The notes below the pieces were generated by a model, which made no database searches, was not told where the DNA came from, and was given only the letters and a program-made list of their open reading frames with translations. From positions 7,812,001-7,876,000 of the forward strand of contig AP026548.1 in NCBI GenBank assembly GCA_026075535.2: a stretch of DNA of 64,000 nt, given 5' to 3'. Below, piece after piece: positions 1-64,000 of the stretch. The stretch comes from Tricholoma matsutake (lineage: Eukaryota; Basidiomycota; Agaricomycetes; Agaricales; Tricholomataceae). Positions within the stretch are counted from its first letter, which is position 1. Each line of letters opens with the position of its first letter. The translations under genes were made by a program, and so were the position numbers.

Positions 1-15
1 ATAGCGGGGGGGTGA

Positions 16-517
16 TGTTACAATTTTCCTTGTAACTCATGGAACCCAACCGACCCGACATACCCAATGATCCCCTCCAGACAGGAGGCACTCCTGATTC
101 ATGCTTAGAGCATGTCCTTGACATCGGATCCTTGACATCGGATCCATGACATCAGATGCCTCATGCTAGGCATGAGGCTTATTGTTTCTATTCTTATTTG
201 ATACGCATCTATCTTTCCGATTGGACGATAAGGACCTCCCTTGTAGTATAAGTACTGCAACTCGTAGTAGGGATGTCCTTAGTTTAGATCTAGGCAATCT
301 ACAGCTTTAACTTGTGAACTTGCGAACTTACTCGAAACCACTAAGGAAGCTGCTTAGTGCGTGAACCTGAACGACTCTATGCAGAAGGCCTGCTAGAGTG
401 CACTATCCATCTTACGTCAGACACTCCGAGTAAGACTAGTGCCAAATGACTTGTTGAGGAAGCACCTCATCAAATGACATCGACTAGATTGAGTGGTTAA
501 GGCTTCGCCCCTTAACA
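16..517 (+). repeat. Family A gypsy LTR, plus orientation
   Basis: The sequence starts TGTTACAATT and ends CTTAACA, so it has TG...CA ends. A G-rich polypurine-like tract ending in TGA lies just before it at 1-15, as expected upstream of a 3' LTR. It matches the reverse complement of 5807-6405 over most of its length, but lacks an internal stretch of roughly 150 bp present there. It shares the module with CCTCATGCTAGGCATGAGG with the LTRs at 34611 and 41138. It is probably the 3' LTR of an element lying left of the window rather than the 5' LTR of the gypsy that follows. Confidence 0.75.
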
Positions 518-922
518 GACATAGACTTGACTTTAATCTGCCAATCCAAACCTCCTTCTACTCCAACCTCAGTTCTCTAACAGTCTGAACTCCATTCGAC
601 TTGACCTCCAGTCTCCCTCTGAAGTTCTAACCTCATCTGAACTTAACCTAAGTCTCCGTACTCCTTCCTGCATTTACCCACACTTTCCCGCTCCTACCTC
701 CAAACCTTTAACTTGAAATTAGGACACCAGATGAGGTGAAGGGTGCAGCTTCTTACAAGCTGAAGCCAAGTCCTTTCTGTTTCCCCTCCCGCAGAATCTG
801 CAACGACCCAACAACCTTCTGTAAACAACACCCACACTGTCCGATCGGATTCCGATGAACCTTCCAGGATCAGTTCCTAACAGTATATATGAACTCACAC
901 TTCACTTGTCCAATTCCTCTCT
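518..922 (+). other. Gypsy family B leader region
   Basis: No gene. This is C/T-rich untranslated leader before gag. The part around 715-780 (TTGAAATTAGGACACC, then GGTGAAGGG and GAAGCCAAGTCC) recurs in degraded form at about 32190-32265 inside the satellite block. That marks it as retroelement leader, possibly including the primer binding site. The matching LTR of family B is not visible; the family A LTR has probably replaced or truncated it. Confidence 0.5.
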
Positions 923-2317
923 ATGACCCCTACCGAGACCCGCCAGCGCACAACAAGAAATTCCCAATGCGCCAGTACTATTCCAGGGATCTCTGCAATC
1001 CAGCGATCCACCCTTTCTGACCCTCAACCCGCCACTGCTTTTGGAGTGTCTTCCAGACCCTCAAACATCTTCCAACAAATCGGCTCAGGAGCCCCCTCAA
1101 TCAGTGCCAATCTCATGTCCACCCATGCCCTGCACCCTTCTGCCAACCCAGAAGGTTTTTGATCAAGAACTCCCCTTGAGTACGTAGGGGGCATCAACCA
1201 GCCTGAACCCTTTGGGTTGGAAGATCCTGGTCTAGAGGATGGACCCCCCGGCAGACCCGATGACCCTAGTGGTCCTGACGGCCCTGGGGGTGACCCTGAT
1301 CACAATGATCCTGAGGATCAACCTCCCGCGGGGGAAAACCCTGACCCCAGGGGATAGGTTCATAGATGTCCTTTACAACCTCTTGGAGAGTATCTGCACC
1401 CTTCGTCAGAATAACACACCCAAGACCAAGAAAATCAAAGTTTGTGACCCTGACACTTTCAATGGCGCCAATCTGAAGAAACTTAGAGACTTCCTAGTCT
1501 CCTGCAATCTTCATTTCCGCGACCGTCCACACATATTTTCCTCTGATGAGAAAATGATCATATTCATCCTTTTGTATCTTAAGGGATTGGCTCTCAGTTG
1601 GTTTGAGCCTGGTCTGAATGACCTGACAGATTCCGCACACTGGATGTGGGACTATGAAGCTTTCCTCGCTGAGCTGGAAAGCAACTTTGGTCCACACAAC
1701 CCGGTTGGAGACGCAGAAAAAGCTCTCTCTGACTTAGCGATGAAGAAAGGTGGTTGTATCATGAAATATAACGTTGACTTCTGGGAATTAGCTTCTAGGG
1801 TCAACTGGAATGAAGCAGCCCTTCATGACCACTATTTCCCCAGTCTTCCACTCTGGCTTTGCATAGAAGTTCTCCAGGGTGGTAAACCCAATACTCTTGC
1901 AGAACTGCGCTTGAAAGCGCAGGACAGCGATGACATCTACTGGATGCAAGAAGATGAATCCCATTTTGAAACAAAGAATTCCAGTAATGTCACTAACTCT
2001 AGTTGGAAGGACTCTTCCAAAAGCACTTCCCCCATTGACAAACCAAGCCTCTTCAAACTCCACCCGTGGTAACACCTCCAACCAGCAGTCTTCCACAACA
2101 AAGAACACTTCCCAGGACAAGCCCAAGTCGTCCATCTCCGATAAGTTGGGGAAGAATGGCAAGCTTACTGGGGAGGAATGAGAACGTCGCATGAGAGAAC
2201 AACTTTGTCTCTACTGTGGGGAGGAAGGGCACGTAGCAGGAAACTGCCCAAAATCCAAAGCCGCAAAAGCCCATCCATCCACTGTTGTTCCTGAGACTAT
2301 GGACTTGGAAAAATAGT
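923..2317 (+). pseudogene. gag: Gypsy family B gag (broken)
   Basis: Capsid/nucleocapsid gene of a Ty3/gypsy retrotransposon. The reading starts near 923. After a TGA at 1160-1162 it runs through an acidic Asp/Pro/Gly-rich segment, shifts frame near 1350, and continues as the conserved gag core (KVCDPDTFNG and LRDFLVSC at about 1437-1503). A second shift near 1960-2000 moves it to the frame that ends in a CCHC zinc knuckle at about 2209-2253 ([14 protein letters not shown]). A TGA at 2179-2181 interrupts the last segment where an arginine fits. Two stops and two frameshifts mean it cannot make a full gag. It is followed at 2373 by pol in a different frame, the normal gag-pol order. Confidence 0.85.
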
Positions 2318-2372
2318 CTGCAACCCTCAGGATACAGCCATTGGGGCTGGGGGTTGCATTGACCTTACCCAT

Positions 2373-5300
2373 TTGGCTGCCTACATTCATCTCAATGTGT
2401 CCACTCTTTCTGACCCTGACTCCCTAACCATACTTTTAACCTTTCCCAACTCTTCTTCTGCCCCTTTCCAAACCCTTATCGACTCTGGCTCCTCCCACTG
2501 CTTCCTTGACTCCTCTTTCGTGTTGAATAACCAACTCAGCACGGAATCCATTAACCCAATCGGTTTACAACTCTTTGATGGATCTTGCAACTCAACCATA
2601 ACTCAGATCGTCAAACTTCTGGTCACCTTCCCTGCCGGTGAAGTGTTCAATTTGTCATTTTATGTAACCTCGCTCGACTCTTCCTGTTCCGCCATACTTG
2701 GTCATAACTGGCTGAAGCAATACAATCCGTTGATTGACTGGTCTTCAAGCCAACTCACTTTCCGCTCTGCAGATCATAGAGGTCCAGCACCCCTGACGTC
2801 ACCTTTGTCCCTGAATCTTCTGGTAGAAATCCTTGACTCCTCCGCACTTTTTGAAACCCCCATTCCTCCTAAGATTACACCTCCTGACATCTCTTTCATC
2901 AATGCTGCCGCTTATGCATGTGCTAGCAAACTTCCTGGGGCAGTAGCTTTTCAGATGACCTTTGCTCCAGAAAGGTTATCTGCCCGCTCCGCCCAATCCG
3001 CTAACTCATCCGACCTCTCCGATATTCTGCCCAAGTATCACGAATTCACTGATGTCTTTAATAAGACTAAAGTGGATACCCTTCCTCTGCATCGGTCTTA
3101 CGACCTGTAGATAGAGACAGAAGACAATACTCCTCCACCTCCGGGCTGCATGTATTCTCTCTCCCCCTCTGAATTAGAAGCCTTACAAGTCTTTATTGAT
3201 GAAAATGTCTGCTCAGGTTTCATCTGCCTGTCCAAGTCTCCACATGGCACTCCGATTCTCTTTGTCAAGAAGAAGGACAGTAGTCTCCAACTTTGTGTCA
3301 ACTACTGAGGACTTAACCATCTTGCGAAGAAAGACCGCTACCCACTTCCTCTCATTTCTGACCTCCTTGACTCTCCCCGCAAAGCCCACTTATTCACCAA
3401 GATAGACTTGCAGCACACTTATCACCTAGTCCACATCACTGATGGTGATGAGTGGAAAACCACTTTCTGCACCCACTATGGATCCTTTGAGTGGTTGGTG
3501 GTTCCCTTTGGACTCACTAATGCACCCGCAGCTTTCCAGCAGTTTATGAATGACATCTTCAGCAACATGCTGGATGTTTGTGTCATCATGTACCTCGATG
3601 ACATCCTAATCTATTCCGATGACAAGTCCCAGCACGGGGCTCATGTCAAAGAAGTCCTCCGCCATCTCCGGAAAAATGGACTTTATGCCTCTCCACAGAA
3701 ATGTGAGTTCCACAAAGACACCGTTGAATATTTAGGTTTCATCCTTTCACCAGATGGACTGTGGATGTCCGAGGATAAAGTCAAAACCATGCTTGACTGG
3801 CCCGAGCCTTGGAAAGTTAAGGATATACAATCCTTCTTAGGCTTTTGCAACTTTTACCACTGCTTCATTAATGGTTATTCAGACATTGTCATCCCACTCA
3901 CCTGCTTGACGTGGAAATCCACACCCTGGGACTTCAACAAGAAGTGCTGCAATGCTTTTGAAAAGCTCAAACAAGAATTCACTCACGCCCCCGTCTTAAC
4001 TCAATGGGTACCCGACTCACAGATGGTACTTGAAACCGATGCTTCTGACTATGCCCTAGTGGCTATCCTTTCGGTTTATACTACAGATGGAGAAATCCAT
4101 CCAGTCGCTTTTCATTCCCGCTCCTTCAATCCCGCTGAACTAAATTACGACACCCATGATAAGGAACTCTTGGCCATTTTTGAAGCCTTCAAACACTGGC
4201 GGCAGTATTTTGAGGGTTCTGCAAACCCAGTTGATGTGGTCACCAACCACAAAAATCTTGAGTACTTCAGCACTACCAAGTTGCTCACCTGCCACCAGGC
4301 CCGTTGGTCTGAGTACCTTTCCCAGTTCAATCTCGTCATCCGCTTCCACCCCGGAAAATTAGGGGCCAAGCCAGACGTGCTCACTAGATGTTGGGATGTC
4401 TACTGCAAAGGGGGAAATAGCGACTTCACGTCCGTAAACCCAACCAACTTCCGACCTGTATTCACACAGGAACAACTCACCTCTTCCATTCGCACCTCCT
4501 ACCTTGCAACACCTATCCTTCAACAAGCCATAATCATGGATGTTGGAAAACTCCATAATGACATCTGCACCTCCCTACCCCTTGACCCCTTATCATCTGC
4601 ACATCTTCTGACACCTGTCAACCCCAACTGGACCATAGACGAGGCAGGTCTTCTCCGCCACTTCGACCAGATTTATGTTCTGGATGTTGTGGACCTCCAC
4701 CTCAAAGTCCTTCAATACAAACACGATCATATCCTCTCTGGCCACTTCAGACAAAACAAAACCCAGCAGCTTGTCTGCCAGGAATATGTCTGGCCAAACC
4801 TCCACACCTTTGTGCAGGAATTCTGCAAATCCTGTACTACTTGCAAACAATCCAAATCACCTCGACACAAGCCCTACGGGTTCCTAAAGCAACTTCCGGT
4901 CCCGGAACAACCTTGGAACTCAATATCCATGGATTTCATTGAACAACTACCCGACTCCGATGGCCACACAGCTATCCTGGTCATTGTTGACCACCTGAGC
5001 AAGCAAGGCATCTTCATTCCAACTGTCAACGAAATCACAGCCCAAGAATTAGCCAACCTGTTCATCCTCCACGTCTTCTCCAAGCATGGCATCCTGTTGT
5101 ACGTCACTTGCGACCGGGGATCCGAGTTCGTCTCCCATTTCTTCCACTCCCTTGGAAAAGTGCTCGACATGCGGATCCACTTCACTTCTGGTTATCACCC
5201 GCAAGGTGATGGTCAGACAGAACAACTTAATCAGACCTTGGAGCAGTACCTCTGGATCTTCTGCAATTATCAGCAGGACGACTGGTCTCACCTCTTACCC

Positions 5301-5806
5301 TTGGGCGAATTTGCCTACAACAATGCTCCCTCCACCTCTACAGGCATATCCCCTTTCTTTGCCAACAAAGGCTATCACCAGAACATTTCCGTCTTCCCCG
5401 AACACGACTTAGCCTCACAGCACGCCCGCGAGTTTGTCATCAACTTAGACGACCTTCATCAGGAACTTTGGAAACAGCTTGCGGCCACTCAAGAGTGTTA
5501 TCAAGGCCCTGCGGACAAACATCGGGCACCCGCACCCGACTTCAACATTGGTGACTCTGCCTACGTCACTGTGGAAAATATCTGCACCACTTGTCCTTCC
5601 AAGAAACTTTCCGAAAAGAACCATGGCCCCTTTGAAATCATCGCCCACCCGAGTACTCACTCAGTCACCCTGCGGCTCCCAGATCACATGCGGGCCATCC
5701 ACCCTGTTTTCCATGTCTCTCAACTAGAGAAACACTCCCCAGATACAATTCCAAATCGAGTACAACCTCCACCTCCTCCGATCACCATCGATGACGAGCT
5801 CGAATA
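2373..5806 (+). pseudogene. pol: Gypsy family B pol: PR-RT-RH-IN, truncated
   Basis: Polyprotein of a Ty3/gypsy retrotransposon in one reading frame. Order: aspartic protease (LIDSGSSHCF, about 2478), reverse transcriptase (MYLDDILIYS catalytic motif, about 3590-3620), RNase H (LETDASDYA, about 4030), integrase zinc-binding region (H..H..C..C, about 4735-4850) and integrase core. The core shows D (SMDFIEQL), D (CDRGSEF) and E (GQTEQLNQ), spacing typical of D,D-35-E. Two in-frame stops lie in the RT: TAG at 3108-3110 and TGA at 3306-3308, the latter replacing the arginine of the usual Y-R-G-L-N motif. The frame is cut at 5807, where an inverted family A LTR begins just as the chromodomain would start. 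Confidence 0.95.
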
Positions 5807-6405
5807 TGTTAAGGGCAAAGCCTCAACCACTTGATCTAGTCGATGTCATTCGACGAGTCGTTCGGCACTAGTCTTACTCAGAGCATCCGACATAAGATAG
5901 GTAGTGCACTCTAGCAGGGCTTCTGCATAGAGTCGTTCAGGTTCACACACTAAGGGGCTTCCTTAGTGGTTTCGAGTAAGTTCGTGAGTTGCAAGTTAAG
6001 GCTGTAGATTGCCTAGATCTAAACTAAGGACATCCCTACTACAAGTCACAGTACTTATCCTAGTAGGAAGGTCCTTATTGTCCAATCGGAAAGGTAGATG
6101 CATATCAGGTATGAATAGAAACAATAAGCCTCATGCCTTGCATGAGGCATCCGATGTCACGGACCTCATGTCAAGGGGCTGTCGTATCACAGCATGTGTG
6201 GGAATGGGTTCGGGTGCATGGAGTCACCATGCATCAAGGGTGCCTTCCATGGGAAGGGGATCGAATGCATGCAGTCGGCATGCATCATGCGTGTGTCTGG
6301 TGTCAAGGACATGCCCTAGGCATGAATCAGGTAGTGCCTCCTGTCTGGAGGGGATCATCGGGTTGGTCGGGTCAGTCGGGTTCCATGAGTTACAAGGAAA
6401 ATTGT
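5807..6405 (-). repeat. Family A gypsy 3' LTR, minus orientation
   Basis: Read on the minus strand it begins TGTTACAATTTTCC at 6405 and ends CCCTTAACA at 5807, the same family as 16-517 but inverted. A polypurine-like tract (6406-6421 on minus, G-rich) lies immediately upstream on the minus strand, so it is the 3' LTR of a minus-strand element whose pol C-terminus is at 7322-7845. It interrupts the family B pol frame. The strings that surround it (GCATGGTGACTCCATGC and a direct TGCATG module) are shared with the gypsy LTRs at 34.6 and 41.1 kb. Confidence 0.85.
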
Positions 6406-6421
6406 AACATTACCCCCCCAC

Positions 6422-7321
6422 TATGGTCAAAAGTTCCACACTTCAACCTAAATTTTTGTCTCTCCTCTGTGGTCTGATTGGGTATGGTCTGGATATGTGG
6501 GTGGGTCAGGATCGAGGGGTGCGGTGGAGGAATTGTTCATGTCCAAGCTTGGACCGTGATCGGGTTCTTTTCATTCTATACTGCCCTTAGCAGTGGTGTC
6601 AAGGAGTCGGTGGTGTCGTCAGAAGGGGAGGGGTCTGTAGGGTCTGTGCAGTATCAAGGGCAATCACCATAGTTTTACATCTTTGCGGATGCTTGGTAGT
6701 TTAACGTCTTTGCGGACGATCAGTTTGCACCTAATTGTGCTCAGTGGTCTGGGGTGTCGATGTGTGGGGGTGTTGGCTGGAACACAGCAATGTCCCCAGT
6801 TCTCCATGTCATCCAAATAAGAGCTGCCTTGCCAGCTCAAATCTGCTTTCTTTGTCATAGTGGGTGTTCCACTGAAGGTCTTTCCACAGTGATGGGTTAA
6901 TCCCTGCCAGTGGTCTTCTGCCTGGGGTTAGGCCATTGCGGTCAAGGTAGAATTCTTCGGGGAAATAGTTGTCATTGTCTAACTCTCCTTCAAAGCACCA
7001 CTCTTCAAATTGTGCTTTTTACCCAGCTCAAATCCATCTTTGTCCTCCTCTGCATGTAGAGGCAGCATCTCAGGCAAGTTGAGGATACTCTTTTTATCTA
7101 GTCGTCTCTGTTTATCCAGAATGTGATTCCGTGCGGGCATTCCCAAGAGGGTCACCCCAGCAGTCTGTTCATTCTTGGTGACTGGTCAATGACTCGTTGT
7201 CCAGTCACCATGTTCTTTTCGTAATTATCAATGGGGGGGGTGAGGGCGAACGTGAAGGGCATCAACGTTCAGTGGGTCAATCATCATTTGGGGGGTATCA
7301 GGGGTGTCGTTTGGCTGGGGT
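6422..7321 (-). other. 3' untranslated stretch of minus-strand family A gypsy
   Basis: About 900 bases between the pol stop and the polypurine tract of the minus-strand element. I see no convincing long frame. A short duplicated string, CTTTGCGGA, occurs twice around 6680-6715. In the related gypsy at 34.6-41.8 kb the corresponding gap carries a small open frame with a membrane segment; none is evident here. Confidence 0.4.
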
Positions 7322-7845
7322 TCAGTTTAGATAGTGGGGGTGGTACCTCTTCTTATATGCTGTTAGGATCTTGGGGGCATTCTTCAAGTTTGATTCGGGT
7401 TCCCATGTGTTCTCAGATGTCAGGTAGTCAACCCATTTCACGAGGTAACAGTGTGTCTTTCCGTGCTTCTCATGTGTGATGATCGCTTCCACTTTGTACT
7501 TGTTTTCTCCTTCCATGAGGTCAGGTGGTGGAGTCAGGAAGTTTTGCCCATGAGTGTCATTCTCATGGTATCGTGTGAGTAAAGCCGCATGGAATACCGG
7601 GTGGATCTTCCATCTTGGTGGCAGTTTCAATTGGTATGTCGTTCTCGACAGGGCATCTTCAATCATGAAGGGCCCTTCTCGTTTTGGCGCCAATTTTCTT
7701 GTCGGGTAGCCAATCTTCAGGTTCTTGGAGTCAAGCCATACTTGTTCTCCAACCTTGAATGGTTCGTATCACCCTTTTGTTTGGGCAGCCATAGCCTGTC
7801 TGGCTAGTTCGTGTGCGGCAAGAGCTTCCTCTGTCTGAGATGATT
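7322..7845 (-). pseudogene. pol: Family A gypsy pol C-terminus with chromodomain (fragment)
   Basis: The minus-strand frame encodes the end of a gypsy integrase followed by a chromodomain-like tail. The GPF/Y-type segment (APKREGPFMIEDAL, then WKIHPVFHAALL) leads into a chromodomain (YKVEAIITHE, YLVKWVDY, NTWEPESNL) and stops at 7322. It closely resembles the C-terminus of the gypsy at 40.3-40.75 kb. Upstream the frame can be followed to about 7845 through a TGA near 7768-7770 where an arginine fits. Everything N-terminal of that is missing, replaced by the 42-bp array. Confidence 0.85.
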
Positions 7846-8045
7846 TTTCCGGGGAGTCCAAATCTTGTGTATACATGGCACAGGGAGTTGTGGCTGGCAT
7901 TATTGTTAACAATCTATCAGTGTTAGTCGATAGGCCATTGTGCACAGTACTGATGGTTTTATTACAATGACATTGTAATAGATATCTAGATGTAGTAGAT
8001 GTTATTGTTAATGATTGTTAATGATTGTAGATGGTACCACAACCA

Positions 8046-8545
8046 ACTGTAATACATTGTTAATGGTATTGGGGCCCATTGTAATATGTTGTTAATCATT
8101 GTAAATGGTACTGGCATCCATTGTAACACATTGTTAATCATTGTAAATGGTACTGGCATCCATTGTAATACATTGTTAATTGTTGTAAATGGTACTGGTA
8201 TCCATTGTAATACATTGTTAATAGTTGTAAATGGTACTGGCACCCATTGGAATACATTGTTAATCATTGTAAATGGTACTGGCATTCCATTGTAATACAT
8301 TGTTAATTGTTGTAAATGGTACTGGGGCCCATTGTAATACATTGTTAATCATTGTAAATGGTACTGGCATCCATTGTAATACATTGTCAATTGTTGTAAA
8401 TGGTACTTGTGTCTATTGTAATACATTGTTAATGATGCTGGGGCCCATTGTAATAGATTGTTAATAGTTGTAAATGGTACCACTCATTGTAATACATTGT
8501 TAATCATTGTAAATGGTACTGGGGCCTATTGCTAATTTTGTTAAC
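8046..8545. repeat. 42-bp tandem repeat array, about 11-12 copies
   Basis: Units of about 42 bases built around CATTGTAATACATTGTTAAT followed by ATTGTAAATGGTACTGG. Variants differ at a few sites (CATCC, GGGCCC, CACCC after ACTGG). Because 42 is a multiple of three, the array stays open as a 14-residue repeat on both strands; I do not regard these as real proteins. Related degenerate units extend left to about 7985. Confidence 0.9.
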
Positions 8546-8568
8546 TGAACATCAGTCATCTAATTCAA

Positions 8569-8820
8569 ATGGATCATAATTTTCCCCAATACGAAGTTGA
8601 GTCAATCTTGGACAGCCGTTTGCGTCGAGGAAAACTCCAGTATTTGGTACATTGGAAGGGTTATGGGTATGAGGAGAACTCATGGGTCGAAGAGTCTGAT
8701 GTAAATGTCCCTCAGTTAATCAAGGAATTCCACCGATGGCACACTGCTGCACCGCATCACGGACTTTGGTCGTATGCGATTTCGAATGCATCGGGGCGAT
8801 GCATCTTAGAGAGGGGGTGA
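8569..8820 (+). pseudogene. pol: Family C gypsy chromodomain (3' end of pol)
   Basis: A fragment encoding only the chromodomain end of a gypsy integrase: [14 protein letters not shown], then [11 protein letters not shown], then [10 protein letters not shown]. It stops at the polypurine tract GAGAGGGGG directly before an LTR at 8821. The 49.14-49.4 kb minus-strand copy has the same protein and LTR, so both belong to one family. The rest of pol is missing on the left and replaced by the 42-bp array. Confidence 0.85.
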
Positions 8821-9186
8821 TGTAAGGGGACTAGGGGGGTGCCCTGTGTGTTTTTCCTATTTTTTATGTTCGTCCTATATTTTTCCCCACCTCATTTCCT
8901 TCTATTCTTCATTTTCTATGATTTTTCCGGATTTTATTACTAATTTTCCCTTGCTATCATGTTTGTACATGTTGACACTTTTATATTTAGAGGCGGAGTA
9001 CCCCTTCCGACACATACCCCTTGGTATGATGTCATTCGGTGGCCTTGATCCGCCTATCTCCGCCTTTTTCTATTTTTAGGTTATATTTGATTTTTGTCGT
9101 CTTCACATATACTGGGCATCAGCAAGGGGATCCTTAGAGTTTTCTCTTCGGATTTCCCTTTGCTAGAGGCTTAGGTTGCCCTTATA
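8821..9186 (+). repeat. Family C gypsy 3' LTR
   Basis: It begins TGTAAGGGGACTAGG and ends near CCCTTATA. The same sequence occurs inverted at 19168-19593 (solo LTR) and 48692-49127. It is shorter (366 bp) than the solo copy (426 bp), which contains a duplicated stretch around CTAGCAAAGGGAAATCCG. It is followed without a gap by the 13-bp minisatellite. Confidence 0.85.
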
Positions 9187-10625
9187 GTCAGTCTGTCAGG
9201 TCCTTTTGTTGGTCATTCTGTCGGGTCAATCTGTTGGGTCATTTTGTTGGGTCATTTTGTCGGGTCATATGTAGGGTCATTCTGTTGGGTCATTCTGTTG
9301 GGTCATATTGTTGGGTCATTCATCTGGTCATTTTGTCGGGTCATTTTGTCGGGTCATTCTGTCGGGTCATTTGTCTGGTCATTTGTTGCATCATTTTGCA
9401 GGTTCATTTGTCAGCTCATTCTGTCGGCTCATTTATAAGGTCATTCTTCAGATCATTCTGTGTGACCATTTGTTCAGACATTTTGTCAGGTAGGGTCATT
9501 TTGTCAGGTCATTTGTAAGCTCATTCTGTTGGGTCATTTTGTTGGGTCATTCTCTTGGGTCATTCTGTTGGGTCATATCATTGGGTCATTTTGTTGTGTT
9601 TTGTCAGGTCATTCAGTCGGGTCATTCCATTGGGTGATTTGTAGGGTCATTCAATCTGGTCATTTCGTGGGGTGATTTATGCTGGGTCAATCTATCATGT
9701 CATTCTCTTGGGTGCTTCTGTCAGGTCATTCTATCCTCGTAATTCTGTTGTGTTTTGTTGGATCATTTGTCGGCTCATTCTTTGGGTCATTCTGTTGGGT
9801 CATTTCATCGGGTCATTCTGTCGCGTCATTCAGTCAGGTCATTTGGTCGGGTGATTTGTAGGCTCATTCTGTCAGGTCATTTTGTCAGGTCATTCTGTCG
9901 GGTCATTCATTCTGTTTTGTCAGGTCATTTTGTTGGGTCATTTCTTCGATGATTTGTTGGATTATTCTATGGGGTTATTCTATCGGGTCATTGCATTGGC
10001 TCATTGTGTTGGCTCATTCCATTGTGTTTTGTAGGGTCATTTTGTTGCCTAATTTGTTGGGTGATTTGTCAGGTCATTCTGTTGGGTCATTCTGTAGGGT
10101 CATTTGTAGGGTCATTCTGTGGGATCATTTGTAGGGTCATTCTGTTTGGTCATTGTGTCGGGTCAGTTGTCGGGTCCTGCTGTTGGGTCCTGCTGTTGGG
10201 CCATTCTGTCAGGCCATTCTGTTGGGCCATTCTGTTGGGCCATTCTGTTGGGTCATTTGGTCGGATCATTCTGTCTTGTCATTCTGTCAGGTCATTTTGT
10301 CGGGCCATTTGTAGGATCATTCTGTCTTGTCATTCTTCTGGTCATTCTATGCTGTCATTTTGTCGGGTCATTTTGTCAGGTCAGTTGTCATGTCATCTGG
10401 CACATGGGTCTATTGAGTCATTTGTCAGGTTATTTGTCAGGTTATTTGTTGGGTCAGGTCATTCTGTCAGTTCATTCTGTCGGGTCATTTCCTCATGTCA
10501 TTCTGTCGGGTCATTCTATTGGGTCATCTCATCGGATCATTTTGTGTGATCCTTCTGCCCGTTCATTTGTTGGGTCATTTTATTGGGTCATTTTATTGGG
10601 TCATGGGAGGTTGTGTCATGTCATA
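9187..10625. repeat. 13-bp minisatellite, about 1.4 kb
   Basis: More than 100 imperfect units with consensus TGGGTCATTTTGT; common variants carry TCGGGTCATTCTGT and some units are 1-2 bases longer or shorter. Long frames through it are repeats of -GHFVGSFCRVI- type residues and are artefacts of the repeat. The complementary sequence makes up a second, shorter array at 22838-23118. Confidence 0.95.
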
Positions 10626-10729
10626 ACCCCAACAAATAAATGATTCATACTTACCGTATGCAGGGAAAAATACATATAGTGAATGTTTGAAAATTAAAAT
10701 AAAAGGCCACTATGCTTGTCTGGATACTT

Positions 10730-13023
10730 TTCTATCTTTACATTTTCCTTCCCTTTGGTTTCTTCATCTCTGCCTTCTTTGGAATTATCTTTAAATTGTT
10801 CAAAGCAGAAGCTTCACAGATGGATATGGGAGAAGCTGCGTTGGTAGAAGTTTTGAAAGCAGGATTACTTATTGGTACTGGTTTTTCAGTTGTGTTTCGA
10901 GTAGACTGCCTTTGAGGGGGCTTTAAAACTGCAGGACATTTCAATTATTCATTATCTTGGACAAAATAGACCAAGCTTACTCGAAGACTGTGAGTGAGCA
11001 GGAACATCAATAGAAACTTTTGCCTTCTTCTTCGGTGGTTCCTTTATCTTCTCAGCCAACCTCGATTTCATCACCTTTCCTTTCTGCATCATCTCTGGTT
11101 CTTGCTGATCCCCTCCCTGAATCTCATACTCATTTGTCGCAGTGTTGGCACTCTTCCCAGTATCTACGGCCCTACCAGTCTGTTTGCTTAATGGTTGCAT
11201 CATACTCTTTCAAACAAGTTCCTTCTCCAGGCTGAGCTTCTGCTGTTTCCTAATTGGATGCATCTTGCTATCTTTGGAATTTCCTGCGATCAGAATTGGT
11301 GTCTTGCTTGGCCCAACTTTTGGCTGTCTGGCCTGCATTACATCTTCCTCTTCCAATGACTCCATCTGATTGACCAATGTGAAATCAAACACTTCACCCA
11401 ATTCCTCAACCTTGTTTAATGTGGGAGCCCTCCATTTATGCCGTCTTGAATCTGGAACAATATGGTCAGTCCACATTTCCTCAGGCTTCTCCACCCTCTT
11501 TTCTTTGCCTTTACCCTCCCTCTCACTCTTCCTGGTCCTTGGGCGGCTTGGGTGGCTTGGTGTTTTGGCATTGGAATCAGCATCGGAATTGGAATTGGAA
11601 TTGGAATCATCTCTTGATCTTTTCTTTCCCTTCAATTTTTTGTCTCAATAGAATTTGAAACCAAATTCATTGCTTTCCTGATTAGAGTACCAAAACATCA
11701 AAATCTCCTTGATCTGGCGGTCCTTCATCTTCAATGGATCCATCAGGAACCTGATCCGACCCAAAGTACTTATCGGCATCTTCAATGAACAACATCCAAG
11801 GAGGGATTGCACATTCATTACTGCAAGCCAGACCTGACAAGTCATCAGGGATGAGAATGAACAAATGATTGCTGACCCACTCACGATATGCTGACCCAAC
11901 ATATGACCTGATTAATGCTTTCTTATCCATTCCTTTGCTTGGCCAGTCAGTAGGCTCAGGAAGCAACGGATTCCCATCAGCATCCATATCCAACTGAACA
12001 TATGGATTTCGACTTGAGGTTCCAATAGGAACTTGGAACTTTGCTTCTTCGGCTGCAGCTAACAAAAGACAATTACTTTGAATCTTTCTGATGAGAAATT
12101 ATCCATTTACAATACATCTCCTTTGCATGCATGTTTAGAAGCCCCATGATCAGCTTGGTGTCCCAATCTTTGTTTGCTTGGAAGAAAGACTTCCCTCCAA
12201 GATCTCCCATAAATTCATGCCTACAAAGAAAAGGTTTAACTGGCAGAAACAAATTCAGACAGTGAAAAGACTTAACACATTCATGACAAGTACTCCATTC
12301 ACTTCCTTGTGGCATGTTAATACCAAACAGTCCATTCCACAAGACTTTTTAATTTGCTTGCAGAAGGACTTCACATGCTTATGAGCCTGTTTTGCATTCC
12401 TGTTCTGCATTAGTATTGATAATACCAATATTCAACGTGAATGACCTACCTTGCTTGCTCCTCAGCTGGGGGACCCATTTGATTCCATATATTGGCCAGG
12501 TCCTCCATCTTCCTTTTCTCTGCTTCTGATGTCTTCCCCCAAAGGTTACTCAACTCCTTCTGGTATGTGCCAAATGCCTTTTGATTGTCCACCTTGCATG
12601 AAGTATCTTCTACCCATCCACCCATTTTTCCTTGAATCATTTCCTTTAACTCCCCTTTTGCCTGAATGGTGAGAACCCTTCTACCCATCCATTTCTTGAT
12701 CCCCTTAAATTTCTTGTACAATTCTCTAGTTCTTCTGTATGTATGGAACCAAGCACATACACCCTGTTCAAAAATGCCCTGTTCAAAACCATTGCAAAAT
12801 ACTTTCCAATTCATGAACTGACCTTCTTCCTCAACTCCTTATCTTCCCTAGACCAGTGGGGATTCTTTTTCTTCATTTCATCATAAACTTTCTGACCAAT
12901 TTTGTTCCGCTGTGAGCGATCTCCCTCTCGCCATTGTTCCTTTCTGGCTTCTAGGATTTCCATGTCTTGCCCTGTCAGCTTAAAGTGGACGAGTTTGGGA
13001 GGAACATGGGCTTCAGCTGGCAT
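10730..13023 (-). pseudogene. Unrecognised multi-exon gene or remnant
   Basis: Coding-like segments follow each other on the minus strand. First exon: 13023 to about 12824, starting MPAEAHVPPKLVHF, with a Lys/Arg-rich run of helix-forming residues. Then about 12810-12450 (KKFKGIKKWMGRRVLTI), 12340-12075 (FMGDLGGKSFFQAN), 12065-11682 (LDMDADGNPLLPEP, a DxDGxPxLPxP motif) and a charged Ser/Asn/Lys-rich tail 11635-10730. The DGxP.LP motif followed by a Lys-Lys stretch recurs in the gene at 53.4-53.6 kb, so this is a family present at least twice here. I do not know its function. Intron borders are plausible but not certain and some joins need frame changes, so it may be decayed. Confidence 0.5.
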
Positions 13024-13130
13024 AACGTATAGTGATGTAATGTATGTGATGTGATGGTGGATAAGTGTATGTTTGGTGTTGTGGTATTGAAACAAGTACA
13101 AATCAGGATGCAGGGGAAATTATTTCATTA

Positions 13131-15057
13131 GGGTTGTTCACAGTAGCCATTTTCGGGCCATTTTCAGCTCATTTTCCATTTTCATTTTTCTTCCATTTTT
13201 CAAAAATGAACTTGAAAATGAGATCAAGAATGAGTCGAAAATGATCATTTTTCAAAAATTGAACCCTACCCTCACTTTTGCAAAAATGGTCATTTTCACT
13301 TTCATTTTCCCATTCCATTTTTGTCGTCTTTCAAACTCCACTCAGATGCCTGATCCCTTCCAGTGTCCACCACTATCAACGGCGATGCCCCTCCCTCACG
13401 CCTCTACCAACAACTATGTCACCACCTGCCATCACCACTCCCACACCCACTCCCACATTGACTAACGCCACCAACTGTCGCAAACCAACCACATTGGGCT
13501 CAAATGACCACAGGCCTGAGGTAATTTTTTTTTAAAGTTCTTATCCAAGGATTTCTTTTCTCTTCTAGGCTTTGTCTATGCTATTTACTACAAGACGGAG
13601 GCACACCCACACCCATGCCACTGCTACAAGCACCTGCTCGTGGGGTGGAACGAGCAACTGGCATGGGAGGGCGCAACAACAAAAAGGAGAGGAGGCACGA
13701 TGTCAAAAAAAACAACATTGCAGGATGACACCGACACCGATAATGAGGGGACACGACAACAACCACAATGACAACAACCACAATGACAACAACAGGGATC
13801 AGGGGCCAAAGACTAATGATGAGGAATTCAATGAGGAGGAAAACCACCACAAGATGACTACAGGGACAGAGATGGAGATGGACAATGACAATGACACAAC
13901 CAAAACGGCGGTGGTGGCGCACGATGAGGGGGACGATGAGCACGGGGATACAGCGCTGTATGACAAGGGTTGCAAAAGGGCCCAAGAGACGTCGTTGACG
14001 TCTCTTGGGCCATAGGTAAGTGTTTTTCATTTCATTGTTACTAACGATATTAACTATTGACGATGACAACAACTACCCAGCCCAGCAGAGAACAGGGAAG
14101 GGCACTGGGAGACTCGTCAGGTAAGCACTAGCCAACCCCCCTCTCGGTGCCACATTACTGATACATGATGCCTACCCCCAACGCAAAACATCGACCCAGC
14201 ACCCACTCCCATGCCTACAAGCCACTGCTCGGAGGATGGATTGTGGGTGCTGATGGGAATGACAGGGGGTATAGAAGATGGGGACGGGGACAATGAGATA
14301 ATGGGGATGAGACAACGGTGACGATGAGGAGGGGATGGCCACAGTCCACCACCACCATCATCCCCTCCAATTGCTGTGAACAACTGTTTGCAGGGTGGAA
14401 AGGGGAGCGAACAGGGCAGCATAATGAAGGGGTGGGTCAACAATGAACAGGGAGAGTCAACAACGAGGTGGGGACAACACAGTGACGACCCCGGGCAACA
14501 ATGAAAGGGGCCACAACGCGATGACAACCAGCACCCAGCGAATGGCAACAACCAAACAATGGAGATATGTAGATGGGACAACAGGGATGAGGAGGGGGAT
14601 GACATGGATAATCAGGAGGGGAACAATGCAGATGGGGAGTGTTGGGGGCAACGGGGAGGGAGCCCCTTTTTTTTGTAGTTATTTTTGTTAGTATGAAGGA
14701 ATATATTTATTTGTATGTTTACCTGCACATTGTTCAAATTTCAACAAGGACTTGAAAATAAACATCCCGACAGTGTGATGAACTTAGCAAGAACTACAAA
14801 AGAACTTGGTACAACAATAATTTCATGAAGTCTTTTGAGGTGGAGTTTGAATGTGCCAAGGGCTGCCGGAGGTAAGTAAAATGCATTTTTACTTCATTTT
14901 CCAGAGGTTTGCGTTTCAGAGTGTTCACAGTAGCCATTTTTTGCTTCATTTTTCACTTCATTTTTCGGTCCATTTTGATCATTCTTCTGCCAAACACCTG
15001 AAAATGATCCAAAAATGAAGCCAAAAATGAGCCAAAAATGGCTACTGCGAACAACCC
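13131..15057. mobile_element. 1.93-kb TIR element, non-autonomous
   Basis: The ends are inverted copies: GGGTTGTTCACAGTAGCC at 13131 and GGCTACTGCGAACAACCC ending at 15057, one mismatch. A TA lies on both outer sides. A second copy of the GTTCACAGTAGCCATTTT end occurs internally at 14931, so one end could be a separate 125-bp MITE. Both termini carry many CATTTTC/GAAAATG runs. The interior is CA- and GA-rich with a GAGCA..TGCTC-type hairpin module near 13625-13660 and no recognisable transposase. The TA target would fit a Tc1/mariner-like mobiliser, which is an inference. Confidence 0.65.
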
Positions 15058-15059
15058 TA

Positions 15060-15180
15060 TTATGATATCAATTATACCGATCATTGTCAATCATGGTTGA
15101 TCATGGTTGATCAATTTCGATCATTGTTGATCATTGTTGATCATTAATTAATCCATTGATCATGAGTCTTGAAAAGCCCC
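15060..15180. repeat. TTGATCA-rich cluster
   Basis: About ten GATCA or TTGATCAT words in 120 bases, in both direct and palindromic arrangement. No gene is visible here. Confidence 0.6.
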
Positions 15181-16097
15181 TAATTGTATGAGTCCAGTCA
15201 CTGATGCTCCAAGGAATGCTCAGAAATGCTCAGAAATCATATCAGTGATCATTTGGAGACCAATCTTTCGGTTTAATCTAACCACTTGTCAACTTTCTTT
15301 TTGTCACGTAGTATGAAGTCATATATTCGAGTCAGTTGGCATCACTTCTAGATAGTTTGGTTGTAAAAAGGCATAAGAAAAAAAGCATTGTCTAAATCAT
15401 AAATCCCCATAATATACATTCTTCAAAGATAAGATGAGATGATGAGGAACAAGTGTCGTTGGTTGTTTCATGGTTAGAAGTTTCTGATCTAACGTAAATT
15501 GCAGTTCGTACATCACCATCTACTTATGTTCTGAACAAAGCAAAACTTGGGGTTTTTGAGTTAAAACCTTAAATTCTTAACATGTCTAACAATGTATTCA
15601 GAACTTATGGAGTTAGAATATTGTACAAATGTCATTTGTGTGATAGACTTGATATGTCATGATTGTGTATAGTCACGTGATAGCCACTAAATCTCCCTAC
15701 CATCTTCTTCAATACTACTTGAATACTACTACTACTACTACTAGCTTTGCATTCTTTTATAATAGGTACCCTACACTATTGTATTAAGGTCTGATATACA
15801 TCTTCTAGAGTGAGCATGTTTTACATGTCAGATCAAAGTCAGGTCACACATTTTTCTGACATGACTTTGACCTGACATTTTGACTGGTTTTTTAACATTT
15901 ACCTGACTATGTTGACTTGCACCTAACATCACATGACTCTGAGAAATTTCCTTTTTTATGGTAACCTGCTGGCGGGTGCCGAAAAAATTTGTTCGCCGCC
16001 TCCCTCCCACGATGTCTCTAGGTATCGATTATATGCCGATTGATAATCTACACCAACACATTCTTCACTATGCTGCTGCATCTGTCTCCCTATCCTT
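15181..16097. other. No gene recognised
   Basis: AT-rich sequence without a convincing coding frame. It contains a short run of ACT triplets near 15723-15742. A small inverted pair, GTCAGATCAAAGTC and GACTTTGACCTGAC, lies at about 15828-15882. Confidence 0.5.
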
Positions 16098-17235
16098 ATG
16101 GATGTGCTCCCCTTCATCAATGCTGATGATGCCCCAACATCCAAAGCAGTGAAGACTCAAGCAAAGAAGTGGTCAGATCAAGAAATTGAAGACCTCGTTG
16201 ATTTCTTGTACAACCGCTGTTCTGAAGCCAGCTCTCCAGGGAACTTCAAGCCAGTTGTCTGGACAGCAGCTAAACTGCATCTTGACACCAAGCACCTACA
16301 TTCTCCGAGAACAATAGCTGCCATCAAAGCCAAGTTTACTATGGTGCATGATATAATCATTCTACATCCTTTTCCTCCATTTTACCATTCTACTAGTATA
16401 AAAGATATGTATGGGTACATTGCTATTATATTGTTATTTTCATATGTATCTAACTTTCAAATCACAGAAAAGGTACTGTCATCAGCTCCTCAATGCATCA
16501 TTTCCACAATATGCAAAAATGCAAGCAATCATGGAGAAATCTATTGCAAAAGGTCAATTTGCACACAAGGGCACTGCCCAAGCCCCTCCCAACCTCTCGA
16601 TTGATGGGAATGGTGAGGTTAATGAGACTGGGCATGCTGCCCCTTCATCTTCAGCCAGGATCATCTTTCCTGCCCCGCAAGACGGCTTGACTTTCATGGA
16701 TGTTGTTGATCCAGCCCTCCCATCAACGTTGTCACATCCTTTACTAGGCCAACTACCTGCAACAGCCTCATCTTTGCTATCTATCCTATCAGTCTGAACA
16801 ATGACTCCATCCTCAGCCCCTCTTGCTTTGGCATTCTCACAGCCCCCTTTGCATCCCCTTATGTCAGCATTCTCACAGCCCCCTGCTTTGGCATCTTCGC
16901 ATCCCCCTACATCAGCATCCTCACATCCCCATACCCTGGCATCAGCTCCTAGCATGCCCTCAGTGAAATTGAAGTCATCGGGAAAACACAAATGGGCATC
17001 GGGAGATGATCACATGCCCAATTGGCCACCATCCAAAACTGCTTCGAAGCCACAATCAAGTGCAACGACATCGACGAAGACCAATACAAGCATCTCTGCT
17101 CTCGTTGGAGCAACTGGGGCCATCAACAATCTTAATACGACTCTGCAACAAAGCCTGTTTCAATCAGATGCACAGCAAATCGAGTTGGCAATGGAGCTGA
17201 TCAAAAATGCAGACCATATTGATGATAACAAATGA
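16098..17235 (+). pseudogene. Harbinger-associated SANT/Myb-like DNA-binding protein
   Basis: Exon 1 (16098 to about 16340) encodes a segment typical of the Myb/SANT-like partner proteins of fungal Harbinger elements: KKWSDQEIEDLVDFLY, then WTAAKLHL and TIAAIKAKF. A likely intron ends with CACAG near 16467. The frame continues KRYCHQLLNASFP and then a long Pro/Ser/Ala-rich region with repeated SQPP/SHPP units. A TGA at 16795-16797 interrupts an otherwise open frame where arginine would fit, ending at 17235 with a short helical tail. It converges with the transposase on the other strand, leaving a 49-base gap. In this superfamily the partner helps import and target the transposase; that role is known for the family, not shown here. 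Confidence 0.65.
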
Positions 17236-17284
17236 GGTGCTCTTTCATTCTATTATAGCAATAATCCAAATGCTGCTGGTAGTC

Positions 17285-18555
17285 TCATAGTGCAATCTCA
17301 TTTCGCTGACCCGCAACCGCCCCATTTGGGTTGTTGTCTTCTACATTGCTGGCTTGTCGCACAAAGCCATCACCAGTGTGGCCACCTTGGTTTGGGTATT
17401 CTTCACCTGCAAGTTCTTCTTCCTGAGGATCATGAATGCGAATAAAATTATGGATAGCACACAATGCTGCCAGAATTTGTGCTTGGATTGTCATGTCATA
17501 TTCTGGTCCAATCAAAAGTATGCAAAAGCGCTTCTCGAGAACTCCAAAAATGTGCTCGATTACATTTCTTGCCTGAGCATGATGCAAGTTGAAAAGCTCC
17601 TCTTTATTTTGTGGTCTGGACATTTCATGAATTTAGGCATGCCTTATACTGAAAAACACAAACATACCATAATGAGGCATGCCCCCATTCAGCAAGATGA
17701 TAACAGATGCCGCAGTAGGGAACAAGAAGCTCCTTGCAATGTGGGAACCCTGCATCGGCAAGGAGATACAATCCCTCAGGTATGATTAGATCATCAGAGA
17801 TTGCACTTTCATAAACTCGGGCATCTGACGCAGAGCCCTCCCATCCAGTAAGGACATATGTGAAGAGAAGATTGAACGAACAACAGAACAAGCAGTTCTG
17901 TGATATGAAGCCCTTCCAGTTGCATGGATGTGGCTACCATTGATTGCCCCAAGGGCACATCGGAGAAAAGGCCATAATTTCGGATTGTTGAAAAGTTGTG
18001 ATGAAGGTGAATCATTGGGGGATATTTGTTTTATGTATTTGGAATTGAAAGGAGTAAATGCAAAGATACGAGCCATTTTACAGACGTATCTGTGAACCTA
18101 TGAGTCCAAAATGATGATAACAGAAATAAATGAATTCTTTACACAGATATCGTCTCGGGAGCATGTTGAAACCATTCCTCAAGATGGCGGATAGGAAGAC
18201 CAGTGACACAACAATATATAAAAATAGCAAGCTGCTCTTCAAGAGTGATGTACTTGGAATCCCCATGGCCCATCCCTTGTAATTCAGACATGAGAGCCCT
18301 GAAAACATGCTTATTCATTCCAAGAGCTGTGCAAATGCACTTTGGATGACCGTGGAGTAGTTCATTGACCCAAGCCTGCCCTGTGAGAATTGATGTGTAA
18401 CATGGCTCCTTGAAATAATACTGCTGTATAATCTTCAAGGTTTCAGGAATGACAATGTTGACGATCAGACCAACAAGTTGCTGAGCAATTTGAGCAAAAA
18501 GCTCTTGCTGTGAGGAATTTTGCTGATGGAGAGGAAACATGGTGATGATTTGCAC
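17285..18555 (-). pseudogene. PIF/Harbinger transposase (DDE_4 type), damaged
   Basis: Minus-strand exons from 18555 or 18540 downward. The N-terminal helical region (18540-18140) ends in an HTH-like segment (LEEQLAIFIYCCVTG, RHLEEWFQHA). Introns separate the DDE domain: LWPFLRCALGAINGSHI (about 17960-17925), FTYVLTGWEGSASDARVYE (about 17870-17810), LLADAGFPHCK, and RNVIEHIFGVLEKRF near 17560. The first catalytic aspartate, usually in G-A-I-D-G, is asparagine here (AING). A one-base shift lies between HIHATG and the following KGFISQN segment. The last two acidic residues are present. So this copy is probably inactive. The family cuts and pastes DNA with 3-bp TWA target sites. Confidence 0.85.
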
Positions 18556-18752
18556 ATTTCATTGGAATGCTCTCGAAATACTATCATAGGCGTCTATCGA
18601 TCAGTCAATATCGATAATCACAAAGTGATCAATTCTTAGGTATGACAGTGAATGAATTTCTTCAGCACCACCAGCAGGTCCGAATTGCCCTGGGACCCTC
18701 ACATCCAATGATTGATGGTTAGTCAGCAGTTCACACAAGCAACCAACATCTC

Positions 18753-21700
18753 ATGCCTAGCAAGAAATTCAATCCAAATCTCAGAAATATAGCCAGTGGT
18801 GACACTCTAATTATCAGCACTACCAGCCATTACACAGCTCGAGGCCTGGTGAAGAAGATGAAAGTTAGCAAGCAAAATTTACACTCCTCCATGTCCCCAT
18901 CCAAGTCCCCTTCCAAACCTATCAATGGATTGACTCCCTCAATTTCAGTTTAAGATAGACAAAATATTAACTTTGATGATGTGCTCTTAGAACCCCTCCA
19001 ACTTCCAAAGTCTAAGGTGAGAGCGTTACCCATTTGGCCCTTGATACCTTTTTGACCTTTTGTATTCAGTCACAAAATGACTACATGAGGGAGTACCTGC
19101 ATAAAAGGAAGTTCTATTTAGCACGTATTCTCTCATCCGAGGCACCTCTGATCGAGATGCTTTGCAGTATAAGGGCAACCTAAGCCTCTAGCAAAGGGAA
19201 ATCCGAAGTTAAAATTATACTACATAATACAGGCATTGGGGACACACCTAGCAAAGGGAAATCCGAAGAGAAAACTCTAAGGATCCCCTTGCTGATGCCC
19301 AGTATATGTGAAGACAACAAAAATCAAATATAACCTAAAAATAGAAAAAGGCGGAGATAGGTGGATCAAGGCTGCCAAATGACATCATACCAAGGGGTAT
19401 GTGTTGGAAGGGGTACTCCGCCTCTAAATATAAAAGTGTCAACATGTACAAACATGATAGCAAGGGAAAATTAGTAATAAAATCCGGAAAAATCATAGAA
19501 AATGAAGAATAGAAGGAAATGAGGTGGGGAAAAATATAGGACGAACATAAAAAATAGGAAAAACACACAGGGCACCCCCCTAGTCCCCTTACATGCAGAA
19601 GCTGTGGGTCATCAGGAGACTGGCATTGTTTGGACTGTCTTGGACATCCGATGTTTTGCAAGGACTGTTGTCAGAAGGCTCATCGGAACAACCCCTTTCA
19701 CAAGATTCAACACTGGGAAAATGAGTACTTCAAAGATTCCACCCTCCTACAGGCCAGTCTTACCCTTCACTTCGGTCATGGTGGGAAGCTATGCCCCTCA
19801 AACCCCAGCGATGACTCCCACCAAGACAAGGGTGAGGATGAATGGCCATTCGGCCTTCCTGATCTCCCATCTGAGTTATTGGATGATGATGATGATGACC
19901 TTGAGTTTGGCTCAGTTCCTTTCTCTCAAATGGAATTGCATGATGACGGATCGTTGCTGGAGAGAGATGTTAGGGATAAAACTACCTATGCGAAGAATGT
20001 ACTAGTCATCGTTCATAGCAATGGTGTCCACCATCTTCTGATCCAATGGTGCAGGTGCCCTGGACACATACCTGATGATATACAGGCCCTTGATCTGCAC
20101 TTCTTCCCTGCCTCCTTCAAGCAAGTCAAGACCTTATTCACGTTCAAAGGTCTAGATTCCTTCCTTGCCGAAAACCAGGAGTGCAAATCCTCTGCTTGGC
20201 ATTACTACCAGAAGCTGAGGAGATTTACCTCCACATACTTTCCTGAAACTATTCCAGTAAGCTCCATCCCACCCATCAAAATACTGATCATCCCAACACT
20301 AATACTCATGTAATCTCCCAGGACTGATATCGGGAACTTCTCCAATGTACAAGGCAATTCTGAAACCTCAAGCATCTGAAGTGGCATGGATTTGGGCATA
20401 ACGTTGAAAGTCCAGGACTCAGGGATCTTGCTGTTCTTTTGCCCCACCTGTCCACAGGTTGGGATTAATTTGCCCGAAGATTGGAAGAACAATAAAGAAC
20501 AGTAAGCACTACTTTTACACCAAGTCCCTGATAAACACTGAAGATATTTAGATGGGTTTATACTCAGTCTTTTGCCATTGATGGGAACTTTACAGCTTCT
20601 CATCAACGTCAGAAACAACCCAAGGATGACGTGCCACTGACAAATGGCCAGAGCTTTATGACAGAGAGCTTGGATTATAAGGCTCACCTCAAGATAGCCA
20701 GGGAATTCAAGCAGCCTCCCTGTACATGCAACGAGTTCAAAGCTGATCGGAATGTCAATGTTGCTGGCTATGATGCAACTGGTATCGGATCAGTGGTTTG
20801 TCTTCGGCATGGATTTTTTCAACCTGAAACCACCATTGACTTCCAAAAAGGAGAGCAGTAAGTCTCTTCCCATCACAAATCCTCAATTTACAAGCCCTTT
20901 CATCTGAATTTACAGGCAGAAAAACATCAACTATGCAATTTGTAAAGCCCTGAACAGCAAGACAACAAAGGGGATCAATTTATCGCTACTTGTATACGAC
21001 ATCTTTTGTCAGTGCATAATCAACTTTCTCCTCCGAGTGAATCAGTCACCCTTTCTGTCTATCCCAGAAGGTCTTAAGATCACAGGAGCAATCAGGGACT
21101 TTCATGTGGTAGGACACATTGATGATTGCCTTCCAAAATATACATTGGTGTATGTGCCAGGGAGTGGTGTAATTGATGGCAAAATTGTGGAAACTCTGTG
21201 GGCTGTCTTGAACAAAACATCCCGAAGTGCCAAGGGTATGACTATGGCCCATCAGAATGAAATTCTGGACGACCACATGAATCACTCAAACTGGAAGAAG
21301 CTAATTGGCATGAGTAAATATCTCATCATCCTTGCCCTACACTGAATATTGACTAGCTTATTTAATGTAGAATCGTCGTTGGTTCAGAAGATGAAACAGG
21401 CAATGAATTTGTTGAAGGGGTCGGAAGAATCCTATAAGAAACTGACTGAGTCAGTGGCGCCAGCAGATTTAGAAGCTTGGCGAGAGGGTGAGATGATGGC
21501 GCAACAAAATCAGGATAAAAATGTCAAGAGTATGAATTACTATGCCCTGAAATGCAAACAAGGTACTGTCCTCTTCATTTCTCATTTCCAATCCCCTGAT
21601 CTCAAGCATTACCTGGATCAGCCCCAGGTAAAGCCGAGATGCAGTTACAATTGAGCCGAGAACAGCCGTCGGGAAAAGTCTCTGCAGTTGAATTCCTTTT

Positions 21701-22800
21701 GGAAGGGATCTCAATTCAAGAGTCTCAGTAAGTGTTTAATAAAGCTATTGTCAGCATTTTCATTCCTTTCTTGTGACAGGCTGTCATTACAAAGTTACCT
21801 GAGACAAGTTGGTGGTGTCCCGATGATGACTGAGCAAATCAAAATTACTAAGAAACAAAGTTGGCTTCTCACAAGAATCTTGGATCATCAGAGGAAAACA
21901 AATCACTTTCTCCAACCTGACTCATCATCGGAAAATATCAGTTCCTCCTATGAACCTTCCAAAGTCTTCATCACTGATGACAATGGTGAGATTGATCCAA
22001 TCTCTTGCCCTGTTTCATCCAACCCATTCAATGATGTGGGATCGGGAAACAGGCCTGAGACTTTTATCATCGCATTGCCATCATCTCTGACCTCCAAAGC
22101 AATCAGAGAGCAAGGCCTGGTGGAGCTGGCAAAGCTTGAGACAGAACTTCGGAGTGGGCAGTGCAACAACAACCTCAAAGGGATCAGGCTCATGCTGGGA
22201 AAGAAATCTTTCTTGTTCATTATGAAGATCTGACCCAAAGGACCTAAAACAGGAAAGATGAAATCTTGGGCTGGTATTCACTCTACTGACCAGGCATTAC
22301 GACTCTATGCTCAAAACTATTGGGCTGGTAGGGAAGCCCTGGTGTCATTGGGAGCTTCAAAAGAAATGCTAGATCAATTCCAAATCCTTGATCAGAGCCA
22401 GCTAAAGACGAGTACTACATTGATAAACCCAAAGGAGTCTGGATGGAAGCACGATTCATTGCCATGGTTCTGGTATATGGTCCCGAGGGTGACAGTTTGT
22501 CATCTAATTATATGAAAGAATGTGAGTGGATGAAAGATTGACTGATTTGTAAAACTAAAGATATATCTAGTTCACTGGGTGAACTGGCTGAGAGCAAAAG
22601 CAGCATTTGAACGAGTGATGGAGGAAAACACCCTTGTTCAGTATGAGATGAAATGGACAACAGCATACTTCAATTATCGGGCAGCAGAGTGGAGGAAGAG
22701 AAAAGAGGCTGATTACTCTCATGGACATAAGATCTATGCTTCACAACAGGAGGCGATGTGGGAGGATTTTGCTGATACAGCAAGGAAGTCATTTATTTGA
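18753..22800 (+). pseudogene. KDZ transposase with CxC2-type zinc cluster, disrupted
   Basis: A Kyakuja-Dileera-Zisupton transposase in several exons. The N-terminus starts MPSKKFNPNLRN at 18753, followed by a stop at 18954-18956 and a linker (about 19090-19167) ending EMLC. The frame is split by a solo LTR and resumes at 19594 with the cysteine cluster: C-x2-C, CLDC, FCKDCCQKAH, PFHKIQHW. Next come LTLHFGHGG, the WHGFGH region (about 20375-20400), a CPTCP zinc motif with a one-base shift (about 20440), and the core with IDGNFTA (20570-20590), TGIGSVVCLRHGFF (20780-20820) and DFQKGE. Downstream are DGKIVETLWAVLN and NDSNW-type DDHMNHSNWKKL (21160-21300), then C-terminal helices to 22800. The LTR plus stops and shifts make it inactive. 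Confidence 0.9.
19168..19593 (-). mobile_element. Family C solo LTR with 5-bp TSD
   Basis: The 426-bp sequence reads TGTAAGGGGACTAGG from 19593 downward and ends CCCTTATA at 19168. It is flanked by identical TGCAG at 19163-19167 and 19594-19598, a 5-bp target duplication typical of gypsy integration. No internal region remains, so it is a solo LTR left by recombination. Removing it and one TSD restores the KDZ frame exactly across the first C-x2-C of the zinc cluster. Confidence 0.9.
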
Positions 22801-22837
22801 TTGGGTGTTATTATTGATTAGAGTAGTATTGTTTCAA

Positions 22838-23118
22838 CCAGATAAGTATCCCAACCCAACAAAATGACCCGACAAAATGACCCAACAAAATGACCCAACA
22901 AAATGACCCAACAAAATGACCCAACAAAATGACCCAACAAAATGACCCAACAAAATGACCCGACAAAATGATCACCTGACAAAATGATCACCTGACAAAA
23001 TGACCCAATGACAAAATGACCCAATGACCTGACAAAATGATAAGACAAAATGGTCAGACAAAACAACCCGACACAATGACCAGATAAGTCTCCCAACCCG
23101 ACAAAATGACCCAACAAA
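22838..23118. repeat. 13-bp minisatellite, second locus
   Basis: Tandem units ACAAAATGACCCA and variants, the reverse complement of the array at 9187-10625. The array is bracketed by near-identical strings, CCAGATAAGTATCCCAACCC at the left end and CCAGATAAGTCTCCCAACCC near the right end. Internal units here are much more uniform than in the 9-kb array. Confidence 0.9.
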
Positions 23119-23442
23119 ATGGAGGTCTTTACTGTGCCCCACGTATGCCGAGCCAGTCCACGTGGAATTTGGTGGACTCCACACAGACTAGCTCGGACTG
23201 GACCCACTCATTTGGCTCAAATGTCCTGTATATTGCTCGGACTCCTAGAGAGTCCACATGGACTTTTGTGGAGTCCAAGCTATTTTTGGACTTTTACTCA
23301 GAGTGCGCATGGACTTTGTCCGAGCAACATCAATTTACTCGGACTCGGACAGACTTGGACAGATACATGTCCGAGTTGAGTCCAAGTTGAGTCCGTGGAT
23401 GCACAACAGAGGCTTAGCTGACTACAGAAAAATTATGTATTA
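23119..23442. repeat. GGACTC/GAGTCC-rich block
   Basis: Short GGACTC and GAGTCC words in both orientations recur over about 280 bases (for example GGTGGACTCCAC, GAGAGTCCAC, GTGGAGTCC, CGGACTCGGAC). No coding function is apparent. A similar GGACTCCTA-rich block lies at 51680-51790, again next to a tRNA-like sequence. Confidence 0.6.
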
Positions 23443-23517
23443 AAGTGGAATCAAACCCCAAGCCTTGTTGCCAAGCATAAATAGTGCAGTTAACCACTAC
23501 ACCACAGAGCCATTATC
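23443..23517 (-). repeat. tRNA-like SINE head
   Basis: On the minus strand it reads GGCTCTGTGGTGTAGTGGTT followed about 30 bases later by GGGGTTTGATTCC. These resemble the internal A box and B box of RNA polymerase III tRNA promoters at the right spacing. The cloverleaf is incomplete and A-rich DNA surrounds it, so a tRNA-derived SINE or tRNA pseudogene is more likely than a working tRNA. Confidence 0.55.
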
Positions 23518-23589
23518 AGTAAGTGCAAAAAATTGCATTATCTAACCATATTTAAATCACGTGACTCACGTGCAAGTTCAAGACGTGTC

Positions 23590-24130
23590 AACAATCATTG
23601 TTGATGTTGATCACCACCATCACTCTTGATGCCACTGCCTCCCACCTCCCTCTACCACCACCACCGCCAAGTCAGCCCCCGCCTCCAATGCCTCTTGCAC
23701 CATCAGCAACAAACAGCAAACTAGCCAAGCCGATGCAACAGGACCCAATGAGTCAAGCCGACACAACGGGCCCAAATGACAATAATCGTCGTTTGGGCCC
23801 TAGTAAGTGTTTTTTTTTGCTTTTTGTTTTATCAATCAGCTAATTGTATTTTATTGCTTTTTAGGTTGTATGCTACTGGGCAGGACCTGCCACAACAAAA
23901 AATGTGCAACCCACACCCACGCCCACCCGATCCCCTCCTCCCTGTTCAAATGGGATGTGAGGCTGTTGACATGGGCTAGGAGGGTGCCCAGGGATGCCAG
24001 GAGACCCCAGAAGGGGGATACCTGCCTAGTAAGCACCCACCAACCTCCGTAATCGCGCCACATCGCACTGACATGCCCAAACCCCCCCCTCCCCCCCCCC
24101 AAAAAAAAAAAATACAGAAACCCAAATGGG
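23590..24130. repeat. Dispersed GC-rich element, copy 2
   Basis: A CA/CCA-rich block with TAAGTGTTTTTTTT and a motif run (TAAGCACCCACCAACCTCC, then GCGCCACATCGCACTGACATGCCC) that matches, with changes, 14010-14180 inside the TIR element at 13.1-15.1 kb. Short poly-C and poly-A runs lie at 24087-24113. No protein is recognisable. It looks like a member of a repeated non-autonomous family. Confidence 0.45.
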
Positions 24131-24209
24131 GGATGATGGTGACAAACGATGATGATGCTCAACCCGGAAACCCAAACAAAACCCACAAAATGGCTTCGGA
24201 TGGTATAAC

Positions 24210-25440
24210 ATGAGTCAGAGGAAGGATGCAAGGCCCTCTAGATGTCACCTGTCAGACCGACTGTCAAATAGTCACAAAACAACTGCTTGTCGAAGCAGTT
24301 CGAGGCTAAAAGAATGTGTTTCGAGGACTTGTGATGCTTTTCGAGATGTTGCAATATTTTTCGAAGAAGTCTCGAGGAATTTCGAGTGCGCAGATATGTT
24401 CGGATGCAAGATCGGGGGACTAGGCAAGTAGTAGAAGTGAAGAAAAAGCTAATCGAGGGAAGCGAGAGCGAAAATAGCATAATGCGAGGAATTTCGAGGA
24501 ATTTCGAGGAAGTTTAGCATAAAACACCAAACTTCAGACTGAATAAGACTAAACTGAACTCTCAAATCACTGTGATCTGGGAGGAAGACGACGACTTTCT
24601 TGTTTTTCTTTGTATCTAGTACATCTTTTTATATAAAATAAAGAAAGTACCTAAAAAGGCTAGATAACATGAGGCAAACCTGTGGAAAACTCGAGGCAAA
24701 AGACAATATAAGTATATCAGAACAATAAAGCGAGCCTAGAAGGGGTAAAAATATAACACATGATGAAGAAATAATAAGAAAGAATAGCTAAAACCAGACT
24801 GTCCTTGTTATAAATTGAATAAAAGATTGGAAACTGCTTCGAGTGGATTGTATGCATGCACATGCAGTCAAAATGTGTTCAATATACTCAATATAGTGTC
24901 CCATGTGTCCAGCATGTGTCCGAAGATCGTTCGAACAGGAAATACTGTGTCCGACGAAGTTTTTCGAGGTTCGATGTTTTTCGAAGATTTTCGAAGATTC
25001 TTCGGACTTCGTTTGTGGCCCAATATCGGTGCGATATTGTTCGACAATGGTAAGGGATACGTCTGGCATGTGTGCGATGATTATTCGGATAGCGATATAG
25101 TGTCCGATGTCGATTTTTGATGTTCGACAATTTTCGAAGTCAGTCGAGGAAATATCGGACTTGTTTGAAGGCCGATATCGTTGCGATATTGCTCGAAACT
25201 GGTTCGGAACCCATCGACGATGTTCCAAGCGTATATCCTGAGCTGTACAAAGGTCGGGGGAATTGTATTATGGCGGCCGAAGGTATACAAAGAATTTCGA
25301 GGTCTTGCAAAGGATTTTGAAGCATTCTCGTGACTTTGTAGAGGTTTGGAGGGGTTCGTAGAGCTTTGGAGGGGTTTGTATGGGTTCATAGAGCTTTGAC
25401 AACGATCATAGATGTGTTTTCCGAGCTTGAACGACCAGGT
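24210..25440. repeat. TTCGA-rich block (two similar halves)
   Basis: TTTTCGA(A/G), TTCGAGG and TTCGGA words occur every 10-25 bases at 24280-24520 and again at 24920-25330, with AT-rich sequence between. Both halves carry CGA-dense strings such as GAGGAATTTCGAGGAATTTC. No frame here resembles a known protein. CpG-containing words are unusually dense compared with neighbouring transposons, where CGA has largely become TGA. Confidence 0.6.
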
Positions 25441-25631
25441 GGACCTATCAACGACAACAAGCCACCCACCCCTAGCCTCACGAGCAACTGCTCGTGGGGT
25501 GGATAGTGGATGGAACAACACCTAGGCACAGGGATAGGAAATCTTCTCAAGGAGTCCAAGGGGCTCTTCCTCTGCCTTGACAATATGATGCATTTGCTTA
25601 TAAACTTCTGGAACTATAATCTGGAAGCTCT

Positions 25632-26777
25632 TCAGATAACATTTCCCCAGGAATTGTCAACCTGCAGCCTGCCCGATTTTAGAAAACTGAATGAAATGAC
25701 ATTTCCCATTGGTTCACTTACCAATTCTTCTCTAATCATTTCCAGATATTGCAATTTATGCTCCATTGAATGATTGTTATCAGGACTGATTGCCACCATG
25801 AACAAACTCCATGAGCAGAGAAGATCCATGAATTCTTGTGCTTCAGTGTTGTTCAAAAAGGGAAAATCAATGACACCTTCATGGATAAACACTGGCAATA
25901 CATTCCAGTTGACACTCATGGTTGGTTATCTGACCATCTCTCAAGTTTCAAGTAAATATATCCAATGTTGATCATTACATAAGTTGCATAGCCATAAGCA
26001 GACTTCCAATCATCAAGACTCCATTATCTACTTTTGATCATCAGGTTAAAGGCAAGGTAAGTTGGACTGGACATTCCACATCGGAGATTTCCTCATCATC
26101 TACAAGATCTTCCCTTTCTATCAAGAGCTCTCCCACAGCCACATGTACCATTCCCAATGCCAGCAACGAGTCCTGCTGACTTTGGCTGACATTGAGCAAA
26201 ACCCTTGATCGGAAGGAAGGGGCAATTTCATTGACACCTGGCCCCACCTGTTATCAATAAGAAATATTATCATTCTAGTATCTAATAATGAGATGTAGTG
26301 CTACATACCACATTCCAGAATCTCAATACATCTGGGAAAAGGTCTGGATTGATGACCATGGGAGTACTGGTGATCCACCAAGGATCGAGGTATGGTTCCA
26401 CAATCCTTGTCAAGTCGATGTCGGTAGTAGCCTCCCTGAGTGATGAAAGGCTTCCCTTGAATGTGCCGATGTCCGAACTTGATATGTCAGTGACCAAGGA
26501 GTGCAGTCTTTTTTGAAAAGGGGTGAGATAAAGGAACTTGTTCTCAAGGATCATCCATCCAAGTATAATTTCCAGAATCCCCTAACACTGGATAAAAATG
26601 TAGTTATGTAGGAGTAATGCAACTTGTGAGTTCTTGCTTCATCCTGGCTTTCCAAATATGATAATACTCATTGAGACCCGACTGACGATGAGGCTGTTTA
26701 GCTTCAAGTGTAGCTGCTCTAGCTTGGGAGCAGAGATAATCAACAACTGCCTGGCATGTTACTTTCGGAGCACTCAT
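25632..26777 (-). pseudogene. Unrecognised multi-exon gene, divergent from TET/JBP
   Basis: Minus-strand segments in order: 26777-26604 (start MSAPKVTCQAVVDYLCSQAR, then EYYHIWKARMKQELT), 26554-26282 (LTPFQKRLHSLVTDI, IVEPYLDPWWITSTPM, PDLFPDVLRFW), 26247-26041 (acidic/hydrophobic) and 25919-25632 (WNVLPVFIHEGVIDF, MVAISPDNNHS). Gaps between them are of intron size. The residue composition looks like real protein but I recognise no domain. Its start faces the TET/JBP gene about 0.3-0.6 kb away, suggesting a shared promoter and possibly membership in the same KDZ-associated unit. Confidence 0.45.
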
Positions 26778-27384
26778 TGTTGGGAGTAATGATAGATATT
26801 GATGAGAATGATTAGAAAAATCAACATCTATCATTGATTGCTTATTGGTATTGGAGATCAAAGTCACTGATGATATTCAGATGATGTTCATGGATGAAAG
26901 ATAACATAAATCGGGATCGGGATCAGGATGGACAACAATAGCAGTGACATTTCATTTCACTGGACATTCTTGACAATTGGAATGTCAGATATCAGATTGA
27001 TTTGAGTGATCAGTAGATAAAGGCCCCTCTGATTTATATAGATATAATCTGTTGTCTATGTCAGATTCATTGGATTCAACATGTCATTACCATCTAACTC
27101 ACCTTTCTTCTTGACTGACACTGTTTTGGACTACCTCCAAGCCTGATTTTGGTGGGTGATTTCAAGGAAGCTCCATGAGAATCAGAATGTTCCCGATCTT
27201 GCAAAGATGAAGGCAATTTGGCTGATCTATAACCAACAGAATCCTGGCCCACTTCCTCCACTTTCACTATCAGCTCAACTAGCAGTTGACTGTGAACAAA
27301 TGGCAACAATGGCAGCTGATGCATATTGCAATAGAAGTAATATTTAGATTTTGTCAATTTGAAATTTCTGGCTAAATGATTTCA

Positions 27385-28981
27385 GTGAAATTTGATGATC
27401 TTGATGTACAAAGATACGACTCAAACATGTTATCAAAGAGACCAACCAGTCAGAATGACTCCAAGGAGGATTCCTTGATTGTGACAAGCCGTTATGATGG
27501 ACAGAGACTACTTACCCAGCCAACCATTGTCCTAGACATGCACAAACGGATCCTACTTTGGTTCCTGCCTGGCATCCTGAGCCCTGAAAGACAGGTGAGA
27601 ACTTGTTGATATAATAATACCCCCTCTGATTGATTCAACTATCATGTGGCTTGTAGAGAATTCTTTGGGAGGCTGCACTGAAGATGGATCAAGCTCTCAG
27701 AGGATCCCTTACTCTGAATCCGACTCGCACAAAATGGCATTCAGATCCTCAATATTATAAATCTCCTGGAAAATGTCAGCCTTATCCTGGCAATATCAAT
27801 CTCTCACCAGCTTGGTTCCAGCAAGCACACAATGTAAGTTGAAGGTTTTTATATTTCAGGGCCTTTACTTCTATCTTCTGATTGTTCTAGACTCCTAAAT
27901 TCAAGCCCGAGATTTCAAAGACCTTGAAGCTGAGATCAGAGAACCTGACCACACTTGGATGGCTGAAAGAAACTTCGGAATCATTTGCGCTGATGGGTGC
28001 CTTGCTCAGCATTGTTCATCCTGAATTGTATGAGATTGGTCGGGGGGTGCTGAAGAAGGTGGGAGATTCTCCAGACATGGTAAAGGATGGTGAGGAGGTG
28101 CTGAAGGTTTTATGGCTGTGGATGACACCTTTCTCAGGATATGGTTTGATCAGTAATTGCATCACCCCTATGCATCGGGACAACAATTCCCAAGGCCCAT
28201 GGTACAACTGTTTACACAAGAGGCAGAGCAATATATTACCCAGGAGAATATGTTGGGAATAATAGGGAAAAAAGACACTTTTTCCCTGGGGAAAAATAAA
28301 AGGAACCATCAGTAAAAAAAAGTTCTTTTTCCCACACTTTTCTCTTTGCTCTTGCTCAGCAAAAATAACTCATCCATTCCCGGGAGAAAATCAGGTGAAA
28401 ATGGAGGGGAAATATATATTTTTTTCCACATTTTCTCTATATCTGTAAAAATAACATTTTTTCTCCTGACTTCCACAATTTTTTCACCTAGAAACAGATT
28501 AATGATTTTTCCACAGAGAAAAAACTGGGAATATGTGGGAAAATGACCTTTTTCCCCCTAATGTTCACAAGTTTTTCTCCTGGAAACAGATTAGTTGTTT
28601 TCCTGCAGCAACCAAAAGGACAAAGTGTGGGAAAATAATATATTTTTACTGATGGTTCCTTTTATTTTTCCCCAGTGAAAAAGTGTCTTTTTCCCCCATT
28701 ATTCCCAACATTTTCTCCAGGGTAATATATTGCTCTGCCTCTTGTGTTAACAACCATCAAAGATTATGAAAAGGGAGCTCAGTTGAAACTCAAGAACCTT
28801 GGATTGGAGCTGGATTATCCTTTGGGAACAATGGTTTTCCTGCTGGGAAAGGTAATCTGACATGGAATGTCAGAGATTAATGGAAACTGGGTATGTATTG
28901 CCCAATATATGAGGGATAATGTTCCTGAGAGGATGAGGATGAGATCGCCTGAGTGGATGACAGTGACCAAGACTTTCTCAT
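27385..28981 (+). pseudogene. TET/JBP-like 2OG-Fe(II) dioxygenase, MITE-disrupted
   Basis: Exons with good borders: about 27385-27594 (upstream acceptor TTTCAG), intron 27595-27656 (GTGAGA..TTGTAG), 27657-27833, intron 27834-27890 (GTAAGT..TTCTAG), then 27891 onward. The catalytic double-stranded beta-helix begins near PFSGYGLISNCITPMHRDNNS, with the iron-binding H-x-D. It is cut at 28214 by a 532-bp MITE. After the MITE the fold resumes (LGLELDYPLGTMVFLLGK) and continues HGMSEINGNWVCIAQYMRDNV with the distal histidine. A TGA at 28858-28860 replaces an arginine just before it, and one base is missing beside the MITE site. TET/JBP enzymes oxidise 5-methylcytosine or thymine; fungal copies are known to expand with KDZ transposons, as here. 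The N-terminus is uncertain. Confidence 0.75.
28215..28746. mobile_element. 532-bp MITE with TTA target duplication
   Basis: The ends are inverted repeats of about 105 bp (CACAAGAGGCAGAGCAATAT... on the left, its near-perfect reverse complement on the right). TTA flanks both sides (28212-28214 and 28747-28749). The 3-bp TWA target points to PIF/Harbinger-type mobilisation. The arms contain many TTTTTCCC runs. It has no coding capacity and lies inside the TET/JBP catalytic domain. Confidence 0.9.
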
Positions 28982-29189
28982 CTGTGCCAGTCTGAATGAT
29001 TTGTATTTCCGATTTTATTTTGTGATACAATATCATACTGGGTGACAAATGAACTTTTGTATGGTTATCTTCTGATGTAATGATGTGGAGCTAGCACTTC
29101 AACATATTTTGACCAGCATGCCCGACAGAGAACATAACCTTTGAAGGATGCCATGCACCAATACATGCAACCTTGCGGAGACCCTTGTG

Positions 29190-29429
29190 TGTCTTCCTTT
29201 GACCCATGGGCCCATCCATCATATGGTCCACTGCAGTATTGACTTGACCCATGGGCCCATTCATGACAAATGGCCTATAGCAGTACTCATATCACCCATA
29301 AGCCCATCCTATTTCCATGACCTTATATCTACCACATGAGCCCACTTATCTACTATAGTCTGTTATAATCCATGGGCCCAGATTAGCTGGACCATTTCAA
29401 ACATCTTAAAGCCACCATTAGTTGGTCCA
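29190..29429. repeat. CCATGGGCCCA-containing direct repeats
   Basis: A roughly 58-base unit (TTGACCCATGGGCCCAT ... GCAGTATTGAC) appears twice at 29198-29310, with two more diverged units to about 29385. No gene is visible. It lies just beyond the 3' end of the recognisable copia coding sequence. Confidence 0.55.
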
Positions 29430-31591
29430 TTTGTAATGGTCCAAATACACTGAAGGGGCTGATGAAACAGTATACTTCAATGCCATCTTCTAATCCAAGG
29501 TACGTCATTAACTCCAATTGAGGAGCTAATGTGGTTGGACATTTCTCCTTGGGTAGATAGACGTATGCACTGCAACCAAAAAACCTTCAGATTGTTTAGA
29601 TCTGGTCAGACCTCTTTCAGGTCCTCAAAAGGTGTCAGCCATTTCAGGCACCTTATTGGGGTTCGGTTGTATAGGTATGCTGCATGTTCAATGCAAAATT
29701 CCCACCATGATTGTGGTAGACAGGCAGTAAATCACAGGGTTTGCAATTTTTCCATTATTGTCCTTATGGCGCACTCTGTGTGCCCATTCTGTTGGTGAAC
29801 ATGGGGTGCAGACATCTCTATTTTGATGCCAAAATCCTTGAGTACATTTTGTAGCTCACAATCTTTGAATTCCCCCCCTGGATCAACACACCAGCACTTG
29901 ATTGTAGTGCCATACTGGGTCAAAGCCATTGCCTGAAGTTGTTTGATCGCCACAGCAGCATCAGACTTCTTTCTAAGGCACTGGGTCCAGATATGTGATG
30001 TTTTGTCATCCAGAAATACAATGAAGTATTTATGTTTGTGGTGTGAAAGTACCGGGAGTTCCTTTAGATTGGAATGTATTAATTCAAAGGTTTTCTCTGC
30101 ATGTGAATTTGATTTGGGAAAAGATTTTGACATCATTTTCCCTTCAGTGAACCCTGGACATATAATTTTGTCTTTAGGAATAATTAAATTCCTTGGGAAT
30201 TTTATGGTGCTGTTAGGCATTTTCCCTAGCACCTCTTTGGATGGGTGTCCAAGTCGCCTATGCCAAGTCAAGTAGTCAGCGATGTACATCATCACGACTT
30301 TCATCCTCTTGGTGCTCAATATATGAGTCCGAGCCCAATAGATCATGTTGTGTCTCCTAAGAGGGACACAATCCATTATTGGGTTTCCTTTCTCAAAAAA
30401 AGAAATGTGTGTGGAGGAACCACGCACATCACTTCTGTCTTGTAAAAAGATGCCCATTGAAAGTAGTTGAGTACTACATTTGGGTATGTAGTAGATGGGG
30501 TATAATCATGTTTTGCGTGTCTCTGACTTCCCATGACATACTACCTGATGTCTAATGAAGACTGCTCCCTTTCCTACTATATGAGTAGTACCTGTGGCTG
30601 TTTGAACCAAGGTAGAGTCCTTTCTCGGTAAAGGCTCATAGGAAGCAAAATCTTTCATTTCACCAGTGAAGTGCTTTGATGCACCTGAATCAATGATCCA
30701 GTTGGCACCTTTCTTACAATTTCCGTTTGCACACAAAACACATATATTGAGATCTAGGTAATTCCATGATACATTTAATAGCAGTAAAATTTCATATGAA
30801 AAGTTCACTGTATTCATTGGAATATTAATCTTAGTGCTTGTGGCAGGGAAAAGAACTGACCTGTCATCATATCCACCAATGTCAAGTGGTTCATCAACGA
30901 GCATCTCATCAACGGCCTTCCACATTTCTTTGTCAGAAACCAGAGACTCTGATCTGAGGGAGATGGTATCATCTTCTACCTCCACAATCCTAGGCTCTTC
31001 CAGTTCTTCTAGTTTGATCCTCCTTCTCTTACCTTCTCACACTGTCAGGTGCTCTTCCAGCAGTTGCAGATTTTTTGCGCTGCATGGAAGTTGCATTTGC
31101 TCAAGGGTGTCTCAAGCTTGCTGATATTTGGCGTAAACTGAATGAGAGGTAGAGGCCATGCCCATATATGCCTGTGCAGGCAGTCGGCGGTGAGGGTCCC
31201 TTGTGGGAGTGTGGTCACACTGTTTGATGTGCTGAATGAGCAGCATTGGCAGTATGATGGTGCCATTACCATTTATGGTGGTAAAGGCACTGGAGGTGAG
31301 GTGGGTATGCTTCTCTTTGGGCTTATCTTCCTTAGTCTTTCTGTTCCTGCATTGTCCACACTTTTGGGATGACTCTCCATTGTTGTCTTGCCCTTCTTTG
31401 GGCTGCCACTTGGGGTTGTTGCCCTTGCACTTGACAGCGGAAAGCTTATTGGCCTGAGGTGGGCTGGTGGGCTTTCCAACTGCTGTGCACCTAGAGGCTT
31501 CAGTAACAATGGAGTCCTTGACATGTTTGAATGTCAAGGCACTAGTAGCGGTCATGTTAAGGACCTGGGGGTGAGGGCCAATTCTGGCAGG
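29430..31591 (-). pseudogene. Ty1/copia gag end, protease and integrase (3' segment)
   Basis: Continuation, on minus, of the copia gag found at 44629-45142. Reading down: the end of gag (ALTFKHVKDSIVTEASR, about 31545-31490) and a degraded Cys/His-like knuckle region (QKCGQCRN). Then protease (NWIIDSGASKHFTG, about 30695-30650), the GAG-pre-integrase domain (LTWHRRLGHPSKEVL, about 30270-30220) and integrase core residues (FIVFLDDKTSHIW, CVDPGGEFKD, QNGHTECAIR). Integrase C-terminal sequence (LYNRTPIRCLKWLTPFE) is traceable to about 29590 and then fades. Reverse transcriptase and both LTRs are missing, so it is a dead, truncated copy. Confidence 0.85.
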
Positions 31592-31603
31592 TACGAGTCC
31601 TTA

Positions 31604-33804
31604 TATTTTATGATCTATAATCAAATAATGCTAAATACCTGACAATATTTGGTAATAAAAAACCCAATAGTATGCAAAGACATAAAAAATATTAAATCAG
31701 CTCAAGAAGCTGATCAGAATGATATATAAAACATAAAATACAGGATGTAAACTTTATATTTAGCCTAATAAATAATACCAAATAGTGGAAACCATTATGT
31801 TAATGATGCATCAATGATATTCTGTTCTATTACAAGTTAAACATTAAGGAAGATATAGCTGATTTTCATTAATAACAAATAATAACAAATATATAATAAT
31901 ATCTCTTGATTCTGTTCCAGCAATGTGGATTTTTGTTGAACCATTTTCCACCAAGGTCACCTAGTAATGATTGGCATAGCATTAGTATTTTAGATATAGT
32001 TTCCATTCCTATGATACCTCCACTACTCTGGTCTCCACCGGTCTCTGACCTAACTCTGCTCTTTAGTATTTAACTGATTTACTTCTGTTTGTATTCTTTG
32101 GTTCATAAAGCAACCAAGTTTACCCATCTCAATCTCTAGTCTCCTCTCCTGTCTCAGACTTCCTCTTGAACTCTGATATTCTTACATTTACCTTTGTCTT
32201 GAAATTAGACACTGACAAGGTGAAGGGGACAATTTCTTATAAGTTGAAGCCAAGTCCTCTCTGATACACCATCCAATATGAGTCTGACAGATTTCCACCC
32301 TCAAGTTCAGCACTTAACAATAATGGTCTAATAGTATACAACATTGTTTATATAAGAACTGACTGAAATAATAAATTGAAACTATACAAACAAGGCCAAA
32401 TAATTCCAAATGAGATTTCAATAATGGGCCAACAATATATCTTTTTATTTCAAGTTAAATAAAACAAATGGGACAAGAATTGAGTGAGATACAGCATTTT
32501 TGATGATTTAATAACAAATATAAGCAACCTTTGTTTAGCACATATAAATCAGATAATATACAAACAGTATATATTTTATTTGCAGGTTAAATCAGTTGGA
32601 TTAAAGAATAACTAACTGAGATACCACAAACAATGCCAAACAATACCATGATCTCAATGAATGGGCCAATAATGTATCTTCTTATTCCAAGTTAAATAAA
32701 ACAAATTGGCCAAGAATTGACCAAGATACAGCATTTTGATAATTTAACAAATAAAGATAAACAATTTTGTCAACATAGTATAAAATGCCCAAGCTACACA
32801 CCCTTCTACAAGTTAAACTCAATTGAATTAGAACTGGCTCTGATATAGTCTTTTTGATCTGCTTGATATATTAACAAATAATAGCAAACATCTGTAAATA
32901 TCCTTTAAGGATAGACCAACAGTATCTTTTTATTTTCAAGTTAAATCATCCAAAATGGAGAGATACTATATTTAGGCATGACAACAATGTCAAACAATAC
33001 CAAACACTCTTCTGATGATGGGCCAATGATGGGCCAATAGTGTATCTTCTTATTCCAAGTTAAATAAAACAAATCAGCCAAGATATGGGCAAGATACAGT
33101 ATTTTGATGATTTAACAATTGAAGATAAACAACCTTTGTCAGTGTAAAGTGCCCAAGCTACACCCTTCTACAAGTTAAATAAACTCAATTGAGTTAAAAC
33201 CAGCTCTGACATCATCTTTTTGATTTAATTGATATATGAACAAATAATGCCAAATATTTGTAAGTATCTTTTAATAATAGACCAACAGTATACTTTTTAT
33301 CTTGCAAGTTAAATCATCCAAAATGAATGAAAACTGAAGGAGATACTATATTTAGCCATGACAACAGTGCCAAACAATGCCAAACACCCTCCCAATGATT
33401 GGCCAATAATGTATCTTCTCATTCCAAGTTAAATAAAAGAAATCAGCCAAGAATTGAGCAAGATACAGTATTTTGATAATCTCACAAACAAATATAAACA
33501 ACTTTTGTCAGCACAGGGTAAAGTGTCCAAGATACCCTTCCGCAAGTTAAATAAACTCAATTGAGTAAAAACTGGCTCTGATATAGTTATGTTGATCTTT
33601 TTGATTTATAAACAAACAATCCCAAATACTTGTAAATAGTTCCCAATGATAGACCAACAGCATACTTTTCATTTGCAAGTTAAATCGTGCAAATTGGATG
33701 AAAACTGAAGGAGATACTATATTTAGCCATGACAACAATACCAAACAATGCCAAGTACTCTCCCGATGACTGGCCAATGATGTACTTTCCCATATGTAGT
33801 TTAA
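31604..33804. repeat. Higher-order satellite, 120-bp subunits in 369-bp units
   Basis: A CAAGTTAAAT box recurs about every 120 bases. Three diverged subunits follow it: ...CATCCAAAATG, ...AAAACAAATCAGCCAAG and ...AAACTCAATTGAG. Equivalent subunits sit 369-370 bases apart (for example boxes at 32937, 33306 and 33675; 33055 and 33425; 33172 and 33542). The left third is more diverged. The array resumes right of the helicase unit at 44138, which shows that the unit was inserted into the satellite. Confidence 0.85.
31990..32300 (+). repeat. Gypsy leader relic inside the satellite
   Basis: This stretch resembles the leader of the first gypsy (about 560-790): C/T-rich text, then TTGAAATTAGACACTGAC, GGTGAAGGGG and AAGTTGAAGCCAAGTCCT. 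It has no coding frame. It is probably an old captured or inserted retroelement leader. Confidence 0.5.
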
Positions 33805-34087
33805 GGGTCCGTTCGGCCACAATTTTTATCTGAAATTTGGAAATTTGATGGCAAACTCGGTGGCCGGTCCGAGTAAGTTGGCTGTCGCGTGATGTTGATG
33901 AACTTTCGCACACATCAGCCATGAATTTTCTGCGAGCCATATCTCAACAACCAGGCCACATTTTTACATGATCCTGTAGTCGACTTTACACTAGTAACTG
34001 AGCTCTGGAATATCCTACAATTTACTTATTTTTTGGTGGAGTTTTGAAAGAGTTGGTTTGAGTCCAGCCAAAAATGTGTGTGCAAGC
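33805..34087 (+). repeat. Left terminal inverted repeat of helicase element
   Basis: It starts GGGTCCGTTCGGCCAC and ends CAAAAATGTGTGTGCAAGC. It pairs with 43853-44134. Differences between arms are mostly C/T or G/A transitions and one small substitution block (GTTTTGAAAG against GTGTTAAAAG). Confidence 0.85.
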
Positions 34088-34610
34088 TAGTCTAGAGTTT
34101 ATTGTGGGGTCGTAGTAGGGATTGACTCGGAGTTTGGAAACTAATCAAAATTGATCAAAGTCTTCGATGGCTGAAGCGGCCGGAGATTCCAGTTTCCTGA
34201 TACAGCCAAACTTGATCATAAGTGATCGAATATAACTTTGGAATTTTTCGCTTTTATGCAACCTGTTATGTTAATGCACTTGCTTCCAGTCTAACATCCA
34301 GCTGGATTACTGTTCTGCACATGGATAATGAAGCTACCGAAGTATCATCACCTCCAGAAGTTAATTCTCATCAATGGCTAGATGCCCTCCTCCGCAAGAA
34401 ATGTCAAGTCCCATTCCTTCGTGAACATCAGCTTGTCCATGGCATGGACCTCAACAATGGCCGGGATTTATTTTTGGTAATAGCAACCTCACAGGGCAAG
34501 ACTATAGTACTGCATGCTCCTTTAATTGCAGCTCAGGCTCGGGAAGAAGATGGAATTGCATTGTTGATTGTCCCAACCAAGGTATTGGTTGAACAGCAGG
34601 TGAGATAGTC

Positions 34611-35364
34611 TGTTACAATTTTCTGTTATCGTAACCCACAACGACCAGACGTACGCCAGCAAGACCAGGTACTTTAATTTTCTCATTCGACTCGACTCAC
34701 TTCCGATGGGAGACGCTTTGATGCATGGTGACTCCATGCACCCAAACCCACTCCCACACATGCTGTGATACGACAGCCTCCTGACATGAGGTCCATGACG
34801 TCGGACTCTCACGATCGACATCGGATCCTTGACATCGGATCCGTGACATCGGACGCCTCATGCTAGGCATGAGGCTTATCTGTTATTGCTTCCTGACATG
34901 CCACGCCGCAGCACTCCGTGACATTGGACTCCTCATGCTAGGCATGAGGCTTACTGTTCTATTGTTCGTTCTATATTTACTTGACAAGGATCTCGTATTC
35001 CGATTGGACAATAGACATTCTCTGAACCATATATAAGCTACAGTAATATGGCCTGTATTCCTTAGCTTGACCTAATTCAATCAATGGTCTTAGACTCAAC
35101 CTGAACACTCAACAGCTTAGGAAGCCCCTAGCTGTGATAACTCGAACTCGACAGTTGGAAAGCCTCCAACTGTGATATACAAACCGACGGTCTACTCAGA
35201 AAGCCTCTGAGTACAGATAGCTGTGACAACTTGAGGAAGTACCCAAGTGAAGGCAGAAAGCCCGAAACACTAGGAAAGTCTCCTAGTGCGATACGAGACA
35301 GTTGGAAGGCCTCCAACTGTAACATACGAAGCCAAGGCTGAGTTAAAGACCTATAGTCTTAACA
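34611..35364 (+). repeat. 5' LTR of full-length gypsy
   Basis: Starts TGTTACAATTTTCTG and ends AGTCTTAACA, 754 bp. It is 78 bp longer than the 3' LTR because of an extra CCTCATGCTAGGCATGAGG-containing module near 34820-34900. Short paired boxes such as CAGTTGGAAGGCCTCCAACTG recur along it. The sequence after it, AAAGGTCAAGC, is in the primer-binding position; I could not assign the tRNA. Confidence 0.9.
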
Positions 35365-35648
35365 AAAGGTCAAGCTGATCTATGCAGTCCACCTACCTAG
35401 GTGCAGACACAATGTCTTTTAGACAAAGCCCAGACAGACCTCCAACCAGAGCATCATCATCAGGAAGAACCCTGTGGTATAGATACCAGGGTCGACTAGT
35501 ATGATACTCGGAACCAGCACAGAAGTGGTTCTCAAGAAGAACCAGTGACGAAGAACCCCGATACCTCAACGAAGAAGACTTTAGATCTTCCAATAAAGAA
35601 GAAACCCCAGAACGAGATCCATTCTCCCTATCCGACGACAACGCCAAC

Positions 35649-36500
35649 ATGTCTACCGAACCCACCGCATCGACCAAGGAGATTAGAATCCAAACCCCCT
35701 CTGACTTCACAGGGGACCGAACGAGAACTGCAAAGTTCTTACAAGAAGTAAAACTCTATTTGAGAGTGAACCACGGAATCTACGACACCGATGAAAAGAA
35801 AATCATCTTCGCATTGTCATTTATGAACGGAGGAACCGCCGTGCCCTGGGCACAGACATGGGCAGAGAAGGAAGACCTAGGAGCATGGTCAGCCTTCAAA
35901 GCGGTGCTCAAGATAGTGTTCACGCCAATTGACGAAGCTGGCAGAGCCAGAACCGAGATGAAGACACTGAAGCAGGGACAGGACCTGGAGGACTACATTG
36001 CACAGTTCTGAATCCTGCGAGAAAAGGTGGGAATCAACGACGATACCACCCTGATAGAACTCTTCATGGATGGGTTAAACCCCAAGCTCCTCGAGAGGAT
36101 CTTTAACATGGAGATGATCCCAACAGCGCTGGAGGGGATGATCAATGCCGCCTCAAAGTACAACGGACAGTGGAGGAGAGCAAAGGCCATAACAGGGAGA
36201 CTGCAGGAAGCTTTGACAAGGAAGCTGCCGAACTCCAAGGCAAAGGAGACCCCACTCGAGATCAACCAGCTCTCCTACCAGGAGAGGATCGAACATATGA
36301 AAAAAGGATGGTGCTTTGTGTGCCATCAGACTGGGCACAGAGCATCCAAACACAAGAAAGGGGAAAAGAGGACCGAGGACCAGCCACCCCTGAAGAATAA
36401 AAGCAAGGAAGCCTACTTGAAGATCCGAGCGATCATGAAAGAACTCGATGAAGAAGAAAAGAAAGGAGCTCTTGCCACAATTGAGGACGAGGGTTTTTAA
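35649..36500 (+). pseudogene. gag: Gypsy gag with one nonsense codon
   Basis: One frame from MSTEPTAST to 36500, interrupted by a single TGA at 36009-36011 where arginine would fit (QF-stop-ILREK). It includes a typical gag core (TPSDFTGDRTRTAKFL, then LKQGQDLEDYIAQF) and a zinc-knuckle-like CFVCHQTGHRASKH in which the final cysteine is missing. Pol begins 17 bases downstream in another frame, implying frameshifting or reinitiation for pol expression. Confidence 0.9.
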
Positions 36501-36517
36501 AGAGGTGGCCTGCCTCG

Positions 36518-39500
36518 ATGCCAGGTACCACTGAACTCTCTGTCTGCTCTGTACTACTAGCCACTTTGAAGAATCAATCTATGTGTTTAGATGTCAAAGT
36601 TCTAGGAGCAGGCAGAGGGAAAGCCATTGAAACCGAAGCCCTACTCGACTCTGGAGTGGGAGGGATATTCATGAGTCATGAATTCGCGGAGAGCAGCGGA
36701 TTTGAGCTGCACCCCCTGGAGAAGGTGATCAAGGTCAAGAACGTGGATGGAACCCCAAACAAGAAGGGGGAGATTTCCCACTATGCCAGGGAACTCCTGA
36801 TGATCAACAGAAGAACCTTTCCAACGACCTTCCTCATTGCAGGACTGGGAAAGGAATCAGTCATCTTGGGCTTGCCATGGCTCAGGAGAATCAACCCAGT
36901 AATTGACTGGAGAATTGGAACCTTCCAATTCAGGACGAATGACAAGACCCATCCTGAATTCTCACATGGAAGAGGAAGAACCCTTATCGGTAGGGTACAA
37001 ACCAAGAAAACCAATGATGAACACTTGTCATGGCATCGGAAGGGAACCGAGCAGAAGAAGAACCCCTTAGACATGATGAAGGAAGAACGACAGGCATGGT
37101 GCCGAGGCATCATTGCTAGAGACCAAGAGAAGCTCACCCTCAAGAAGAAAGCTGCTGAGGAAGAACAAGCACAGTGGAAAAGGCTGGCAACCAGAGAACT
37201 GGAGAAACTGGCTGCCAAGAAAGAAGAAAGATGACTGGCATTGGCCCGAATAGTTGCGAAACAGAGGGAAAAGATTACCCTGAAGAAAGAGAAACCGACG
37301 AACAAAGAGCGGCAAATAGATTGCCGAAGAATCGTCGCCAAGGCAAGATTAATGGGGGGAGCCCTCCATGCTGAACCAAGAAGAAGCAAGATGCTGGTCG
37401 AGACAAGAAAAGCGACGATCAAAGAAATCGACGATGAAGAGATCGCAATCACGACTCTTCAAGATGCGGAGCCCATAGGGCCACAAGACGAAGAAGACAC
37501 TGGGAAGGAAAACCCAGCACAGGCAAGCCACGAACAGGCAATGGAACAGGCAATGGAACAGACAACAGAACGGACACCCGAACAAGAAATTGCAGACGAT
37601 GAACTACTGATCGCCTACATTCGAGGAGAACCCATCATTGGAATATTCGAACCGGCTAAGATGCCACTGACAGAGGAGTACGATGAGCCAAGATACAGAT
37701 ACTCCCAGAAAACAAGGACAATCTCTCGAATTGTGAAGGCAAAAGGATCACCGCAATATGCATATGGACAGAATATCTGGATTAGGGCAAAGACATCGGT
37801 CTCTCAACACCTGACACACAAGAAGGATGGAGACCCCGAACAGAAGACCCTAGATGAACTACTCCCCAAACAGTACAAGGAGTACCGACGGATATTCGAA
37901 AAGGAAGCATTGGAACGATTCCCAGAATCAAGACCCTGGGATCACGCAATCAAACTGAAACCGGACTTTGCAGCAAAGGATTGCAGGGTTTACCCGTTGT
38001 TGCCAGCAGAACGAAAGAAACTCGACAAGTTCCTTGATGAGAGCCTGCAGAAAGGATACATCCGACCATCGAAATCGCCCATGGTGTCGCCATTCTTCTT
38101 CATTGCAAAGAAGGACTTGGACGTGCTACGACCCTGCCAAGATTACAGGTACTTGAATAACAGAACGATCAAGAACACCTACCCACTGCCGCTGGTAGGA
38201 GACCTGTTGGACAAACTAAGAGGGGCAAAATGGTTTACGAAATTGGACATCCGATGGGGATATCACAATGTCAGAATCAAGGACAGAGATCAATGGAAAG
38301 CAGCCTTCAAAATGAACAGGGGGCTGTTTGAGCCAACGGTGATGTTCTTTGGATTATGCAACTCACCGGCAACCTTCCAGGCAATGATGAACGAGAAATT
38401 CCGCGACATGATCAGAGAAGGATGGCTCGTGATTTACATGGACGACATCCTGATATTCTCCAAGAATCAGAACGAACACCAGGTGCTGCAAAGACTGGCA
38501 GAAAACGACTTATACCTGAAACCAGAGAAATGCAAATTCGACGTCCACAAAGTGGAATTCTTGGGTCTGATCATCTGACCCAACAAAATTGCCATGGACA
38601 ACACGAAACTGGCAGGTATACAGGATTGGCCAACCCTGACAAATGTAAAGGCAGTCAGATCTTTCCTGGGACTTGGAAACTTCTACAGGAAGCTTATCAG
38701 ACATTTTGCGGAGACAAGCAGGCCACTTAATGAACTGACGAAGAAGAACAAAGCGTTCGACTGGACAACGGAATGCAAACAGGCTTTTCAAATGCTGAAA
38801 AGGAAATTCGCAGAAGCCCCAGTACTGCTGATGCCAGACCCGACAAAGCCATTCACGATCGAATCAGATGCCTCAAAACATGTGACAGGAGGAGTGCTGA
38901 GACAAAGGGACACGAATGGGGACTGGCACCCATGTGGATACATATTGCATGCGCTAACACCAACGGAACGGAACTACGAGATTTACGACAGGGAGCTACT
39001 AGCGATAATATGATTGCTAGAAACCTGGAGACACTACCTAATGGGTTCAGAACACCCAGTGGTAATCCTGTCAGATCACAAGAACTTGACGTACTTCTGA
39101 ATGGCACAGAAACTGAACAGACGACAGGCAAGATGGAGCTTATTCCTATCAGAATTTGACTTGCAAATCGTCCATGTGCCTGGATCACAGATGGTACAGA
39201 GTGATGCGTTATCATGGAGAGTGGACCACATACCAGAAGAAGACAATGATAATGAAGACATCACGATGCTGCCAGAAACAGTATTCATGAAATTCATTGA
39301 CACTGAAATGCATGACTTACTCGCAGGGAGTATCATGAAAGACGACCTGGTGAAAAGTGCAATCAAGGCGCTGAAGACCAAAGGAACACTGCCGATAAAT
39401 TCGGCATTGAAAGACTGGAAGATAGAAGACGGCCTTCTATTCTTCCAAGACAGGTGTTACGTCCCTGACAACGGAGAACTGTGGAAGAGGCTGGTGCAAA

Positions 39501-40747
39501 AGTACCATGAAGGAATAACCAACGGACACCTGGGACAATGGCAGACTACCAAAATGATCAGAAGGGACTACTGGTGGCCAGGAATGATGACATACATCAA
39601 GAACTATGTTTCTGGATGCACTACATGCCAGCAGATGAAGGTCAACACCCACCCAATGACACCCCCACTGCAACCGATCAAATCCGAAGCAACGAGACCA
39701 TTTGCAATGGTGATGACAGATTTTATAACCGACTTACCAGAGTCCGACGGTTATGATGCACTCATGGTCATGGTAGACCATGGGCTTATGAAGGGGGTAA
39801 TTTTTATCCCTTGCAGGAAAACTGTGGATGCATTGGGAGCGGCCACCCTCTATCTAGACAATGTCTACAAACAATTCAGCCTCCCAGACAAGATCATCTC
39901 TGACAGAGATCCCAGATTTGCCTCGCAGCTGTTCCAGGAGCTAGGAAGACTGCTCGGAATCAAGCTGGCAATGAGCACAGCATACCACCCCCAGACCGAT
40001 GGGGAGACAGAACAGGTGAACCAGGAAGTGGAAGTATACTTATGGATCTTCTGCTTGAACAACCAGGAGAATTGGAAGCACCTCCTCCTGACTGTGGAGT
40101 TCACACACAACCAGAGAATGCACTCCATACAGAAGAACTCCCCGTTCTACCTCATGATGGGCTATGAGCCCAAGGCGATCCCACTCCCCTACCTGAAGAC
40201 GAACATACCGGCCATAGAAAAACGAATAGTTGCACTGCAATGGGCCCGAGATGAAGCGAAGGCAACTCACAAGTTGGCCAGACAAATGATGGTGGAAAGA
40301 ATGACAAGGCACTTCACCCCATTCAAAGAAGGAGACAGAGTGTGGCTAGAAGCAAAGAACCTCAGAACAATGCACCAAACAAAGAAGCTTGCACCGAAAA
40401 GAGAAGGACCATTCTCTATTGAGAAGGTCCTGAGCCCACTCTCCTACCGACTGAAGCTGCCAGAACAGTGGAAGATACACCCAGTGTTCCACGCAGCGCT
40501 CCTCTCCCCATATAAAGAAACCAAGACACATGGACCAAACTTCCCAGAACCACCGCCCAATCTGATAGAAGGCGAATCAGAATATGAAGTGGAAGCAATC
40601 ATCGGACATAAGAAGAAAGGAAGGACCATGCACTTCTTAGTGAAGTAGGTCGGATACCCGACCTCGGAGAACTCATGGGAGCCCGAGGGAAACCTGAAAC
40701 ATGCCGAAAGAATTCTAGGAGCATATAAACGACAGCGATGGCTGTAG
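36518..40747 (+). pseudogene. pol: Gypsy pol: PR, KE-rich spacer, RT, RH, IN, chromodomain
   Basis: A single frame with stops at 37232 (TGA), 38576 (TGA), 39011 (TGA), 39098 (TGA) and 40646 (TAG). Domains: protease (ALLDSGVGGIFMS, about 36640-36680), a long Lys/Glu-rich spacer (37000-37600), RT with LVIYMDDILIFS (about 38430-38462), RNase H ([12 protein letters not shown], about 38860), integrase zinc region (HLGQWQTTKMIRRDYWWPGM, C..C near 39615), core MTDFITDLP, SDRDPRFASQLF, GETEQVNQ, then a chromodomain (YEVEAIIGHKKK, FLVK-stop-VGYPTSENSWEP). Each TGA sits where arginine is expected; the TAG replaces tryptophan. No frameshift was seen. Confidence 0.93.
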
Positions 40748-40757
40748 AGGTGGAACC

Positions 40758-41114
40758 ATGCCCACAGGGATTGAGATCCTCGCCATCGTCGCTGGCATGA
40801 TCCTGGCTGTAGCCACAGCCCTGACCTTTGTATTCTGCCTCTATGCCATCTTTTGACCAAGACCTGAACCCCCGATTACAGACATCGAATTCTCCATTCT
40901 ACAGAACCCTATAGAGAACCCATCTCTCTACGAGATCACCACCCCGCTGACACTACTGCCTGAGGCAGCACGAACCAAAAGAACCCGATTGTGGTCCAAG
41001 TTTGGACACAAGTTATTCCTCCATCGCACCCCTCGACCCCAATCCATTCATCTATCCAGACCACATCCAACCAGACCCCGGAGAAGGAACGAAGATATTA
41101 TTCGAAGTCAGTGA
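40758..41114 (+). pseudogene. Third small ORF after pol, predicted single-pass membrane protein
   Basis: It starts ATG at 40758, ten bases after the pol stop, and ends TGA at 41112-41114 just before the polypurine tract. It is 118 codons with one internal TGA at 40854-40856, again a likely CGA. The N-terminal 32 codons form one long hydrophobic stretch (IVAGMILAVATALTFVF), a good transmembrane or signal-anchor segment. The rest is Pro-rich and then strongly basic (HPTRPRRRNEDI). It lies where env sits in errantiviruses, but I see no resemblance to any envelope protein. Function unknown. Confidence 0.55.
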
Positions 41115-41137
41115 CTTCGAAGATAGAGAGAGGGTGA
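41115..41137 (+). other. Polypurine tract region with TTCGAAG palindrome
   Basis: AGATAGAGAGAGGGTGA lies directly before the 3' LTR and is the expected plus-strand primer. Just upstream, CTTCGAA flanks AGTCAGTGA in inverted form (about 41100-41122), a potential small hairpin overlapping the end of the third frame. Confidence 0.7.
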
Positions 41138-41813
41138 TGTTATGATTTTCTGTTATTGTAACCCACGACGACCAGACGTACACTGGCAAGACCAGGTACT
41201 TTAATTTTCTCATTCGACTCGACTCACTTCCGACGGGAGACGCTTTGATGCATGGTGACTCCATGCACCCAAACCCACTCCCACACATGCTGTGATACGA
41301 CAGCCTCCTGACATGAGGTCCGTGATGTCGGACTCTCATGATTGACATGCTGCGCTGCAGCACTCTGTGACATCGGACTCCTCATGCTAGGCATGAGGCT
41401 TACTGTTCTATTGTTCATTCTATATTTACTTGACAAGGATCTCGTATTCCGATTGGACAATAGACATTCTCTGAACCATATATAAGCTACAGTAATATGG
41501 CCTGTATTCCTTAGCTTGACCTAATTCAATCAATGGTCTTAGACTCAACCTGAACACTCAACAGCTTAGGAAGCCCCTAGCTGTGATAACTCGAACTTGA
41601 CAGTTGGAAAGCCTCCAACTGTGATATACAAACCGACGGTCTACTCAGAAAGCCTCTGAGTATGGATAGCCGTGACAACTTGAGGAAGTACCCAAGTGAA
41701 GGCAGGAAGCCCGAAACACTAGGAAAGTCTCCTAGTGCGATACGAGACAGTTGGAAGGCCTCCAACTGTAACATACGAAGCCAAGGCTGAGTTAAAGACC
41801 TATAGTCTTAACA
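41138..41813 (+). repeat. 3' LTR of full-length gypsy
   Basis: Starts TGTTATGATTTTCTG and ends AGTCTTAACA, 676 bp. Apart from the 78-bp module difference it is nearly identical to the 5' LTR; the changes I see are mainly C/T and G/A. It is followed by the TAGTC duplication. Confidence 0.92.
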
Positions 41814-43852
41814 TAGTCATAATCTTGTAATCTTTCTCAGATGGTGACCTCGGACCTCCTTTAAGGCTGCAGTAGCATCCAAGCATGGATTACGAGCATT
41901 AGCCATCCATGAAGACAGTGTGCATGAAGCAGGTTTGGAAGGGCGAGACCTCTTTGCCAAATTAGCTGGTGGAACAGGCATCCAGGTTGGGGTCATGAGT
42001 CCTCAGATGCTACAATGCCTACGATTATCAAAGTATATCAAGAATATCAAGTACAAACACCTTGTACAGTGGTTGCTCATTGATGAAGGTCACTTAGTTG
42101 ATGAGGAAAGCGGGACATTCTTGACGGTGTATAGATCCATTACCAACATGCGAGCTAGGCTCCTTTCAACAACTGTGTGGGCAGCAGTGACGGGATCTGC
42201 TACTCCTGAACATGCACAAGCTATTGCAAAATATCTAGGGTTCAAGCCTGGGCACTATGTCAATGCATGATACACCATAGACCGTCCAACTATCAAATAC
42301 ATACCACGATTTTTCAAATATCCTATATCTGGGAATACATTCCTCGACCTCAGCTTCCTTGTCCCATTTGGAATGAAATTGGTACAAGAAATTCCATCAA
42401 CTCTCCTCTTTGCGACTACAATTAATTCCAGATATCGCATAATGCAATTTCTTGATCGTTTGATCCCACCTACAATCCCAGACCGACACAATGTCATCAG
42501 GCTGTATAATTCCCTCATGCCAATAGACTATCGGAAACAGTTCCTCAGTGATATCCAGGATGGGTCAGTATTGCGCATCAGGATTGCAACAGACACATGC
42601 ACGTATGGACTGGACATTCCAAATCTCCAGCATGTTGTCCTGTTTGATATGTGTCCATCCTTTGAAAATCTCAAACAAAAGATTGGGTGACCAGGACGTG
42701 ATGGTCTTCCTGCCAAGGCAATAACATACGCACCTTCGTGGGTTCATGATGTACCCTTAGCAGATGGAGAGAGCCTACGAAAACAAGCCACTGAGGACAG
42801 GAAGAGACACGAGAAGTTGCCAGCTGTCATGCAACAGTGGTACAATCCGACACCTTCTTCATGCTCACAGGCTGCAGATCTGAAGTACAATGGAGAGGCT
42901 TTTGTTCAATGCCCCAACTGTTGTGTTACCTGTGATCCCGATCCACAACAGAGCAGAGATCTGGCAATGGTCCAGACTTGGGTCAATTATTTTGAGGAGC
43001 TCAACAAGAAGGAACAATTGCACATCAAACCGTTACATTCTGATGGTACCTACCACCCCTTGGAGAAGAATATGAAAGAGTCACTTCTTCAGATGTTGCA
43101 GCATTGGCGAGGGCAGAAGTGGGCTGTGATCAGAGGTTCACAGCGAGGCATACCCAGTACCATGTTCCTTCCACACAATATCTTGCTCCATATTGTGGAG
43201 CATGCACATGTCTGTTCAGACCTTGACCGACTGTGTGTTATATGCGAAGGATGGAACAGGTTTGCAGATTATGGCATTGAACTCCTGCAATACCTAGGAA
43301 AGATCATGATGGGATTCAATGAACTTTTCAATGAAAGAGAGGCAGGGAATAGCAGAAGTGATGATGTTGAAATGGCCACACTTGAGCCAGAGGAAACTCC
43401 CACTGCTGTGATAACTAGCACTGAACCAGTATTCACTGCCAGCCAGAGCCGTGTTCACCTGGTTCTTGGATCCAACCTGGTGGTCCCATCACCAACTAGG
43501 TGTACCACCTTGAAACGACGTGCATCTCCACTTCACTCCATGTCCACAAAGAGAACAATATTTGATTATATGCAAGCCAGAATCTTCTAGAGATCTATTT
43601 TGGAGGTATAAAATTATACACAGTCAACTATTTGCAGACAATGACACTCTGAGACCATTTATCTACACTTCCTTCACCAGAATAGAAGCTAGAAAGCCAT
43701 TGTGGAAGCCATAAAATGACCACAACATCAAATTTGCTCATGTTTATCAAATTTCAGCAACTGTCAAGCTTTATGCAAAGCACTGTAATACACTACCTTT
43801 AACAATCTCCACCACTCAGATTATTTTCATGACCATTTATTCTCAGGATATT

Positions 43853-44134
43853 GCTTGCACACACATTTTTGGCTGGACTCAAACCAACTCTTTTAACACT
43901 CCACCAAAAAATAAGTAAATTGTAGGATATTCCAGAGCTCAGTTACTAGTGTAAAGTCGACTACAGGATCATGTAAAAATGTGGCCTGGTTGTTGAGATA
44001 TGGCTCACAGAAAATTCATGACTGATGTGTGCGAAAGTTCATCAACATCACGTGACAGCCAACTTACTCGGACCGGCCACTGAGTTTGCCATCAAATTTC
44101 CAAATTTCAGATAAAAATTGTGGCCAAATAGAAC
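43853..44134 (-). repeat. Right terminal inverted repeat of helicase element
   Basis: The reverse complement of the left arm, starting GCTTGCACACACATTTTTGG on the plus strand and ending near GGCCAAATAGAAC. The outermost bases have decayed relative to the left arm. Confidence 0.85.
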
Positions 44135-44137
44135 TAA

Positions 44138-44594
44138 ATGAACCTAATCAGACAAGAAATGAGTGAGATACAAGACTTTCATTGTAGATGTGCTAAAAAA
44201 AGCATACCCTAAAGCGGTCACGTGCGCCAAATATCAACATCTCTTGGGGGGGAGAGAAGTCGATATTTGGTGCATGTGATAACTTTAGGGCGCCCCCGAA
44301 GTATCATCAAATTTCAAAATTTCAATACAAAGTTTGTAACTGATCAATAATAGTTTGTAATGAAACTATCAATAAGACTTTGTAATGGATTGTATTGAGG
44401 GGTTACCGGTAATTTAGATAGCCGGATGAAAAATTTCCTTTTATACTCGAAATCCGTGTCTCGGCTAATTTTTCAGTCCCACGGTTAGCAAAGTCAGTAA
44501 TTTTTGTAATGGTTGCACAGAACTTACTGACTGTGGGGAAAAAGGAAATGTTTTTCTTATACCACTGAATTTTTCCTTGATTCCTGGTATGAAG
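44138..44594. other. Satellite remainder and unassigned insert end
   Basis: 44138-44185 continues the satellite unit interrupted at 33804 (ACAAGAAATGAGTGAGATAC). From 44200 to 44300 an inverted pair (ACGTGCGCCAAATATC and GATATTTGGTGCATGT) surrounds a CTCTTGGGGGGGAG core. The rest is AT-rich with three TTTGTAATG-type words. No gene is seen. Confidence 0.5.
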
Positions 44595-44628
44595 AACGAG
44601 TCTTACTTAACATTGTTAAGGACTCGTA

Positions 44629-45142
44629 ACTGTGGCAGATAATGAATCGTACTCACACGGCATTGCAGCAAGTAGGATCATCGCCTGTACTAGTTCGGGG
44701 ATGGTGATGTTGGCAAGCATGAGGTGCTCGAACTTGTCAGCCATCTTAGCGATTTCTGGTGCAGGATTCACAGCTGGGATTTTAATTGCTATTGCAGACC
44801 TAAAGTCAGAAAAGACTTGGGAGGGGCCATCGACACCATAGTCAGTGCAAATAAGGTCCAACACCTCCTCAGCAGTGTCCTTTGTGTTGGCACGCTGCCA
44901 AATGCAGGGGGCCAGGTGGAGCACTAGGCTACCAATAGCCTGGTCATTTTTGTTGCTCCAGGTCTGGAGCTTGGCAGTAGCATTTGTCGCTGTCAAGGGA
45001 GGCGCCAGAGGCAGTTTGAGTTCTGCCCCACTAGTTATTTGCCAGAGGCCCTGAGACCTGAGCCACGCCTTCATTGAGTCAGCCCATTGAATGTAATTTG
45101 ATCCGTCGAAAGTTTGAATGAGTTTCTCAAGAGTTGAAGACA
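44629..45142 (-). pseudogene. gag: Ty1/copia gag (5' segment)
   Basis: Minus-strand frame starting MSSTLEKLIQTFDGSNYIQW at 45142: the typical copia gag opening. It continues MKAWLRSQGLWQITSG, a DQAIGSLVLHL segment, and ends LLAAMPCEYDSLSATVT where the 13-kb insertion begins. Its continuation is at 31591 downward. No LTR is visible upstream; instead a hAT-like end lies at 45208. Confidence 0.85.
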
Positions 45143-45207
45143 TGATTGTTGTGAAGCAGCTGTAAAAGCGCTCAATCAGCTTCTCACTCATCAAAACACA
45201 TTTAACG

Positions 45208-45420
45208 ATGTCTAGTGTATGAAAGTCCGGTTCATCGAACCACAAAAAAACCGAAACCAGACCGAACCGAACTGCAGTTCAGTCTTTTTCCAGTTGTGGT
45301 TGCCCTTATTTCCTCAGTCCAATGGTTGCAGTTACAATGAATTGAATACTTATTTAAAACCGATTGAAACCAGTTCTAACCGGTTGCAACCGACTATACT
45401 GTACATAATATAATTTAAAT
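45208..45420. mobile_element. hAT-like end fragment
   Basis: TAGTGTATGAAAGTCCGGTTC at 45208 closely matches the left end of the hAT-like element at 46323. The following 200 bases carry ACCGGTT/AACCGGT-type words as in that element (ACCGATTGAAACCAG, AACCGGTTGCAACCG). I could not find a matching right end, so it is probably a truncated relative. Confidence 0.5.
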
Positions 45421-45639
45421 ATAAGTAAATGTGTAGTAACTAAAGTAAATGTATAGTAACTAAAGTAAAGTTGTATGATGGCCAAGGGAAGGAACCATAA
45501 AAAGCAAGGGTTTATATACCCTGAGGTTGCGCACAGACCATTTGGTCACATTTGCACAACCAAATGAAAAAAGTAGTGCCACTTTTTTCTTATTCCCATG
45601 GCTGCCAAACCAACAATGCAACCACATGTCGCCTACATC

Positions 45640-48600
45640 AATGTCAACCACCACCACCACCACCACCCCTCAATGCCGCCGCCACTGCTTCTCTACAGGA
45701 ACAACATTCTCCTGCAAGGAAGGAAAGCATGTTTCAAGAAAATCCTTATCTGCCATGTTGTCGGTGTAGAAGACAGAAGGCTGGTCATGACCATAGAGAT
45801 GAAGTGACTCTCTCATTCATACCAAGGCAAGTTCAAACTGAGAATGAGCCTTTGATGCGACAAGATTGCAAACACGGATCTCTCCTTTCTCATTTGTGAC
45901 AGTCAAAAGAGCAGTGAAGATTTGGACACCATTAACTTTTGCAACGTGCTTGGTGAGCTATGGTAATTGTGTTAGGAGTAGTATTGAAAATTAGTCCAGA
46001 TCTATTATGAACCTTGAAACTGTGATAAATTGCACATACATTTCCAGTAAGCATTGCCATATGCTGATTGAAGTCTTTGTGGTGCATCTCAATAAAGTGA
46101 TCATACACATCCCGGAGCCACTGAGCACTTGGAGTGAATCCATGGAACCCATCCTCAGGCTTGAAAGTCTTCTCCTACCATTCAGACAAGCACTTTTGAG
46201 GCACAAGACAATGCAGGTATTGTAAATGTAGTTCATGCAGCTGAAGATGCTGGACATGGAGGGCATTGGAAAACTGCTTGGACCCCATGCCATGTTGGAA
46301 ACATGTTTGCATAAATGCTGCATAGTGTTTGAAAGTCCGGTCTGGTCTGGTTTTTTGCCCACCTCAGTGGGCAACTGTGGACTGGACCGGTTCATGTGTT
46401 TCAAAAGTTATAGGCAATCATAGACTGGACCGGTATAAACTGGTCTGTCATGGTTGCCTAACAGTTGATGGACCAGTTGGCACCGGTCCAGAAGTAAACT
46501 GGTCCAGACTGGTTTAAGACCAGTCAGGACCATGTAAGTAATACAAAATCTAAACTAATATATGTATTTGAAAACTACATTCACACCCTGTGAGCAGAGG
46601 CTCGCAGCGGTGGAGGGGTGCTAAAGATAATAAACGAAAGGAAAAAAAGGATATTCCCCCCACAGGATGTGTGAGGGGCCACTAGCATACAAAAAAAAAA
46701 GCAGAAAAATAAAACTACCCCCGCTATCCTGCATTTGCAGCGAGTGCAGGGGTGGCGGCAGTGGTGAGCATCTGTCATTCGTTGCCCGTCAAATGTTGCC
46801 CATCGTTTGTCATTCCTCATTCGTCATCCCTCGCTCGTCGTCCCTTGTCTGTTGTTTGTTGTGATGGGGCAGGCATCTGACCATCGTCGAGAGCTGGGGA
46901 GCTTGGGGCAATATTGCTGGTGTTGCGATGGTTGTCGCTGGATGCCACAACTCGCAATCCACCCTATGAGCAGTTGCTCATAGCAGTGGAGGTGGGTGGT
47001 AGTTGATGTTGCTATTCTCGAGGTGGTTAGTAATGATGTGGCAGTTACATGAGGTGGTGGGGTGCTTACCTTGTATCCAGCTGCATTGTCCATTGTTGCC
47101 ATGAGGCCCTGGGTGCATGGGTTGTGTCACTGTTGTCGAGGTGTTGGGGCAGTCAGTGGTGATGTGGCAGCGGTGGGATACCGCCATCATCACCTTTCTA
47201 ATGTAGTCGTTAACACCCTCCCCCATGCGAGCAGTGGCTTGCGCGGGCACGCTCACTAGATGTCATTGTTGAGCAGTTGGGGTAGTAAGCGGCGACATGG
47301 CAGGTTTATGGGCTGGTGCTTACCTTGGGCATACTCAGATGCATGGGCCTTCTGCACCCTCCCACTGTCATCTCGTTCTTGTCGTGCCTGTCATTGTCTG
47401 TTGTCCATGTCATTGGTAATAAGGATGTTAAATCTACAAAAGAATAAACAAACAATGTCAGTAGTAAAAGAACAGTAAAACAATGAACAAGAAACTTACC
47501 TATATTGTTTTGAAGCCCATGATGGTCATCAAATACATAGAATGCATGTGACATGGCACATTTGTAACCACATGTGTTACCATTTGGTGCTGTTATGTTG
47601 GTTGACAGTGAGAGGTGGCTGTTGATGTTGTGGGAAGTGAGGATGAGAGAGGTGGGGATGAGAGAGGTTGGAGAAGGGAGAAGGGAGGGTCGTTGTGTTT
47701 GTGTTGGTGTTGTAAACAATGGTGGGTATTTCCACATGCACACAAACTTCAGCAAATGGTCCATGCATGCTCTGCAGTGTATATAAACCCCTCACATCTC
47801 ATTCCTTGTGCTTGGGCATGCCCACTGTAACATATTTATATTAGATATATTATGTACTTATTTGTATACTAAAAGACCAGTTGTAGACTGGTTGCAACCA
47901 GTCTTTACCCGGTCTATAAATGTTTTTAAAACTACACAACCGGTCCACGACCACTGCAACTACAGCTGCAACATGGACTGGACCACGGTTCAGTTCAGTT
48001 CAGTTACTGGTTTTTTTTTGGTTCATGCAACTGGACTTTTAAACACTATAAATGCAAGAGCGTGACAAGAAATCCCACTACAATGAGTAAGCTGTGCTGG
48101 AAACTCAGAGTGAACATTATAGTCAAGCATTGACAGGATATGTGAGTCCCAGCTACAGAAAGTTACTGTTGGCTTCTTTGACTGGGGATGAAGACAGGTT
48201 GGGCAACAATATCAATAACCAATTATCCAGATAGTCCACAAGAGATCAACACATCGACAAGGCTTTTCAATATGACCATGTCGGTAAAGCCTGGGCTTGC
48301 AGTTCGGACATGGCAACCCATGTGAAAGAAGTGCTTCAGGATCCCATAGAAACATATCGTAGTTGTACAGAGCAGAGGGTACAGGTGCTGAAGACAGCCG
48401 GAAAATTAAAAAATTTGACCTGCAAGGGAACCAGAATGTTCCAAGATCACGGTAGAGTGCTGGAAGACCATCTCTTCCCCAGATCTTAGATTCAGCAACT
48501 CTTTGCTCAAAGTCCTCCTTCAACCATGTTGGCAATGGGTAGTTTGTCTTGACACTCAGAGCTGCTCCTTCACCTCCCAGTCCAGCTTCTGGCTCCTCCT

Positions 48601-48691
48601 CATTCTCATCCTCAAAACTGCTTTTGTGGCCAAGCCCCTCTCCCAAGATTTCAGGTTCATCCTCATCCTCATCTTCATCTTCTGGCCAGAC
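45640..48691 (-). pseudogene. Zinc-cluster transposase-like gene split by a hAT element
   Basis: On minus, from 48691: an acidic run (PEDEDEDEDEPE), TWLKEDFEQRVAESKIWG, then CPNCKPRLYRHGHI and CRCVDLLWTIWIIGY, a stop at 48212-48214 where arginine fits, then YCCPTCLHP. It continues to CHALAF near 48056. A 1.7-kb insert follows, and the frame resumes FMQTCFQHGMGSKQFSNAL at about 46312, DGFHGFTPSAQWLRDVYDHF, HMAMLTGNVCAIYHSF, and after a gap IFTALLTVTNEKGEIRVCNL and FYTDNMADKDF. A further TGA lies at 45817-45819. It resembles proteins repeated in mushroom genomes that combine Cys clusters with a DDE-like core; I cannot name the family with confidence. Its N-terminus is lost to the gypsy at 48692. 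Confidence 0.55.
46319..48048. mobile_element. 1.7-kb hAT-like non-autonomous element
   Basis: The inverted ends are TAGTGTTTGAAAGTCC (46323) and GGACTTTTAAACACTA (ending 48048), of the hAT type (YAGTG start). TAAATGC flanks the insert at 46312-46318 and 48049-48055, a 7- to 8-bp duplication. Both terminal regions are full of ACTGGACCGGT/ACCGGTCC words. The centre holds GC-rich sequence with a TGAGCAGTTGCTCA palindrome at 46967-46980 and other dispersed repeats; no transposase is visible. Confidence 0.75.
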
Positions 48692-49127
48692 TATAAGGGC
48701 AACCTCAGCCTCTAGCAAAGGGAAATCAGAAGTTAAAATTATACTACATATTACAGGGATTGGGGGCACACCTAGCAAAGGGAAATCCAAAGAGAAAACT
48801 CTAAGGATCCCTTTGCCAATGCCCAGTATATGTGAAGACAGCAAAAATCAAATAATAATCTAAAAATAGAAAAGGCGGAGATAGGCAGATCAAGGCTGCC
48901 AAATGACATCATACCCAGGGGTAGATGTTGGAAGGGGTGCTCTGCCTCTAAATATAAAACTGTCAACATGCACAAATGTGATAGAAAGGGAAATTAGTAA
49001 TAAAATCCAGAAAAATCATAGAAAATGAAGAATAGAAGGAAATGAAGTGAGGAAAAATATAGAATGAACATAAAAAATAGGAGAAACACACAGGGCACCC
49101 CCCCTAGTCCCCCCTAGTCCCTTTACA
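48692..49127 (-). repeat. Family C gypsy 3' LTR, minus
   Basis: Reads TGTAAAGGGACTAGG from 49127 and ends CCCTTATA at 48692; the same family as 8821-9186 and 19168-19593. The polypurine tract (AGAGAGGGGGTGA on minus) lies at 49128-49140, so it belongs to the pol fragment that follows. Confidence 0.88.
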
Positions 49128-49140
49128 TCACCCCCTCTCT

Positions 49141-50640
49141 AAGATGCATTGCCCTGATGCATTCGAAATCACATACAGCCAAAGTCAGTGACTTGAATGT
49201 GACGCAGTGCAGCAGTGTGCCATCGATGGAATTCCTTGACTAACCAAGGGGCATTCACATTGGACTCTTCAACCCATGAGTTCTCCTCATACCCATAACC
49301 CTTTCAGTGCACCAAATACTGGAGTTTTCCTCAATGCAACTGGCTGTCCAAGATTGACTCAACTTCGTATTGGGGTTCTCCCTCAATCACTGTAGGCAGT
49401 GGTGGTGGACATGAATGGTGTCCCAGGAATGGATCAGGGGGAGCTGGAAGGAGTTTGATGACATGGAAGACTGGGTGGAGTCTGGACATGGAGGCTGGGA
49501 GGCATAGATGATAGGCATGCATTCCAACACACTTGACAATGGGGAAAGGTCCCAGGAAGCAATGAGCAAGTTTCTTGGATGGACGCATAGTAAAGATGTC
49601 ACTGGAGTCAAGATAAACTCAATCACCAACCTTGTATGGAGGGGTCATAGAATGGCATTGGTTGTAAAAGTGCACCATGTTGTCCTTCGCCTTTGCTAAG
49701 GCTGCCTTTGCCTCCTCCAAGCTATCCCGCATGCTGTTCTGTGAACTCATTTGCCATCTCGATGTGTGAGGCAGTTTGGCGAGGTTCAAATCCCATGTGT
49801 GGATGTCATCCAGTGTCTAAGAGGAAAGGGGTCTGTTGAGTGGAAGCATGGACATGGTTGTTGTATCTGAACTCGGCCAAAGGGAGAAGATCGTCCCAAT
49901 TGTCCTGGCACTCATTAATGAAGATGTGGATGTACTGCTCCAGTTCCTGGTTGACTCACTCAGTCTGGCTGTCAGTTTGTGGGTGATAAGCAGTCGAAGC
50001 AAGGAGTTTGATCCCCAGAAGTCGGTACAGCTTGCAAGTGAGCTCTGCCATGAACTGAGGGCCATGGTCAGAGAGGAATGCACCAGGAAGTCCATGTAAT
50101 TTCCACACATGGTGGAGATAGAGTTGGGTGGCACCCAGGGCACTGACAGTGGTGTGAGTGGGAATGAAGTGAGTGTGTTTTCCCACTGAATCAACTGTGC
50201 ACATCACTGCATCAAACCCATTCAACTCTGGCAACTCCACTACAAAGTCGACGCTGACAACATCCCAATGACTCTCTGGAACAGGAAGAGGGTGTAGCTC
50301 GCCAACAGGTTTGCGATGAGGAATCTTGGTGCATAAGCAAAGGTCACAAGTGTGACAATACTGACCAATGAGTCATGACATTTGTGGCCACCAATAATTC
50401 CATGAGGTGAGCTCCAATGTCTTCCAGCATCCAGGATGACCAGCAATCTGTGAGTCATGGTGTTGGGATATGATGTGCCAGTGAAGGTCTGGGTCATCGG
50501 GGACGTAGATGTGATCCCTGAAATACAACAAGTCCTCCTTTTCAGCCCACTCTGCCACACGCAAGGAAAGGGCGGATCCCTTCCTCAGTTCTTTAACAGC
50601 TCAGGCAACAACATCCTCATGTAAACTGCTATGGTTTGCA
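49141..50640 (-). pseudogene. pol: Family C gypsy integrase and chromodomain (fragment)
   Basis: Minus-strand 3' half of pol. Reading from 50640: integrase zinc-binding region (LLYFRDHIYVPDD, HDSQIAGHPG, NYWWPQM), core (VMCTVDSVGKHTHF, FLSDHGPQFMAEL, HPQTDSQTE), GPF/Y region (LGPFPIVKCVG, LHPVFHVIKLLPAPPDPF) and chromodomain ([11 protein letters not shown]). Several stops and shifts break it. RT, RNase H, protease and gag are missing; at 50641 the sequence changes abruptly to low-complexity repeat. Confidence 0.85.
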
Positions 50641-50689
50641 CGGGCGATGCCGTGGCCATCCCCATGTCCGTGGCCATGTCTGTGCTCAT

Positions 50690-50885
50690 TGCATTTCAAA
50701 TGTTACTAATGTCTGTATTACATTCCTAATGCATGTCTATTGTAAGGTATAATAAATCAGTGTACAATAGTCATTGGTTAATATAGTATAGTGACTTTAT
50801 ATAGTGAGTTCAACAGCATCCATCAAACCCATATCATTCAATACAATGTATGTGTTCGATAGGTCGTATCATTCGATACAATGTA
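50690..50885. repeat. Dispersed 170-bp repeat, copy 1
   Basis: GCATTTCAAATGTTACTAAT through ATTCAATACAATGTAGCTTA. Closely similar copies are at 57378-57553 and, more diverged, 57100-57245, all in the same orientation. Each is preceded by a GCC/CCATGGCC-type low-complexity stretch. No coding function. Confidence 0.75.
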
Positions 50886-50889
50886 GCTT

Positions 50890-51300
50890 ACCTATGTGCC
50901 TGCCCCACACATGCCTACAAGCATCTGCTCGTAGGGTGTTTCAGGGGAGGGGGAGGGAGGGAGGGGACGATGGACAAACACTGCCACCAACATACGACGC
51001 ACCACCCACCACCAGCCTTGCGAGCAACTGCTCATGGGGTGGACAGTGGGTGGAACAACAAGGAGGGAGGGGAGACGAGGGAGGGGAGGGAAGCCACGGG
51101 GGAGGCGAGGTGGGGGAGGTGAGGTGGGGGAGGTGAGACACGACAGAGATGAGAGGGAGGGGAAACAATGGGACAGGGCTGATGAGACAGCCAACACGAC
51201 GCACCACCACCCCCTCCCCCCCATGAAACAGGAGGGTGGATTTTTTTTGTAGAATTTAAAATAGTATAATTAAATAGTATAATTAATTCCCCCCCCCATG
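50890..51300. repeat. Dispersed GC-rich element with GAGCA/TGCTC hairpin
   Basis: A purine-skewed block (GGGAGGGGAGG runs) carrying GCATCTGCTCGTAGGGTG at 50920 and GAGCAACTGCTCATGGGGTGG at 51021. Poly-T and poly-C runs end it at 51240-51295. Long frames here are low-complexity. It looks like another member of the family seen at 13.6, 14.2, 25.5 and 47.0 kb. Confidence 0.5.
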
Positions 51301-51457
51301 TTTGTGTGGGGGCTTTTTTAAAAATCTATATTAGTTATCTACTCCCTCACGAAGACGTGAGGGCTCAACAATTTTTTTCAAGCTCTTGTGAGAGGTTAAA
51401 AATAAGTGAACTAATCCTAAGTGCTTTAAATGGACTTTATATTATATATTTATTAAT

Positions 51458-51545
51458 GCTCCTGTGGCTCAACTGGTTGAGCACTTGTTTGGTGGTCATG
51501 TCACTTATATCCCAAGGTCTGGGGTTCAATCCCTGCTCTGCCCAT
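51458..51545 (+). repeat. tRNA-like SINE head
   Basis: GCTCCTGTGGCTCAACTGGTTGAGC followed by GGGGTTCAATCCC has the internal A box and B box of a tRNA gene at tRNA spacing. The acceptor and anticodon stems do not pair well, so I read it as a tRNA-derived SINE or tRNA pseudogene. A GGACTCCTA-rich block follows at 51680-51790. Confidence 0.6.
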
Positions 51546-51789
51546 TTATTTTGTAAGCACTTTCACCAAGTTAAGTCTTTCAAAATGGTGTGGTATTCCG
51601 ACTACCTGTTGGAATTGCATAGGACTTTACTCAGAATTTACTAGGAATTCCTTGGAAATAAAAGTACATGGTCATCAAGATACATTCCAATCGGACTCCT
51701 AGGACTAGTATTGGACTAGTAGGACTCCTATCGGATTCTGATCAGACTCCTATCAGAAAACTCAGACTCCTAGGACTCCGATAGGAATA

Positions 51790-52315
51790 CGGGGGGGAGT
51801 GCAAAGTCTTGTGTCAGCATCACACATGCCAGTCCAAGATTCAATGCGATGGAAGGGATTTTGCCTGTGTGTTACCCACATACATGTTTGGCAAAGCATT
51901 GATCCTAGTGAACAATCAACACATCTCCAAATTGCCTGTTTATTGAACAAACAGTGGTTGCAAACTTGTTTGTCAATTGACCATGCCTGCCAAGACAGGG
52001 ATGCTTGCAGCAGTTCATCTATTCATCCGACAAACTCCAAGACATAGTCTCACTGTCTCTGTTATCTGTACATGAGCCTTGGTAGGTCAATCAGTGTCAG
52101 AAACTGACCATGCTGATCCATGGCTGAACCGGCTCATCGGCCACCTGAGGTTCTTGCATATCCCATTCTGGAGCAAGACCTGAATTGTCATGGATACCAG
52201 CTGAACTCGATTCACCACATTCTTCTGTAACCAGAGGCAAGGGAACCTTGATACACTTTGTTTTTGGTCTGTGTCTTGTGTTGACCTCAACTTCCATATG
52301 TGTGACAGTATACAA
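51790..52315 (-). pseudogene. KDZ transposase N-terminal fragment with cysteine cluster
   Basis: On minus, the sequence encodes an N-terminal region (MDQHGQFLTLIDLP, near 52125-52085), then VCNHCLFNKQAIWRCVDC, MLCQTCM, and HRQNPFHRIESWTG (about 51970-51845). This is the same kind of CxC2 cluster as the KDZ at 19.6 kb, with C-x2-C, C-x2-C and H/PFHRI. The rest of the transposase is absent. The upstream frame is broken by stops. It lies head to head with the unrecognised gene at 52.6 kb. Confidence 0.7.
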
Positions 52316-52639
52316 TCATTGTCCCTATGCAGGGTGGCATTGTTCTTTGATCTTCTCTTTTATTTGTAAGGAGCTCTTGTCAGGCTCATGATGATTGGGG
52401 GGAATTGATTGCATTGATGGGCTATTTATTGTACTATTGGCCTCGTGTTATCCTCATGTGATCCTCATGCCAAATGACAGGCTACACCTATGGCAAGGAC
52501 AATTCCTTCCTCTACATCAATCCCCTCCAATGCCACCTGAGCCATCAGAGAGCCCAGGACACAGACAGTACTGGAAGGGGAGCCAATATATGGTTGAAGA
52601 GTGAAAGATCATCGAGCCTTACAAAGATGCATTCTGATT

Positions 52640-54118
52640 GCAGGAATCAAAAGCTGCCCGATTGCAAATGCTCAAGACTGACATTCTCCCCACCATCTTT
52701 AATTACTGGGTGTCAATTGAGATGACCCCAATAGATCCAGAGGAGAGTTGCATGCATGCCAAGGTGGGCTATCATCCCATTCAATGTCGTATTATTGATC
52801 ACATTGCCAGCAACTAACAAACTGGCTTTCGAACACCTGGCAAATGACAAAAGGCTCCTCAAGGAAGTCAAACAACTTCAAAGTGAAGCGATCAGAAGTG
52901 ATCTGGAGCTTACACCAGGACCAAGTTTGGAAAGAGATTGGAGATATGTTAGGTGTTGATGATGCATCCTCAAGTATGCCTGGATGGTTCCAGAGCCAAC
53001 TGCCAGCCATCAAGAGGGTTTTTGAAAGCATGACTGCAGAGGGAAAAGCAGTGCTTGAGGCCCAGCAGGAGAAAATGGAGGGGGAAGGTTATCCAGAGAA
53101 AACAAAGTGAATGTATGCTAACCCATGGCCATGGCTGCTCCTGATGATGTTATTGATGTTTTGCAGTCTAGAAGAGAAGAACCTGGTTAAGCATGTGGAG
53201 ACTGCATGACAACAGTGGCTAGAAATGGGGATGCTGTCTGTGACATTCATGGCCTACACTGCACCTGATGGTTTGATGGTGATTGATGTGTGAGTGAAAA
53301 TCTTCCACTGCCGTTGCCACTGCCATTGTCGATCCCACTCCTGATCACAGTCATGAAAATGTTTCATTGTTGATGGCCACCCCTGCACAATCCTTCATAG
53401 ACACATATAATAATGAGATCACAGAGCTCAAGTGCCACTTCATGGGCTATATCAAGGCTTTACATGCATCAGACATTGCTTCAAGGTCAGCAGCGCATGG
53501 TGACTCAATGCAAATGCGACTTGAGATGACTAGCGATGGGTTCCCCATCCTACCCACACCATGGAAAGGCTCACTGTACAAGAAAAAAGAGCTGGAGGAA
53601 TGGTTTAAGTTGTATGTTGGGCAGCATTACAGTATGATCACTTCCTTTTCAATGAGTTGTTACTTATCTGCATGCAGAACTAGCGAACAATGGTCATACT
53701 TGCCATGTCCCATTCACAGCAATTGCTGAGCACACATCAACATTCATCAATCCTGAATATCTCCCAGCCAGGTTCAAATGGACAGACCCACAGAACATGC
53801 AAAACAGTGTCATAGAAGACTTCTTTGACCACATTCTGCAGTGGCAAATGGCACAGGGCCCTGAGAGGGCATTCAGGTTCAAAAGAATCAAGCTACATGA
53901 TGGTAGTGTCTCTCCTGCACAATATCCTAATGATTTGAATAGCCCTACACCTTCTCAATGGATGCACAAATGCACTGTCCAATGTAATGCAGATGCCACT
54001 GCCATGCCCAATGTAGACTCCCCTGCTGCCATGCCTGGTGCAGACAACCCAGTGGCCAGTGCTGACTCATCTGCTCCCGGCGCTAGTGTTGCCATGGCTC
54101 AAGCCACATTTTTGCTAT
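52640..54118 (+). pseudogene. Unrecognised gene, family with DGxPxLP motif
   Basis: Plus-strand segments: about 52644-52780 (KAARLQMLKTDILPTIFNYW), 52844-53110 (WKEIGDMLGVDDASSSMPG, FESMTAEGKAVLEAQQEKM), 53367-53640 (FIDTYNNEITELKCHFMGY, then LEMTSDGFPILPTPWKG and KKKELEEWFKLYVGQHY), and 53797-54118 (FFDHILQWQMAQGPERAFRF, then an Ala/Asp/Ser-rich tail). The DGFPILP motif plus Lys-rich helix matches the architecture of the minus-strand gene at 10.7-13.0 kb (DADGNPLLPEP). Function unknown. It is broken by shifts and by the palindrome at its 3' end. Confidence 0.5.
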
Positions 54119-54430
54119 CTTGGGAAATAAATTATGTAAAATCACTAAAATATTTGAGGAGCTAGATCCCATCAAAAGCTGAGGGGTCTCCTGCCAACTC
54201 TAAGCGATTGGAGAAGCGGTTCCTGAGATATTCAGGTGGCTTTGAAATGGCTTGGCTTAGCCATTTCAACGCCATCTCAGGAACCGCTCCTCCGATTGCT
54301 TAGAGTTGGCAGGAGACCCCTCAGCTTTTGATGGGATCTAGCTCCTCAAATATTTTAGTGATTTTATGTAATTTATTTCCCAAGATTGCAAAAAATGCAG
54401 CTCGAGCCATGGCAACACTAGCTCCTGCAC
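54083..54430. repeat. 350-bp near-perfect palindrome
   Basis: Arms of about 165 bases meet near 54250. The left arm starts GCTAGTGTTGCCATGGCTC and the right arm ends GAGCCATGGCAACACTAGC. The arms include AGCTAGATCCCATCAAAAGC and the CCTGCCAACTCTAAGCGATT stretch. The outer 30-35 bases of each arm are coding-like sequence of the neighbouring gene; the inner 125 bases look like a foldback element. The structure could form a long hairpin. Confidence 0.9.
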
Positions 54431-55222
54431 CCAGTCCCATGCCTGACCCCAACCCGAGGGCCAATCCCAAGGCTTAGCTGGATCTTCTCACAACCTGCAT
54501 TCACAATCAAGAGCCAGAAAAGCTGCAAAAGGCAAATCCAAGCCAAAGAAACCTGACCAAAAGGTCAGTGGCAGAACAGGCACACAACTTGAACACAAGT
54601 GCAACTCTGTTGAACAATGTACAAGGCAATCAAATGACAATGGACATACTCTGTAGAGCTGGCATCGCTCAGCCACAGCCAATTAATGGTCCAGGTGATG
54701 GTGAATTGCAGTATCTTATACCTTGAGATATGTACATGAGGTACATGGGACCCATGTCAGGCAACGATGTGAATGACCCCCCTATTAATCCATCCCTGTT
54801 ATGAAATGACAACTCCACTCCACCTCCTCAACAGACATCACAATGTCCTAAACCTTGCCCCCTTTTTGGGTGACATCATACAGTGGTTCCCACTTCAATG
54901 GCAACAGCAGGGGAAGGAAATGATCTGGGAAACACAACATCAGTGTCAGCAGTGATCGCATCAGCAGCAGCCAGCTTGGCTGATGTAGGATTGTCAGTGG
55001 TTATCTATCAACCAATGACCCCACCCCCATCCCAACAAAACCTGACAATCAATGGTTAGCTATCAACCAATGACCCTACCCCCATCCCAACAGAACCTGA
55101 CAATCAACCAATCACAGGGTTGACGCCAAAAGACAGCTGATGACCTTGCACAACAGGAGGCCATTTTAAACACAACCCTTGGTAAAAGAGAGAAGAGGAA
55201 AAATGTGAAATTTTCAGACTGA
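54431..55222. other. No clear gene; gene-tail remnants and a direct duplication
   Basis: A Lys/Pro-rich frame follows the palindrome to about 54650 and may be the tail of the preceding gene. At 54998-55110 a stretch of about 57 bases (CTATCAACCAATGACCC, CCCCATCCCAACA) is repeated in tandem. Nothing else is recognised. Confidence 0.4.
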
Positions 55223-55224
55223 TT

Positions 55225-56919
55225 ATACAACAATATTTCTGTATGAATGTAAAATAAAATGTCCAACCATTACTTTTTTCTGCCTTGTTTGACCTCCTCT
55301 CTGTCCTTGGATGTTCCTGCTCTCTTCTTTGGGTTTGGCTGAGGGGTGATACTTCTCAAAGGCAGGGCGGGTGACAAATGGTGAGGGGACTGGCGTAATT
55401 GTGGAGGAGGAGGGGAAGGACAGGGTCCAGGGAGAATATGATGCCAGTGGTGAAGGAGGGGCAGGTGGCACAAACACATTGCTGGTGGATACCATTCCTG
55501 GTTCCACAGGGTCAGCATTGGGGATCAAGGGGGGTTGAAGGAGGGGAGGAAGGGGCACATCCACAGAGGTCATACGTTGAACTGATTCCTGAGAATCTTG
55601 CAGCATGGCAGGAACGACCTTGATTTGAGGACCAGTGGGCAAGGGCTCAGCATCAGCATCAGCAGTCAATGAGGATAACTGCCCGACATGAATGGGAGTG
55701 GCAGTGGCCCTGTCAGTAATGGCCACTCATCCGTTGTCCCCAGGACTCATGGGAGTGGCCCCATGTCCTTATTCCTCAAGCCCAGTGGGAGCAGGAGCGG
55801 TCCCGCATCTGTCTTCCTCCAGCCCAGTAAGAGCAGGAGTGGTCCCACCATCTTCCTCCAACCCAGTGGGAGCAGCAGCGGCCCCATGTCCATTGTCCTG
55901 AACACCAGTGGGAGCAGCCCCACATCAATCATGCTCAAGCCCAATGGGAGTGGGAGCAGCCCCACTTCCATCTTCCTCAGGCCAAGTGGCCTCATGTCCA
56001 TCTTCCCCACTACCAGCAATCAGTGGCAGCAGCCCTGTGCCAGTGATCCTCCCAAACAGTGACCCCAGCATCCTGCTCATCTTCATCGACCTCCATACCA
56101 TACCTTTGCCTATAGCTTGGACCCTCTCCAAGATACTGCAGCTCACCTGCACCATTGTACAACACAAGGTGTTGTGGGTGGAACCCCATGTACTCTTCCA
56201 TCTCATCCATCCTCCTGCTCAAGCTGGCCATATTCTCCCATATGTTGGCCATTACTCTGGGGAAGTTCTGATGGATCCAATGACCCTAATTGTACAGATG
56301 GTGCTCCAGTTCTTGCATATGGTTGTTGACATCACGGAGCTCCCCAGCAGTAACGGGAGTGGGAGAGGGTGAGGGAGAGGGTGAGGGTGGGCATTCATGC
56401 ACAACATCAACCATCTCAACATTGGAGGAATATGTTGCTGTGGTCAATGTTCAGTGGTTATTTGTATGGTGATATGTAGTAATTACCCTTCAATTTCCCT
56501 TTTTTTCCCCTTGTGAACCTCTGCGAGGATCCAGCCTTCTTCAGCTTTCTTCTGGCTGCACCCTTTCCTTTCTCTGGCCTGTCCCTTGCATGACCATCTC
56601 TCATTTTTTTGCACTTGACTTTGCCCTTCCCACATTCAAAACATGTGTTCTTCCCATTGACCTGTTTGTGACATTGTTGCCAAAGCTGGAAGCATTGTAT
56701 GCAGGGAGTGGGACTTACTGCCCTGTGCACCAGTTGTCACCAATGTTCCCTTTGCTCCTTTTGCTCCAACAATCCATCTCCATTGCTTTCTGTCCCCATT
56801 AAGTTGAAATCATTTGAAAGGAGGTTCTCAGAAATTATGCTGTCATCCCACTCAGATGCTATGGGCGATCTCCCTGCTGATTCCCAGTGATGTGGAAGGA
56901 TAATTAATACCTTACTCAT
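55225..56919 (-). pseudogene. Unrecognised gene: zinc-cluster N-terminus, repeat-rich middle, Pro-rich end
   Basis: On minus, an N-terminal part (MSKVLIILPHHWESAG at 56919) precedes a cysteine-rich segment CIQCFQLWQQCHKQ-x5-CFECGKGKVKC near 56700-56630. Its spacing is like a fungal zinc cluster, and it is followed by a basic run. Further down come MANIWENMASLSRRMDEMEEYM (56252), a repeat of the type GLEEDGGTTPA/APTGLEED (56000-55770) and a Pro/Ser-rich tail ending near KKVMVGHF (55258). Stops interrupt the repeat region. Similar DNA-binding-like hypothetical genes are common in mushroom genomes; I cannot assign a function. It may be an accessory gene of a mobile element. Confidence 0.5.
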
Positions 56920-57099
56920 TATATATACATCTATGTAGCTTTTGTCTGTATTCTGTTCTTAATGCACATCATTGTAGTAATATCATTGTTTTTGTGGTCC
57001 TGTCAAGCCCCGATGTCAGTGCCACTTCCCCATTCCCATCCCCTTCCCCATCCCCTTCCCCTTCCCTGTCCCCTTCCCCTTCCCCTTCCCCTACAATTG

Positions 57100-57245
57100 C
57101 ATTTCAAACATTACTAATGTCTGTACTATGTTCTTAAGCACGTCTATCTGTACAGTACAGCAAGTAAAGTAGTAATGTAGTCATTGGTTAATTAACAGAG
57201 TATGTACAAATATATAGTGAGTTCGACGGCATCCATTGAAACAGA
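57100..57245. repeat. Dispersed 170-bp repeat, copy 2 (diverged)
   Basis: GCATTTCAAACATTACTAAT to CATCCATTGAAACAG, related to 50690-50885. It is preceded by a CCCCTTCCCC microsatellite at 57026-57092. Confidence 0.65.
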
Positions 57246-57377
57246 TATACAATGTGTACAGTGTCTGTGCCTGATGGCAATTCCCTGTCCATGCCTGATG
57301 GCGATGCCCTGGCCATCCCCATGGCTGTCCCCATGTCCATCCCCATATCTATGTCTGTGGCCATATCTATGCCTATT

Positions 57378-57553
57378 GCATTTCAAATGCTACTAATGTC
57401 TGTATTACATTCCTAATGCATGTCTATTGTAAGGTATAATAATCAGTGTACAATGTAGTCATTGGTTAATATAGTATGTACAAACATGTAGTGGCTTTAT
57501 ATAGTGAGTTCAACAGCATCCATTGAACCTGTATCATTCAATACAATGTAGCT
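57378..57553. repeat. Dispersed 170-bp repeat, copy 3
   Basis: Very close to 50690-50885 (GCATTTCAAATGCTACTAAT to ATTCAATACAATGTAGCTTA). It abuts the Helitron fragment at 57563. A GCC/ATCCCCATG low-complexity stretch precedes it, as in the other copies. Confidence 0.75.
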
Positions 57554-57562
57554 TATCTATGT

Positions 57563-57754
57563 GATATCAGGTTTGAGGTCAACAATCACTGGGTTGTCAC
57601 TTATTCACCCTATCTCCTCTGGAAATACCATTGCCACATCAACATCGAGTCCATTGCCTCCATCAAAGCTGTCAAGTACATATACAAATATGTGTTCAAG
57701 GGCCATGATCACATCACCATGCAGTTTGGGACTTGCAATGATGAAGTCAAAAGC
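57563..57754 (+). pseudogene. Helitron_like_N fragment
   Basis: The plus-strand frame reads NNHWVVTYSPYLLWKYHCHI, then INIESIASIKAVKYIYKYVFKG and HDHITMQFG. This matches the Helitron replication-initiator/helicase-like N-terminal region, in which a W-V-V-P-Y-N-P-Y-L motif is followed by C-H-I-N-V-E and Y-K-Y-V-K-G. Only about 64 codons remain; the Rep catalytic tyrosines and helicase are not present. It is joined on the right to a Lys/Glu-rich low-complexity frame (57770-57960) of unknown origin. Confidence 0.75.
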
Positions 57755-58130
57755 ACGGAAACATGCTCAATTGTCACTGGACAACAAACCTAAGCAGAAG
57801 AAAGCCCGAAAGGAGAAGAGGAGCAAGAGCAAGGGGAGCGAGAGCATGGGGAGAGAGACAGACAATGAGCAGGAAGAAAAGAAGAAAGGGAACATGAAGG
57901 ACCAAAAGAAGGAGAAAAAGGCAAAGAGGAACAAGGGAGTGAAGTATGCCACCCCCACCATTGCTGTCCTGTGCTGACAGGATGGCCTTTTTTTCTTTTA
58001 GAAAGACTTTGTTTGCATGGGTGCAAGAGGATGCTGCTGCTGAGGCAGCTGATACCCTGCCCAAGCTTCTGAGGTAAGTTTTTCTTGTTCTTTTCTATTT
58101 CTATTTCTATTTCTTTCTACTAACATTTCT
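57755..58130. other. Low-complexity, charged-codon stretch
   Basis: AAG/GAG-rich sequence that reads as Lys/Arg/Glu/Ser repeats in one plus frame. It carries an intron-like GTAAGTTTTTC at 58074. No protein family is recognised; it may be a captured exon. Confidence 0.35.
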
Positions 58131-58439
58131 AATATAGGGCTGAACTTGTTCTTGAAATGAGTGGGCTATTGGTAGCCCCCCCACCATGTGCTCTCTCACC
58201 AGCAGCAACAGCTGCCCACCCAACTCTCGCCCCAATGGGCTGCCCATGACACTCGGATGTTGTAACCCCCAAAGACACCAAGAACACCAGGGACAGTGGC
58301 AACAAGCGGGACAACAGCAACAAGTGGAAGAACAACAACCCCAGTGACAATGACAATGAAAGCACAACCGATGATGACAGCCAGCACCAGGGGAAGGGCG
58401 ATGACAGCGACAGCAATGGCATAGTATCCATATATACTT

Positions 58440-59096
58440 TTGTGAACAATGGCATGGGCACCCCAACAACTGGTGGTATCAGAACCATTGTTGTTTGTTG
58501 TATTTGACAAATATGGCAAGTGTGCATGAACCAAACAATGTTGGCTTCGATGTGTGGCCACCAAAAGTGTAACATCAGAGTCTCACACGTCATGTAGAAT
58601 CTTTTATGGCCTATGTTATCCTGAACTGCCTTCAGTAATCCTATCCTCCTTTCCTTGGGTATAACCAACTTGTGGGCTCCATGACTATCCTTTTTCCATG
58701 AGCAATCTCCATCCAAAAAGAATTCTGTCACATATCTCATAAATGTTGCATAGCTTGAATCCAAAAATCCTTCTGGTCTTTGTAAATTCATATGCCACTC
58801 CTTTACCAATTCCACTCTTTTGTCATCTTTTCTGCTTTATCACTCCTAGGAATACATTTGTAAATAATTTCCTTAGGTACATCGGTTTCCTCCACACTCA
58901 AAATCTGAGCCCCCATAAAGACTTTCTTCTTTGTGCAAGGTAGTGGTTGGATTTGGTGCAAAAATCCATGCAAGTTACCTCTCCCTTGGCTTGATGAGGA
59001 GGAGGAAGTGTCTGACAATGATGAAGAAGAGGATGATGATGAAGATGAATCGTCATATGAATGAGGGTGATGACTACCAGCAGGTGGTTGTAACAT
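58440..59096 (-). pseudogene. pol: Gypsy family D RNase H/integrase fragment
   Basis: Minus-strand frame with the linker region (SVEETDVPKEIIYKCIPRSD), FLDSSYATFMRYVTEFFLDG, then HKLVIPKERRIGLLKAVQDN, an integrase zinc domain (GHKRFYMTCETLMLHFWWP, CHICQIQQ), and it ends VYMDTM at 58440 where the integrase core would begin. This is a different gypsy lineage from families A-C. The left part is replaced by a repeat-like, CA-rich block (58130-58440). A run of serine codons at 59045-58990 is unusual. Confidence 0.75.
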
Positions 59097-59129
59097 AATC
59101 TTTTTTTTATGTTCATTTTAATTTTTCTT

Positions 59130-59800
59130 GTCGATGATATTGTCGACAAGGTGAGTCCTGAGTGGCCACCAGTTAAATCGCAATTTTGTGTGTGTCTCTC
59201 AAGTTATGAACGTGTAGACTTGCATACATGAGACATTATTTTATTTTTTATGTGAATATTGTGCACATCCAACTGCATGAGGCTGGTAACCTCACACTTA
59301 CACTTTCCTTATTTTCTTTTTTTCTTTTATTTCATAGTGTAGATCGACCCAAGGGGCCAATCTAGAGGGGGAGAGTGTAGGGGGTCAGAGTGACACCCTA
59401 CAGTGCGGCTGTGACACCCGGGGTATGTTACTAGTGTTACATGTAGTCACACCTCCCTAAACTACACACTATGTCAATGATAACAGTACTACACTATACA
59501 GTGGTCCTTGTGTGATCAGCCTTATCCAAGCCCCTACCACACCTCTACACAGATAAAGATGTTGAACCTACCAGGGGGCCCCAAATCTGGGATACACCCA
59601 ATCCTACCCTCCACCAGTGAATGGAACTGATGATAATCCTGAGGGGCCAACCAAAAATTGCCAACACACCCCCGACATAGTGTTCCACCTGATCCTTATA
59701 TGCCTCCCCAAGCAGCCTTACAACAGTGAGCTCACTGCCTTTGATTCACAAACACATCACATCATTGATGGTGATAAAGGCCATGAATCAACAGTTGGTG
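59130..59800. other. No gene; possible LTR start at 59378
   Basis: A purine tract, AGAGGGGGAGAG, precedes TGTAGGGGGTCAGAGTGACACC at 59378, which looks like a polypurine tract followed by an LTR of a plus-strand element. Downstream similarity cannot be judged because no second copy is in the window. Confidence 0.35.
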
Positions 59801-60200
59801 GTGCTGACCAGGTGGTGGGGGTCATCTGGCTTCTTGACTGGGTGGGTGGAGTCTTTAAGCTTATGGTAGAATAATTCATTGAATGTTTCTGTTGGGAGAA
59901 GAGTGGTTGGTTAGGTCTCGTGCATCGTGGAGATGGAGGGGAAGTAATGCACAGAATTAATCAGTGGGCCGAGGGGTTTCTGAAATTTGGCAGCAGAGCC
60001 AGAGGGAGGGATAGGGTGTGGGTTAGGAAGGGCAGGGAAAGTATCTTCATCCTCTGCTTCCTTGTAATCAGAGTCCCTGTCTTCAGAAGCCTCAGATTCA
60101 GAGGAGAGGCCATCGTCTTGAAATGCGAGGGCATCAGCACGGGTGTGGGATGAGCAGATTGTGCCAACTCCTTCAGTCTGTGGAGAGAGTAGGGTTGGTT
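59800..60200 (-). pseudogene. Unrecognised acidic protein fragment
   Basis: A minus-strand frame from about 60150 reads ADALAFQDDGLSSESEASED and DYKEAEDEDTFPALPNPHP, then Pro-rich sequence to a TAA near 59915. The acidic Ser/Glu/Asp content resembles a real protein segment. No family recognised. Confidence 0.35.
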
Positions 60201-60504
60201 AGTTAGGTGCATGAAAAAAGGGTAGGGGTGACATACAGGGGGAGCAGATATGAGGGACAGTCAGGAGCACTTGATGAGTTCTGAGAAGATCTCGTTAAAT
60301 TTGAGGAGACCGCTGCTGTGTTGAGGAGCGATGAATCTGAGCTTGATCTATACTGTGCCCATCAAGGGCATGTTGGCACACATAGACAGAAGTGGCACAG
60401 AGAATACCTAGATTAACAGATCAGATCAGCACCAATCATCAAGATATGTTACACCACAGCCCTCACCATATTCCCAGCATCAAATGCATATACTCTATCT
60501 TTTT

Positions 60505-61445
60505 CATTGGGGGAAGGGCTTGTGAACCAATCATCTAGAGGCAAGGCAGCTTCACCTAGGTAGTCTTTGCCAAAGATAATCTTTATTCCAAACGACAAGC
60601 TCCAGGACCCCAAGTCTATCAGCAAGGCTCTTGACCTTCTTGGTGCCAAAATTGTTGCCTTGAGCGAGCAACCAGGCTAGTATCACTTGCCCAGGTGTGG
60701 CATTGTGGCACATTGCAATTCCTTTGATCTGAGATATGAGGCCCAGGATCTGCGGGAAATTCTCCTTTGAAAACCTAGAGTAACAAAGTGTTAAATAATT
60801 TGGTATGTGCAGAAAATGTAATACATACTTGGGGACTGTTCACCTGAAATCATGTCCACCAAAATCATCCATGGATTTCTGTTCCATATTTGAATTTCAC
60901 ATTCTGATGATGAGACAACAGAGTTACTGACATATTGGCCAGTCATCAATCCATGGCTGAGTGGTGAATAAGCAATGATTGTTATACCAAGCTCTCGCAC
61001 AGTCTCCAGAACCTCCAATTTTGGATGAAATACCTCAAGTGCAAAAGGCGACACTTCCATCTGGATGGTGGAGATAGGACATATAGTGTGAGCACATCAA
61101 AGAACTTTAGCTGAACACTCAGAAATGCCAAGGTATTTGACTTTGCCTTCTCTATCTCATTCAGCGATCAGTGCGCATATGGATAGCAAGTGCAGACTGG
61201 TACAAACTTCACCAGCTCTCCCATTGTGGCAACAGTAAAACAAACAAACAATGAAGGAAGCAATGGAGAATAGAATAGATCATACTTCAATTGGCATTGT
61301 GGGGTCAGTTTTTTATTCCATAAATCAATTGCATGAATGATGAAGAGTCCTGTATGCCCTCACCTTTGTAAATGATATAGGTGGATCGTGTCAATGCCAA
61401 GCTTGCTAAGCAACTGGTTGAATGCTTCCTTTATGTAGTCCTTAT
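60505..61445 (-). pseudogene. Aldo/keto reductase pseudogene
   Basis: Minus-strand pieces of an NADPH-dependent aldo/keto reductase (TIM barrel): EAFNQLLSKLGIDTIHLYHLQR near 61435-61370, VKYLGISECSAKVL then a TGA at 61097-61099, CAHTICPISTIQMEVSPF, LEVFHPKLEVLETVRELGITI and AYSPLSHGLMTGQY. After a gap follow FSKENFPQILGLI, GIAMCHNATPGQVILAWLLAQG and LGVLELVVWNKDYL. The TGA again replaces arginine. The N-terminal nucleotide-binding and catalytic Asp/Tyr/Lys region is missing, and more stops and shifts occur. It is the only metabolic gene recognised in the window. Confidence 0.85.
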
Positions 61446-61459
61446 GGAGGGAGGCAAGA

Positions 61460-62350
61460 AACACATGGTGCCAAAGTCAAGTGCTATGAAGCCCCATGAA
61501 GCAAAGTGCCAGCTTCAAGAGAACAACAAAGGGACAACATGTAGCAATGACTCCTTGAGGAGAAGCAACAGCTTCATGAAGAAGAGATGGAGCAATGGCT
61601 CCAGCAAGAGGAACATTGGCTTCATGGGTAGGAGGGAAAGCAACAGCTCTGTAATGTGTAAAGGTGTAGAGGTCAGAATGGCAGCTTCAGGAGGGAATGA
61701 GTGAGGGCTCCAGATGTTACACAAACTGCAGAACAGAGAATGAGCATGAAGAGGTAAGGTCAGATTGAGCATCAAGGAACAGTAAAGGTCAATGTATGCA
61801 CTGTAAATGGTGCAAACAGGCAATATACGGGGGTAGAGACATGTCAAGGGTGAGAATTTGAGGTGTAGAGACCCATTGTAGAAGAGAATGTGAATGGAAG
61901 GAGGGAAGGAGGTGAACAACTCATCTCGCTCATACTCACACATGAGAGTTCTCTGGGCGATGCTTACAATTGGCATGTTGACAGTTGACAGTCGTTTCCA
62001 TCACTGAGAGGATGTTGTGACATGGTCTACTGGCACTCAGACAAGCGTACCTGAAAACGAAAGTAGCAATAGTTATAAATAGACATTCACTTTTGTTTTT
62101 GTTGTAGTCTTTCGTTTGCATGTTGGATTTGTATTTTTAAGAGGTAAATCTTAGTCCAAATGTGCTTTAAGTCTCCTTTGTCAAAATGAAAATGAAAGCC
62201 TAATCCCAAAGTCCACTTATATAAGCCAAAAAATCTGTCTTGAAATGCCAAAGGGATTTGTCCATGGAGGGTCATCAAAGGAGGGTCTACAGTGCACCAG
62301 GAGTGCCAGGCAGGATCTGAACTCAAGACTTCGAATCTGGAGTGATCATA
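61460..62350. other. No gene recognised; possible tRNA-like remnant near 62310
   Basis: No convincing coding frame. At about 62300-62360 the minus strand reads TGATGGTTAGGATTTAG and, some 30 bases on, GAGTTCAGATCC. These loosely resemble Pol III A and B boxes. It directly adjoins the TIR element at 62355. Confidence 0.35.
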
Positions 62351-62354
62351 CTAA

Positions 62355-63524
62355 ATCCTAACCATCATACGCACAAGCATCCACTTGATCAGTGCCTCCC
62401 ACAGTCTTGACTAATGTTGTGCTCATCGTCGGGAACAATGAGCAGGCTACTTTACTCATTCTTAACCTTTTCCCATCATTTTTTTAGGTGCATAACACTT
62501 TTGTATATATATATATTGTGTTCATAAACAGCTATTTTTATCACCCCAATCACCTGATCACTGTCTCCCATGGTTGATACGCACCACAGCCTCGGCTAAT
62601 GTTGCACTCATCATTCCTGACGTTGAGCATGCTATTCCACTCATTCCTGGCCCTTTCCCTTCGCTTTGTTTTGGTAGATAACACTTATGAATGTATATAT
62701 AGTGCTAATCAAAAGTGGTTTTCGCTTTTACAGCTATATGTAACCCATAACAAGCACTCTCCCTAGTTGAGAGGAGGGGGTCTCTTCTCTTCATTGGGGG
62801 CTGCCTGTAATGCATGTGTATGGCTGTATATTCATATTAATAACTAAATACCTGAATGGGGAGGGTACTGTATGAGATGGGAAGGGGGGAAATGGGGAGA
62901 AGTGACAGAATGAGGGGAGGGGGTACCAACTACTGATCTTGTACACTATCTACACCTATGTGGAGGGTATAGGGATGTATGTAGAAGTGAGGATTGATGT
63001 TGGGAGAGCTGGGAACAAGGTGCTCTCTGTCAGTGCACCTTCATAGGGAGGGAGGAGAGGTTTATAGGCCTTCCTTGCATACCTAGGCCTTCCCATTATG
63101 AAATGCACATGGAAAGAGAGTATTATGGTCCTAATAAATGACCTGATGGACCTTCCAGAGGCCTTGCAGTTGTGAGGATAGACAGAAAAGAGCATATGTA
63201 CTCAGGAAGAGATATACTTACCCTGTGAGATCCATGAGGCCAAAGTGTTTGCTTTCTTCGATTCCTAGGTCTAATATAGAGGTAAAATAAAGGTAAGTAA
63301 ATGTTATGACAGGGGGAGAAGATCCTGGGTCAAAGGCCATGGGTTCCTCATCAGCAGAGGTGAACTATGCTCAGACTTAATATATATACAAAAGTGTTAT
63401 GCACCTAAAAAAATAAAGGGAAAAGGTTGAGAATGAGTAAAGTAGCCTGCTTGTCATTCCTGACAATGAGCACAACATTAGGCAAGACCATGGGAGGTGC
63501 TGATCAAGCAGATGCTTGTGTGTA
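62355..63524. mobile_element. 1.15-kb TIR element, non-autonomous
   Basis: Left end CGCACAAGCATCCACTTGAT at about 62355 and right end ATCAAGCAGATGCTTGTGTG at about 63520 are arms of an inverted repeat of about 145 bases. Both include GTGCATAACACTTTTGTATATAT. TA lies at each outer edge. A third, diverged copy of the arm lies directly inside the left arm at 62545-62700 in the same orientation. The interior (62750-63370) is G-rich with no protein recognised. Confidence 0.7.
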
Positions 63525-63836
63525 CAGTTGACTTTCTCATAATCCATAATGTAATGATGCATAATTCTCATATTGCATAGCTTTTGCATTGGAACCACCA
63601 TGGGATGCAGGGATATGAGGCACATAATGGGGGCAGCAAGATGCAGTATCAGAATGCTGCATCTGTGTCAGCAATTGTGGATAACCACCCATTTAGTGAT
63701 TTGGGCATGCCTAGAACTACAATATATAAGAATGATAGCTACTTCCAAGTAAAGTATAGTGTGGAAAGAGTCAAAATTTTCCACTGTCATGTCTCGCCTC
63801 ATAAGTAATTACTCGAAAATTTATGCATACAACAAA

Positions 63837-64000
63837 ATGCCCCCTGAGCCTACTCGGAAACCTCATGAAAAGCCCCGCCCCTACCAGCAAAAACCCAAAG
63901 GTCCCATTGTGAAGAATGCACTGAAAACTTCTGCAAAAATAGTCAATCATGAGAACTTGACACTGCATGACTGGATGACAGTCTTCACATTCATTGACCA
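63837..64000 (+). CDS. pogo/CENP-B-type transposase, N-terminus (cut by window edge)
   Basis: It starts ATG at 63837 and is open to the window end. A basic Pro/Lys-rich leader (PTRKPHEKPRPYQQKPKG) is followed by VNHENLTLHDWMTVFTFID. The L-T-L-x-D-W-M-x-x-F-x-x-x-D start is typical of the helix-turn-helix that precedes the CENP-B/Tc5-like DNA-binding domain of pogo-related DDE_1 transposases in basidiomycetes. The domain itself lies outside the window. A possible upstream exon runs 63584-63808, but its link is unclear. Confidence 0.5.
   Translation, partial: MPPEPTRKPHEKPRPYQQKPKGPIVKNALKTSAKIVNHENLTLHDWMTVFTFID

What the first reader, a model, noticed from the sequence alone, without database searches (positions are those of the whole stretch)
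33805..44134. A mobile-looking unit that carries only a RecQ-like helicase between 283-bp terminal inverted repeats
The arms at 33805-34087 and 43853-44134 are near-identical inverted copies, TAA flanks both sides, and the surrounding satellite continues across the site, so the unit moved in as a block. Without the nested gypsy it is about 3.12 kb and its only gene is an SF2 helicase with recognisable motifs I-VI. RecQ-like genes are numerous in mushroom genomes; a TIR transposon cargo or helicase-driven element would explain that. No transposase is seen, so it may be moved in trans by a Harbinger or use a different mechanism.
Basis: partly seen in the sequence, partly recalled or inferred. 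Interest (0 to 1): 0.88.

Follow-up and report, generated by a model that had tools for sequence, protein, structure and literature searches.

The report
Helicase transposon wreck inside a MITE
The helicase gene between the two long inverted arms in this mushroom genome is most likely not cargo of those arms but the broken remainder of a second jumping gene that landed inside them, of a kind that carries a helicase beside a probable transposase, which may help explain why mushrooms hold many RecQ-like helicase genes.

Summary
The reading "helicase = cargo of the arms" is not supported. The arms belong to a PIF/Harbinger-type MITE family (27 loci found, helicase at 1). The left arm ends at 34087 because another transposon, X, begins at 34088. 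A C10 relic (both X ends, 9-bp duplication) and a C4 relic (DUF6589 gene beside the helicase's 3' end) show that X carried a convergent gene pair: a DUF6589 protein and the helicase. In this genome 13 of 26 helicase-like loci lie within 10 kb of DUF6589, 13 of 13 convergent (random mean 0.33). A second family has two-gene copies with TIRs and 9- to 10-bp duplications. In other mushrooms 6 of 12 tagged helicases neighbour a DUF6589 gene. The DUF6589 model resembles Hermes transposase. X is probably an AcademH helicase transposon; no reference transposase could be compared. The window's X is dead: two stops, tail, partner gene and far end lost, gypsy in its intron.

The parts
33802..33804 (.). 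TAA target-site duplication, left copy, of MITE M1
   Evidence: empty-site join matches satellite
33805..34087 (+). left arm of PIF/Harbinger-type MITE M1, cut short by X
   Evidence: starts GGGTCCGTTCGGCC
34079..34087 (.). 9-bp site TGTGCAAGC after which X inserted (second copy not present, presumably lost in the deletion)
   Evidence: the C5 and C4 relatives read on from this site with AATATCC; the C9 relative differs in it by one base
34088..43553 (+). truncated remainder of transposon X (terminus TAGTCTAGAG at 34088, upstream region, helicase gene), interrupted by the gypsy
   Evidence: 98% over 405 bp to the C10 copy that keeps both X ends
34321..34599 (+). RecQ-like helicase exon 1 (93 aa, DEAD domain start)
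34600..41865 (+). helicase intron, GT...AG, phase 0, about 60 bp without the gypsy
   Evidence: placed by alignment of homologues, no transcript seen
34611..41813 (+). gypsy LTR retrotransposon, TSD TAGTC (34606-34610 / 41814-41818), several in-frame stops
   Evidence: LTRs 97.7% over 471 bp and 90.5% over 274 bp
41866..43553 (+). helicase exon 2, two in-frame TGA (42268-42270, 42688-42690), natural 3' end missing
   Evidence: 3' end kept in the C4 copy (read by eye)
43554..43785 (+). right part of R2, a repeat of about 435 bp with inverted ends (Tc1/mariner-like MITE, TA site by eye); its left part is missing
   Evidence: 76 matches, both inverted ends counted; complete copy L067:91-525
43786..43852 (-). 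centre and 60-bp subterminal part of M1
43853..44134 (-). right arm of M1
44135..44137 (.). TAA target-site duplication, right copy, of M1

Best explanation
The unit is a stack of four transposons, not one element with a helicase cargo. (1) A PIF/Harbinger-type MITE, M1, inserted into a satellite at TAA; it was moved in trans by a DDE transposase encoded elsewhere (inferred). (2) X, a two-gene DNA transposon probably of the helicase-encoding AcademH type, inserted into M1's left arm after TGTGCAAGC; R2, a small TA-site MITE, inserted into M1's centre. X's gene pair is a DUF6589 protein, most likely its DDE/RNase H-fold transposase, and, convergent to it, a RecQ-like SF2 helicase. (3) One deletion from the helicase's last codons into R2 removed X's DUF6589 gene, its far end, M1's left subterminal part and half of R2. 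(4) A gypsy inserted into the helicase intron. How X works, inferred: the DUF6589 transposase binds the ends and cuts the target with a stagger of 9 or 10 bp, seen as 9- to 10-bp duplications; the helicase unwinds ends or assists repair of the gap. Shown: junctions, duplications, gene pairing, fold resemblance. Inferred: catalysis, the helicase's role, the single deletion and the order of events. The window copy is inactive.
Confidence: 0.9

Rival explanations
1. One reading: a Harbinger-type non-autonomous transposon (Pack-TYPE-like) captured a helicase gene between its arms and moved it as cargo.
For: Arms, TAA duplications and complete enclosure; Harbinger-type transposase domains are present in the genome, at least 151 matches.
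Against: A transposon terminus lies exactly at the left junction; the internal right side is part of an unrelated repeat; no second arm-flanked helicase among 26 helicase-like loci; half of those loci pair with DUF6589.
Confidence: 0.05
2. The helicase is a host RecQ or a telomere-linked helicase gene caught among repeats, and its proximity to DUF6589 elsewhere is a side effect of both lying in repeat-rich DNA.
For: RecQ helicases near fungal telomeres are described (PMC10817607, passage); 13 of 26 loci lack DUF6589 within 10 kb.
Against: 13 of 13 close pairs are convergent, 12 of 13 with a gap under 2.9 kb; adjacency in other genera; inverted repeats and duplications enclose both genes in two copies; the window lies about 2.3 Mb from the nearest end of its 10.2-Mb contig.
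Confidence: 0.03
3. X and its relatives are not Academ but a separate, undescribed superfamily of two-gene helicase transposons built on DUF6589.
For: Pfam names DUF6589 'unknown function'; no held paper contains the word DUF6589; no reference Academ transposase could be compared.
Against: Duplication length and the presence of a helicase agree with what is stated for AcademH, which is reported from Basidiomycota.
Confidence: 0.2

Closest known systems
AcademH DNA transposons (Kojima 2020; not held, known here only through citing papers)
   Same: Encode a helicase; 9- or 10-bp target duplications; found in Basidiomycota
   Different: Transposase homology not tested; here two separate convergent genes; the window copy keeps only the helicase end
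PIF/Harbinger MITEs (Tourist-like)
   Same: 3-bp TAA/TTA duplications, termini GGGTCCGTT, several copies, presumably moved in trans
   Different: Very long arms (283 + 60 bp on each side of the 822-bp C9 copy)
hAT transposases (Hermes)
   Same: The DUF6589 model aligns with Hermes over residues 143-693
   Different: Duplications of 9-10 bp rather than the 8 bp of hAT (recalled); no significant Foldseek hit; accompanied by a helicase
Pack-TYPE transposons
   Same: A gene lies between the inverted ends of a non-autonomous element
   Different: The gene has its own transposon end at the junction; no multiplied capture found
Helitrons
   Same: Helicase gene in a fungal transposon
   Different: Helicase RecQ-like, with target duplications and inverted ends (Helitron features recalled)

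Membership tests
PIF/Harbinger MITE (M1, the arms) | 3-bp TWA target duplication | tested here: met
   TAA, TAA, TAA, TTA at 4 of 4 young copies, the C9 copy read with one lost terminal G; the older copies were not examined for it
PIF/Harbinger MITE (M1, the arms) | terminal inverted repeats starting GGG(T/C)C(C/T)GTT (recalled consensus) | tested here: met
   GGGTCCGTTCGGCC and variants at the ends of 4 copies; the window's right end has drifted
PIF/Harbinger MITE (M1, the arms) | mobilised by a Harbinger (DDE_Tnp_4) transposase | tested here: inconclusive
   at least 151 DDE_Tnp_4 matches in the genome; no element joining that gene to these termini was sought
AcademH (X) | 9- or 10-bp target duplication | tested here: met
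   9 of 9 (X, C10), 10 of 10 (family Y, C11; 11 also possible), 8 of 9 (family Y, C4; other lengths possible); criterion from PMC10045372; X in the window has one side only
AcademH (X) | encodes a helicase (SF2, recalled) | tested here: met
   DEAD and Helicase_C domains; the profile of relatives matches RecQ 4tmu at E 1.4e-31
AcademH (X) | encodes an Academ-type transposase | not testable with these tools
   no reference sequence held; the partner is DUF6589, Hermes-like model
hAT | 8-bp target duplication (recalled) | tested here: not met
   9 and 10 bp at two copies; the imperfect C4 pair also allows a perfect 8
Helitron | Rep/HUH plus Pif1-type helicase, no target duplication (recalled) | tested here: not met
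   helicase is RecQ-like; duplications present
Telomere-linked RecQ helicase genes | position close to the telomere repeat | tested here: not met
   window at 7.81-7.88 Mb of a 10.2-Mb contig
Pack-TYPE element | host gene captured between the ends of a non-autonomous transposon and moved with it | tested here: not met
   the helicase side of the junction is a transposon terminus; one arm-flanked copy only

The most novel reading that the evidence does not exclude
DUF6589 plus RecQ-like helicase elements form a two-gene transposon superfamily of their own across mushrooms, distinct from Academ, whose transposase is a Hermes-like protein still listed as of unknown function, and which accounts for most of the RecQ-like helicases annotated as host genes in Agaricomycetes.
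Probability: 0.2. Interest if true: 0.65.

Novelty: new member of a known kind. Interest (0 to 1): 0.42.

Why it matters
It indicates that the 'helicase cargo' is the wreck of a helicase-encoding transposon and ties a widespread Pfam family of unknown function (DUF6589) to a transposase-like fold and to that helicase. A share of the 'DNA 3'-5' helicase' and DUF6589 genes in mushroom annotations would then be transposon genes: repeat libraries should mask them and counts of RecQ expansion be corrected. It gives a testable answer to why RecQ-like genes are numerous in these genomes.

Tried and rejected
Helicase as cargo of the arms: rejected. I first read R2's start at 43554 as an insertion boundary, but the complete R2 copy continues past it, so it is a breakpoint. 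An early notebook entry that exon 2 had a third stop was wrong; homologues place the splice acceptor at 41865, phase 0. DUF6589 near the two closest helicase relics: none found by tblastn with four DUF6589 proteins in the 9.9 kb fetched around each of C1 (L046) and C10:9507082 (L047). Duplication in the decayed X relative L066: none recognised by eye. Left-end copies L068-L071: no match to X's right end in the 1.1 kb fetched of each, apart from the 52-bp subterminal repeat in L071. A first tally of locus tags (6 of 8) left out four JGI-type tags; the full tally is 6 of 12. PDB rows other than Hermes were taken as unrelated. Relatives of DUF6589 outside fungi were looked for with the alignment: 113 proteins listed, those with an organism name all fungi; only 7996 candidates were scored, so absence shows nothing. 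Kojima 2020 is not held. Literature: the searches gave no paper with the word DUF6589, and in the listings and passages I saw no description of this gene pair; I read no paper whole.
Full report
WHAT WAS CHECKED. The window is G000:C11:7812001-7876000 of a 161,040,721-base genome in 13 contigs, which fits the telomere-to-telomere Tricholoma matsutake assembly (13 sequences, 161.0 Mb; PMC10211490, passages); the species name is my inference. The gypsy occupies 34611-41813 between TAGTC duplications.

THE ARMS ARE A MITE FAMILY. The arm has 42 matches (40 of 125 candidates scored, so a lower bound) at 27 loci: 14 with two or three matches in inverted arrangement, 13 with one. Of the 14, 12 span 0.35 to 0.82 kb; the others are the window and C4:7347459-7350335 (2.9 kb). 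Four loci belong to the young subfamily (window, C9, C5, C4); their flanks read TAA, TAA, TAA and TTA, the C9 copy being read with one lost terminal G, and their termini GGGTCCGTTCGGCC and variants. TWA duplications with such termini are the mark of PIF/Harbinger elements (recalled); the genome holds at least 151 DDE_Tnp_4 matches. Of 26 helicase-like loci only the window's lies near an arm match; of the other 25, 23 are 0.99 Mb or more away and 2 are on a contig without one. In the C9 and C4 copies the arm continues on both sides through a further 60 bp. In the window the right side has those 60 bp (43793-43852) but the left side stops at 34087.

WHY THE LEFT ARM STOPS. The sequence from 34088 on belongs to something else. 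The stretch 34088-34330 has a 98% copy on C10. The C10 locus (L065) is a 941-bp element: its left half matches a C4 locus (L048) at 96.7% over 541 columns and its right half matches the window's helicase 5' region, inverted, at 98% over 405. It starts TAGTCTCGATACC and ends CTCTAGACTA, between 9-bp duplications GGTAGCGAT, 9 of 9. Its right terminus, read inward, is TAGTCTAGAG, and in the window that word begins at 34088. The C5 and C4 relatives of M1 read TGTGCAAGC followed by AATATCC at this point; the C9 relative differs by one base. So X inserted into M1.

WHAT X CARRIES. The C4 relic keeps X's left end (L048:991) and, in several open frames within about L048:1251-4892, a gene that matches Pfam DUF6589 (E 1.3e-65 and 5.7e-32). 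It runs head-on into the natural 3' end of the helicase, about 150 bp (read by eye), of which 110 bp are 99% identical to the window. The helicase tail that the window lacks is present there, so X's two genes are convergent. In the window the helicase stops at 43553 against the middle of R2, a repeat of about 435 bp with inverted ends (76 matches, both ends counted; complete copy in L067) whose right end abuts M1's centre at 43786. One deletion from the helicase tail into R2 would explain the loss of X's DUF6589 gene and far end, M1's left inner part and R2's left half; this is inferred.

STATE OF THE HELICASE. Exon 1 34321-34599, intron 34600-41865, exon 2 41866-43553, placed by homologues. 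Exon 2 has two TGA stops; P0002 and P0003 have arginine at both places, and P0001 has arginine at the first and cysteine at the second. Relatives: 67 proteins at E <= 0.001, with 7997 candidates scored; 77% to P0001, an ENA sequence without organism name, 60% to Tricholomella constricta. The profile of 21 relatives matches RecQ-family structures best (1oyw E 3.1e-32, named ATP-dependent DNA helicase; 4tmu, named RecQ, E 1.4e-31). The copy is dead.

THE GENE PAIR IS GENERAL. Own genome: DUF6589 has at least 117 matches (102 of 249 candidates scored). Two helicase queries give 26 loci after merging; 13 of 26 lie within 10 kb of a DUF6589 match and 13 of 13 of these are convergent (12 with a gap under 2.9 kb), against a random-placement mean of 0.33 and a maximum of 4 in 2000 trials. 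Several of the 13 look like copies of one family, so they are not independent events. Among the other 13, the window included, orientations relative to the nearest, distant match are mixed; some are probably host RecQ genes. Other mushrooms: 12 of the 67 helicase rows show a locus tag, and 6 of 12 have the neighbouring tag on a DUF6589 protein (Hebeloma M413DRAFT_24878/24877, Marasmius PM082_023230/023229 and PQX77_011584/011585, Paramarasmius VNI00_016039/016038 and VNI00_007097/007098, Tephrocybe DXG01_006554/006553). The 6 without are Tricholomella D9615_009902, Ephemerocybe D9611_012842 and four JGI-type tags, whose numbers need not run in order. Exact contig lengths are shared for 24 of 67 helicases (4 accidental equalities in 40 shifted controls), among them short contigs of 4.2, 6.7, 10.8 and 11.2 kb; on contigs of hundreds of kilobases a shared contig alone shows no close linkage.

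ENDS OF TWO-GENE COPIES. Only the ends could be fetched for a second family (Y). C4 about 11039214-11045342 and C11 about 3413288-3419656 enclose a helicase match and a DUF6589 match between inverted repeats (92.8% over 276 bp, and 82% over 244 bp), with duplications AGATATAGC/GGATATAGC (8 of 9; a perfect 8, or 10 of 11, is also possible) and ACCATCTGCA (10 of 10; 11 is also possible). With X's 9 of 9, three two-ended copies fit 9-10 bp. Whether the genes inside Y are intact was not examined; the matches contain stops.

COMPARISON. PMC10045372 (passage) states that AcademH generates 9- or 10-bp duplications and encodes a helicase; PMC10799480 (passages) states that AcademH occurs at low copy number in Basidiomycota and that helicases from AcademH, KolobokH and Helitrons are the commonest TE-derived domains in fungal fusions; PMC8290104 (passages) reports putative non-autonomous Academ elements in a mushroom. 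The original AcademH paper is not held, so transposase homology stays untested and membership is probable, not proven. The Pfam label 'unknown function' and the absence of the word DUF6589 in held papers suggest that the link from DUF6589 to these elements is not in general use; it may exist in Repbase or in papers not held.

VERDICT. A well-seen structure with the wrong owner: a nested stack in which the helicase is the remainder of an AcademH-like transposon. The cargo claim falls; the idea that helicase-encoding transposons lie behind part of the mushroom RecQ numbers gains support.

Noticed in passing
L066 (G000:C8:4105300-4111000): A decayed X relative: matches to both X end regions (39 bp at 97%, 99 bp at 80%) and to the N-terminal part of the DUF6589 gene, with ORFs at L066:1374-2965 that read like a pogo/Tc1-type DDE transposase (by eye, not scanned) between them.
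   Followed up: partly
L069 (C10:5203610-5204700) and L070 (C8:3099620-3100700): About 60-bp solo copies of X's left end flanked by short imperfect direct repeats (GTCTCCTA; ACTTCTG, by eye), as if very small elements or one-ended insertions.
   Followed up: no
43554-43785; L067:91-525: R2, an abundant repeat of about 435 bp with long inverted ends and a TA target site by eye (76 matches, both ends counted, many 93-99% identical), probably a young mariner-like MITE family.
   Followed up: partly
L046 (C1:4579000-4588900) and L047 (C10:9502500-9512400): Two degenerate relatives of the same helicase (41-75% identity in pieces) with no arm match and no DUF6589 match in the 9.9 kb fetched around each.
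   Followed up: partly
34611-35364 versus 41138-41813: The gypsy's 5' LTR carries an extra stretch of about 75 bp (partial tandem duplication, family D7) absent from the 3' LTR; the two LTR parts differ in divergence (2.3% and 9.5%).
   Followed up: no
44616-45278 (-): A 220-aa open frame next to the unit that reads like a copia-type gag protein (by eye, not scanned).
   Followed up: no
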